Part shown: positions 1-44,084 of the stretch, in pieces
Layout of the letters: each line of letters begins with the position of its first letter
Numbering within the stretch: position 1 is the stretch's first letter
DNA from: Trueperaceae bacterium
GTDB lineage: Bacteria; Deinococcota; Deinococci; Deinococcales; Trueperaceae
Length of the DNA: 44,084 bases
Direction of reading: 5' to 3'
NCBI GenBank assembly: GCA_019454765.1
Contig: JACFNR010000019.1
Span: 1 to 44,084 of the forward strand
The notes under the pieces: model-generated
The model's database searches: none
What the model saw: the letters and a program-made list of their open reading frames with translations, nothing else
What the model was told of the DNA's origin: nothing
Translations under genes and position numbers: made by a program

Positions 1-6
1 TTCCTC

Positions 7-83
<77 letters not shown>

Positions 84-107
84 ATGTTTTGCCGACCCTA
101 GGGTCGT

Positions 108-200
108 TGGCGGAGAGGGAGGGATTTGAACCCTCGATGGAGGTTTTGCCCCCATACTCCCTTAGCAGGGGAGCGCCTTCAGCCGCTCGGCCACCTCTCC
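108..200 (-). tRNA. tRNA-Ser (anticodon GCT)
   Basis: Class II tRNA on the minus strand. The acceptor GGAGAGG (200-194) pairs with CCTCTCC (118-112). The anticodon loop CTGCTAA carries GCT, followed by a long variable arm and a TTCAAAT T-loop. Discriminator G and encoded CCA finish at 108. It is the middle gene of the Ser-Ser-Arg cluster. Confidence 0.96.
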
Positions 201-254
201 GCGGTGTTCAACCGTCGACCGGGTCCCCGGCCGGCCTCGCCACTGACCTTACCT

Positions 255-344
255 TGGCGGAGGGTGAGGGATTCGAACCCCCGGACGAGTCTCCCCGTCT
301 ACGGTTTTCAAGACCGCCGCCTTCGACCGCTCGGCCAACCCTCC
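255..344 (-). tRNA. tRNA-Ser (anticodon TGA)
   Basis: Class II tRNA on the minus strand. The acceptor GGAGGGT (344-338) pairs with ACCCTCC (265-259). The anticodon loop CTTGAAA gives TGA, with a long variable arm, a TTCGAAT T-loop, and discriminator G plus encoded CCA to base 255. It is the promoter-proximal gene of the cluster. Confidence 0.96.
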
Positions 345-436
345 GGTCAACCTGCTACCAACCAGCTCGCGGCAGCTCCCCGTGTACCCGTCCGATACCC
401 GCCGCGGTGGCGTGGCGGGGCCGTCCGTACGGTCAG

Positions 437-467
437 CGTCGAGAAGTATACGCAGCGCTTCTCGACG
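437..467. repeat. perfect inverted repeat over the tRNA promoter
   Basis: CGTCGAGAAG (437-446) and CTTCTCGACG (458-467) form perfect 10-bp arms around 11 nt. The repeat covers the last part of the -10 box and most of the -35/-10 spacer of the tRNA promoter. That is where an operator would lie, but no regulator can be assigned. Confidence 0.6.
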
Positions 468-474
468 GTGTCAA
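445..474 (-). promoter_or_regulatory. sigma70-type promoter of the tRNA cluster
   Basis: On the minus strand a perfect -35 TTGACA (474-469) is separated by 18 nt from a -10 TATACT (450-445). Transcription would start near 438, about 95 nt ahead of tRNA-Ser(TGA). It is one of only two near-consensus two-box promoters I found; the other also drives a tRNA gene. Confidence 0.8.
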
Positions 475-550
475 CGACACGACACGACGACGCGAGCGGG
501 ATCTCGGTAGGGGCAGCAGCTCGGCGCTGCCAGCACCCTCTCGGATCTGC

Positions 551-556
551 TAACTT
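551..556 (+). promoter_or_regulatory. -10 box TAACTT, leaderless start at 562
   Basis: TAACTT fits TANNNT and lies 5 nt ahead of the ATG at 562. No Shine-Dalgarno sequence is visible, so transcription probably starts at the initiation codon. Confidence 0.5.
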
Positions 557-561
557 CTCCC

Positions 562-3489
562 ATGCCCCCGTTCTGCGGCCAAGAGGAGCATCTAGCTACC
601 CTTGCTTCGCGCTGGCAGGCGGTCAGCGAGGGTGGCGGTCCACGGGTGGTCGTCCTCCTGGCCGAGTCGGGTCTCGGCAAGACCCGCCTGGCACAGGAGT
701 TCTACGCGCGCACGGTGCGCGCCGGGCAAGGCGATGGTGGGTATTGGCCGCCGGAGCTGGGCGCAGATGGCGACAACCTCCTCGTGAATCCCCTTCCCGG
801 TAGTTGGAACGGTGCCGCGCGCATGCCGTTCTTATGGTGGGGCGTGCGCCTCTCGCCGCAGGTCGGCCGCAACCAGGTGACCACGGGGGCGCTGGCGGCG
901 CACGTGGACAGTCACCTGGTCCCGCACCTGGAGCCGTTCCACCGCGAGCAGCGCCACCGGCAGCGGCTCGCGCAGTTGGCCAAGGTGGGCGGTGCAGTGG
1001 CGCTGGACGCGGTGCTCGACCTGGTCCCCGTACTCGGCCTCATCAAGAAGGTGGGTGAGGTGGGGCTTGAACTCAAGGGGATCCACGACGGTTGGCGCGA
1101 CGACCGGCAAGCGCTCGACGCGGCCGCCTTGCTGGGGCGAAGGCGCGACTCCTTGGTGCGCCAGCTCATCGACGACCTCTCCAAGCTGTTCAACGGCCCT
1201 AGCGGCAGCACCGTACCCGCGGTCATCCTCATCGACGACGCGCAGTTCTCGGACGCCGACCCTGGCGTCAGCGCTTTCGTGGCCGCGCTCCTGACCGCCA
1301 TGACCGATGGCGGCTGGCCCGTGCTCCTGCTGGTGACTCACTGGGAGCGAGAGTTCGCGGCAGCCGGCCGCGACGGCGCCGAAGACGACGCTTCGGTGGC
1401 GGCCGCGTTGACGCGGTATGCCGGCCTTCGGCCCAACACGGTGGAGCTGTTGCACCTGAGGCCCATAGCCGGACTCGAACCGCTGGTGACGGAGCGTCTG
1501 CCCGGCCTGACGCCGCACCAGGTGGCCCGCCTGGTCGAGCGGGCAGGCGGCAACCCGCAGTACCTGGACGAGATCGTGCGTCTGGGCCTGGACCCGCGCA
1601 GCCGCAGGTGGTTCGAGGATCGCGACCCGAGTGGCGCCTTGACCGAGGACGGCCTCGAGGCCTTGCTCTCCAAGAGCGTGAGTCTTCAGGACGTGGTCGC
1701 TGAGCGTTTCGCCAGCAGCCCCGAGGGGGTTCAGAGGGCCGTGTCGTTGGCGGGCCTGCAGGGCGCTGAGTTCCTGGAGCCGCTCGTGCGCTTCACGCAC
1801 CTGCTCCTGGGAGAGCACGAGGTCTCGGGTGAGGAGGTCAGCGCTGCCCTCGCGGATGCCAGCGAGCGGTTCGGTTACCTGGCCTGGTTGGCGGAGGGGT
1901 TGGGGTCGTTCCGCCAGCGCATCTACCATGACGTGGCGCGCGAGTTCCTGCCCGCGTTCTACGGCGAGGCCGAGGCGCTGACCGCTCTGGGCACCGCTGT
2001 GCAGCAGCTCATGCTGGGCGAGCTCCCGCTGGACGTGGGGCAGGCCGGGTACCTCTCCTTGATGCGGTCGGCCGCCGCGCTGTTCGAGCGGTCGGACGAC
2101 GAGGAGCAGCGCCGCCTGGCCGCGCAGGCGTTGCACGAGCTTACGCGGTACGCCTCGGCCGCCGGAGAGCTGGAGGTGGCCCACCGCTTGGCTGTGCGGC
2201 AGGCGGAGCTGCTGGGGAGCATCTCCGACGAGCGCCTCGACGGTGACCTGAACTGGCTGCGCGGCGCCAACGACATCCTGGCCACGGCCGGCGACCGCGA
2301 GGCGCGGCGTCCCGTGCTCATCCGGCTCGTGCGGCTCGCGGGCCAGACGTACGAGGAGGGCGACGTGAACGCCTGGTCTGGCAGCCTCTACACGCAGGTG
2401 CTGCTCGACGTGGCGGAGTTCCACGAGGCGGCCGGCAACCAGGAACGGCGCGCTGACGCCTTGAGCACGGCGGTCGCGGTCATGCACGGCCTAGAGGGGA
2501 GCGAACCCGAGGCGGAGGTGCTGGAGGCATCGTTGCGGCTGCACCGCCTCTACGCTGCCTGGCTGGAGGAGCTCGGCGAGACGGGCGACGCGGCGGAGAC
2601 CTTACGGCACGCCCTCGGCATCGCTCAGCAGTTGCTGGGCCTGGACGACCACCCGGTGCGCCGGCTGCAGGTGGCTTCCGTGCAGAGCGAGGTGGGCGCG
2701 AACGCGCTCCTACGTGGCGACGTCCAGGCGGCGCTACTGGACCTGGAGCGGGCCACCGCCACGCTCCGGGAGCTCGCGGCGGGCGGCACGAACATCGATC
2801 TCGAGATCCGTCTCGCCATCGCCCTGGACCAGTTGGCGGACGCGTACGCGGCCACCGGCCGCATGCAGGAGGCGGAGGCCTTGTTGCTCGAGGTGCTGGC
2901 GGTCATGCGCCGGCACCTGAGCATGGCGCCCACCACGCCCAGGATCATGGCCAACGTCGCGGATTCGCTGGAGCGGCTTGCCGCCGTGCAGTGGCGGCGG
3001 GGCGACGGCGAGGGCGCTTGGTCGCGCATCCAGGAGGCGACCGCGGTGCGTAGGGCCGTTGCCGATTCGTCGGGCACGGTGCCCGACTTCGCGTTGCTCG
3101 GCTACTCCCTTACGCGCGCCGCGGAGGTGGCGCTCACCGTGGGTCACGCGGTGCAGGGCGAGGGTCTCGTGGCGGAGGCCCTGCGGCTGGCGCGCCTGGT
3201 GTGGGCGGGCGACACCAGCGCGCGGGCCGCCTGGCGCCTGATCTACGCCTTGAAGGTGGGCCTGGACCTGGCCCTGCGGCGCATGGACCTGACGGCGGCT
3301 CACGGGCTGTTGGCGGAGGTGGACGCCGTGAAGGGGCGCCTGGACGCCGAGGCGTTGGCGCCGGTGACATCCTACTTGCGAGCTCTGGAGGAGGGGCGCG
3401 CCCGCGTGTTGGAGGAGAGCGGCGACGCGGAAGGCGCCGCCCGGGCGCGCGCCGCGGCGCGGCTCGAGGGGCGCGGGTCCGTCAACTGA
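562..3489 (+). CDS. large P-loop (AAA/STAND-like) ATPase with TPR-like C-terminus
   Basis: 975 aa, soluble, with no signal peptide or clear membrane helix. The N-terminal 400 residues hold a P-loop at 34-41 (AESGLGKT, an A replacing the first G) and a Walker B strand VILIDDAQ near 221-228. This is the layout of AAA_16/STAND NTPases that sense or scaffold. A hydrophobic segment lies near 142-165 (ALDAVLDLVPVLGLIKK). The C-terminal half, about 470-975, is helical and Ala/Leu/Glu-rich with TPR-like helix pairs such as LRHALGIAQQLLGLDDHP and EAEALLLEVLAVMRRHL. It stands alone, divergent from the tRNA cluster. The sequence does not reveal the ligand or partner. A signalling or defence STAND role is possible but has no contextual support. 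Confidence 0.75.
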   Translation: MPPFCGQEEHLATLASRWQAVSEGGGPRVVVLLAESGLGKTRLAQEFYARTVRAGQGDGGYWPPELGADGDNLLVNPLPGSWNGAARMPFLWWGVRLSPQVGRNQVTTGALAAHVDSHLVPHLEPFHREQRHRQRLAQLAKVGGAVALDAVLDLVPVLGLIKKVGEVGLELKGIHDGWRDDRQALDAAALLGRRRDSLVRQLIDDLSKLFNGPSGSTVPAVILIDDAQFSDADPGVSAFVAALLTAMTDGGWPVLLLVTHWEREFAAAGRDGAEDDASVAAALTRYAGLRPNTVELLHLRPIAGLEPLVTERLPGLTPHQVARLVERAGGNPQYLDEIVRLGLDPRSRRWFEDRDPSGALTEDGLEALLSKSVSLQDVVAERFASSPEGVQRAVSLAGLQGAEFLEPLVRFTHLLLGEHEVSGEEVSAALADASERFGYLAWLAEGLGSFRQRIYHDVAREFLPAFYGEAEALTALGTAVQQLMLGELPLDVGQAGYLSLMRSAAALFERSDDEEQRRLAAQALHELTRYASAAGELEVAHRLAVRQAELLGSISDERLDGDLNWLRGANDILATAGDREARRPVLIRLVRLAGQTYEEGDVNAWSGSLYTQVLLDVAEFHEAAGNQERRADALSTAVAVMHGLEGSEPEAEVLEASLRLHRLYAAWLEELGETGDAAETLRHALGIAQQLLGLDDHPVRRLQVASVQSEVGANALLRGDVQAALLDLERATATLRELAAGGTNIDLEIRLAIALDQLADAYAATGRMQEAEALLLEVLAVMRRHLSMAPTTPRIMANVADSLERLAAVQWRRGDGEGAWSRIQEATAVRRAVADSSGTVPDFALLGYSLTRAAEVALTVGHAVQGEGLVAEALRLARLVWAGDTSARAAWRLIYALKVGLDLALRRMDLTAAHGLLAEVDAVKGRLDAEALAPVTSYLRALEEGRARVLEESGDAEGAARARAAARLEGRGSVN

Positions 3490-3637
3490 GCGAAGCGTCG
3501 ATGGCGCCGGGCGCGCCCAGCTGGGTCCCGGTGGTTCATCCGCCACGGCGCGCTTCGGTCGATGAGCCTATGGTGAGACGGTCAGACGCACGCCCAGCAC
3601 CCCGGCCGCCGTGCGCCGTGACGGAAGGTGGTGGCAC

Positions 3638-3907
3638 GTGAAGGCGTTACTGGTGATCAGCAACGGTAGGGGCATCATCGCGGAGGCCGACGACATGCAG
3701 GGCCTGCAGGCCGCTTACGACAAGGCCGTCGACTACCATCACGGTCACGTGGACGAGCACATGCCGCGCTCGGAGCAGCACTGGCCCGCGTTCGGCAGCC
3801 TCGGGGAGTGCCACGAGGAGGGCGTCACCGGCACCGTGTGCATCCTCAAGACCGACGACCTGCCCAACGCCGCCAAGGAGTACTACCTGGCCGGCTTCGT
3901 GGCGTAA
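3638..3907 (+). CDS. small hypothetical protein (89 aa)
   Basis: I do not recognise this family. The GTG at 3638 is chosen because GGAAGGTGG (3623-3631) sits just upstream as a ribosome binding site; an in-frame GTG at 3611 has none. The protein begins MKALLVISNG and is soluble, with acidic and His-rich stretches (DYHHGHVDEHMPRSEQHW, about 29-46), two Cys (about 56 and 66) and a compact C-terminus ending AAKEYYLAGFVA. The His/Cys content would permit metal binding, but no known motif is present. It lies 148 nt after the ATPase gene and converges on glmM. Confidence 0.7.
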   Translation: MKALLVISNGRGIIAEADDMQGLQAAYDKAVDYHHGHVDEHMPRSEQHWPAFGSLGECHEEGVTGTVCILKTDDLPNAAKEYYLAGFVA

Positions 3908-4001
3908 CAGCTCCGGGGGCCGGTGCGCCCGGGGGCGGGACGCTCGGCGTGGGCCGCGGCCGCGGGCCGCGTGGCGCTGCCGCCGGCGCCATCCGCCGCG
4001 G

Positions 4002-5402
4002 TCAGGTCTGGGTGGCGCGCTCGGCCGCGCCGGCGACCGCCGCCGCGACCTGATCGGTGAGGCGAGCGACCTGTTCCGGGTCGGCGCCCTCGACCATGAC
4101 CCGCACCAGCGGCTCCGTGCCGCTGGGTCTAAGCAACACACGACCGGTGCCCGCCAGTTCCGCCTCGGCGGCGTCGACGGCCGCCACCACGCCGGGGTCG
4201 GCTGCCACGTGGTCGCGCGCGCCGGGCGGCACCTTCACGTTCTTGAGTAGTTGCGGGTAGACGGGGATCTCGTCCATCCACGCCTCTAGCGGCTTGCCGG
4301 ATTTCCGCACGGCGGAGAGGGCGATCAACGCGGTGAGCATGCCGTCGCCCGTGGGGGCCTTGTCGAGGAAGAGGAGATGTCCCGACTGCTCGCCGCCCAA
4401 GGTGAGGTCGCGGCGCTTGAGCTCCTCGAACACGTAGCGGTCGCCGACCTTGGCGCGGTGCATGGTCACGCCGCGCTCCCGCAGGTAGTTCTCGGTGCCC
4501 ATGTTGCTCATCTGCGTGGCCACCAGGCCCTTCTCGCCCCGCGACATGGCGGCGATGGCGAGCATGTGGTCGCCCGTCACGACGCGGCCCTTGGCGTCGA
4601 TCAGGAGGGCGCGGTCGGCGTCGCCGTCGAAGGTGATGCCGACGTCGAAGCCGCCGTCCACCACGTGTTCGACGAGGGCCTCGGGGTGGGTCGAGCCGCA
4701 CGCCACGTTGATGTTGACCCCGTCGGGAGCGGCGTTGAGGACCTCGAGGCGGGCGCCGAGCTTGGCGAAGAGTTGTGGCGCGATGAGGTGGCTGGCGCCG
4801 TGAGCGCAGTCGACCACGACGCGCATGCCGTCGAGGTACGGAGCGTTGTCGAGCAGGTGCTTCACGTAGAGGTTGATGACGCTCGCGTCGGCCCCCGCCG
4901 TCGGGCCGGCCGCGTCCCAGGGTCGGGCCACCGTGACGCTGCCGATGCTGCTGCCCGAGACGGTGGGCAGGTCGTCGCCGGCCGTGCCGAGGCGGTCGAC
5001 GACCTGCTCGATCTCCGCCTCGATCTCGTCGGAGAGCTTCTCGCCGTTGCGGTCGAAGAGCTTGAGGCCGTTGTCGAGGAACGGGTTGTGGCTCGCCGAC
5101 ACCATGAGGCCGGCGTCGGCGCCAAGCGCGCGCGTCAGGAACGACACGCCGGGGGTGGGGAGCACGCCCAGCCACGTCACGTGGACCCCGCGCGAGGTCA
5201 GGCCGGCGGCGGCGGCGTGCGCCAGCATCAGGCCGGAACGGCGCGTGTCCATCCCGATGAGCACGTGCGGCGCGCCGCCGCCCGTCGGGTGGACGGTCTC
5301 GCCCACGGCCATCCCCAGGCGGAGCGCGAACGTGGCGGTCATCGGATGGACGCCCGCCACGCCCCGAACGCCATCAGTGCCGAAGTAGCGCCTTGCGAAC
5401 AT
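4002..5402 (-). CDS. glmM: phosphoglucosamine mutase GlmM
   Basis: Interconverts glucosamine-6-P and glucosamine-1-P in the cytoplasm on the route to UDP-GlcNAc for peptidoglycan. Of 466 aa, it begins MFARRYFGTDGVRG, the typical GlmM opening. The phosphoserine loop SASHNP puts the catalytic Ser at 104, the metal loop DGDADR is at 259-264, and the phosphate-binding loop RPSGTEPLVRV is near the C-terminus. The start at 5402 is preferred over upstream ATGs (5411, 5453) because it gives the family N-terminus and lies 7 nt after a TATCAT -10 box. polA ends 90 nt upstream. A second phosphohexomutase is at 36288. Confidence 0.95.
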   Translation of the reverse strand: MFARRYFGTDGVRGVAGVHPMTATFALRLGMAVGETVHPTGGGAPHVLIGMDTRRSGLMLAHAAAAGLTSRGVHVTWLGVLPTPGVSFLTRALGADAGLMVSASHNPFLDNGLKLFDRNGEKLSDEIEAEIEQVVDRLGTAGDDLPTVSGSSIGSVTVARPWDAAGPTAGADASVINLYVKHLLDNAPYLDGMRVVVDCAHGASHLIAPQLFAKLGARLEVLNAAPDGVNINVACGSTHPEALVEHVVDGGFDVGITFDGDADRALLIDAKGRVVTGDHMLAIAAMSRGEKGLVATQMSNMGTENYLRERGVTMHRAKVGDRYVFEELKRRDLTLGGEQSGHLLFLDKAPTGDGMLTALIALSAVRKSGKPLEAWMDEIPVYPQLLKNVKVPPGARDHVAADPGVVAAVDAAEAELAGTGRVLLRPSGTEPLVRVMVEGADPEQVARLTDQVAAAVAGAAERATQT

Positions 5403-5409
5403 GGGCAGC

Positions 5410-5415
5410 ATGATA
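5410..5415 (-). promoter_or_regulatory. -10 box TATCAT of glmM (leaderless)
   Basis: On the minus strand TATCAT is followed by 7 nt and the glmM ATG at 5402. It overlaps the alternative in-frame ATG at 5411, which argues against that start. Confidence 0.6.
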
Positions 5416-5492
5416 ACCGGGTCCGCCCGCGGTGGCCGGGCGAACGACGCCACGGGCTGGTAACGCCCCGCAGTTCAGCTCCGGCTTGCGGG

Positions 5493-8090
5493 CTACTTGG
5501 CGTCGAGCCAGTTGCGGCCCAGGCCGACGGCCGCCTCGAGCGGCACCTTGAGCTCCACCACGCCGGCCATGATGCCCTTGACCTCGGCGGCGGCGCTCTC
5601 CGCGTCGTCCTCCGGGACCTCGGCCACGATCTCGTCGTGCACCTGCAACAGCAGGCGTCCGCGGCGGGCAGTAAGCGCCTCCGCCAACTCGAGCATGGCG
5701 AGCTTCATGACGTCGGCGGCGCTGCCCTGGATGGGCATGTTGTAGGCAACGCGTTCTGCCGCGTCGCGCACGCTGCGGTTGGGGCTGAGCAGGTCCGGCA
5801 CCGCGCGGCGCCTGCCCATGATCGTCTCCACGTAACCCGTCTCGCGGGCGGCGGCCAGCGTGTCGTCGATGTAGGCCCTGACCTTGGGGTAGCGCTGGAA
5901 GTAGGTCTTGATGAAGGCGTCCGCGCGGTCGTAGCCGATCTCGAGCTCGCGGCTGAGTCGCTGCGCGGACATGCCGTACAGCACGCCGAAGTTGATGACC
6001 TTGGCCACGCGCCGCATGTCGCTCGTCACGCTGCCCGGCTCCACGCCGTACACGCCGGCGGCGGTGCTGCGGTGGATGTCCTCGCCGGCCTGGAACGCCT
6101 CGATCAGGGCGGGCTCGTCGGCGATGTGCGCGAGCATGCGCAGCTCGATCTGCGAGTAGTCGGCCACGAGGAGCAGGTGACCGGGTCCGGCCACGAACGC
6201 CCTGCGCACCTCCCGCCCGCGCGCCGTGCGCACCGGCACGTTCTGGAGGTTCGGGTTCACGCTGGAGAGGCGGCCGGTGGCCACGACCGCCTGCTCGAAC
6301 GTCGTGTGCACGCGGCCGCGGGCGTCGGCCAACGCCGGCAGGGGGTCGAGGTACGTGCCCTTGAGCTTGGCGATCTCGCGGTGCTCGAGCACGAGGTCGA
6401 CGGCCTCATGCTGGCCGCGCAGCGGCTCGATGGCGGAGAGCGCCGTGCTCTGCTTGCCCGTGGCCGTGCGGTGGCCCGAGGTCAACCCCAGCTTCTCGAA
6501 CAAGAGCCACGCCACCTGATCGCGCGAGGCGACGTTGAATGCGGCGTCGCCGGCGATGGCCTGCAGGCGCTCCTCCAGGGCGGCCAGCTCCGCCGCCGCC
6601 TCGGCCGACAGGCGCTCGAGGAGCTCCGTGTCGAGCGCGATGCCGGCCACCTCCATGTCGGCGAGCACCGCCTGCAGCGGCCGTTCGATACGGTCGTACA
6701 CCTGGCGCTGCGAGCCCCTGAGCCTGTCGCTCATGATGCGCAGCAGCTCGGCGCCCACCACGGCGTGCTCGCGGGCGGTGGTTCCCCACTCGCCTGCGCC
6801 GAGGCGCCTGGCCAACGTCTCGGCGCTCGCCCCGACCGAGTCGAGGAGGTAGGCCATCAGGAGCGGGTCGTCGCCCGGCACGGCTTCGACGCCGGCCATG
6901 CGCGCCGCCACCACGAGGGCCTTGGCGTCGGGCGCGTTGACCGCGCCTGCAACGTGGGGGGTCAGGTCGCCGCCCGGTGGGAGGGGCGCGGCCGCCACCA
7001 GGTGGCCGTCGCCCTCCTCGCCCGCCTCGACCGCCAGGGCGAGGTCCACCACGCGCGCGGCGGTGGGCCGCGCGTCGTCGAGGCGGTAACCGTACGACCA
7101 GGTGGCCGCGCGGTGGGCGGCGGCGCGCACCTCGGACCACGGCCCGGTCCTGAACGGCACGCGCTCCACCAGCCCGAGCTCGTGGAGGATGCTCCCGAAC
7201 TCCAGCTCCCGCAACGCGGCCGTGAGCTCGGCGCGCTTCACGCGCCGGTCGGCAGCCGCAGTGAACTCGAGGTCGACCGGGGCGGTCGTGACGATGCGCG
7301 AGAGCTCACGCGAGAGCTCGAGGTCGCCCAGGGAGGCGCGGATGGCGTTCGCCTGCGACGTGCTCGGCAGGTCGTCGAGGTTGGCCAGGACACCGTCCAG
7401 GTCCCCGTAGCGCGTGAGGAGGTTGCGCGCCGCGACGGGACCGATGCCCTTGACGCCGGGGATGTTGTCGGACGCGTCACCCGTCAGGGCCCGGTAGTCG
7501 ACCCACTGCTCCGGCGTCACGCCGTACTTCTCCGTGACGCCGGCGCGCGTCATGCGCTGCTTGCCGTCGGGGCTGACGACGGTCACGTTGTCGGTAACGA
7601 GTTGCAGGGCGTCGCGGTCGGCGGTGACGATGTCCACCGACCACCCCGCCGCGGCCGCGCCCGTCGCCAGGGAACCGATCAGGTCGTCGGCTTCCAGGCC
7701 CGGTTCCTCGACCCGCGTGACTCCCAGCAGGTCGACCAACGCCTTGATCGAGTTGAGTTGCAGGGGGAAGTCCTCGGGGGTCGGGGCGCGCTGCGCCTTG
7801 TACTCCTCGTAGCGCTCCTTGCGGAACGTGCGCGCGGGCGCGTCGAAGGCGACCACGAGGCTGTCGGTCGGGGCGAGGCCCTTCAGTAGCTCCAGCAGCG
7901 CGCGAACGAAGCCGAACACGGCGTTGGTCGGCCTGCCGCCGGAGGTCGACAGCTCGCGGATGGCGAAGTATGCCCGGTAGGCGAGACCGTGCCCGTCGAC
8001 GAGCACCAGGCGCCGCGCGGCGCCAGGAGGCGCCGGCTGCTCCGAGCCGAACAGCGTCGGCTGCTCCGGGCCGCGTCCTCGTTTCGCCAC
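5493..8090 (-). CDS. polA: DNA polymerase I (Taq-type)
   Basis: 865 aa; fills gaps and removes RNA primers. The N-terminal 5' nuclease shows DGHGLAYRAYFA, EADDLIG, TADRDALQLV and GDASDNIPGVKGIG. The middle domain has the fold-region sequence GDDPLLMAYLLD but no DxE-type metal motif, so it looks like the inactive 3'-5' exonuclease domain of Thermus aquaticus Pol I. The polymerase domain has motif A (DYSQIELRMLAHIA), motif B (RRVAKVINFGVLYG) and motif C (QVHDEIVAEVPE). The start is GTG, 1 nt after the stop of the upstream SDR gene, so translational coupling is likely. About 30 weakly conserved residues precede the nuclease domain. Confidence 0.96.
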   Translation of the reverse strand: MAKRGRGPEQPTLFGSEQPAPPGAARRLVLVDGHGLAYRAYFAIRELSTSGGRPTNAVFGFVRALLELLKGLAPTDSLVVAFDAPARTFRKERYEEYKAQRAPTPEDFPLQLNSIKALVDLLGVTRVEEPGLEADDLIGSLATGAAAAGWSVDIVTADRDALQLVTDNVTVVSPDGKQRMTRAGVTEKYGVTPEQWVDYRALTGDASDNIPGVKGIGPVAARNLLTRYGDLDGVLANLDDLPSTSQANAIRASLGDLELSRELSRIVTTAPVDLEFTAAADRRVKRAELTAALRELEFGSILHELGLVERVPFRTGPWSEVRAAAHRAATWSYGYRLDDARPTAARVVDLALAVEAGEEGDGHLVAAAPLPPGGDLTPHVAGAVNAPDAKALVVAARMAGVEAVPGDDPLLMAYLLDSVGASAETLARRLGAGEWGTTAREHAVVGAELLRIMSDRLRGSQRQVYDRIERPLQAVLADMEVAGIALDTELLERLSAEAAAELAALEERLQAIAGDAAFNVASRDQVAWLLFEKLGLTSGHRTATGKQSTALSAIEPLRGQHEAVDLVLEHREIAKLKGTYLDPLPALADARGRVHTTFEQAVVATGRLSSVNPNLQNVPVRTARGREVRRAFVAGPGHLLLVADYSQIELRMLAHIADEPALIEAFQAGEDIHRSTAAGVYGVEPGSVTSDMRRVAKVINFGVLYGMSAQRLSRELEIGYDRADAFIKTYFQRYPKVRAYIDDTLAAARETGYVETIMGRRRAVPDLLSPNRSVRDAAERVAYNMPIQGSAADVMKLAMLELAEALTARRGRLLLQVHDEIVAEVPEDDAESAAAEVKGIMAGVVELKVPLEAAVGLGRNWLDAK

Positions 8091-8091
8091 G

Positions 8092-8868
8092 TCACACGTT
8101 CCAAGCGCCGGCCACCTCGAGGGTGGTGCCGGTGACGTAGTCGGCGGCCGGGCTCAGGAAGTACCTCACGGCCGCCACGACCTCGTCGAGGCGGCCGACC
8201 CGGGCCATGGGCAGCTCCTGCTTGGGGGCGGAGACGCTGTTCTCGATGACGCCCGGGCTCACCACGTTGACGGTCACCCCGGCGGCCGCCTCCGACAACG
8301 CCAACGCCTTCGAGTAGAGGATGACGCCGGTCTTGGCGATGCCGTAGGCGGCTATCCCGGGCCGCGCCTTCAGGAGCTCGGCGCCGGCATAACCGATGTT
8401 TACGATGCGCCCGCCGCGCGGCGCCAGGCGAAGGTACGGCACGGCCCGCTGGCAGGTGTAGAAGGTGGAGTGCAGGTTGCTGGCGAGCATGTGGTGCCAG
8501 ACCTCCGCCGAGAGGTCCGCCAGCGGCCCGTGGTGGTAGTCGCCGACGTTGTTGACGAGCACGTCGAGGCGGCCGTGCAGGCCGTGGGCGGCGTCGACGA
8601 GGCCGCGGGCCTCCGCCTCCACCGTCACGTCTGCCGCCAGCGCCACGGCGTGAGCGCCGAGCGCCGCCGCCGCCGCGGCCACCGCCTCCGCCTCCGCGCG
8701 GCTGCGGCGGTAGTGCACCACCACGTCGAAGCCGTCGGCCGCCAACGCCAGCACGATGGCCTTGCCGATCCCCTTGGCGGACCCCGTCACGAGGGCGGCG
8801 GGTCGCGCGTGGTCGGTGGGGCGCGCCGCGCCGACCGAGGCGCCAGGCGCTAAGCCCTTGGTGCTCAC
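8092..8868 (-). CDS. short-chain dehydrogenase/reductase family protein
   Basis: 258 aa Rossmann-fold oxidoreductase. The NAD(P)-binding motif TGSAKGIGKA is near residue 30, followed by DVLVNNVG and the active-site Tyr-x-x-x-Lys (YGIAK, Y175/K179). The catalytic Ser expected 13 residues before the Tyr is a Gly (IVNIGYAGAE), so the usual triad is incomplete. The C-terminal substrate region is VNVVSPGVIENS and the end (YVTGTTLEVAGAW) is typical of SDRs. The GTG start overlaps the stop of the phosphatidyltransferase (GTGA) and the stop lies 1 nt before polA. The substrate is unknown; a pteridine- or ketoacyl-type reductase is possible. Confidence 0.88.
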   Translation of the reverse strand: MSTKGLAPGASVGAARPTDHARPAALVTGSAKGIGKAIVLALAADGFDVVVHYRRSRAEAEAVAAAAAALGAHAVALAADVTVEAEARGLVDAAHGLHGRLDVLVNNVGDYHHGPLADLSAEVWHHMLASNLHSTFYTCQRAVPYLRLAPRGGRIVNIGYAGAELLKARPGIAAYGIAKTGVILYSKALALSEAAAGVTVNVVSPGVIENSVSAPKQELPMARVGRLDEVVAAVRYFLSPAADYVTGTTLEVAGAWNV

Positions 8869-9683
8869 GCGGCCCGCGCCGCCCGGCGGTAGCGCGCCAC
8901 GCGCGCGGCCTGGACGACCAGCAGGTAGGGGACGAGGAGCCAGCTCAGCACGACCCAAGCGTAAGGCATGCCCAGCCAGAGGGCGACGCCAAGCGCCAGG
9001 TACTGGGTGCTCAGGCCGAGGTTGACGAGCGCGCCGGTGGAGAAGACGTCCGCCCAACGGCGGCGCTCGCCCGCGTCGGCGCCGTCCCACGCCCGCCCCG
9101 CCGCGAGCGCGAAGAGGCGCCGGTCGAGGGCCGCCAGGGCCCGGTCCTGCGGCGCCAGCACGACCCGGTAGAACCCCCGCACGAGCGACAGCGCCCACGG
9201 CCACGCGCCGGGCGGCACGGCCGGCGTGGCGCCACGGGGCGGCGCGTGCGCCTCGCGGTGCAAGCGCTCGGCGTTGAAGTCGGCCGAGAGCGCCACCGTG
9301 AGGGCAACGCAGCCCGCCGCCGACCCGAGCCACGGGCCGTGCCGCGCGAGCGCCCAGAAGAGAGCAACGTTCACGAGCAGGTCGCACACGGTGTCGAGGT
9401 AGCGGCCGAACTCGGTGACGCGCCCCGTTGCCCGCGCCAGGCCGCCGTCCACGTTGTCGAGGACGGTCTTCAACTGGAGGAGCGCCGCCGCCCAGCGCCA
9501 ACCGGCGGGCGCCGCGCCCGCGACCAGGAACGCGGCAACGAAGCCGAGGAGGGTGTGAGAGAGCACCACCTGCCAGGGAGCCACGCGGGTGGTGGCGAGG
9601 CGCGCCACGACGCGGTCGGCGAGGGGCTGCACCAGGAGCATCACCGCCTCGCGTCGAGGCCTGGGCTTGGCGGCCGCCCGCAT
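8865..9683 (-). CDS. CDP-alcohol phosphatidyltransferase family protein
   Basis: 272 aa membrane enzyme that joins a CDP-activated lipid to a small alcohol, or the reverse pairing. The family signature D-x2-D-G-x2-A-R-x8-G-x3-D-x3-D is complete: D76, D79, G80, A83, R84, G93, D97, D101. Hydrophobic helices lie around 40-65, 100-130 and 215-260. The exact alcohol (glycerol-P, inositol-P, other) cannot be read from the sequence. It is first in a minus-strand run with the SDR and polA, overlapping the SDR start by 4 nt. The ATG at 9683 is supported by a TAGCCT -10 box 6 nt upstream. Confidence 0.9.
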   Translation of the reverse strand: MRAAAKPRPRREAVMLLVQPLADRVVARLATTRVAPWQVVLSHTLLGFVAAFLVAGAAPAGWRWAAALLQLKTVLDNVDGGLARATGRVTEFGRYLDTVCDLLVNVALFWALARHGPWLGSAAGCVALTVALSADFNAERLHREAHAPPRGATPAVPPGAWPWALSLVRGFYRVVLAPQDRALAALDRRLFALAAGRAWDGADAGERRRWADVFSTGALVNLGLSTQYLALGVALWLGMPYAWVVLSWLLVPYLLVVQAARVARYRRAARAA

Positions 9684-9689
9684 GGGGCC

Positions 9690-9695
9690 AGGCTA
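9690..9695 (-). promoter_or_regulatory. -10 box TAGCCT of the phosphatidyltransferase gene
   Basis: Minus-strand TAGCCT followed by 6 nt and the ATG at 9683, with no ribosome binding site: a leaderless arrangement. It lies 19 bp from an opposing -10 box at 9715. Confidence 0.55.
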
Positions 9696-9714
9696 GCAGG
9701 TGCGCGTGGGCGGT

Positions 9715-9720
9715 TATCAT
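9715..9720 (+). promoter_or_regulatory. candidate -10 box TATCAT for the 63-aa gene
   Basis: Plus-strand TATCAT would give a start near 9727 and a leader of about 47 nt carrying the GGGGAGG ribosome binding site of the gene at 9774. It is back to back with the minus-strand -10 at 9690-9695. Confidence 0.4.
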
Positions 9721-9773
9721 CGAGGGCAGCCGTTAGGTAAGTCAGCACGATCAGCATGGGGAGGCCACCTGGC

Positions 9774-9965
9774 ATGGACGTCAACTTCAAGCTCATCACG
9801 TCGAACAGCGTCGAGCACTTCGAGAGGCGCCTGAACGAGTTCGTGGAGGGGTTGAGCCGTGACGACGTCGTCGTCGACGTCAAGTTCTCGACCGCCACCT
9901 ACGGCACGGGCGTCGAGTTCAGCGCGCTCGTCCAGTACCAGACGACGAGCGACTGGCACGAGTGA
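9774..9965 (+). CDS. small Cse60-like protein (63 aa)
   Basis: The protein begins MDVNFKLITSNSVEHFERRLNEF and runs VVVDVKFSTATYGTGVEFSALVQYQ. The pattern (short strand, amphipathic helix, then a V-D-[IV]-K-[FY] strand and a SAL-x-x-Y strand) resembles the small Cse60-type proteins of Bacilli, which are often annotated sporulation-related although this bacterium need not sporulate. The ATG at 9774 is chosen over that at 9756 because GGGGAGG lies 9 nt upstream. The function is unknown. Confidence 0.65.
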   Translation: MDVNFKLITSNSVEHFERRLNEFVEGLSRDDVVVDVKFSTATYGTGVEFSALVQYQTTSDWHE

Positions 9966-10056
9966 CGTCTGCGTCGAGGTTGGGCCCGTCCCGGTGCGAC
10001 TGCGACGGCACGCGGCGAGGTAGCGAACTTCATAAGGACGCCGCCGACGGCGCTGA

Positions 10057-10062
10057 TAGACT
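10057..10062 (+). promoter_or_regulatory. -10 box TAGACT of the response regulator gene
   Basis: TAGACT lies 6 nt ahead of the GTG at 10069 and no Shine-Dalgarno is visible. It supports the leaderless GTG start. Confidence 0.55.
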
Positions 10063-10068
10063 CTGCTC

Positions 10069-11118
10069 GTGACGGCAACACTTGTCCTCGTCGTTGACGA
10101 CGAACCGTCGATGCTCAAGGTGAGCGAACTGGCGCTGACGGCCGCGGGCTACGCCGTGATCGCCTTCGACGACCCGCGCGAGGCGCTGGAGGAGCTGCGC
10201 GACGGCCTCAGGCCCGATGTGGTCGTGTCCGACGTCTCGATGCCGCCCATGGACGGCTTCGAGTTCTACGGCCGCGTCCGCGAGATTGCCGAGCTGCGCG
10301 CCGTCCCGTTCCTGTTCCTCACGGCCCTCGAGGACCGCGCCTCCATGCGCAAGGGCATGACGCTCGGCGCCGACGACTACCTCACCAAGCCCGTGCAGAA
10401 GGACGAGCTCCTCGAGGCCGTCAACGTTCGCCTCAGGCGCGTGGCGGAGCTGCGGCGCCCCGTCACCGGCAAGGTCGCCGCCCGCGGCTTCGGGCACCCC
10501 ATGGTCATGCGGGAGGGAGAGCGGCTCGATTGGGACTCGCTCAAGGCCCTCGAGCTCCTCTTCTACCTGCTGGAGCACCGTTCGGGCGTCACCACGTTCG
10601 AGGTCGCCGAGGCGCTGTGGCCCGGCAAGACCGAGTCGAAGGCGTCGAGCAGCTTCCACACCACCCTCTACCGGCTGCGCAAGGTGATGGGAGGCGAGCT
10701 GGTGGAGAGCGCCAACCGCCGCTACTACCTGCACGACAAGTTCGAGATCGACTACGACGTTGAGGCCTACCGGCGACTGGCGCGTCGCGCCCGCGAATCC
10801 GGCGACCTGCGCGACTACCAGGCGGCCGGGAGGCTCTATTCCGGGCACTTCCTCGCGGGCTTCGACTCGGCCTGGGTCGACAACATCAGGCTGCACCTGC
10901 AATCCTCGCACCTGTCGCTGCTCGAGGCGGCGGCCGACCTGGCGCGCGAGACGGGCGACCTGGCGCAGGCGACCATGCTGTTCCAGTTGATGACCGAGCA
11001 CGAGCCGTATAGCGAGACCGCCTGGGAGGGACTCGCGGACACCTGGGAGGCGCGGGGCGAGCGCTCCCGCGCCGCCGAGGCGCGCGAGCGCTTCGAGCGC
11101 CTCATGGAAGAGGGCTGA
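10069..11118 (+). CDS. response regulator with winged-helix and BTAD domain
   Basis: 349 aa. The receiver domain spans 1-120 with D10/D11, phosphoacceptor D55 (VVVSDVSMP), T85 and K107 all present. A winged helix-turn-helix follows (about 155-225: LKALELLFYLLEHRSG, FEVAEALWPG, SSFHTTLYRLRKVMGG). Residues about 230-349 form a bacterial transcriptional activation domain of TPR-like helices (DYDVEAYRRLARRARESGD onward), as in SARP/AfsR-type activators. It should be a phosphorylation-controlled transcription factor. No histidine kinase gene is in the window. fabI follows after about 107 nt but has its own candidate promoter. Confidence 0.9.
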   Translation: MTATLVLVVDDEPSMLKVSELALTAAGYAVIAFDDPREALEELRDGLRPDVVVSDVSMPPMDGFEFYGRVREIAELRAVPFLFLTALEDRASMRKGMTLGADDYLTKPVQKDELLEAVNVRLRRVAELRRPVTGKVAARGFGHPMVMREGERLDWDSLKALELLFYLLEHRSGVTTFEVAEALWPGKTESKASSSFHTTLYRLRKVMGGELVESANRRYYLHDKFEIDYDVEAYRRLARRARESGDLRDYQAAGRLYSGHFLAGFDSAWVDNIRLHLQSSHLSLLEAAADLARETGDLAQATMLFQLMTEHEPYSETAWEGLADTWEARGERSRAAEARERFERLMEEG

Positions 11119-11179
11119 GGCCTTAGCACATTGGCCCCGGCGTTGGCCGGAGCCGTGCGGGCGGCAAGGCGCGGCGCGG

Positions 11180-11185
11180 TAGACT
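11180..11185 (+). promoter_or_regulatory. candidate -10 box TAGACT of fabI
   Basis: TAGACT lies 40 nt ahead of the fabI ATG, giving a short leader that includes the ribosome binding site GAAGGAG (11214-11220). No convincing -35 is present. Confidence 0.4.
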
Positions 11186-11225
11186 GCCACGCCGGCCGTA
11201 AGGGGCCACCCACGAAGGAGCGTTC

Positions 11226-12026
11226 ATGTACAGCATCGACCTCAGCGGCAAGACCGGCCTCGTCATGGGGGTCGCCAACCAGCGCTCGCTGGCCTGGGCC
11301 ATCGCGCAACCGCTCGCGCAGGCCGGTGCCCGCCTCGCGTTCAGCTACCAGGCGGACCGCCTGCGCCCCACCCTGGAGAAGCTGACGGAGGGGTTGGTGT
11401 CGCCGCTGCTGCTCGAGTGCGACGTGGGCGACGACGCTGCGCTCGACGCCATGTTCGGCGCCGTCGAGGCGGAGTTCGGCCGGCTCGACTACCTCGTGCA
11501 CGCGCTGGCGTTCGCGCCGGGCGCCACCTTCGAGAACCCGTTCGTGGAGACCTCGCGGCAGGACTGGCAGACCGCCATGGACGTGAGCGCCTACTCGCTC
11601 GTGGCGGCCGCCCGGCGCGCCGCCCCCTTGATGACGGGCGGTGGCAGCATGGTCACGCTCAGCTACCTGGCGGCCGAGCGCGTGGTGCCGCACTACAACA
11701 TGATGGGCGTGGCCAAGGCGGCTCTCGAGGCCAGCGTGCGCTACCTCGCGTACGACCTTGGCCCCCGCGGCGTGCGCGTGAACGCCATCTCGGCGGGCGC
11801 CGTCAGGACCATCGCGGCGCGCTCCATCGCCGGCTTCGCGGACCTCTACTCCCAGGCGGGTGAGATGTCGATGCTCAAGCGGAACATCACCCAGGAGGAG
11901 GTCGGCGGCCTCGGCATGTCGCTGCTGGTGGAGCAGCTCGGCGGCGGCATCACCGGCGAGACCGTCTACGTGGACGCGGGCTTCCACGCCATCGGGCTGT
12001 TCCTGCCGCAGGCGAAGAGCCAGTAG
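11226..12026 (+). CDS. fabI: enoyl-ACP reductase FabI
   Basis: 266 aa; reduces enoyl-ACP in the last step of each fatty-acid elongation round, using NAD(P)H. It is an SDR of the FabI class: LSGKTGLVMGVANQRSLAWAIA is the FabI-type cofactor loop, and the active site is Tyr-x6-Lys (Y157, K164 in YNMMGVAK), the spacing that separates FabI from ordinary SDRs. SAGAVRTIAARSI matches the substrate-lid region. The length matches the family. A good ribosome binding site (AAGGAG) precedes the ATG. Its position after a response regulator hints at regulated lipid synthesis, but that is inference. Confidence 0.95.
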   Translation: MYSIDLSGKTGLVMGVANQRSLAWAIAQPLAQAGARLAFSYQADRLRPTLEKLTEGLVSPLLLECDVGDDAALDAMFGAVEAEFGRLDYLVHALAFAPGATFENPFVETSRQDWQTAMDVSAYSLVAAARRAAPLMTGGGSMVTLSYLAAERVVPHYNMMGVAKAALEASVRYLAYDLGPRGVRVNAISAGAVRTIAARSIAGFADLYSQAGEMSMLKRNITQEEVGGLGMSLLVEQLGGGITGETVYVDAGFHAIGLFLPQAKSQ

Positions 12027-12078
12027 CGTACGTGGTCACGGCAGCGGGCGGGGCTACGGCGCCGCGCCGCGCGCGGGC

Positions 12079-12084
12079 TATACT
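12079..12084 (+). promoter_or_regulatory. -10 box TATACT of the trp operon
   Basis: TATACT lies 7 nt before the ATG of the trp leader peptide, so the leader peptide is probably translated from the very 5' end of the transcript. No clear -35 was found. Confidence 0.6.
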
Positions 12085-12091
12085 CCCCTCC

Positions 12092-12148
12092 ATGACTTCC
12101 CTCCACCGTTGGACGGGCGCGCTGGGCCGATGGCGGCGCTTTGGTTGA
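12092..12148 (+). CDS. trpL: trp operon leader peptide (18 aa)
   Basis: The ORF encodes MTSLHRWTGALGRWRRFG and stops at TGA 12146-12148. Two of 18 codons are TGG (12110 and 12131), well above the normal Trp frequency, and the ORF sits between a -10 box and trpE. A strong hairpin follows at 12180-12209. This is the layout of ribosome-mediated transcription attenuation, where stalling at Trp codons changes the folding of the downstream RNA. Too short for ordinary ORF calling; the function is inferred from position and composition. Confidence 0.72.
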   Translation: MTSLHRWTGALGRWRRFG

Positions 12149-12179
12149 CGCGCCCGGCGCGCGCACCACGCCCGCGGCC

Positions 12180-12209
12180 CGGGAGCGGCCCCAAGGGGGC
12201 ACGCTCCCG
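12180..12209 (+). terminator. candidate trp attenuator hairpin
   Basis: CGGGAGCG (12180-12187) pairs with CGCTCCCG (12202-12209). Inside it, GCCCC pairs with GGGGC around an AAG loop, giving 13 bp with a single bulged A. It ends 33 nt before the trpE ATG. A competing upstream pairing is visible: GCGCTGGG (12119-12126) with CCCGGCGC (12153-12160). No U-run follows, so termination may need a factor, or the structure may act on translation. Confidence 0.55.
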
Positions 12210-12242
12210 CCTCAGAAGCCAGTCCACGAACGGAGAGACCCC

Positions 12243-13697
12243 ATGCAGGACAAGCACAGCGGCGCGCCGCCCCTGGCGGCGTCGCCACTAGTACGGCCCG
12301 TCTACCGCGAGGTGCTCGCGGACCTCGAGACGCCGCTCACCGCCTACCTGAAGATCGCCGGGCACCCGTCGTTCCTGCTCGAGAGCGTCGAGCAGGGCGA
12401 GCGGGTCGCGCGCTACTCCTTCATCGGCACGGGTCAGCGCAGGCGCATCGAGTCGCGCGGCGCCGCCATGACCGTCACGACGTCCGAGGGCGCCACCACC
12501 TTCGAGTCGAGCGACCCGCTGAAGGCCCTGTGGGACCTCGTGGTGCGGGGGAGCGAGGCCGCGCCGGGCCTGCCCGCCTTCTGGACGGGCGCCGTCGGTT
12601 ACGCCGCCTACGACCTCGTCAGGCGCTACGAGCGGCTGCCCGACGCCAACCCGGACCTGATCGGCGCGCCAGACCTGCTGTTCGTGGAACCCGAGCTGGT
12701 GGTGGTCTTCGATCACCTGAAGCGCAAGCTGTTCATCATCGCGCCGGCCGCGGTCGGCGACGCGGCGGACGAAGCGCGGGCCCGCGCGCTCGTGGACGCC
12801 GCCTACGACCGGTTGCGCGGCCCGCTGCCTGGCGTGCCCGGCGACCGCGCCGGGCGCGTCACGGAGTTCGAGTCGAGCGTCACGCGCGAGGAGTACATGG
12901 CCGCCGTCGCGCGCGCCGTCGAGTACATCCACGCCGGCGACGCCTTCCAGGTCGTGCCTAGCCTCCGCCTCTCCGCCGACCTGGCCGCGCACCCGTTCGC
13001 CATCTACCGCGCCCTCCGCACCGTCAACCCGAGCCCCTACCTCGGCTACCTCGACCTGGGCGGGATCACCCTCGTCTCGAGCAGCCCCGAGAGCCTGATC
13101 CGTTCGGACGGCGTGCGCGTCGAGACCCTGCCCATCGCCGGCACGCGCCCGCGCGGCGCGGACGCGGCCGAGGACGCGCGCCTGGCGGCGGAGCTGCTGG
13201 CCGACGAGAAGGAGCGCGCCGAGCACGTCATGCTGGTCGACCTCGGCCGCAACGACCTCGGCCGCGTCTGCGCCCCCGGCAGCGTGGAGGTCACCGACCT
13301 GATGCGCGTGGAGCGCTACAGCCACGTCATGCACATCGTGTCGCAGGTCGAGGGGCGGCTGGAGGTCGGCCGCACCCCCCTCGACGCGCTCGCGGCCACG
13401 CTCCCGATGGGCACCGCCTCCGGCGCCCCTAAGGTGCGGGCGATGGAGATCATCGACGAGCTCGAGACCGTGCGCCGCGGTCCCTACGCCGGGGCGTTCG
13501 GCTACCTTGCGCCCAGCGGCGCCATGGACATGGCCCTCACGCTGAGGACGGTCGTCATCAAGGACGGGCGCATGCACCTGCAGGCCGGCGCGGGCGTGGT
13601 GGCCGACTCCGACCCGGCGACCGAGTGGCAGGAGTGCATGAACAAGCTCGCCGCCCTGCGGCGGGCGGTCGAGATGGCCACGGCGGGCCTCGCCTGA
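12243..13697 (+). CDS. trpE: anthranilate synthase component I TrpE
   Basis: 484 aa; makes anthranilate from chorismate with ammonia supplied by TrpG, the first committed step to tryptophan. It has an N-terminal anthranilate synthase domain and a C-terminal chorismate-binding domain with the conserved stretches AFQVVPSLR, PIAGTRPRG, DEKERAEHVMLVDLGRNDLG and TLPMGTASGAPKVRAMEIIDELE. The N-terminal LESVEQGERVARYSFIG resembles the tryptophan feedback region of TrpE. The ATG at 12243 follows an ACGGAGAG ribosome binding site. The stop overlaps the trpG ATG by one base. Confidence 0.95.
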   Translation: MQDKHSGAPPLAASPLVRPVYREVLADLETPLTAYLKIAGHPSFLLESVEQGERVARYSFIGTGQRRRIESRGAAMTVTTSEGATTFESSDPLKALWDLVVRGSEAAPGLPAFWTGAVGYAAYDLVRRYERLPDANPDLIGAPDLLFVEPELVVVFDHLKRKLFIIAPAAVGDAADEARARALVDAAYDRLRGPLPGVPGDRAGRVTEFESSVTREEYMAAVARAVEYIHAGDAFQVVPSLRLSADLAAHPFAIYRALRTVNPSPYLGYLDLGGITLVSSSPESLIRSDGVRVETLPIAGTRPRGADAAEDARLAAELLADEKERAEHVMLVDLGRNDLGRVCAPGSVEVTDLMRVERYSHVMHIVSQVEGRLEVGRTPLDALAATLPMGTASGAPKVRAMEIIDELETVRRGPYAGAFGYLAPSGAMDMALTLRTVVIKDGRMHLQAGAGVVADSDPATEWQECMNKLAALRRAVEMATAGLA

Positions 13698-14320
13698 TGG
13701 CCGGCCCTGACGCCGCCACGGTGTTGGTGGTCGACAACTACGACTCGTTCACCTACAACATCGTGCAGTACCTCCGCGAGCTGGGGGCCGAGGTCGTCGT
13801 CTGGCGCAACGACGCCTTCGGCGTCGCGCAGGTGACCGAGCTGGCGCCCGACGGGGTCGTCATCTCGCCCGGCCCGTGCACCCCGGCGCAGGCCGGCGTG
13901 TCGCTCGAGCTCGTGAGGCGCCTCGGCCCCGACCTCCCCATGCTGGGCGTATGCCTCGGGCACCAGGTGATAGGCGAGGCGTACGGCGCCCGCGTGGTGC
14001 GGGCCGAGCGGCTGGTGCACGGCAAGACGGCGCGCATCGACAACGACGGCACCGGCGTGTTCGCCGGCCTGCCGCCGAGCCTGACGGCCACCAGGTACCA
14101 CTCCCTCGTCGTGGTCGACCTGCCGGAGTCGCTGGTGGCCAACGCCTGGACCACCGAGCCGGCCGAGGGCGGCCGCGTGGTCATGGGCGTCCGCCACGCT
14201 CGGCACCCCGTGTGGGGCGTGCAGTTCCACCCGGAGAGCATCCTGACCGAGAACGGGCGAGAGATGTTCGCCAACTTCCTCGCCTTCGCGCGAGGGCGCG
14301 CGGGGGTCGCGGCGGGGTGA
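13697..14320 (+). CDS. trpG: anthranilate synthase component II TrpG (glutamine amidotransferase)
   Basis: 207 aa class I glutamine amidotransferase supplying ammonia to TrpE. The opening LVVDNYDSFTYNIVQYL is diagnostic of TrpG/PabA. The active site is complete: Cys86 in LGVCLGHQ, His178 and Glu180 in VQFHPESI. The ATG overlaps the trpE stop (TGATG), so the two subunits are translationally coupled. It could also serve p-aminobenzoate synthesis, since no separate pabA is in view. Confidence 0.95.
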   Translation: MAGPDAATVLVVDNYDSFTYNIVQYLRELGAEVVVWRNDAFGVAQVTELAPDGVVISPGPCTPAQAGVSLELVRRLGPDLPMLGVCLGHQVIGEAYGARVVRAERLVHGKTARIDNDGTGVFAGLPPSLTATRYHSLVVVDLPESLVANAWTTEPAEGGRVVMGVRHARHPVWGVQFHPESILTENGREMFANFLAFARGRAGVAAG

Positions 14321-15141
14321 CGGTGACGCGTCCCGCCATCTCGGTCGTGGTGCCCACCCACGACCGGCGTTCGCTCCTCGAACGGAAGCTCCGGGCGCTC
14401 GAGGGGGAGGAGGCGTCGTTCGAGGTCGTCGTCGTGGCCGACGGCTGCACCGACGGCACCGAGCGCTTCCTCGCCCGCTACCAGCCCGGCTACCCCCTGT
14501 CGTGGGCCACCACGCCCGGGCGGCACGCCGCGCACGCCCGCAACAAGGGGGCGCGCATGGCGCGCGGGTCGGTGCTGCTCTTCAGCGACGACGACATGAT
14601 CCCCAGGCCCGGCTGGTTGGCTCGCAACCTCGCCCTGCATGAGCTCCCCGACCGGGTCGGCGTGAGCCGGCAGGTGCTGCCGCCGCACCTGAGCCGCGGC
14701 GCCACCCTGGGGCGCGTCAACGGCTGGTGGAACGCCGTGGGCGGGTCGTTGAGCATGCGCGCCGAGCTGTTCGCAGCCGTGGGCGGCTACGACGACTCGT
14801 TCGACGGTTACGGCGGCGAGGACGCCGACCTCGGCTACCGGCTGAAGGGGGCAGGAGCCGAGTTCAGGTTCCTGCCGGACGCCGTGGTGGAGCACTGGGA
14901 CGAGGATCGCGCCGCCGACCTTGAGGCCAAGGCCCGCGCGGCGGGCGCCGCGCACGTGCGCGTGTGGCGCAAGCACGGCCGCCCGGAGGTGGCGTGGGCG
15001 CTGGGCGTGCACCCCGCCCTCCTGGGAGCGAAGCGGCTCCTGCTCGCCAAGTCGTTCAGGTTGCTGTGGGGCGACGAACGTTATCGCTACGAGGCCGCGT
15101 ACGCCGCCGGCGCGCGCGAGGCGCTCAGGGAAGGTGCTTGA
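14317..15141 (+). CDS. family 2 (GT-A) glycosyltransferase inside the trp operon
   Basis: 274 aa. The N-terminus ISVVVPTHDRRSLLERKL is the nucleotide-sugar binding strand-helix of GT2 enzymes. FSDDDMIPRPGWL carries the DxD metal motif, and GYDDSFDGYGGEDADLGYRL is the acceptor-side ED motif. No transmembrane helix is obvious. The donor and acceptor are unknown. The GTG overlaps the trpG stop by 4 nt and trpD begins 3 nt after its stop, so it is co-transcribed with tryptophan genes although it has no known role in that pathway. Confidence 0.88.
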   Translation: MTVTRPAISVVVPTHDRRSLLERKLRALEGEEASFEVVVVADGCTDGTERFLARYQPGYPLSWATTPGRHAAHARNKGARMARGSVLLFSDDDMIPRPGWLARNLALHELPDRVGVSRQVLPPHLSRGATLGRVNGWWNAVGGSLSMRAELFAAVGGYDDSFDGYGGEDADLGYRLKGAGAEFRFLPDAVVEHWDEDRAADLEAKARAAGAAHVRVWRKHGRPEVAWALGVHPALLGAKRLLLAKSFRLLWGDERYRYEAAYAAGAREALREGA

Positions 15142-15144
15142 CAG

Positions 15145-16182
15145 ATGACGCACTTCGAGATCGGCAAGTTCCTCAACCGCATCTTCGAGGGACAGACGCT
15201 GAGCCGCGACGACGCCCGCGAGGTGCTGGGCCGGTTGATGGACGGGCAGCTCTCGCAGGTGCAGGCCGCGGCGCTCCTGGCGGCGCTGCGCATGCGCGGT
15301 GAGACCGTGGACGAGATCACGGGCTTCGCCGAGGCCATGCGGGAGCGCGCCATCAAGGTCCCCGTGCGCCGGGCGGGGCCGCTGGTCGACACGTGCGGCA
15401 CCGGCGGGACGGGCGTCGACACCATCAACATCAGCACCACCGCCATGTTCGTGGCGGCGGCGGGCGGGGCGCGCATCGCCAAGCACGGCAACGTGGGCGT
15501 GACCCGCAGGTCGGGCTCCGCTAACGTGCTGGAGGAGCTCGGCGTCGACCTCGACGCCAGCCCGGAGCGGCTGGCGGAGGAGATCGACGCCACGGGCCTC
15601 GCCTTCGTGTACGCGCGCCGCTTCCACCCCGCCATGGGCTTCGTGGCGCCCATCCGCGCCGACCTGCAGGCGCGCACCATCTTCAACAACCTCGGCCCCC
15701 TCACCAACCCGGCGGGCGCCGACCGGCAGCTGATGGGCGTCTACGACCCGCGCCTGACCGAGACCCTCGCCGCCGTGCTCCGCGGCCTCGGGCTCGCCCG
15801 CGCGCTCGTGGTCCACGGCGACGTCATCGACGACTTCACCGTCACCGGCCCCAGCAAGGTCACCGAGCTGCACGCCGACGGTTCCACCACCACCTACGTG
15901 ATCACGCCGGAGGAGGTGGGGCTGGGCCGTCACCCCATCGGCGAGCTTGCTGGGGGCGACGCGGCGCGGAACGCCCGCCTCCTCAGGGCCGTGCTGGCCA
16001 ACGAGGCGAACGGCGCCATGCGCGACGTGACCCTGTTCAACGCCGGGGCCACCCTCTACCTGGCCGAGCTGGCCGGCAGTCTCGCCGAGGGGGTCGAGCT
16101 CGCCAGGGAGGCGCTCGCGAGCGGCGCCGCGGCGCGCAAGCTTGAGGAGTACCTGCGCGTCGCGGGTCGCGGCCAGGCCTGA
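15145..16182 (+). CDS. trpD: anthranilate phosphoribosyltransferase TrpD
   Basis: 345 aa; transfers the phosphoribosyl group of PRPP to anthranilate. The PRPP loop DTCGTGGTGVDTINIST, AKHGNVGVTRRSGSANVLEELG and the ARTIFNNLGPLTNPA segment are all standard for TrpD. The length fits the family. It is the last gene of the trpE-trpG-GT2-trpD run; trpC, trpF, trpB and trpA are not in the window. Confidence 0.95.
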   Translation: MTHFEIGKFLNRIFEGQTLSRDDAREVLGRLMDGQLSQVQAAALLAALRMRGETVDEITGFAEAMRERAIKVPVRRAGPLVDTCGTGGTGVDTINISTTAMFVAAAGGARIAKHGNVGVTRRSGSANVLEELGVDLDASPERLAEEIDATGLAFVYARRFHPAMGFVAPIRADLQARTIFNNLGPLTNPAGADRQLMGVYDPRLTETLAAVLRGLGLARALVVHGDVIDDFTVTGPSKVTELHADGSTTTYVITPEEVGLGRHPIGELAGGDAARNARLLRAVLANEANGAMRDVTLFNAGATLYLAELAGSLAEGVELAREALASGAAARKLEEYLRVAGRGQA

Positions 16183-16233
16183 TGGCAGTTCCAGGTGGTA
16201 GTGGGGCGCCCTCGGACCCTCATCTCCTGTTGC

Positions 16234-16239
16234 TAGCAT
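16234..16239 (+). promoter_or_regulatory. -10 box TAGCAT of the PBP gene (leaderless)
   Basis: TAGCAT lies 7 nt ahead of the GTG at 16247 and overlaps the in-frame ATG at 16238. An mRNA start near 16246 would exclude the ATG, favouring the GTG. Confidence 0.5.
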
Positions 16240-16246
16240 GGTGCGC

Positions 16247-18445
16247 GTGAAGCTCGTACAAGGCCTGTTCCTGCTCCTGTTGACCGCCGTGCTCTCGGTG
16301 GGCGCGCTGCTCGCCGCGTCGGCGCTCAAGTGGTCGCAGGAGCTCCCCTCGCTGGAGAAGCTCGACGCGCTCGAGTTCTCGGCCACGTCGCAGGTGTACG
16401 CCCGCGACGGCGAGACGCGCATCGGCATCATCGTGCCCGTGGTCGGCGAGGAGCGCGAGTCCACCAACCGCATCCCCGTGAGCCTCGACGAGGTGTCGCC
16501 CGCCGCCCTGCAGGCCATCGTGGCGTACGAGGACGACCAGTTCTTCCGCCACTACGGCATGGACATCGCCGCCATCATGCGCGCCGTCTACGAGGAGTTC
16601 CTCGGCGACTCGTCGCGGGGCGGCTCCACCATCACCACCCAGGTGATAAAGAACACGTTGCTGCAGGACATCCGCTCCGAGCGCTCGCTCGAGCGCAAGG
16701 TCAAGGAGGTGATGCTGGCGCTCGAGCTGGAGCGGCGCCTCACCAAGCCCGAGATCTTGCAGCGTTACGTGAACATGGTGTTCTGGGGCGGCAACGTCTA
16801 CGGCATCCGCTCGGCGGCGCAGACGTACTTCGGCAAGGACCCCATCGAGCTCAACCTCGCCGAGGGGCTTTACCTCGCGCGCCTCATCCCGGCGCCCAAC
16901 GCGCGCCACGACGACTTCACGACCACGCGCCGCAGCATGCGCGAGGTCCTCGACAAGATGGTGCGCCAGGGCACGATCAGCGCCGACATGGCGGAGCGCG
17001 CCTGGCGCTACCAGCTCGAGCCCGTCGGCTGGGACGTCACGTACGACGGCAACGGCAACATCGTCACGGCGGTCAGGACCGGCGTCGAGGTGGTCGTGCA
17101 GTCGAGCGTCAGCTCAGACCTGTCGAGGGCCGTCTTGATCGCCGTTCGCAACTGGCTCACCGACGTGTACGGCGAGAGCGTCGTGTTCGGCAGGGGCGGC
17201 CTCAGGGTCGTGACCACCATCGACGTGCAGGCGCAGGTGGCCGCCAACGAGGCGAGCCTCCACGCCGAGCTCCCACCGGGTGCCCAGATGGCCATCGTCG
17301 GCCTCGACCCGAGCACGGGCGCCGTGCTGGCGATGGTAGGGCAGAAGCTGAGCGCGGACGGCGCGCTGGGCGAGTTCAACCGCGCCACCCGGGCGCTCCG
17401 TCAACCGGGCAGCTCGTTCAAGCCGATCGTGTTCGCCACGGCCATCGAGTTGGGAGCCATGAACCAGTCGACCATCCTGGTCGACGAACCCACGGAGTTC
17501 CGCATGCGGGGGCAGCCGCCGTACGAGCCCGGCAACCACGATAAGAAGTTCGACGGCTACCAGACGATAAGGGCGAGCCTGAACCGCAGCCGCAACATCC
17601 CGGCGGTCAAGGCGCTCGAGGCCGTGGGCGCCGACGCGGTGGCGGAGAAGGCGCGCGAGCTGGGCTACGACGTCGCGCCCTACTACTCGATGGCGCTCGG
17701 CACGTTCGAGGCCACGCCGCTGCAGCACACAGCCGCCATGGCGGCCTTCGCGAACGGCGGCGTCTACACCGAGCCGTACTTCATCGAGCGGGTGGAGGAC
17801 GCGGACGGCAACGTGCTCTACCAGGCCGCCCCACGCTCGGCGCGCGTCTGGAGCGAGCAGACGGCCTACATCATGCTCGACCTCCTGCACGGCAACGTCG
17901 TGGATCGCGACCCGGCGTACGGCCTCTCGAACCGCGCCGTGATCCCGGGCCGCTGGATCGCGGGGAAGACCGGCACCACCAACGAGGAGGTCGACATCTG
18001 GTTCGTGGGCATGACCCCGGGTATGGTGGCGTCCGTGTGGATCGGCAACGATGACTCCTCCAGCCTGCCGTCGTCGATGACCCTGGCGGACGGCACCCGC
18101 GATCAGGTGAACAGTTCGCGTCAACCCATCTACGCCTGGAACGACTTCGTCGCGGCCGCGTTGCGCGGACGCCCCGCCGCGCCCGACGGCTTCCCCGTGC
18201 CGGCCGGGATCGAGTTCCATACCCTCGACCTGAAGACGGGCGCCGTCGACGGCGGCGGGGTGCGGGCCGCCTTCCGCGAGTCCGACGTGCTGTCGACCAC
18301 CGGCATCGGCACCGCCGTCAAGCTCAAGCTACCGGTCGACACGGCCACCGGCCTGCGCGCCACCGCCGACACGCCCCCGGACCGCGTCGAGATCATCGAG
18401 GTCGACCCGGCCGACGTCGCCAAGTACCTCGGCGGGGCCGGCTGA
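16247..18445 (+). CDS. class A penicillin-binding protein (GT51 plus transpeptidase)
   Basis: 732 aa bifunctional peptidoglycan synthase. A short cytoplasmic end and one signal-anchor helix (about 4-27) precede the glycosyltransferase domain with E95 in EDDQFFRHYG, GGSTITTQ and ERRLTKPEILQRYVN. The transpeptidase domain has the Ser-x-x-Lys active site S389SFK392, an SLN motif (SLNRSRN) and K574TGT. The GTG at 16247 is preferred because of the -10 box position; the ATG at 16238 would add three residues. The stop overlaps the next ATG by one base. Together with glmM and the M23 hydrolase it covers wall synthesis and remodelling. Confidence 0.93.
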   Translation: MKLVQGLFLLLLTAVLSVGALLAASALKWSQELPSLEKLDALEFSATSQVYARDGETRIGIIVPVVGEERESTNRIPVSLDEVSPAALQAIVAYEDDQFFRHYGMDIAAIMRAVYEEFLGDSSRGGSTITTQVIKNTLLQDIRSERSLERKVKEVMLALELERRLTKPEILQRYVNMVFWGGNVYGIRSAAQTYFGKDPIELNLAEGLYLARLIPAPNARHDDFTTTRRSMREVLDKMVRQGTISADMAERAWRYQLEPVGWDVTYDGNGNIVTAVRTGVEVVVQSSVSSDLSRAVLIAVRNWLTDVYGESVVFGRGGLRVVTTIDVQAQVAANEASLHAELPPGAQMAIVGLDPSTGAVLAMVGQKLSADGALGEFNRATRALRQPGSSFKPIVFATAIELGAMNQSTILVDEPTEFRMRGQPPYEPGNHDKKFDGYQTIRASLNRSRNIPAVKALEAVGADAVAEKARELGYDVAPYYSMALGTFEATPLQHTAAMAAFANGGVYTEPYFIERVEDADGNVLYQAAPRSARVWSEQTAYIMLDLLHGNVVDRDPAYGLSNRAVIPGRWIAGKTGTTNEEVDIWFVGMTPGMVASVWIGNDDSSSLPSSMTLADGTRDQVNSSRQPIYAWNDFVAAALRGRPAAPDGFPVPAGIEFHTLDLKTGAVDGGGVRAAFRESDVLSTTGIGTAVKLKLPVDTATGLRATADTPPDRVEIIEVDPADVAKYLGGAG

Positions 18446-19365
18446 TGCCGGGCTCGGGCGAGAACCTCACCCTGACGGCCGTGCGTGGCCTGCTGGTCGG
18501 TCATCACACCGACCTCGAGGCGCGCACCGGTTGCACCGTCATCGTCACGCCGGAGGGCGGTTGCGTGGCGTCCGGCGTGGCGCTGGGGCCCGCTCCCGGT
18601 TCGCGCGAGTACGTGCTCCTGCAACCCGACAAGACGGTCCAGACCGTCGACGCGGTCGTCCTGACGGGCGGCAGCGCGTTCGGGCTGGCCGCGGCCGACG
18701 GGGTCATGGCGTGGCTGGAGGAGCGCGGCCGCGGCGTCGACACCGGCGCGGCCCGCGTGCCCATCGTGCCGGCCGCCGTCCTCTACGACCTGGCGGTCGG
18801 CTCGGCCACCGTGCGGCCGGACGCCGCCGCCGGCCGCGCGGCCGCGGAGGCCGCCAGCGCCGAGCCGGTGGCGCAGGGTCGGGTGGGGGCCGGCACGGGC
18901 GCCAGCGTCGGCAAGCTGAGGGGCCACGGGCTCGCCACGGCCAGCGGGCTGGGGAGCCACGCGGCGCGGATCGGCGGCGCGGTCGTCGCCGCCCTCGGCG
19001 TCAGCAACGCCGTCGGCAACGTCGTGGACCCGGACACCGGGCAGTTGGTGGCCGGCCTCGCCGACGTGCAGGGCCTCGCCGCCGCCGAGGGGTTCGCGGC
19101 CATCCCCGGCGCCAACACCACCCTCGTGGTCGTCGCCACCGACGCTCCGCTGACGAAGGCCGAGGCGAACGCCCTGGCGACCAGCGCCCACGTCGGCATC
19201 GCGCGCGTGACGCGGCCGTCTCACACCGTCTTCGACGGCGACACCGCCTTCGTCCTCACCACCGGGACGGGCCCGCGAGTGCCGATGGCGGCCCTGTCCG
19301 TGGTGGTGCAAGAGGTCGTGGCGGCCGCGCTGCTCAAGGGCGTGCGCGCCGGGGCGCGGCCGTGA
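18445..19365 (+). CDS. P1 family peptidase (DmpA / L-aminopeptidase D-esterase type)
   Basis: 306 aa, cytoplasmic. It begins LTAVRGLLVGHHTD and contains VVLTGGSAFGLAAADGVMAWLEERGRG, GRVGAGTGASVGK and the segment PGANTTLVVVATD, all typical of the DmpA fold. Characterised members self-cleave just before an internal Ser/Thr nucleophile; T225 or T226 of the NTT motif is the likely position. Known enzymes release N-terminal residues, including D- or beta-amino acids, so processing of wall-derived peptides is conceivable next to a PBP gene, though unproven. Overlaps: TGATG with the PBP, GTGA with ppa. Confidence 0.88.
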   Translation: MPGSGENLTLTAVRGLLVGHHTDLEARTGCTVIVTPEGGCVASGVALGPAPGSREYVLLQPDKTVQTVDAVVLTGGSAFGLAAADGVMAWLEERGRGVDTGAARVPIVPAAVLYDLAVGSATVRPDAAAGRAAAEAASAEPVAQGRVGAGTGASVGKLRGHGLATASGLGSHAARIGGAVVAALGVSNAVGNVVDPDTGQLVAGLADVQGLAAAEGFAAIPGANTTLVVVATDAPLTKAEANALATSAHVGIARVTRPSHTVFDGDTAFVLTTGTGPRVPMAALSVVVQEVVAAALLKGVRAGARP

Positions 19366-19913
19366 CCAACCTGTACCACCTGCCGCCCGGGGAGGCCGCG
19401 CCCGAGCTGGTGGACGCCGTCATCGAGGTGCCGGTCGGCTCGTCCAACAAGTACGAGTACGACCCGGAGCTGGGCGTCTTCAGGCTCGACCGCGTCCTGT
19501 ATAGCCCCATGCATTACCCGGGCGACTACGGCTTCATCCCCAGCACCTACGCCGAGGACGGCGACCCGCTCGACATCCTCGTCCTCATGAACCGCCCCAC
19601 CTTCACGGGCGCCGTCATGCGCGCCAGGCCGCTCGGTTACCTGGAGATGAGCGACGAGAAGGGGCGCGACCAGAAGATCCTCGCCGTGCCCGTCGACGAC
19701 CCCCGGTACGACGGCAACCGCCACCTCGACTCCATCTCCCGCCACCGCCTGCGGGAGATCGAGCACTTCTTCCGCATCTACAAGGAGCTGGAGGGGAAGA
19801 AGACGGTGGTGGAGGATTGGCACGGCATGGACGCCACGCACGCGCTCATCCGCGCGGCCATGGCCGCCTACGCCGAGCAGCTGGCAGGGTCAGGTCACGG
19901 CGCCACGCGGTAG
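19362..19913 (+). CDS. ppa: inorganic pyrophosphatase (family I)
   Basis: 183 aa; hydrolyses pyrophosphate to drive biosynthetic reactions. The family I signature EDGDPLDILVLM and the preceding YSPMHYPGDYGFIPSTYAEDGD are intact. KGRDQKILAVPVDDPRY and the C-terminal HFFRIYKELEGKKTVVEDWHG also match. The GTG start overlaps the peptidase stop. The gene end overlaps the oppositely oriented sugar-dehydrogenase gene by 19 bp. Confidence 0.95.
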   Translation: MTNLYHLPPGEAAPELVDAVIEVPVGSSNKYEYDPELGVFRLDRVLYSPMHYPGDYGFIPSTYAEDGDPLDILVLMNRPTFTGAVMRARPLGYLEMSDEKGRDQKILAVPVDDPRYDGNRHLDSISRHRLREIEHFFRIYKELEGKKTVVEDWHGMDATHALIRAAMAAYAEQLAGSGHGATR

Positions 19914-21094
19914 ATGAGGCCGCCGCTGTAGTCGGCCACGTACAGCTCGCCGTCGACGCCCTCCCCGAAGGTGCTCACGTTGAATCCGGTCTGCAGTAGC
20001 GGCGTCACGTCCCAACCCGCGGCGGGGTCCGCGCTCCAGATGCGACCCGAGCTGAAGTCGGCGAACACGTACCGCCCGGCCAGGGCCGGCACGGCCTCGC
20101 CACGGTAGACGTAGCCGCCGCTGATGGACGAGCCCCACTGCGGCCCGTGAGGGTACTCGATGACCGGCAACGTCAACCCGGCCTGGTCGCACGAGCCGGC
20201 GTCGTAGCAGTGGCTCGCCTCCATGACGTTCCAGCCGTAGTTCTCGCCGCCCCGCGAGCCGGCCGGCTGGAAGTCGACCTCCTCGAAGGCGTTCTGCCCC
20301 ACGTCGGCGATGTAGAGGTCGCCTGTGGCGCGGTCGAACGAGAAGCGCCACGGGTTGCGCAGGCCGTAGGCCCAGATCTCCGGCTTGGCACCGGGCGTGG
20401 TCACGAACGGGTTGTCGGCCGGCACGCGGTACCCCGTCTCCGGCGAGACGTCGAGCCGCAGGAGCTTGGCGAGGAGCGTGCCGAGGTCCTGCCCGTTGCC
20501 GTGTGGGTCGCCGCCGCTGCCGCCGTCGCCCAGCCCGAGGTAGAGGTAGCCGTCGGGTCCGAACGCGAGCTGGCCGCCGTTGTGGTTGGAGTACGGCTGG
20601 TCGTGCGTCAGGAGGACCTCCTCCGACGTCTCGTCGGCGCGGTCGGGGTTGCCCCGCGTGACCTCGAAGCGCGACAGGACGCTCTCGCCGTTAGCGCCCG
20701 TGTAGTAGACGTAGAAGCGCCCGCTGGCGGCGTAATCGGGAGGGAAGGCGAGGCCGAGCAGGCCGCGCTCGCCGCCCGTCGTGACCCTGTCCGACACGTC
20801 GAGGAACGGCTCCTTGAGGAGCGCGCCGTCACGGATGATGCGGACCTGGCCGCCCTGCTGCACGACGAAGAGGCGAGCGTCGCCGGCGTGCGTGATGGTG
20901 ACCGGCTTCTTGAGCCCATCGGCCACCGGCACGAGGCGTTGGGCCGACACGTTCTGCGAGCACGACGCGAGGAGGCACGCCAGCGCGAGCGCGCCGAGGG
21001 CGGCGAACGCTCGGCCCGAGTGGGCGCCGCGCGCGAACCGGCGCTGGCGGGTGGTGGCGTGGTGACGACGGTCCGGTACGTGAGCCTCTGACAT
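19895..21094 (-). CDS. glucose/sorbosone dehydrogenase family lipoprotein, copy 1
   Basis: 399 aa. An Arg/His-rich N-terminus precedes a hydrophobic signal with a lipobox (LALACLLASC), so a lipoprotein is expected. The rest is a six-bladed propeller of the PQQ-type GSDH family: [44 protein letters not shown] (the His matches the proposed catalytic base), [27 protein letters not shown] and GGYVYRG. Cofactor use is inferred from the family. The ATG at 21094 follows a TAACCT -10 box by 6 nt. It ends 19 bp inside ppa, tail to tail. A paralogue lies at 22146-23498. Confidence 0.9.
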   Translation of the reverse strand: MSEAHVPDRRHHATTRQRRFARGAHSGRAFAALGALALACLLASCSQNVSAQRLVPVADGLKKPVTITHAGDARLFVVQQGGQVRIIRDGALLKEPFLDVSDRVTTGGERGLLGLAFPPDYAASGRFYVYYTGANGESVLSRFEVTRGNPDRADETSEEVLLTHDQPYSNHNGGQLAFGPDGYLYLGLGDGGSGGDPHGNGQDLGTLLAKLLRLDVSPETGYRVPADNPFVTTPGAKPEIWAYGLRNPWRFSFDRATGDLYIADVGQNAFEEVDFQPAGSRGGENYGWNVMEASHCYDAGSCDQAGLTLPVIEYPHGPQWGSSISGGYVYRGEAVPALAGRYVFADFSSGRIWSADPAAGWDVTPLLQTGFNVSTFGEGVDGELYVADYSGGLIYRVAP

Positions 21095-21100
21095 GGCCCC

Positions 21101-21106
21101 AGGTTA
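21101..21106 (-). promoter_or_regulatory. -10 box TAACCT of GSDH copy 1 (leaderless)
   Basis: Minus-strand TAACCT followed by 6 nt and the ATG at 21094. It lies just after the trmH stop (21139), giving the GSDH gene its own promoter. Confidence 0.5.
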
Positions 21107-21138
21107 GACGACGCGCGTGAGAGCGTGTCCGCGCGGCG

Positions 21139-21732
21139 TCACTCGTCGTCCCGCGCCCACCGCGGCAGCCAGCGCGACGTGAGCGTCGCCAGCTCCGCCT
21201 CGCTCAGGGCGGGGCGGTCGTAACGGCCTGCGGCCAGCCGCTGGCGCTGCGCCTCGAACAGGATCACGGCGGCCGCCACGCTGACGTTCAGGGACTGGAC
21301 CATCCCGAGCATGGGGATGATGACGTGCTCGTCGGCCAGGGCCGCGGCCTCCGGGCTGACGCCCTCCTTCTCGTTGCCGAGCAGCACGGCGCAGGGGGAG
21401 GTGTAGTCGACGGTGCGGTAGTCCACCGCCTGCTCCGACAGGTGGGCGGCGAAGACGCGCATGCCGGAAGCCTTGAGCGTCGCGACCGCCGCGGCGACGG
21501 AATCGTGCAGCACAAGCTCGACCCACTTGTCGGCGCTGGCGCTGGTGGCGCTGAAGGTGGCCACCCCGCCGGTCGGCTTGACGGCGTGGACGGTGCCGAT
21601 CCCCACCGCGTCGCAGCTCCTCAAGATGGCCGAGAGGTTGTGCGGCTTGTGCACCTCCTCGGCCAGGACGGTGAGGTCGGGCTGGCGCTTGGCGAGCACG
21701 TCGTGGATGCGCCGGCGGCGCCGCATGGTCAT
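21139..21732 (-). CDS. trmH: tRNA (guanosine-2'-O-)-methyltransferase, TrmH type
   Basis: 197 aa SPOUT methyltransferase, close in length to Thermus TrmH, which methylates G18 of tRNA. Motif 1 is [14 protein letters not shown], motif 2 [11 protein letters not shown] and motif 3 [21 protein letters not shown], which forms the knot that binds S-adenosylmethionine. An Arg-rich N-terminal helix ([17 protein letters not shown]) matches the TrmH extension. The ATG at 21732 lies 7 nt after a TATCCT -10 box. It is divergent from ybaK with only 42 bp between the start codons. Confidence 0.92.
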
Positions 21733-21739
21733 GAGGAAG

Positions 21740-21745
21740 AGGATA
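21740..21745 (-). promoter_or_regulatory. -10 box TATCCT of trmH (leaderless)
   Basis: Minus-strand TATCCT followed by 7 nt and the trmH ATG. It lies where the -35 of the opposing ybaK promoter would be. Confidence 0.6.
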
Positions 21746-21762
21746 ACCGTAGGGGTGCGGGG

Positions 21763-21768
21763 TATCGT
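21763..21768 (+). promoter_or_regulatory. -10 box TATCGT of ybaK (leaderless)
   Basis: Plus-strand TATCGT followed by 6 nt and the ATG at 21775. The gap to the opposing -10 box is 17 bp. Confidence 0.6.
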
Positions 21769-21774
21769 CGGCGG

Positions 21775-22299
21775 ATGTCGACGCACAAGGTGAGGGAGTA
21801 CCTGAGGCGCTTCGGGAAGGCCGACGCGGTCATGGAGTTCACGGATTCGAGCGCCACCGTCGCGCTGGCGGCCGCGAAGGTCGGCACCGAGCCGGCGCGA
21901 ATCGCCAAGACGCTCGCGTTCTACGATCCCACCGACCCGGCGCGCGCCGTCCTGGTGGTCGCGGCCGGCGACGCCCGGCTGCACAACGGCTCGTTCAAGC
22001 GCGCGATGGGCGGCAAGGCGCGCATGCTGGCCGCCGCCGACGTCGAGCCCCTCACGGGCCACCCGGTCGGCGGCGTGTGCCCCTTCGCCAACCCCGCGGG
22101 CGCCAGGGTGTTCCTCGATGAGTCGCTCAAGAGGTTCGACGTCGTCTACCCGGCGGCGGGCACGGCGGCCTCGGCCGTGCCCATGACGTGCGCCGAGCTG
22201 GAGGAGGCGTCCAACGCGCTGGGTTGGGTGGAGGTCACGAACGGCTGGCGCGACGAGGCGCCCGCCGGCGAGCCGGAATCCGACTCGACCAAGCGGTAG
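21775..22299 (+). CDS. YbaK/aminoacyl-tRNA deacylase-like protein
   Basis: 174 aa single-domain protein of the YbaK/ProX/INS family, which hydrolyses mischarged aminoacyl-tRNAs in trans. The hallmark segments are [23 protein letters not shown] (with the conserved Lys), [24 protein letters not shown] and [23 protein letters not shown]. The conserved C-terminus VEVTNGW is followed by about 15 variable residues. The substrate (Cys-, Ala- or other tRNA) is not evident. Its last 154 bp overlap the antisense end of the GSDH copy 2 gene. Confidence 0.9.
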
Positions 22300-23498
22300 A
22301 CGGCGCCCCGCGCGAAGTCCGCCAGGTAGAGCTCGCCCGCTGCGTCCTCGCCGAAGGTGCTGATCATCATGCCGGTTTCGAGGAGCAGGGTGGGCTCCCA
22401 CCCGTCGGCCTCGGCGGTGCGCCAGACCTGGCCGGTCATGAAGTCGCCGAACACGTACCTACCCACCAGCCCGGGGATGGCTTGCCCCCGGTAGACGTAG
22501 CCCCCGGTGACCGAGCCGCGCTCGGCGCCGTGAGGGTAGGCGAGGACGGGCGCCACGAACCGCGCCGCGTCGCACTCGCCGGAGGCGTGGCAGCGCGGCC
22601 CCTCCATGTGCGGCCAACCGTAGTTCTCGCCGCCACGCGCCGTCGCCGCTTGACGGTCGATCTCCTCCCACGAGTCCTCGCCAACGTCGCCGAGGTACAG
22701 GTCCCCCGTCGCGCGGTCGAACGACAGGCGCCACGGGTTGCGTAGGCCGTACGCCCACACCTCGCCGCGAGCCCCGGGGGTGCCGACGAACGGGTTGCTC
22801 GTAGGGACCCGGTAGGTGGCGGTCGAGGCGACGTCCAGGCGCAGGACCTTGCCGAGCAACGAACCGAGGTCCTGACTGGCGGTGCCACCCGTCGCGTCGT
22901 CGCCGCTCGTCACGTACAGGTAACCGTCGGGACCGAAGGCGAGCTGGCCGCCAACGTGCCACGTGCTCCGCCGCGCGAACCGAAGGATCACGGTGCCGGA
23001 CCCGACGTCCGCGACGTCCGGGTCGTCGGCAAGCGTCCGGTAGCGGGCGAGGACAGCGGCGCCCTCGGAGTCCGTGTAGTAGACGTAGAACTCCCGGCTC
23101 GTCCGGTAGTCGGGCGCGAAGGCGAGTCCCAGGAGCCCCCGCTCGTCCTGGGTGCTCACGACGGCCGTCAGGTCGAGGAACGGGGTCGGGAGGAGGGCTC
23201 CCGCCGCGATCACCCGCACGCGCCCGGACTTCTCCACCACGAAGAGCCGGTCGTCGCCCGCGTGCGCGATGCCGAGCGGCCCGGTCAGGCCGGAGGCGAC
23301 CTCCTCGAGGCGGACGCCGCCCATGGGGGGTGGCGGCGGAGGTCCAGGCGGGTCCGGCGGCCCCGGCGGCGTCGGCCTGACGGTGGCGTCGCAGGCGAAC
23401 AGGGCGAGAGCCAGCGCGAGCAAGAGGAGGTGCGGCAGGAGCGGGCGCGATGAGCGCGGGGCCGGCGTTCGTTTGGAGCGAGGGTAAGTCGGCTTCAT
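22146..23498 (-). CDS. glucose/sorbosone dehydrogenase family lipoprotein, copy 2
   Basis: 450 aa paralogue of the gene at 19895. The order is signal peptide with lipobox ([10 protein letters not shown]), a Pro-rich linker ([20 protein letters not shown]), then the propeller ([66 protein letters not shown]). Compared with copy 1, the loop after the His strand is changed (DDATGG in place of DGGSGGDPHGN). The propeller ends near 22280; the last 40 or so residues are Ser/Ala-rich and lie antisense to ybaK, as if the native stop was lost. The ATG at 23498 has only a weak CATCCT -10 candidate 7 nt upstream. Confidence 0.87.
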
Positions 23499-23593
23499 CG
23501 ACCAAAGGATGACGCCGAAACGCCCGCCGGGCAAGCCCCGGTCGTGCCCGGCGGGGTCGGCTGTGTGGCCGCCGGGCCCTTCCGCCATCACGC

Positions 23594-23623
23594 TTGACGC
23601 CCTCGCGCAGCGGGCGATATCAT
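23594..23623 (+). promoter_or_regulatory. sigma70-type promoter of tRNA-Leu
   Basis: TTGACG (23594-23599), 18-nt spacer, TATCAT (23618-23623). Expected start near 23630, about 40 nt before the tRNA. The spacing is the same 18 nt as in the tRNA cluster promoter at 445-474. Confidence 0.75.
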
Positions 23624-23668
23624 CGCTTTCGCCTCGTGAACGGCTTCGCCTGCGTTCACAAGACCCTC

Positions 23669-23755
23669 GCCGAGGTGGCGGAATCGGTAGACGCGCCAGC
23701 TTGAGGGGCTGGTGGCCGCAAGGCTGTAGGGGTTCAAGTCCCCTCCTCGGCACCA
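23669..23755 (+). tRNA. tRNA-Leu (anticodon GAG)
   Basis: Class II tRNA of 87 nt. The acceptor GCCGAGG pairs with CCTCGGC. The anticodon stem CCAGC/GCTGG encloses TTGAGGG with anticodon GAG, followed by a long variable arm, TTCAAGT T-loop, discriminator A and encoded CCA. Confidence 0.96.
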
Positions 23756-23765
23756 AGCATGCAGC

Positions 23766-23803
23766 GCGCCGCCGGAACGGCCCCACGGGCCGGCCGGCGG
23801 CGC
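23766..23803 (+). terminator. terminator-like hairpin after tRNA-Leu
   Basis: GCGCCGCCGG (23766-23775) pairs with CCGGCGGCGC (23794-23803), with an inner GGCCC/GGGCC stem. The sequence after it (TCGTTCGTCGTCT) is moderately T-rich, consistent with intrinsic termination of the tRNA transcript 10 nt past CCA. Confidence 0.65.
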
Positions 23804-23894
23804 TCGTTCGTCGTCTCGCCGGCGCGCCCCGGGCGCTCGGGACGGGGCCGGCGGCTCGCGCCTAGGGTGGGCCGGCCGGCGTGACGGGCCGTGA

Positions 23895-23900
23895 TAGCTT
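23895..23900 (+). promoter_or_regulatory. -10 box TAGCTT of the helicase gene (leaderless)
   Basis: TAGCTT lies 5 nt ahead of the ATG at 23906. The earlier in-frame GTG at 23891 is upstream of this box and would not be in the transcript. Confidence 0.55.
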
Positions 23901-23905
23901 GGCGC

Positions 23906-25543
23906 ATGCCCCGCCAACGCTCGTCCCCGGCAGCCGGTGCCGCCGTCCCCGGCGGCGTGTCCGGGGAGGCGCCGCCCCGCTCGTTCCCCTTCCCGGCCTA
24001 CCGGCCGGGGCAGGCGGAGGCGCTCGCGCGCGCCCGGGGGGCCTTCGCGGGCGGCAAGCGCTTCGTGGTCGTCGAGGCGCCCACCGGGGCGGGCAAGAGC
24101 GCCATAGCGGTCACGCTCGCGCGCGAGGCCAAGTCGGCGTTCGTGATCACCAACCAGAAGATCCTGCAGGACCAGTACGTGCGCGACTTCCCCGACCTCG
24201 CCCTGCTCAAGGGCCGCGCCAACTACGAGTGCCTGGTGGCACCAACGCACGCCGGCGCCGCGCCGTGCACGGTGGGCCTGCGCTTCCCGGCGTGCGACGC
24301 CTGCCCCTACTTCACGGCCAAGGACGTGGCCATGGCCGCCAACGTCGCCACGCTCAACTACGCCTACTTCCTCGCCGAGCTCAACTACGCGGGCGGCTTC
24401 GCGCCGCGCGAGCTCCTCGTCCTCGACGAGGCCCACAACGCGGAGGGCGCGCTGATGGGCTTCGTGCAGGTGGCTTTCGCCGAGGGCGCTCTGCAGCGGG
24501 CCGGTCTGCCGCGCGCCCTCCCACCCGACCTGGGCGACGAGCTGGCGTTCGAGTTCGCCGAGCTCCTCCTGCCCGAGATGCGCCGCCGCGCCACCGAGAT
24601 CGAGCGAGCCATGAAGGACGTGGCCGACGAGGACGCCGCCGTGCAACAACTCCGCGTGAAGCAGTGGCTCGACTCGCAGGCGGAGCGCGTGGCGCTGCTG
24701 CTCGACAGTCACGAGGCCGGCGAGGTCGAGTGGGTGGTCGAGCGGCGTCGCGGCGCGGAGGGCGCCACGCTCGTCTTCAAGCCCGTCGAGGTGGCGGCGC
24801 TCGCCGAGCCGTTCCTCTTCCGGCACGCCGACCGGGTCCTGATGCTCTCCGCCACCATCCTCGACGCGCGCACGTTCCTTCGCGGCCTCGGCATCGATCC
24901 GGCGGAGGCCGAGGTCGTCGGCGTGCCGTCGACGTTCCCGCCGGAGAACCGCCCCATCGTCGCCCTCCCCGTGGCGCGCCTCACCCGCCACTACCTCGAC
25001 CGCGACCTGCCGCGCCTCGCCCGCGCGGTCGACGACCTCGCGCTGCGGCACGCCGACGAGAAGGGCGTGGTGCACGCTCACTCCTACAAGATCGCCTCGT
25101 TCATCGCCGCCAACCTGAGCGCGGAGGTCGGCTGGCGAGTCGTCACTCACGTTGACGCCGGGGGCCGCGACGCGGCCCTGGCACGGCACCTCTCCGCCCC
25201 GGAACCCACGATCCTCCTCACCCCGAGCATGACGGAGGGCATCGACCTGGCCGAGGACCTGGCGCGCTGGCAGGTGCTCTGCAAGGTCCCGTACCCCTAC
25301 CTGGGCGACAAGCAGGTGGCGGCCCGCATGGAGCGCGACCGCGACTGGTACGAGTGGCGCACGACCCTCAGCGTGGTGCAGGCGTACGGCCGCAGCGTGA
25401 GGAGCGAGACCGACAGCGCCGTCACGTACCTGCTCGACGCCGACTTCCCCGCCTTCATCCGGCGCCAGCGCGGGCGCCTGCCGCCCTGGTTCCTCGAGGC
25501 GCTCGACGAGGGCGCCGCCGTGGAGCGTTACGCCGACTACTGA
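23906..25543 (+). CDS. DinG/XPD-type iron-sulfur helicase
   Basis: 545 aa superfamily 2 helicase. Walker A is EAPTGAGKSA with K64, motif II is DEAH at 174-177, and motif VI-like sequence lies in VVQAYGRSVRSETDSA. Four Cys between Walker A and DEAH (109, 121, 130, 133) match the FeS cluster of the XPD/DinG family. PSMTEGIDLAEDLARWQVLCKVPYPYLGD is the usual C-terminal signature. It should unwind DNA 5' to 3', in repair or clearing of structured DNA. The ATG at 23906 is chosen from the -10 box. It overlaps the end of the lrp-like gene by 7 bp. Confidence 0.9.
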   Translation: MPRQRSSPAAGAAVPGGVSGEAPPRSFPFPAYRPGQAEALARARGAFAGGKRFVVVEAPTGAGKSAIAVTLAREAKSAFVITNQKILQDQYVRDFPDLALLKGRANYECLVAPTHAGAAPCTVGLRFPACDACPYFTAKDVAMAANVATLNYAYFLAELNYAGGFAPRELLVLDEAHNAEGALMGFVQVAFAEGALQRAGLPRALPPDLGDELAFEFAELLLPEMRRRATEIERAMKDVADEDAAVQQLRVKQWLDSQAERVALLLDSHEAGEVEWVVERRRGAEGATLVFKPVEVAALAEPFLFRHADRVLMLSATILDARTFLRGLGIDPAEAEVVGVPSTFPPENRPIVALPVARLTRHYLDRDLPRLARAVDDLALRHADEKGVVHAHSYKIASFIAANLSAEVGWRVVTHVDAGGRDAALARHLSAPEPTILLTPSMTEGIDLAEDLARWQVLCKVPYPYLGDKQVAARMERDRDWYEWRTTLSVVQAYGRSVRSETDSAVTYLLDADFPAFIRRQRGRLPPWFLEALDEGAAVERYADY

Positions 25544-25998
25544 GCGCCGAACGGCAGGGCCGTGTGGCGCTCCAGGTTGGTGCGGAGGACCATCGTCGTC
25601 TCCGTGCGCTCCACGCCCTCGGTGGTGAAGAGCCGGTCGAGGAAGGCGTCGAGCGCCACGGAGTCGGGCACGCGCACCTTGGCGATGAACGAGTAGGTGC
25701 CCGCCACGGCGTGCAGCTCCTCGATCTCGGGGAACTCGACGAGGCGCTCCACCAGCCGTTGGGCCGGCTTGCGCGGCTGCGGCACGATAGCCACGAAGGC
25801 CGTGATGGTGAGCCCCACCGCCGCAGGGTCGATCTCCGCGTGGTAGCCGCGGATCACGCCGGCCTGCTCGAGCTTCTTGACCCGCTCGCCCACGGCGGGC
25901 GCCGACAGGCCGACGGCCTTGGCCACCGAGGCGTGCGAGGCCCGCCCGTCGTGCAGCAAGATGTCGAGGATGCGCCGGTCGACCGCGTCGAACTCCAT
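25537..25998 (-). CDS. Lrp/AsnC family transcriptional regulator
   Basis: 153 aa. The N-terminal helix-turn-helix shows DRRILDILLHDGRASHASVAKAVGLSAPAVGERVKKLEQAGVIRGY. The C-terminal RAM ligand domain is about 65-140 (ITAFVAIVP, FPEIEELHAVAGTYSFIAKVRV, VERTETTMVL). Such regulators sense amino acids and form octamers. The gene is divergent from ymdB-like with 47 bp between starts, so autoregulation and control of ymdB-ppc are plausible. A TAGATT box lies 10 nt ahead of the ATG. Confidence 0.93.
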   Translation of the reverse strand: MEFDAVDRRILDILLHDGRASHASVAKAVGLSAPAVGERVKKLEQAGVIRGYHAEIDPAAVGLTITAFVAIVPQPRKPAQRLVERLVEFPEIEELHAVAGTYSFIAKVRVPDSVALDAFLDRLFTTEGVERTETTMVLRTNLERHTALPFGAQ

Positions 25999-26008
25999 GC
26001 TGAGGCGG

Positions 26009-26014
26009 AATCTA
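26009..26014 (-). promoter_or_regulatory. -10 box TAGATT of the lrp-like gene
   Basis: Minus-strand TAGATT is followed by 10 nt and the ATG at 25998, a near-leaderless arrangement. It faces away from the ymdB -10 box 20 bp upstream. Confidence 0.45.
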
Positions 26015-26034
26015 TCACGCCCGGCGCGCCCTGG

Positions 26035-26040
26035 TATCCT
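26035..26040 (+). promoter_or_regulatory. -10 box TATCCT of ymdB-ppc (leaderless)
   Basis: TATCCT lies 5 nt ahead of the GTG at 26046. It supports that start over the overlapping out-of-frame GTG at 26044. Confidence 0.55.
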
Positions 26041-26045
26041 GCCGT

Positions 26046-26822
26046 GTGCGCGTACTCTTCGTGGGCGACGTGTTCGCGACCCCCGGCATGCGGGCGGCCC
26101 AGGCCTACCTCGCGCTGGTGAGGGACGACTACGACCTCGTGATCGTCAACGGCGAGAACGCGGCGGGCGGTTTCGGCATCACCCGCAAGCACTTCGAGCA
26201 GCTCAGGGCGGCCGGCGCCGACGTGGTCACCCTCGGCAACCACACCTTCGACCAGCCCGACACCGCCGAGCTGCTCGAGGGCACCCCGCGCCTGCTGCGC
26301 CCCGCCAACTACCCGCCCGGCACGCCCGGCCTCGGCTGGTCCACGTTCGAGGCGCGGGGCGGGGAGCGCGTCGCCGTGGCGCAGCTCATGGGCCGCGTGT
26401 TCATGGAGGCGCTCGACGACCCGTACCGCGCCGCCGATGACATCCTCGAGCAGGTGGGGGAGGGCGTGCCCGTCATCGTCGACTTCCACGCCGAGGCCAC
26501 CAGCGAGAAGAAGATCATGGGCTACCACCTGGCAGGCCGCGTGAGCGCCGTCCTCGGCACCCACACGCACGTCCCCACGGCCGACGAGCAGCTGTTCAAG
26601 GGCACCGCGTACATCACGGACGTCGGCATGACCGGCGTGCAGGCCTCCTCGATCGGGCTGGCGTTCGAGGAGGTCCATAGGCGCTTCGTCACGAAGCTCC
26701 CCACGCGCTACCGCCCGGCCGAGGGCGCCGCGACCGTGAACGCCGTGGCCCTCGAGCTGGACGGCGCGCGCGCCGTGAGCATCAGGCGCCTCAGCTGGGA
26801 GCACGGGAGGCGGCAGGCATGA
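26046..26822 (+). CDS. YmdB-type metallophosphoesterase
   Basis: 258 aa. Metal ligand motifs in order: FVGDVFATPG, NGENAAGGFGI, TLGNHTFDQ, VIVDFHAEATSEK and GTHTHVPTADEQ. This is the pattern of the TIGR00282/YmdB family, of which the Bacillus member is a cyclic-nucleotide phosphodiesterase affecting biofilm and motility decisions. C-terminal DVGMTGVQASSIGL is also typical. The start is GTG with no ribosome binding site and a -10 box 5 nt upstream. The stop overlaps the ppc ATG (ATGA), so the two are co-translated. Confidence 0.92.
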   Translation: MRVLFVGDVFATPGMRAAQAYLALVRDDYDLVIVNGENAAGGFGITRKHFEQLRAAGADVVTLGNHTFDQPDTAELLEGTPRLLRPANYPPGTPGLGWSTFEARGGERVAVAQLMGRVFMEALDDPYRAADDILEQVGEGVPVIVDFHAEATSEKKIMGYHLAGRVSAVLGTHTHVPTADEQLFKGTAYITDVGMTGVQASSIGLAFEEVHRRFVTKLPTRYRPAEGAATVNAVALELDGARAVSIRRLSWEHGRRQA

Positions 26823-29533
26823 CGCGCCAGGACGACCTGTTCGGGCTGCTGGCGAACGACGTCGACTTCCTCGCCACCGCGCTGGGCGACGTCCTGAAGG
26901 AGCTGGAGGGCCGACGCCTCTTCGAGTTGGTGGAGCGGGTGCGCCACCTCACCAAGGGCCTGCGCGCCGGCGGCGGCGCCGACGCGGCGCGCGAGCTCGA
27001 CGAGCTCCTCGCCTCGCTCGACACCGCCACCGCCGAGAAGCTGGTGCGCGCCTTCACCGTCTACTTCCAGCTCGTGAACCTGGCGGAGGAGGTGCACCGC
27101 GTGCGCGTCAACCGCCACCGCGAGGCGGGCGCCACGCTCGACGAGCCGCGCAGCGAGAGCCTCGCCGCCGCCATCAGGGAGCTCGAGCGCCGCGGTTGGA
27201 CGCGCCAGGAGACCGCCGACTTCCTCCGTGACCTCGACCTGCAGCTGACCGTGACGGCGCATCCCACCGAGGTGAAGCGCTACACGGTGCGGCTCAAGAT
27301 CGAGAGGATCGGCGAGGCGCTGCGGCGCCTGCAGGAGGTGGAGCTGGCGCCGCGCGCCGCGCGCGAGCTCCGCGAACGCATCTACGCCGAGATCGCCACC
27401 CTGTGGCTCACCCGCGAGGTGGCGCCCGACCGGCCGCAGGTGCTCGACGAGGTGAAGAGCGCCCTCTACTACTTCAGGCGGTCGCTGCTCGAGGCGGTGC
27501 CCCGCATCATGGCCGACCTCGAGGAGGCCCTCGCCGACTACTTCCCGGACGCCAACGACCAGGGGCACCTAGGACCCGCCCCGGAGCCGCCAACGCCGCT
27601 GCTGCGCTTCCGCTCCTGGATAGGCGGCGACCGCGACGGGAACCCGTACGTGACGCCGAGCGTGATGCGGGAGGCGTTCGAGCTGCAGGCGGGCGTGGCC
27701 AACGAGGCGTACGTGGCCGACGTCGAGGGCTTGGTCCAGCGCCTCTCCCAGTGGGAAGGCCGCACCATGCTCACGGACGAGTTCCGCACGGCGCTCGAGG
27801 CGCGGGACGCACGGGCGGGCGCCACGGCGCGCTTCGAGGGGGAGCCGTACCGCCGCTGGCTCGAGCACCTCTTCGTCGCGCTGAAGGCCGAGGGCGAGGC
27901 GCCCGGCGCCTACCCGGGCGGCGCCGCCGGCTACCGCGCGGACCTCGCCCTCTTGGAGGCCGCCCTGCGCTTCGGACACGGCGCGCGGCCCGCCGAGGCG
28001 TTCCTGCGCCCGGCCATGCGGCGCGCGGCGGCGTTCGGCTTCGTCCTCGCCCCGCTCGACGTGCGCGAGCACAGCACCCAGTACGAGGCGGCCATGACGA
28101 GCGTGCTGGCCGCCGCGGGCGTCCACCCCGACTACGCCTCGCTGCCGGAGCGTGACCGGGTCGAGGTGTTGGCGCGGGAGCTCGCCTCGGCGCGTCCGCT
28201 GCTGGCGCCGGGCGCGGCCGTCAACGCGGAGGCGGAGCGCGCGCTGGCGTTCCTGCGCGAGTTCAGGCGCGTGGAGGAGCAGCTCGGGCCCGACGCGCAC
28301 GGCAGCACCATCGTCAGCATGACGGCCGGCGTCTCCGACGTGCTGGAGGCGCTCCTGCTGGCCAAGGAGGCGGGCGTGACGGCCATCGAGGCCACCCCGC
28401 TGTTCGAGACCCTCGCCGACCTCGAGGCCGCCCCCGGCATCATGCGCGAGCTGTTCGCCGTCGAGCCGTACCTCGCTCACGTGCGGCGCCGCGGCGTGCA
28501 GGAGGTGATGATCGGCTACTCCGACTCCAACAAGGACGTCGGCTTCGTCACCGCCACCTGGGCCCTCTACCGCGCCCAGGACGAACTGGCGGCCGTGTGC
28601 CGCGAGTTCGGGGTGCCGCTGCGCCTCTTCCACGGGCGCGGCACGAGCATCGGTCGGGGCGGCGGCCCCGCCGGCCAGGCGCTGTTGGCGCAGCCGCCCG
28701 GCACGGTGGCGGGGCGCATGCGCCTGACCGAGCAAGGCGAGGCGCTCGCCGACCGCTACTCGGACCCCGACCTGGCGCACCGTCACCTGGAACAGGTGCT
28801 GCACGCCTTCATCCTCGCCAGCGCCGGGGCGCGGGAGGAGTCCGCGGCCCTCGAGCCGCGCTACCGCGCCGCGATGGACGCCGCGGCGGAGGCGGCCATG
28901 GCCCGTTACCGGGCCCTCACGCGCGACCCGGAGTTCATGGAGTTCTTCCAGCAGGTCACGCCCATCGAGGAGCTGGCGCGACTCAACCTCGGCTCGCGAC
29001 CGACGCGCCGGGCGGGCGCACCGACCATGGAGAACCTGCGCGCCATCCCGTGGGTGTTCGCGTTCACGCAGTGCCGGGCGAACCTGCCCGGCTGGTACGG
29101 CCTCGGAGCCGCGCTGAGCGCCATCGAGCCCGAGCTGGCGGCCGAGATGTACCGCGCCTGGCCCTTCTTCACCACCATGATCGACTTCGCCCAGATGAGC
29201 CTCGCGAAGGCCGACATGCCGATCTTTGGCGCCTACCTGAGCCTGGTGGAGCCGCGCCTGCGGCGCTTCGGTACGCTCATCGAGCGGCACCACGCGGAGA
29301 CGGTCGCGGCGGTGGAGCGCGTCACGGGCGCGCCCCTCCTCGGCAACGACCCAGTGCTCGCGCGGGCGCTGGTGTTGCGGAACCCGTACGTGGACCCCAT
29401 CAGCCGGCTGCAGGTCGAGTTGCTCAGGCGCCTCAGGCGTCACCCGCCCGAGGGGCCGGAGGCCGAGGCGCTGGCGTACGGCGTGATGCTCTCCCTGCTG
29501 GGGGTCAGCGCCGGCATGCGCAACACCGGCTGA
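26819..29533 (+). CDS. ppc: phosphoenolpyruvate carboxylase
   Basis: 904 aa; carboxylates PEP to oxaloacetate to refill the TCA cycle. Catalytic His148 lies in LTVTAHPTEVKR, Lys572 in GYSDSNKDVGF, and the glycine-rich FHGRGTSIGRGGGPAGQAL is intact. AIPWVFAFTQCRANLPGWYGLG and the C-terminal GMRNTG match the family, whose last residues bind the allosteric inhibitor aspartate. Coupling with a YmdB-type enzyme is by a 4-nt overlap. No terminator with a T-run is obvious after the gene. Confidence 0.96.
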   Translation: MTRQDDLFGLLANDVDFLATALGDVLKELEGRRLFELVERVRHLTKGLRAGGGADAARELDELLASLDTATAEKLVRAFTVYFQLVNLAEEVHRVRVNRHREAGATLDEPRSESLAAAIRELERRGWTRQETADFLRDLDLQLTVTAHPTEVKRYTVRLKIERIGEALRRLQEVELAPRAARELRERIYAEIATLWLTREVAPDRPQVLDEVKSALYYFRRSLLEAVPRIMADLEEALADYFPDANDQGHLGPAPEPPTPLLRFRSWIGGDRDGNPYVTPSVMREAFELQAGVANEAYVADVEGLVQRLSQWEGRTMLTDEFRTALEARDARAGATARFEGEPYRRWLEHLFVALKAEGEAPGAYPGGAAGYRADLALLEAALRFGHGARPAEAFLRPAMRRAAAFGFVLAPLDVREHSTQYEAAMTSVLAAAGVHPDYASLPERDRVEVLARELASARPLLAPGAAVNAEAERALAFLREFRRVEEQLGPDAHGSTIVSMTAGVSDVLEALLLAKEAGVTAIEATPLFETLADLEAAPGIMRELFAVEPYLAHVRRRGVQEVMIGYSDSNKDVGFVTATWALYRAQDELAAVCREFGVPLRLFHGRGTSIGRGGGPAGQALLAQPPGTVAGRMRLTEQGEALADRYSDPDLAHRHLEQVLHAFILASAGAREESAALEPRYRAAMDAAAEAAMARYRALTRDPEFMEFFQQVTPIEELARLNLGSRPTRRAGAPTMENLRAIPWVFAFTQCRANLPGWYGLGAALSAIEPELAAEMYRAWPFFTTMIDFAQMSLAKADMPIFGAYLSLVEPRLRRFGTLIERHHAETVAAVERVTGAPLLGNDPVLARALVLRNPYVDPISRLQVELLRRLRRHPPEGPEAEALAYGVMLSLLGVSAGMRNTG

Positions 29534-29642
29534 GGCGGTCTCCCGCGGCGCCCACCGACCGTGAGCGCGCGCAACATGGCCACGCGACGCCTCCTGCTAC
29601 CGTGACCCGAAGGTGGCCGCCACGGCGCTTCGCCCGCGCCCG

Positions 29643-29661
29643 ACGCAAGCTCTCATTGCGT
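29643..29661. repeat. inverted repeat over the exbB -35 region
   Basis: ACGCAA (29643-29648) and TTGCGT (29656-29661) are perfect 6-bp arms separated by 7 nt. The right arm is the candidate -35 box of the exbB promoter, an expected operator position. No regulator is known. Confidence 0.4.
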
Positions 29662-29683
29662 TCATGAGGGCCGCACGTAGCAT
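29656..29683 (+). promoter_or_regulatory. candidate promoter of the exbB-exbD-DUF3048 operon
   Basis: TTGCGT (29656-29661), 16-nt spacer, TAGCAT (29678-29683). Expected start near 29690, about 28 nt before the exbB ATG, which has an AAGGAG ribosome binding site. Confidence 0.5.
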
Positions 29684-29717
29684 GGCGACCGATGCTTGAC
29701 CGCGCAAGGAGCGTGGA

Positions 29718-30440
29718 ATGACTGTCACTGAACTACTCTTGAGCGGCGGCCCCATCCTGGTCGTCATCATCCTGGTCTCCCTGTACGCGGTCTACCTGTT
29801 CGTGGAACGTTTCCTGAAGCTGCGCCGCGAGCGCTCCGACACGTCGAGCCTCATGGCGCGCGTGAACGCCGCGGTGCGCGAGCGCGACCTCGAGGCCGCC
29901 CTGCACGCCTGCGAGCAGCACGGCGGGCCCGTGGCGCGCGTGCTGCACAGCGCCCTGGAGCGGCTGCCCTACGGCCGACCGGCCGTGGAGGCCGCGTTCG
30001 AGGAGGCGTCGCTGCGCGAGGAGCAGGCGCTGACACGCGGCCTCACGCCGCTGTCGATCATCGCCAAGATCGCCCCCATGCTCGGCCTGCTCGGCACCGT
30101 CACGGGCATGATCATCACGTTCTCGCAGATCTCGCTGCGCGGTTCCGGCGACGCCTCGGAGCTGGCGTACGGCATCGGCCAGGCGCTCGTGACCACGGCC
30201 GCCGGTCTGATCGTGGCCATCCCCGTCCTCGTCGGGCACGGCTACCTGTTCAGCCTCGTCGAGAAGCAGCTCGGCGACATCGACCGCCGCCGCGAGGAGC
30301 TGATGGGCAACGTGGTGCAGGCCGTTGCCAACCGGCGCGACGAACCCGCCGGCGCCCCCCGCAGAGCCGAACAGGCGGAGGCGGCGCGCGAGGGGCGCGT
30401 CGACGCGCGCCCAGACACGCGGCCGGCCACCCAGGCCTGA
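29718..30440 (+). CDS. ExbB/TolQ/MotA family proton channel protein
   Basis: 240 aa inner-membrane protein. TM1 is about 8-28 (GGPILVVIILVSLYAVYLFVE), followed by a cytoplasmic helical loop. Two further helices are at about 113-135 (ISIIAKIAPMLGLLGTVTGMII) and 150-175 (YGIGQALVTTAAGLIVAIPVLVGHGYL). GLLGTVTGM and AL-x-TTAAGL are the family hallmarks. With ExbD it should convert proton flow into mechanical work on a third, periplasm-spanning protein. A strong AAGGAG precedes the ATG. The C-terminal tail (205-240) is charged and low-complexity. Confidence 0.93.
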   Translation: MTVTELLLSGGPILVVIILVSLYAVYLFVERFLKLRRERSDTSSLMARVNAAVRERDLEAALHACEQHGGPVARVLHSALERLPYGRPAVEAAFEEASLREEQALTRGLTPLSIIAKIAPMLGLLGTVTGMIITFSQISLRGSGDASELAYGIGQALVTTAAGLIVAIPVLVGHGYLFSLVEKQLGDIDRRREELMGNVVQAVANRRDEPAGAPRRAEQAEAAREGRVDARPDTRPATQA

Positions 30441-30443
30441 CCC

Positions 30444-30851
30444 GTGGCGCGGACCCGCAGGCACCGCCGCTCCGGGCTCGTCCCGGAACTCGACCTCACC
30501 CCCATGGTCGACGTGGTCTTCCTGTTGATCATCTTCTTCATGGTGTCGACCACCTTCATCACCGTCGAGTCGGGGCTGCCCGTCGACCTCCCCGACGCGC
30601 AGATGTCGGTGGCCGAGCCGTCCAACCTGCCGACCGTGACGGTGACCAAGGACGGCAGCGTCTACTTCAGCGGCGCGCAGGTGCAGGAGGCGCGGCTGGC
30701 GGTGCTGGTGCGCGAGGAGATCGACCGCAGCGGCATGACCACCGTTGTGCTCCGCGCCGACCGCGACGTCCCCCACGGCACCGCGGTGCGCATCATGGAC
30801 CTCATCAAGCAGGGTGGGGCCCAGCGCATCGCCATCTCCACGGGCGGGTGA
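30444..30851 (+). CDS. ExbD/TolR family protein
   Basis: 135 aa with a basic N-terminus, one TM helix (about 23-43) and a periplasmic domain. PELDLTPMVDVVFLLIIFFMV carries the conserved Asp of the proton path (in MVDVVF). RAD-RDVPHGTAVRIMDLIKQGGAQRIAI matches the C-terminal fold. The GTG begins 3 nt after the exbB stop. It forms the stator complex with the preceding ExbB. Confidence 0.93.
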   Translation: MARTRRHRRSGLVPELDLTPMVDVVFLLIIFFMVSTTFITVESGLPVDLPDAQMSVAEPSNLPTVTVTKDGSVYFSGAQVQEARLAVLVREEIDRSGMTTVVLRADRDVPHGTAVRIMDLIKQGGAQRIAISTGG

Positions 30852-30864
30852 GGGCGAGGTCGGC

Positions 30865-32922
30865 TTGAGCGTCACCTCCACCACTCCCCGCGGCGAGGCG
30901 GAGGCCCCGTTGTGGCGCGACCCCGACAAGCGCCGCGCCCTCGCCGTGTCGGTGACGCTGCACATGCTCGTGCTGCTGCTCGCCCTGCTGGCCGGCCTCC
31001 GGCCGCGGGCCGAGGAGAAGCCCACCTACATCGTCATCGACGTCGGCACGCCCGCGCACGCGGAGGAGACGACGCTGGCGGCCACCGCCGAGAACCCGGC
31101 GCCGCCCACGCCGTCGCCGCAGGTGGCGTCCGAGACGATCGGCGCGCCGCGCGACCTGGCCGCCCCGCAGACCGAGTCGACCGCGCCTGAGGAGCGCGAG
31201 GTGACGGTGCAACCGCCGGCCCCCGCCGCCCCGCCAGCGCAGGCGGCCGCGGCGACGCCCGAAGCGACGGCGGCAGACGTGCCCGTGCCGCCCCTCGCGG
31301 TGCCGCAGGTGACGGAGGCGAGCCCTCCCAGCGAGGCGCTGCCGCTGGCCGAGGCGCCAGCCACGCCCCTGCCGGAGATCGACCCCGTGGTCATGACGCC
31401 GCGGCCCCTCGCCGACCCGGTCGTCCTCGCCGTTCCGCCCGTCAGCGCCACCGTGGTGGAGGCGCGCGCCATCGCGGCGCGACCCACCGCCACGATCAGC
31501 CAGGCGCGCGACCTGGCTCCGCCCAGACCGGAGGCGAACGTCGCGGCGCCCCGCGAGGTCACCGCGCCCGCCGTGAACGCAACGGTGGCGCAGGCCGTGG
31601 GCCTCGCCTCGCCGAACGTGCAGGCGTCCGTGACGGCCGCCCGGCCCCTCGACTCGCCCGCCCCGACCGCCCAGGTGGCGGCGGGCACCGCGCTCAGCAC
31701 CGATGGCGTGAGCGCCAGCGTGGCCGGCACGCGGCCCCTCGCCGCACCCAGCGTGACGGCGCAGGTGGGCGCGACCCGCGACGTGCAGGTCGTCCCGCAA
31801 GCGGTGGTGGCGCAGGTGCGCGACGTGCCCGTGCCGGCGCTGCGCGCCGACGTGCTGGCCCCGACCACCGCAGCGGGGGCGCCACGCGGGGACGGCACGC
31901 GTCAGGGCGACACCGACGTGCAGGCCACCGCCGTGAGCCCGCTGACGCCGGGCGGCAACGCGGCCACGGCCGGCCAGACGGGGCCCCTCGACCCGAACGC
32001 GACCGCCGACGGTCGCGGCCGGGCGGCCGGGCCTGACGGGGTGGGGGAGGGCACGGGCGCGCCGCTGCAGCAGGCGCGACTGCCTTACAGCTTCCAGCGG
32101 CAACAGCCCCTCGCCGTGCTCGTCGACAACGTGGGTGGCTACCCGCAGACGGGCCTGCGCGAGGCGAGCATGATCGTGGAGATGCCGGTGGAGGGTGGCC
32201 TCACGCGGCTGATGGCCATCTTCGACGACGACTTCCCCAGGCGGGTCGGGCCCGTGCGGAGCGCGCGCGACTACTTCGTCGAGCTGGCGCAGGCGAGTCA
32301 CGCCGTGCTGGTGCACGACGGCGGTTCTCCGGGCGCGCTCATCGCCATAGCCAACTCGGTGCTGCCCACGCTCAACGCCTACAACAACGGTGCGCTGTTC
32401 GCGCGCGACGACGGCCGCAAGGCGCCTTACAACCTCTACGGCAGCGGTGGCGACCTCCGAACGGCCATGTTGCGACTGGTGCCGGAACGGTCGAGGCTGG
32501 TGTCGGGCAGCGTGTTCGGGCCCACCGCCGCGGCCGACGAGGTGACGGAGGTGAGCGTCAAGTATAGCGGCGCCTACACGTCGGGCTTCAGGTACGACGC
32601 GGTCCTGGGCAACTACCGCTGGGTGCGCGACGGCACGCCCGCCAACCACCCCGACGGTCAGCTGATGCTCTACGACGCGGTCCTGGTGGGGAGCATCACG
32701 GCCCGCCAGCTGCCGGGCGACACCGAGGGGCGCCTCTACATCCCGCTGCAGGCGGGTGACGCCACGCTCTACCTGAAGGGGCGGGCGCAGCGCGGCACCT
32801 GGTTCGTGAGCCAGGGAGTGGGCGTGAGCTTCAGGACCTCGGAGGGTGAGGTGGTCGACCTGGCGCCCTTCAGGACGTGGGTGATGCTCACCCCCACGTA
32901 CGACTCGCGCGTGGAGGAGTGA
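30865..32922 (+). CDS. TonB-like N-terminus, 15-residue repeats and C-terminal DUF3048 domain
   Basis: 685 aa, third gene after exbB-exbD. A short cytoplasmic end leads into one TM helix (about 25-45: ALAVSVTLHMLVLLLALLAGL). The helix carries Ser-x3-His as in the TonB and TolA helices that contact ExbB/ExbD or TolQ/TolR. Then come a Pro/Ala-rich periplasmic stretch (60-190), a degenerate 15-residue repeat (193-327) and a Gly/Thr linker. The DUF3048 (YerB-like) domain spans about 405-685 (PLAVLVDNVGGYPQTGLREASMIVE, VEGGLTRLMAIF, VGPVRSARDYF). No TonB_C or TolA_C domain exists. The TTG at 30865 is chosen 13 nt after exbD because upstream starts lie inside exbD; that choice is moderately sure. 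Confidence 0.82.
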   Translation: MSVTSTTPRGEAEAPLWRDPDKRRALAVSVTLHMLVLLLALLAGLRPRAEEKPTYIVIDVGTPAHAEETTLAATAENPAPPTPSPQVASETIGAPRDLAAPQTESTAPEEREVTVQPPAPAAPPAQAAAATPEATAADVPVPPLAVPQVTEASPPSEALPLAEAPATPLPEIDPVVMTPRPLADPVVLAVPPVSATVVEARAIAARPTATISQARDLAPPRPEANVAAPREVTAPAVNATVAQAVGLASPNVQASVTAARPLDSPAPTAQVAAGTALSTDGVSASVAGTRPLAAPSVTAQVGATRDVQVVPQAVVAQVRDVPVPALRADVLAPTTAAGAPRGDGTRQGDTDVQATAVSPLTPGGNAATAGQTGPLDPNATADGRGRAAGPDGVGEGTGAPLQQARLPYSFQRQQPLAVLVDNVGGYPQTGLREASMIVEMPVEGGLTRLMAIFDDDFPRRVGPVRSARDYFVELAQASHAVLVHDGGSPGALIAIANSVLPTLNAYNNGALFARDDGRKAPYNLYGSGGDLRTAMLRLVPERSRLVSGSVFGPTAAADEVTEVSVKYSGAYTSGFRYDAVLGNYRWVRDGTPANHPDGQLMLYDAVLVGSITARQLPGDTEGRLYIPLQAGDATLYLKGRAQRGTWFVSQGVGVSFRTSEGEVVDLAPFRTWVMLTPTYDSRVEE
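31441..31845 (+). repeat. degenerate 45-bp (15-aa) tandem repeats
   Basis: Nine consecutive units with pattern [VP]-x-A-x-V-x-x-A-R-x-L-A-x-P-x, for example PTATISQARDLAPPR, VNATVAQAVGLASPN, VQASVTAARPLDSPA and VSASVAGTRPLAAPS. Six units are exactly 15 aa and the outer ones differ by one. The DNA has diverged much more than the protein pattern, implying selection on the protein. Confidence 0.7.
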
Positions 32923-32940
32923 CGCGGGCGCTAGGGCGCG

Positions 32941-33729
32941 TCACTCGGCGCTGAGGCGCGGCACCAACTCGTCGAAGTAGAGGCCGTGCAGCCGCAGGCG
33001 GTAGTCGGCGTTGCGCACGTCGACCTCCAGCCAGGCGTACTCGTCCCTGTGCCCGTTCGTGTCGAGCAGCAGCGCGCGACCCTGCGACGCCACGTTCACG
33101 CCGGCCCGCACGGGCGTGTGGCCGTACACCCCGAGGCGGTAAGGGGTGCCCTCCAGGAAGTCCCGGTCCTCCTGCAACCAGCGGCGGCGGTTCTCGAGGT
33201 AGAACGCCTGGTCGTACGTGTTGTGTTCGGGAAGCGGACCAACGTGCGCGAAGTGCAGGCCCTCGATGGCGATGTCGTGCGGCCAGGAGAGGATCCACGC
33301 CTGCAACTCAGGGTCGAGGTCGGAACCGTGCCCCGGCTTCCACTCGAGGTGCGACACGTCGTCGGTGCGCAGCGGGCCCTGCCCCGGGGTGGCCGCGTTG
33401 AAGTCGTGGTTGCCGAGGAGGATGGTCATGTTCCCGGCAGGCACGCGCTCCTGGAACCCCTTAACCTCGCGCAGGAAACGCACCTGCAACGCCTCCGCGC
33501 GCTCGAGATGGCGGGGGTTGTACTCGTCGTAGCGCCGCACGTTGATCATGTCGGCGTAGCGTTGGCGGCTCTTGGCGTGGACGAGGTCGCCGAGGAGCAC
33601 CAGCTTGGTGGCGTCGCCGCGAAGCTCGTCGGTTGGACGGTTGTGCTCGTCGGCCAGGCCGGCCTCGCGCAGCATGCGCCACAGCTTCTCGGCCTGCACG
33701 TGGATGTCGCCGATGACGACGATGCGCAC
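32941..33729 (-). CDS. calcineurin-like metallophosphoesterase
   Basis: 262 aa, cytoplasmic. The metal ligand motifs are complete: VIGDIHVQ, LLGDLVHAKS, LLGNHDFNA, LHFAHVGPLP and YGHTPVR. This is the Ser/Thr-phosphatase/ApaH-type fold; the substrate is unknown. The GTG at 33729 lies 23 nt after the stop of the LysM/M23 peptidase gene and both are on the minus strand, so they are probably co-transcribed. Its 3' end faces the DUF3048 gene with 18 bp between stops. Confidence 0.9.
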   Translation of the reverse strand: MRIVVIGDIHVQAEKLWRMLREAGLADEHNRPTDELRGDATKLVLLGDLVHAKSRQRYADMINVRRYDEYNPRHLERAEALQVRFLREVKGFQERVPAGNMTILLGNHDFNAATPGQGPLRTDDVSHLEWKPGHGSDLDPELQAWILSWPHDIAIEGLHFAHVGPLPEHNTYDQAFYLENRRRWLQEDRDFLEGTPYRLGVYGHTPVRAGVNVASQGRALLLDTNGHRDEYAWLEVDVRNADYRLRLHGLYFDELVPRLSAE

Positions 33730-33752
33730 TCGGTCAGCTCACTTCGCGGGCG

Positions 33753-34922
33753 TCAACGGGAGGCGTGCGCCTCGAGGTAGGGCAGCGGATCGACCATCTC
33801 GCCGTCGACCCTCATCTCGAAGTGGAGGTGCGAGCCGGTGGAGTTGCCGGTGCTCCCCACCAGCGCGATGACGTCTCCCGCCGCCACCGCGGTGCCCTCG
33901 GCCACCTCGATCTTGGAGGCGTGCCCGTAGTAGTACTCGGTGTTGCCGTTCGTGACGATGACCAGGTTGCCGTAGCCGCCATGCCAACCGGCGAACGTGA
34001 CCGTGCCGGGAACGGCCGCCCTGATGGGGTCGCCCGTGTCGCCGTCGATGTCGAGGCCGGTGTGGAAGTTGCTGCCGTTGACCCGCAACTGGCGGTAGCC
34101 GAAGCGCGAGGTGATGGTCCCGACGATGGGCCAAAGCATGGCGCCCTCGGCCACGAGGGGCCTGACGGCGGGCGCCTCGACCTTGGCGACCGTGGCCGCG
34201 ATGTCCGCTCCAGGGAGGATGCGCAGTTCCTGACCCACCACGAGCGCGTCGCCCCTGAGGGAGTTGGCGCTCTTGAGGGCGGCGACCGAGCTGTTGTAGC
34301 GGCGCGCCAGCGACCACAGGGTGTCGCCCTTGCCGACCACGACGGTCATGGGGAGGGGGCCACCAACGTCAGTGTCGAGGCCGGCGTACTGGCCGGGTAT
34401 GGTCAGCTGGTCGCCCACGCGCAGGATGGCGCTCTCGGTGATGCCGTTGGCCGCCGCGATGGCCGCGACCGTGCTGTCGTAACGCCTGGCCAGGACCCAG
34501 AGCGAGTCGCCCACGTTCACCTTGACCACCAGCGGTCCGGGCACGGAGTCGCCGGCCAGGAGCTTGAGCTCTTGGCCGGGGTGGATGAGCGTGCCGTCGA
34601 GGTCGTTGAACGCGATGAGGTCGCTCACCGACACGCCGTTGGCGAGCGCGATGTCGTAGAGCGTGTCCCCCGCCCTGACGGTGACGGTGGTGGGGGCGGG
34701 GAGCGCCTCGTCCTCGCCGGGGACCGTCAGGACCTGCCCTGGCCTGATGGCGTCGGTGGCGAGGTCGTTCATGCTCCTGATGGTGGCAACGTCGGTGCCC
34801 TCGCGCTGCGCGATGGCCCAGAGGCTGTCGCCCGGCTGCACGGTGATCGTCTTGGCGGAGGCCGCTGCGGTCCCCAGGACGACCACTGCGAGAAGGGTAC
34901 GGGCGAGGCCATGTGATCGCAT
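33753..34922 (-). CDS. LysM-repeat M23 family metallopeptidase
   Basis: 389 aa secreted cell-wall hydrolase. A signal peptide (LARTLLAVVVLGTAAASA) is followed by four LysM domains (VQPGDSLWAIA, VRAGDTLYDIA, VNVGDSLWVLA, VGKGDTLWSLA) that bind glycan. The C-terminal M23/LytM domain has zinc ligands in HTGLDIDGD and SHLHFEMRV. It should be active on peptide cross-links or in cell separation. The ATG at 34922 is preferred over the TTG at 34931, which overlaps the -10 box. Confidence 0.93.
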   Translation of the reverse strand: MRSHGLARTLLAVVVLGTAAASAKTITVQPGDSLWAIAQREGTDVATIRSMNDLATDAIRPGQVLTVPGEDEALPAPTTVTVRAGDTLYDIALANGVSVSDLIAFNDLDGTLIHPGQELKLLAGDSVPGPLVVKVNVGDSLWVLARRYDSTVAAIAAANGITESAILRVGDQLTIPGQYAGLDTDVGGPLPMTVVVGKGDTLWSLARRYNSSVAALKSANSLRGDALVVGQELRILPGADIAATVAKVEAPAVRPLVAEGAMLWPIVGTITSRFGYRQLRVNGSNFHTGLDIDGDTGDPIRAAVPGTVTFAGWHGGYGNLVIVTNGNTEYYYGHASKIEVAEGTAVAAGDVIALVGSTGNSTGSHLHFEMRVDGEMVDPLPYLEAHASR

Positions 34923-34930
34923 CGTCGCCA

Positions 34931-34936
34931 AATCTA
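34931..34936 (-). promoter_or_regulatory. -10 box TAGATT of the LysM/M23 gene
   Basis: Minus-strand TAGATT is followed by 8 nt and the ATG at 34922. It overlaps the alternative TTG codon and therefore argues against it. Confidence 0.5.
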
Positions 34937-35026
34937 CCAGAAGCGGCGCTGCGCGGAACGGGGAAAAACCCGCATCCGCACACAGCCGTCACGGCGGGAG
35001 CGTGGCGAGCGTGCTTAGGAGGTGGT

Positions 35027-35050
35027 CCGCGCGCCGTGCCAGGCGCGCGG
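35027..35050 (-). terminator. GC-rich hairpin downstream of the 58-aa gene
   Basis: CCGCGCGCC (35027-35035) pairs perfectly with GGCGCGCGG (35042-35050) around 6 nt. It is the second of two hairpins after the small minus-strand gene. No T-run follows, so a termination role is only likely. Confidence 0.4.
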
Positions 35051-35067
35051 GAGGGAGCCGAGCGGCC

Positions 35068-35106
35068 GGCACCCGCCGGGCCGTTGCGAGGGAGGGGGCG
35101 GGTGCC
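35068..35106 (-). terminator. hairpin immediately after the 58-aa gene
   Basis: GGCACCCGCC (35068-35077) pairs perfectly with GGCGGGTGCC (35097-35106). On the minus strand it starts 6 nt after the stop of the 58-aa ORF, the expected terminator position, but lacks a T-run. Confidence 0.5.
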
Positions 35107-35112
35107 GAACGG

Positions 35113-35289
35113 TCAGTCGCGCGGGTCCAGCACGAGGTCGCGTGCCAGGCGGGAACCGAGCTCCAGCTGGATGAGGCAGTAGCGCTCCGTCTCGATGGCG
35201 GTGCTCGAGTCGTGGATGATCTTGCACTCGAGTAGACGAGCTTCACGAAGCAGGACGGCAGTGGGTTGGGCGGTGATGTCGTCGTTCAT
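35113..35289 (-). CDS. small hypothetical protein (58 aa)
   Basis: The ORF begins MNDDITAQPTAVLLREARL, continues with LECKIIHDSSTAIETERYCL and ends LARDLVLDPRD. I do not recognise the family. An AGGAG ribosome binding site (35296-35300) lies 6 nt from the ATG and a hairpin follows the stop, which supports a real gene. It has two Cys (22 and 38) and a mostly helical, acidic composition without a signal peptide or TM helix. It lies between argB and the LysM/M23 gene on the same strand. Its small size makes the call uncertain. Confidence 0.6.
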   Translation of the reverse strand: MNDDITAQPTAVLLREARLLECKIIHDSSTAIETERYCLIQLELGSRLARDLVLDPRD

Positions 35290-35414
35290 CCCTGGCTCCT
35301 AGAGGACCGTCGAGGTTGCGGTCGCCTCAGCGCGCCTCGGCGCGCGCCGGCTGTGACGCCAAGCTACAGGAGCCGTTCTTACGGGACTCTCAACCGCCAC
35401 GCGGGGAGCGAAAG
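35290..35414. other. intergenic region between argB and the 58-aa gene
   Basis: 125 bp holding the AGGAG ribosome binding site of the downstream gene and a short GC hairpin (CGCGC-ctcg-GCGCG, 35331-35344). A TTGAGA on the minus strand near 35390 has no well-spaced -10 partner. No convincing promoter or terminator was identified. Confidence 0.4.
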
Positions 35415-36173
35415 TCAGTCGGCGACCACGCGCGTGCCGCCGCCCGCCAGCGCCCGCGCCACGCCGCCTGGGTCGCGCCCGTCGGCCACCACGGCGAACG
35501 GCGCACCCAGCGCCAGCGCCGTCAGGGCCGCCTCCACCTTGGGGATCATGCCGCCGGCGATGCGCCCATCGGCCACGCGCCTCTCGGCGTCGCCGCGCGT
35601 GAGGCGCGGTAGGAGCGTGGCGGGGTCGGCGGGGTCGTCTAGCACGCCAGGCACGTTGGTCAGGAACAGCACGCCCTCCCCGAGGGCAGCGGCCACCGCC
35701 CCCGCCGCCTCGTCGCCGTTGACGTTGAGCGGCGCCCCGGCCGCGTCCACCGCCAGGCACGCCAGCACCGGCACCAGTCCGCCGGCGCGCACGGCGCGCA
35801 CCGCCCGGAGGTCGACGCTCGTCACGCGCCCCACCAGGCCGAGTTCCGGGTCGCGCACCCGCGCGGTGATGGCGCCGGCGTCGCGGGCCGTGAGGCCCAC
35901 CGCCGGGCCGATCTCCTGCGCCAGTTCCTTGCCTAGGAGCGTGAGGACGCGTTCGATGACGACCATCGACTCGGGGCTCGTCACGCGCAGCCCACGCACG
36001 AACGAGTGGGCGAGCCCGGCCGCGTCGAGGGCGGCCTGGATGAACGGGCCGCCGCCATGCACCACGACGGGCGGCGTGGCGTGGGCGGACATGGCCCGCA
36101 ACCCGGCCGCCACGGCGCGGCGCGTGGCGGGGTCGGTCATGGCGTTGCCGCCGTACTTGATGACTAGGCTCAC
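35415..36173 (-). CDS. argB: acetylglutamate kinase ArgB
   Basis: 252 aa amino-acid kinase; phosphorylates N-acetylglutamate in arginine synthesis. VIKYGGNAM (ATP-site Lys), VVVHGGGPFI, NVNGDEAAGAVAAALG and GGMIPKVEAAL are the family landmarks. The very similar LysW-dependent kinases of this phylum (lysine/arginine by carrier protein) are an alternative that sequence inspection alone does not exclude. The GTG start at 36173 lies 7 nt after a TAGACT -10 box. No other arg genes are adjacent. Confidence 0.87.
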   Translation of the reverse strand: MSLVIKYGGNAMTDPATRRAVAAGLRAMSAHATPPVVVHGGGPFIQAALDAAGLAHSFVRGLRVTSPESMVVIERVLTLLGKELAQEIGPAVGLTARDAGAITARVRDPELGLVGRVTSVDLRAVRAVRAGGLVPVLACLAVDAAGAPLNVNGDEAAGAVAAALGEGVLFLTNVPGVLDDPADPATLLPRLTRGDAERRVADGRIAGGMIPKVEAALTALALGAPFAVVADGRDPGGVARALAGGGTRVVAD

Positions 36174-36180
36174 GCCGACA

Positions 36181-36186
36181 AGTCTA
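36181..36186 (-). promoter_or_regulatory. -10 box TAGACT of argB (leaderless)
   Basis: Minus-strand TAGACT followed by 7 nt and the GTG at 36173; no ribosome binding site. Confidence 0.55.
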
Positions 36187-36218
36187 TGTGGCGGGCGGCG
36201 CGAGGCGCCAGCGGGTGT

Positions 36219-36224
36219 TACATT
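36219..36224 (+). promoter_or_regulatory. candidate -10 box TACATT of the phosphohexomutase gene
   Basis: TACATT, divergent from the argB promoter by 32 bp, would give a leader of about 57 nt ending in TAGGGGG ahead of the ATG at 36288. Confidence 0.4.
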
Positions 36225-36287
36225 GCGTCAGGCACGCACGCGCCGCGTTCCGCGCGGCGGGCGGCCGGCGCCGTAGGGGGTACGCGG

Positions 36288-37724
36288 ATGGGCCTCGAGG
36301 CTGGCGAACTCAAGTTCGGGACCGACGGTTGGCGCGACGTCATCGCCGACCGCTTCACGTTCGCCAACCTGGGCCGCGCCGCCCAGGCCTACGCTGAACA
36401 CCTGCTGGCGGGCGGCATGTCGCGCGTGCTGGTGGGCTACGACACGCGCTTCCTGGGCCGGCGTTTCGCCCTTCACGTCGCAGACGTCCTCGGCGCCAAC
36501 GGGTTGAGCGTCGCGGTGAGCACGGAGTACCTGCCGACCCCGGTCCTGTCGTTCGCCGTCAGGCAGGATGGCGCCGACGGCGGCGTGATGGTGACGGCCT
36601 CCCACAACCCCGCCGAGTACTCGGGCTTCAAGCTCAAGGGGAGCTACGGGGGCGGCGCGTCGGACGCCACCTACCGCGACGTCGCCGAGCGCGTGCGGGG
36701 CGTGGCGCCGGAGCGGGTGGCGCGGGGCGGCCGGCCCGGCGCCGCGCCAGAGGAGTTCGACGCCCGCGAGGCCTACTACGCGGCGCTCGACGCGCTGATC
36801 GACGTGGAGGCTCTTAGGCGCTCGAGCGTGCGGATCGTGCACGACGCCATGGGCGGCGCCGGCGCCGGCTGGTTGGCGCGCTACTTCGCGAGCCGTGGCA
36901 TGGGTGAGAAGCTGATCGAGCTGCGCGGCCGTCCCGACCCGCTCTTCCACGGGGTCAACCCGGAGCCTATCTCCGCCAACCTCGCCGCGACGGCCGCGTG
37001 CATGGCCGCGGCGTCCGCCGAGGGGGTCAGCTTCGCCGTGGCCACCGACGGCGACGCCGACCGCCTTGGCGTGGTGCTGCCGGGTGGGACGTACTTCGAC
37101 TCGCACCAGGTCTTCGCGGCGCTGCTAGACGACCTTCACCGGCGTGGGGAGCGGGGTGCCGTCGTCAAGACCTTCACCGTCAGCCGGGTGGTGGAGCGGC
37201 TGGCGGCCGCGCGCGGCCTGCCGGTCGTCGAGACGAAGGTGGGGTTCAAGTACGTGGTCGACGCCATGCTGGCGGGCGGCGTGCTGATAGGGGGCGAGGA
37301 GTCGGGCGGCATAGGCGTGAGCGCACACCTGTTCGAGCGCGACGGGTTGGCCAACGCCCTGCTCCTGGCCGCCGCAGAGGCCAGCACGGGCGTGCCCCTG
37401 GCGGAGCGCTTCGCGGCGCTCGAGCGGGAGGCGGGGTGGCGCCACGCCTACGACCGGCTCGACCTGCACCTTGACGCCGCCGCGGCGAGCCGCGCCGCCG
37501 CGGCGCTGGACGACCCGCCGGCGGCGCTGGCCGGGAGGCAGGTGACGAGCGTGGAGCGGCTCGACGGCACGAAGCTCAACCTGGGCGACGACGCCTGGGT
37601 GCTCGTGCGCGGTAGCGGCACGGAGCCGCTCGTGCGCGTCTACTGCGAGGGACCCGACGCCGCCGCCGTGCGCGCAACGCTGGCGGCGGTCAGGGAACTC
37701 ATCCTGGGCCCGGGCGGCGCCTAG
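36288..37724 (+). CDS. phosphoglucomutase/phosphomannomutase family protein
   Basis: 478 aa alpha-D-phosphohexomutase. LKFGTDGWRDVIAD, the phosphoserine loop TASHNPAEYSGFKLK, metal loop DGDADRLG, sugar loop GGEESGGIG and phosphate loop RGSGTEPLVRVY are all present. The GEESGGIG form and overall sequence suggest glucose-1-P/glucose-6-P exchange rather than glucosamine, which the glmM gene already covers; mannose cannot be excluded. The ATG at 36288 is chosen because homology begins there and AGGGGG precedes it. Its TAG overlaps the stop of the M24 peptidase (shared CTAG). Confidence 0.92.
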   Translation: MGLEAGELKFGTDGWRDVIADRFTFANLGRAAQAYAEHLLAGGMSRVLVGYDTRFLGRRFALHVADVLGANGLSVAVSTEYLPTPVLSFAVRQDGADGGVMVTASHNPAEYSGFKLKGSYGGGASDATYRDVAERVRGVAPERVARGGRPGAAPEEFDAREAYYAALDALIDVEALRRSSVRIVHDAMGGAGAGWLARYFASRGMGEKLIELRGRPDPLFHGVNPEPISANLAATAACMAAASAEGVSFAVATDGDADRLGVVLPGGTYFDSHQVFAALLDDLHRRGERGAVVKTFTVSRVVERLAAARGLPVVETKVGFKYVVDAMLAGGVLIGGEESGGIGVSAHLFERDGLANALLLAAAEASTGVPLAERFAALEREAGWRHAYDRLDLHLDAAAASRAAAALDDPPAALAGRQVTSVERLDGTKLNLGDDAWVLVRGSGTEPLVRVYCEGPDAAAVRATLAAVRELILGPGGA

Positions 37725-38809
37725 AGGGCCAGGAACGCCTTCGGGCTCTTGGACAGCACCTCGCTGCCGCTCTCCGTGACCACAACGAGGTCCTCGATCC
37801 TGAGGCCCGTGAAGCCCGCGCGGTAGACGCCCGGTTCGACGGTGACGACCATGCCGGGCCGCAGCACCGTGTCGCTCTTCTGGCTGAGGCGCGGCTCCTC
37901 GTGGATGACGAGGCCCGTGCCGTGGCCGAGCGAGTGCGTGAACTGCTGCTCGAGCCCGTGCTTGGCGAGTACGTCGCGCGCCACCTGGTCCACCTCGCGG
38001 CCCGTGCGCCCCGGCGCCACGGCGCCAAGCGCCGCCTCCTGGGCCTCGAGCACGGCGTCGTACATGCGGCGCTCCTCGGCGCCAACCTGGCCGATGGCGA
38101 CGGTGCGCGTCATGTCGGCGTGGTAGCCGTCGACGACGGCGCCGAAGTCGAGCGTCACGAGCTCGCCGGCGGCGAGCGGCTTGTTGGAGGCGACCCCGTG
38201 AGGCATGGCGCCGCGCACGCCGCTGGCGACGATGGTCGAGAAGGCGGGGCCGTCCGCGCCGTGCTGGCGCATCGTGCGTTCCAGCACGAGCGCCACCGTC
38301 ACCTCGCTGACGCCGGGCGCCATGACCTCCGTGGCGGCGGTGAAGGCGAGGTCGGTGAGGTGCGCGGCGCGCCGCAGGGCCGCCAGCTCGCTCTCCGACT
38401 TGATCACGCGCAGCTCCGAGAAGACGGCGCCGAGCAGCGCCGGTTCGTGCCCGAGGCGCTCGGCGAGGCTCCGGTAGCGGCTCACGGTGACGTGGTCGCC
38501 CTCGACCGCGAGCCGGCCGCGCCCGCCGGCCAGGCGCGCGACGACGGCGTCGTCGATGCCGGCCACGATCTCGACGGGGATCCCCACCTCATCGGCCGCC
38601 TGCGCCGCGTAGCGGCTGTCGGTGAGGAGGGTGGCGCCGACGCCGGGCACGACGAGCACGGCCCCGTCGTCGGGCGCGGAGAAGCGCGACAGGTAACGGA
38701 CGTTCGCGGGCTTCGTCACGAGTAGCGCGTCGGCGCCCGCCGTCTCGAGGCTGCGCGCCAACGCCTCGAGGCGCGGCGCGATCTCGGCTCGCCAGGTGGC
38801 GGTGTTCAC
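37721..38809 (-). CDS. M24 family aminopeptidase (Xaa-Pro type)
   Basis: 362 aa. An N-terminal creatinase-like domain (about 1-130: ADALLVTKPANVRYLSRFS) precedes the pita-bread catalytic domain. The dinuclear metal ligands are visible: Asp in TLDFGAVVDGYHADMTRT (two), His in HSLGHGTGLVIHEEP, Glu in VVTVEPGVY and Glu in GLRIEDLVVV. It should remove N-terminal residues ahead of proline. The GTG overlaps the tpiA stop by 4 nt (GTGA), so the pair is co-translated. Confidence 0.93.
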   Translation of the reverse strand: MNTATWRAEIAPRLEALARSLETAGADALLVTKPANVRYLSRFSAPDDGAVLVVPGVGATLLTDSRYAAQAADEVGIPVEIVAGIDDAVVARLAGGRGRLAVEGDHVTVSRYRSLAERLGHEPALLGAVFSELRVIKSESELAALRRAAHLTDLAFTAATEVMAPGVSEVTVALVLERTMRQHGADGPAFSTIVASGVRGAMPHGVASNKPLAAGELVTLDFGAVVDGYHADMTRTVAIGQVGAEERRMYDAVLEAQEAALGAVAPGRTGREVDQVARDVLAKHGLEQQFTHSLGHGTGLVIHEEPRLSQKSDTVLRPGMVVTVEPGVYRAGFTGLRIEDLVVVTESGSEVLSKSPKAFLAL

Positions 38810-39567
38810 GCCGCCGCCGCGATGGCGAGGTAGTCGTCGAGCTGGAGGCTGGCGCCCCCTATGAGGCCGCCGTTCACGTCGGGTTGGGCCAGCAGCTCGG
38901 CGGCGTTGCCGGGTTTCATGCTCCCGCCGTAGAGGAGGCGCACGCCGTCCGCCACGGTGGGCAGGAGGCGGCGCAGCAGGCGGCGGATGGCGGCGCCCAT
39001 GGCGGCGGCGTCGGCGGCGGTGGCGGTGAGGCCCGTGCCGATCGCCCAGACCGGCTCGTAGGCCACGACGAGGGCGGCCGGGTCGGCGGGCGCGAGCCCC
39101 TGCAGGGCCCGCTCGACCTGCCCGAGGACGACCTCCTCGGCGCGCCCGGCGTCGCGCTCGGCGCGCTGCTCGCCCACGCAGACGATGGGGACCATGCCGT
39201 GGGCCATGACGCGCGCCGCCTTGGCGTTGACGAGCGCGTCGTCCTCGCCGTGGTAGGCGCGGCGCTCCGAGTGGCCGACCACCACGTAGCGCGTGCCGAG
39301 GTCGGCGAGCATGGCGGCCGACACCTCGCCCGTGTAGGCGCCCTCCTCGTGGGCGCTGACGTCTTGCGCGCCGAGCGCCACCTGGGTGCCGAACGCCAGG
39401 CTGGTCATGGCCGGGAGGTGGGTGTAGGGGACGATGAGAGCGAGCTCGCCCGCCTCGACCGGGGCGCGGTCTAGGCGGGCGAGGAGTTCGCGGGTCCAGG
39501 AGACGGCTTCCGACGGGAGCCGGTTCATCTTCCAGTTGCCGGCGATGAGGGGCTGCGGGCGTGACAT
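38806..39567 (-). CDS. tpiA: triosephosphate isomerase
   Basis: 253 aa; interconverts DHAP and glyceraldehyde-3-P in glycolysis. IAGNWKMN, the catalytic His in VVVGHSERR, catalytic Glu in AYEPVWAIGTG, and phosphate loops YGGSMKPGN and LIGGASL are complete. The ATG at 39567 lies 6 nt after a TATCCT -10 box, so it is probably transcribed separately from lon although on the same strand. Confidence 0.97.
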   Translation of the reverse strand: MSRPQPLIAGNWKMNRLPSEAVSWTRELLARLDRAPVEAGELALIVPYTHLPAMTSLAFGTQVALGAQDVSAHEEGAYTGEVSAAMLADLGTRYVVVGHSERRAYHGEDDALVNAKAARVMAHGMVPIVCVGEQRAERDAGRAEEVVLGQVERALQGLAPADPAALVVAYEPVWAIGTGLTATAADAAAMGAAIRRLLRRLLPTVADGVRLLYGGSMKPGNAAELLAQPDVNGGLIGGASLQLDDYLAIAAAA

Positions 39568-39573
39568 GCGCCG

Positions 39574-39579
39574 AGGATA
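39574..39579 (-). promoter_or_regulatory. -10 box TATCCT of tpiA (leaderless)
   Basis: Minus-strand TATCCT followed by 6 nt and the tpiA ATG, within the 47-bp gap after lon. The -35 position (39597-39602) has no recognisable box. Confidence 0.6.
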
Positions 39580-39614
39580 CCGCAGCTTCCTCGCGCCCCG
39601 ACCGGCGGGCTGGG

Positions 39615-42098
<2,484 letters not shown>

Positions 42099-42190
42099 GC
42101 TGGTCTCCTAGTGGCGGCCCCTGGGGCCGGTGGGGTTGTCTTGGGCGTTCGTGCCGCTACTCGCCGCGGCGGCGTGTGTGGGGGGCGGTA

Positions 42191-42211
42191 GTTGAGTCAA
42201 AGTAGCTCAAG
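42191..42211 (-). promoter_or_regulatory. HAIR-like (HspR) operator upstream of lon
   Basis: On the minus strand the site reads CTTGAGC-N7-ACTCAAC; the HspR-associated inverted repeat consensus is CTTGAGT-N7-ACTCAAG. Twelve of 14 positions match and the spacer is exactly 7. TANNNT boxes overlapping it (TAAACT at 42215-42210, TACTTT at 42204-42199) could be the lon -10. A plus-strand TTGAGT-N16-TACTGT also overlaps, towards argS. The rest of the 229-bp lon-argS gap is GC-rich with no other recognised signal. Confidence 0.65.
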
Positions 42212-42312
42212 TTTACTGTTTTGTGGAGGCTCAGGATGTTAGTGGGCGACACCGAGCCGAGCGGGCGCGGTCCCCGATTCTACACGCTGGCGGCGCACCT
42301 GGACGCGTGTGG

Positions 42313-42318
42313 TAGCGT
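42313..42318 (+). promoter_or_regulatory. candidate -10 box TAGCGT of argS
   Basis: TAGCGT lies 9 nt ahead of the argS ATG with no ribosome binding site between them, close to the leaderless spacing seen elsewhere in the window. Confidence 0.4.
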
Positions 42319-42327
42319 TACGCGGTC

Positions 42328-44084
42328 ATGACCGACGTGATCTCCGCCCTGCAGCACGCCGTCGAGGAAGCCGCGGGGTCCCTCGGCGCGGCCGGCGCCG
42401 CCGTCCTCATCCAGGAGGTCCCCGAGGGGCGCGCGGGCGATTACGGCACCCCCGTCGCGTTCACGCTCGCGAAGGCGTTGGGTCGCAACCCGGCGGCCAT
42501 AGCCGCCGAGCTCGTGGCGACGTTGCGGTTGCCCGAGGGCGTTGCCGGCGCCGCCGCGGTGGGCCCTTACATCAACTTCGAGATGGAGCCGGCCGCCTTC
42601 GTGCGCTCCGTCTGCGACGGCCCGCGCGAGGCGCGTTCCGAGCGCCTCAAGGTGGTGGTGGAGCACACGAGCGTCAACCCCAACAAGGAGGCGCACGTCG
42701 GGCACCTCCGCAACATCGTGCTGGGCGACGCCACCGCCCGCATCCTCCGCGCCGCCGGGCACGACGTGGAGGTGCAGAACTACATCGACGACACCGGCCG
42801 GCAGGCCGCCGAGAGCATCTTCGCCGTGACCTACTTCGGGGCGCGCTACGGCACGGAAGGCGGCCGCAAGTACGACCACTGGCTCGGCGAGCTTTACGTT
42901 CGCCTCGCGGGCGCCAAGGAGACGGACGGCGACGCCATCGAGCGCGGCGTGACGGAGGTGATGCACCGGCTCGAGCGGGGCGAGCTCCGTCACGAGATCG
43001 AGCGGGTGCTGAACTCGCAGCTCCAGACCTACCACGCGCTCGGCGTCGATTACGACCTGCTCGTGTGGGAGTCCGACATCGTGCAGGGCGGGCTGTTGCA
43101 GCAGGGCCTCGCCGTCATGGAGGCGAGCCCCTTCGTCAGTCGGCCCGAGACGGGCAAGTACGCCGGCGCGCTGGTGATGGACGTCAGCGAGATCATGCCG
43201 GGCCTGGAGGAACCCAACGTGGTGCTCGTGCGCTCCGACGGCAACGCCATGTACGTGGCCAAGGACATCGGCTACCAGTTCTGGAAGGCCGGCATCTTCG
43301 AGGGGCTCACGTTCGAGCGTTACGCGGTCCAGCCGAGCGGCAAGCCGCTCTACACCTCCAGCCAGAGCGGCACGCTACACCCGGACGGGCGCTCGTTCGC
43401 GCACGCCGGCGAGATCATCAACGTCATCGACGTGCGCCAGACCCACCCACAGACCATCGTGCGCGCCGCCCTCGCCCTCTCCGGCACCCCCGAGGGGCGC
43501 GCCGCCTACGAGAACTCCCACCACCTCGCGTACGAGGTCGTGACCCTCGAGGGCCAGGCCATGAGCGGCCGCAAGGGCATCACCCTCTCGATAGACGAGG
43601 TGGCGGAGGAGGCCACGCGCCGCGCCCGCGCCGTGGTGGAGGAGAAGAACCCGGGCCTGGCCGACGTCGACAAGGTGGCGCGCCAGGTGGGCATAGGCGC
43701 CCTGCGCTTCGGCATGCTCAAGAACGAGGCCAGGAAGGTCATCGACTTCCGCTGGGAGCAGGCGCTCTCCCTGCAGGGCGACTCCGCTCCCTACGTCCAG
43801 TACGCGCACGCGCGCGCCTGCAGCATCCTGCGCGCCGCTGCCGCCGAGGGCGTGGACGTGAGGGCCGCGCGCGCCGGCGCCGACTTCACCCAGCTGGGGC
43901 CCCTCGAGGTGCGGCTGTCGCGCGTGCTGAGGCGCTTCCCGGACGTGGTCGAGGCGGCGGCGGCCGCGCTGGCGCCGCATCAGGTGGCGCAGTACGCCCT
44001 CGACGTGGCCACCGCCTGGAACGCCTACTACAACCACAAGGACGAGAACGGCAGGCCCGACACGCAGGTCATGCGCGCCGGCCC
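42328..44084 (+). CDS. argS: arginyl-tRNA synthetase (runs off the right edge)
   Basis: The first 585 codons are in the window; no stop is reached. Class I synthetase that charges tRNA-Arg. The N-terminal Add1 domain is about 1-110. The HIGH motif is H123VGH126 in NKEAHVGHLRN, and the KMSKS-equivalent loop is M412SGRKG. The C-terminal anticodon-binding (DALR) domain begins at about 485 (SAPYVQYAHARACSIL) and continues to ATAWNAYYNHKDENGR, so only a few dozen residues should be missing. tRNA-Arg(ACG) at the left edge is one of its substrates. Confidence 0.95.
   Translation, partial: MTDVISALQHAVEEAAGSLGAAGAAVLIQEVPEGRAGDYGTPVAFTLAKALGRNPAAIAAELVATLRLPEGVAGAAAVGPYINFEMEPAAFVRSVCDGPREARSERLKVVVEHTSVNPNKEAHVGHLRNIVLGDATARILRAAGHDVEVQNYIDDTGRQAAESIFAVTYFGARYGTEGGRKYDHWLGELYVRLAGAKETDGDAIERGVTEVMHRLERGELRHEIERVLNSQLQTYHALGVDYDLLVWESDIVQGGLLQQGLAVMEASPFVSRPETGKYAGALVMDVSEIMPGLEEPNVVLVRSDGNAMYVAKDIGYQFWKAGIFEGLTFERYAVQPSGKPLYTSSQSGTLHPDGRSFAHAGEIINVIDVRQTHPQTIVRAALALSGTPEGRAAYENSHHLAYEVVTLEGQAMSGRKGITLSIDEVAEEATRRARAVVEEKNPGLADVDKVARQVGIGALRFGMLKNEARKVIDFRWEQALSLQGDSAPYVQYAHARACSILRAAAAEGVDVRAARAGADFTQLGPLEVRLSRVLRRFPDVVEAAAAALAPHQVAQYALDVATAWNAYYNHKDENGRPDTQVMRAG

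Follow-up and report, generated by a model that had tools for sequence, protein, structure and literature searches.

The window analysed here, which is the whole stretch of 44,084 nucleotides, carries three consecutive genes on its plus strand. exbB (29718 to 30440) starts with ATG and encodes a 240-aa proton-channel subunit of the MotA/TolQ/ExbB type, and exbD (30444 to 30851) starts with GTG and encodes 135 aa. The third gene (30865 to 32922) starts with TTG and encodes a 685-aa protein consisting of a transmembrane (TM) helix, a long periplasmic linker and DUF3048. The coordinates agree at base resolution with the gaps of 3 nt (exbB-exbD) and 13 nt (exbD-third gene) that had been reported for these genes, within an interval (29656 to 32922) that starts 62 nt 5' of exbB. 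The purine-rich GAGGGCGAGG (30850 to 30859, plus strand) is likely the ribosome-binding site of the third gene, as inferred from its sequence. Scans of the locus for promoters and terminators were uninformative. On the minus strand 3' of the operon (32941 to 34931), convergent phosphoesterase-like and LysM-containing, M23-peptidase-like genes were recognized by eye; genes related to these neighbours are found again at some 15 of 26 Deinococcota loci.

The motor and its third protein

Both motor subunits match their Pfam families above the curated cut-offs (MotA_ExbB, PF01618, 2.3e-28, 98.9 bits; ExbD, PF02472, 6.4e-31, 107.5 bits), and the pair accounts for the sole ExbD and sole MotA_ExbB match of the 2.9-Mb genome, which is 97% complete. 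Residues of the proton path are kept, namely the proton-binding TM aspartate of ExbD (LDLTPMVDVVF), which aligns with D25 of E. coli ExbD, and the Thr of the LGTV and TTA motifs of ExbB. In the displayed Trueperaceae ExbB sequences, Gln replaces the Glu of the E. coli motif GIAEAL, and family f3 has Glu. Because the best scores against the NCBIfam equivalog models for TolQ, ExbB, TolR and ExbD are all under the cut-off, the motor is assigned to neither Ton nor Tol in the narrow sense. No TonB-dependent receptor (PF00593), TonB_C or OmpA/Pal domain (PF00691) was matched in the genome, the last of these being scattered across the genomes searched (8 of 61). We found no other partner in the genome for its only ExbBD.

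The AlphaFold2 model of the third protein has a helix at residues 20-44, disorder over residues ~45-405 and a DUF3048 part mostly at pLDDT ~90. The original prediction described a TonB/TolA-like TM helix with Ser-x3-His, and both model and alignment bear this out: the helix (30922 to 30996, plus strand) follows the start and contains Ser29 and His33, which are conserved in 27/29 and 26/29 aligned third proteins. The pair is not universal, as the His33 position is Thr or Ser in three f3 rows and the Atribacterota proteins have Ser-x3-Asn. Conservation of the pre-helix RRA and of the Ser/His pair across the family places the true start upstream of the TM helix; loss of the helix at the true start, which would have refuted the original prediction, is thus not borne out. 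An annotation artefact or wrong start is ruled out by the RRA, the pair and the D-box-like strand described below, which are kept in 26-29 of the 29 proteins. The window and the Trueperaceae thus satisfy the wide-sense criterion for a TonB/TolA transducer, that is, a motor-linked gene with a single N-terminal TM helix bearing Ser-x3-His.

All aligned Deinococcota proteins carry a short hydrophobic strand immediately after the helix; its usual form is [YF][IL]V[IL][DE]xG, and in Trueperaceae it mostly stands between prolines. Its counterpart in the window, P-TYIVIDVGT-P (residues 53-63; 31021 to 31053, plus strand), was recognized by its pattern and by the position of the TonB D-box. The latter, QP-ISVTMVT-P, is gripped by two periplasmic domains of ExbD (PMC10907165). 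Several Atribacterota strands read (I/L)MVT(M/L)VELP, for example IMVTMVELP against ISVTMVTPA in E. coli. On a 7-point score for a hydrophobic, proline-free strand, the post-helix segment reaches 5-6, and other parts of the linker average ~2; in seven Atribacterota proteins the scorer missed the strand and took the last part of the TM helix. The D-box match consists of a pattern on a hydrophobic strand, its position and its flanks, and binding to ExbD is an inference.

The long Pro/Ala and repeat-rich periplasmic span that had been predicted was also recovered, as a disordered linker of ~360 aa in the model and sequence (30997 to 32079, plus strand). Within it lie roughly nine or ten degenerate repeats, each of 15 residues (31420 to 31899, plus strand), detected by autocorrelation at lags 15, 30 and 45. 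At lags 15 and 30 the identity is 0.23 and 0.25, respectively, compared with 0.13 in shuffled sequences, and none of 2000 shuffles was as high.

The C-terminus matches DUF3048 (PF11258, 1.8e-35, residues 411-535) and DUF3048_C (PF17479, 1e-8, residues 563-673), both above cut-off. The first domain (32095 to 32469, plus strand) is supported by Pfam, PDB and alignment and includes E439, E443, R448 and GPVRSARDY; the second (32551 to 32883, plus strand) is supported by Pfam. The claim that DUF3048 stands in place of TonB_C or TolA_C would have been refuted by the lack of a domain match, which did not occur. A hidden TonB_C in the third protein is ruled out, as neither Pfam nor NCBIfam gave such a match and Pfam shows DUF3048 domains only. 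The sole match in a sequence search of the PDB was B. subtilis YerB (2psb, 9.4e-26), to which the AlphaFold2 model aligns with a TM-score of 0.83. Foldseek likewise returned YerB alone, with no other fold at E <= 0.001 and none to any enzyme. The DUF3048/YerB literature that we found describes only a lipoprotein of unknown function or a sporulation-associated gene, with no assigned function. The window genome has one DUF3048 match. A Trueperaceae paralogue in genome G015 (L053, minus strand, 650-aa ORF) is a secreted trypsin-like protease fused to DUF3048, in which the conserved S466 and N523 are lost.

Distribution of the gene order and an alternative end domain

The order exbB-exbD-DUF3048 was observed at 28 Deinococcota loci where exbB and exbD are both visible, and at one more with exbD at a contig edge. 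Every operon seen whole in Trueperaceae (f1) and f3 keeps this order, which argues that the arrangement is not due to chance. Deinococcota loci without the linkage are interrupted by contig ends, save the second copy L053. The scan covered one genome per species (84,980 species) and considered the best 80 loci, so other phyla could be missed. Among these best 80 loci, the linkage occurs only in Deinococcota and at six of six Candidatus Atribacteria loci, and the DUF3048 proteins of Bacillota, Patescibacteria and Chloroflexota are mostly lipoproteins or TM-anchored, without ExbBD. A search of the phylum Atribacterota detected DUF3048 in 46/50 genomes, and of the loci that have the long form and sufficient sequence upstream, all 20 show exbB-exbD-TM-DUF3048. 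The linkage of third-gene homologues to exbBD in relatives, whose absence would have spoken against the original prediction, was therefore found throughout two phyla. In contrast, Halanaerobiales have ExbBD followed by a TonB-like protein on one contig (TonB_C by Pfam in L182) and DUF3048 on another contig, without ExbBD.

Some Atribacterota (L202-L205) encode an additional, apparently secreted DUF3048 protein of ~315 aa, which lacks ExbBD and falls in a clade separate from the motor-linked forms. At two other loci of this phylum (L194 and L199), a second, near-identical exbB-exbD pair lies ~4.7 kb upstream, with a TPR-type protein of ~1230 aa encoded between the pairs, and a prolipoprotein diacylglyceryl transferase-like gene lies 3' of the DUF3048 gene. 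The DUF3048 tree places Deinococcota and Atribacterota in separate clades, but their union is not rejected in an AU test (p 0.24). A single origin of the fusions in the two phyla is neither shown nor excluded.

In the Deinococcota families f2, f4 and f5 (L065-L070, L206-L219), ExbBD is followed by a protein with the same helix-linker layout and a different C-terminus. The helices inspected contain the histidine, most with a serine four residues earlier. The C-terminal domain, ~115 aa where readable, has the motif VDxRGLxPxxxPxIxDxxGxxVWP and no Pfam or NCBIfam match. In a weak match, its model is similar to a portion, not assigned to any one of the three domains, of Treponema pallidum Tp0624 (5jir, E 6e-4), a proposed peptidoglycan-acting protein. 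Several of these loci share a conserved secreted fourth gene. Across 111 Deinococcota genomes, DUF3048 was found in 43, the alternative domain in 13 and both in none. Given that ExbB and ExbD of both output types fall within one Deinococcota clade (98/98 in the ExbB+ExbD tree), one inherited motor appears, from these sequences, to bear different and exchangeable end domains.

Proposed function and alternative explanations

On comparative grounds and without experiment, we consider it fairly probable that the third protein is a force transducer of the TonB/TolA type with DUF3048 as its output, probably acting on the wall in diderms without Tol-Pal. We are confident of the architecture and of its coupling to the motor, although physical coupling and force transmission are inferred. 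The cell wall as the target of DUF3048 is likewise inferred and remains a tentative assignment that could readily prove wrong.

The three genes would encode an ExbB5-ExbD2-type, proton-driven envelope motor together with a dedicated force transducer. The Ser-x3-His helix of the third protein would dock on ExbB, and the periplasmic ExbD dimer is inferred to grip the D-box-like strand just outside the membrane. Motor strokes may then travel via the disordered, repeat-rich linker to DUF3048, which stands where TonB and TolA have their C-terminal domain and would probably bind or act on a cell-wall component. The likely purpose would be active wall remodelling or coupling in diderms without Tol-Pal. 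The earlier inference that proton-motive force is delivered to DUF3048 is supported, by comparison only, by the D-box-like strand, the sole ExbBD and the lack of TonB_C, receptor and OmpA-Pal matches. We infer a wall target because monoderms, which have a wall and no outer membrane, use DUF3048 in surface proteins anchored to the membrane, because N422, E439, E443, R448 and W646 are retained in both motor and non-motor forms, and because Tol-Pal is missing. We know of no wall-binding activity for DUF3048. Also counting against this explanation are the changes of the helix histidine (to Thr or Ser in f3 and to Asn in Atribacterota) and of the GIAEAL Glu to Gln in the displayed Trueperaceae, the restriction of the fold matches to YerB, and the fact that the D-box-like strand rests on a pattern.

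Alternatively, DUF3048 may be an enzyme on a cell-envelope polymer that is moved or gated by the motor, as a near-invariant polar set (E439, E443, R448, R465, S466, R468, Y470, N523 and R623) in motor and non-motor forms might suggest. However, our search patterns bias the conservation of 461-470, and residues of GPxRSARxY and HDGGSP, which belonged to those patterns, cannot be counted; Foldseek gives no match to an enzyme fold, and the loss of S466 and N523 from the Trueperaceae protease-DUF3048 paralogue is more like a targeting module. We regard an enzyme as unlikely. It is also doubtful that the system is a TonB-like importer, in which DUF3048 would touch a protein of the outer membrane that has gone unrecognized (a porin or SlpA/OmpM-type barrel) and power uptake or gating and not wall work. 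The logic of motor and tether is that of TonB and the linker is long enough to span the periplasm, but the genome is without a PF00593 receptor or TonB_C, and DUF3048 is common in Bacillota, Patescibacteria and Chloroflexota, which mostly have no outer membrane. Finally, the TM helix is very improbable as a mere anchor that replaces the YerB lipid anchor, with exbBD adjacent by operon history and driving nothing through the third protein: f3 and Atribacterota do lack the His and many monoderm DUF3048 forms have plain TM anchors, but exbBD linkage is strict in two phyla, the genome's sole ExbBD has no other partner found, and proteins without the His still have the D-box-like strand.

Relation to known systems

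The proposed motor-driven transducer ending in DUF3048 resembles TonB in its ExbBD-type motor, N-terminal Ser-x3-His TM helix, D-box-like strand and proline-rich periplasmic linker, and differs in that the third protein does not end in TonB_C and the genome has no TonB-dependent receptors. With TolA of Tol-Pal it shares the motor-linked gene, the three-part layout and independence of such receptors, whereas the third protein lacks a TolA/TonB C-terminal domain and the genome lacks an OmpA/Pal match. YerB/DUF3048 lipoproteins (B. subtilis, 2psb) have the same domain and conserved residues; unlike the third protein, they are lipid- or TM-anchored, with no motor or force linker. A similar layout is that of the vWA-domain force transducers, whose C-terminal domain is unrelated to TonB/TolA (Williams-Jones et al. 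2025; PMC12204202): these also combine a motor-linked SHLS helix, a disordered linker and a non-TonB/TolA end domain, the output being vWA. The text of that paper mentions neither DUF3048, YerB nor Deinococcota. Transducers with non-TonB end domains are thus already known, and DUF3048 would be a new output among them. Since the arrangement is found again all through a second, distant phylum, ExbBD-DUF3048 looks like a further output of this motor family.

We speculate, as a possibility that we hold only loosely, that ExbBD-DUF3048 plays the part of Tol-Pal in Terrabacteria, providing energized wall/outer-membrane coupling or remodelling in diderm phyla without Tol-Pal. It would have arisen when a wall protein of the monoderm type was joined to a tether like that of TonB, an event that may have happened on more than one occasion, and within Deinococcota the end domain would have been exchanged for others. 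The widespread and uncharacterized DUF3048, with one solved structure, gains a mechanistic setting, and a function established for B. subtilis YerB would offer a lead for the motor systems. The findings suggest that ExbBD serves as a general-purpose pulling motor whose outputs can be exchanged, and make the energizing of the envelope in diderms without Tol-Pal testable.
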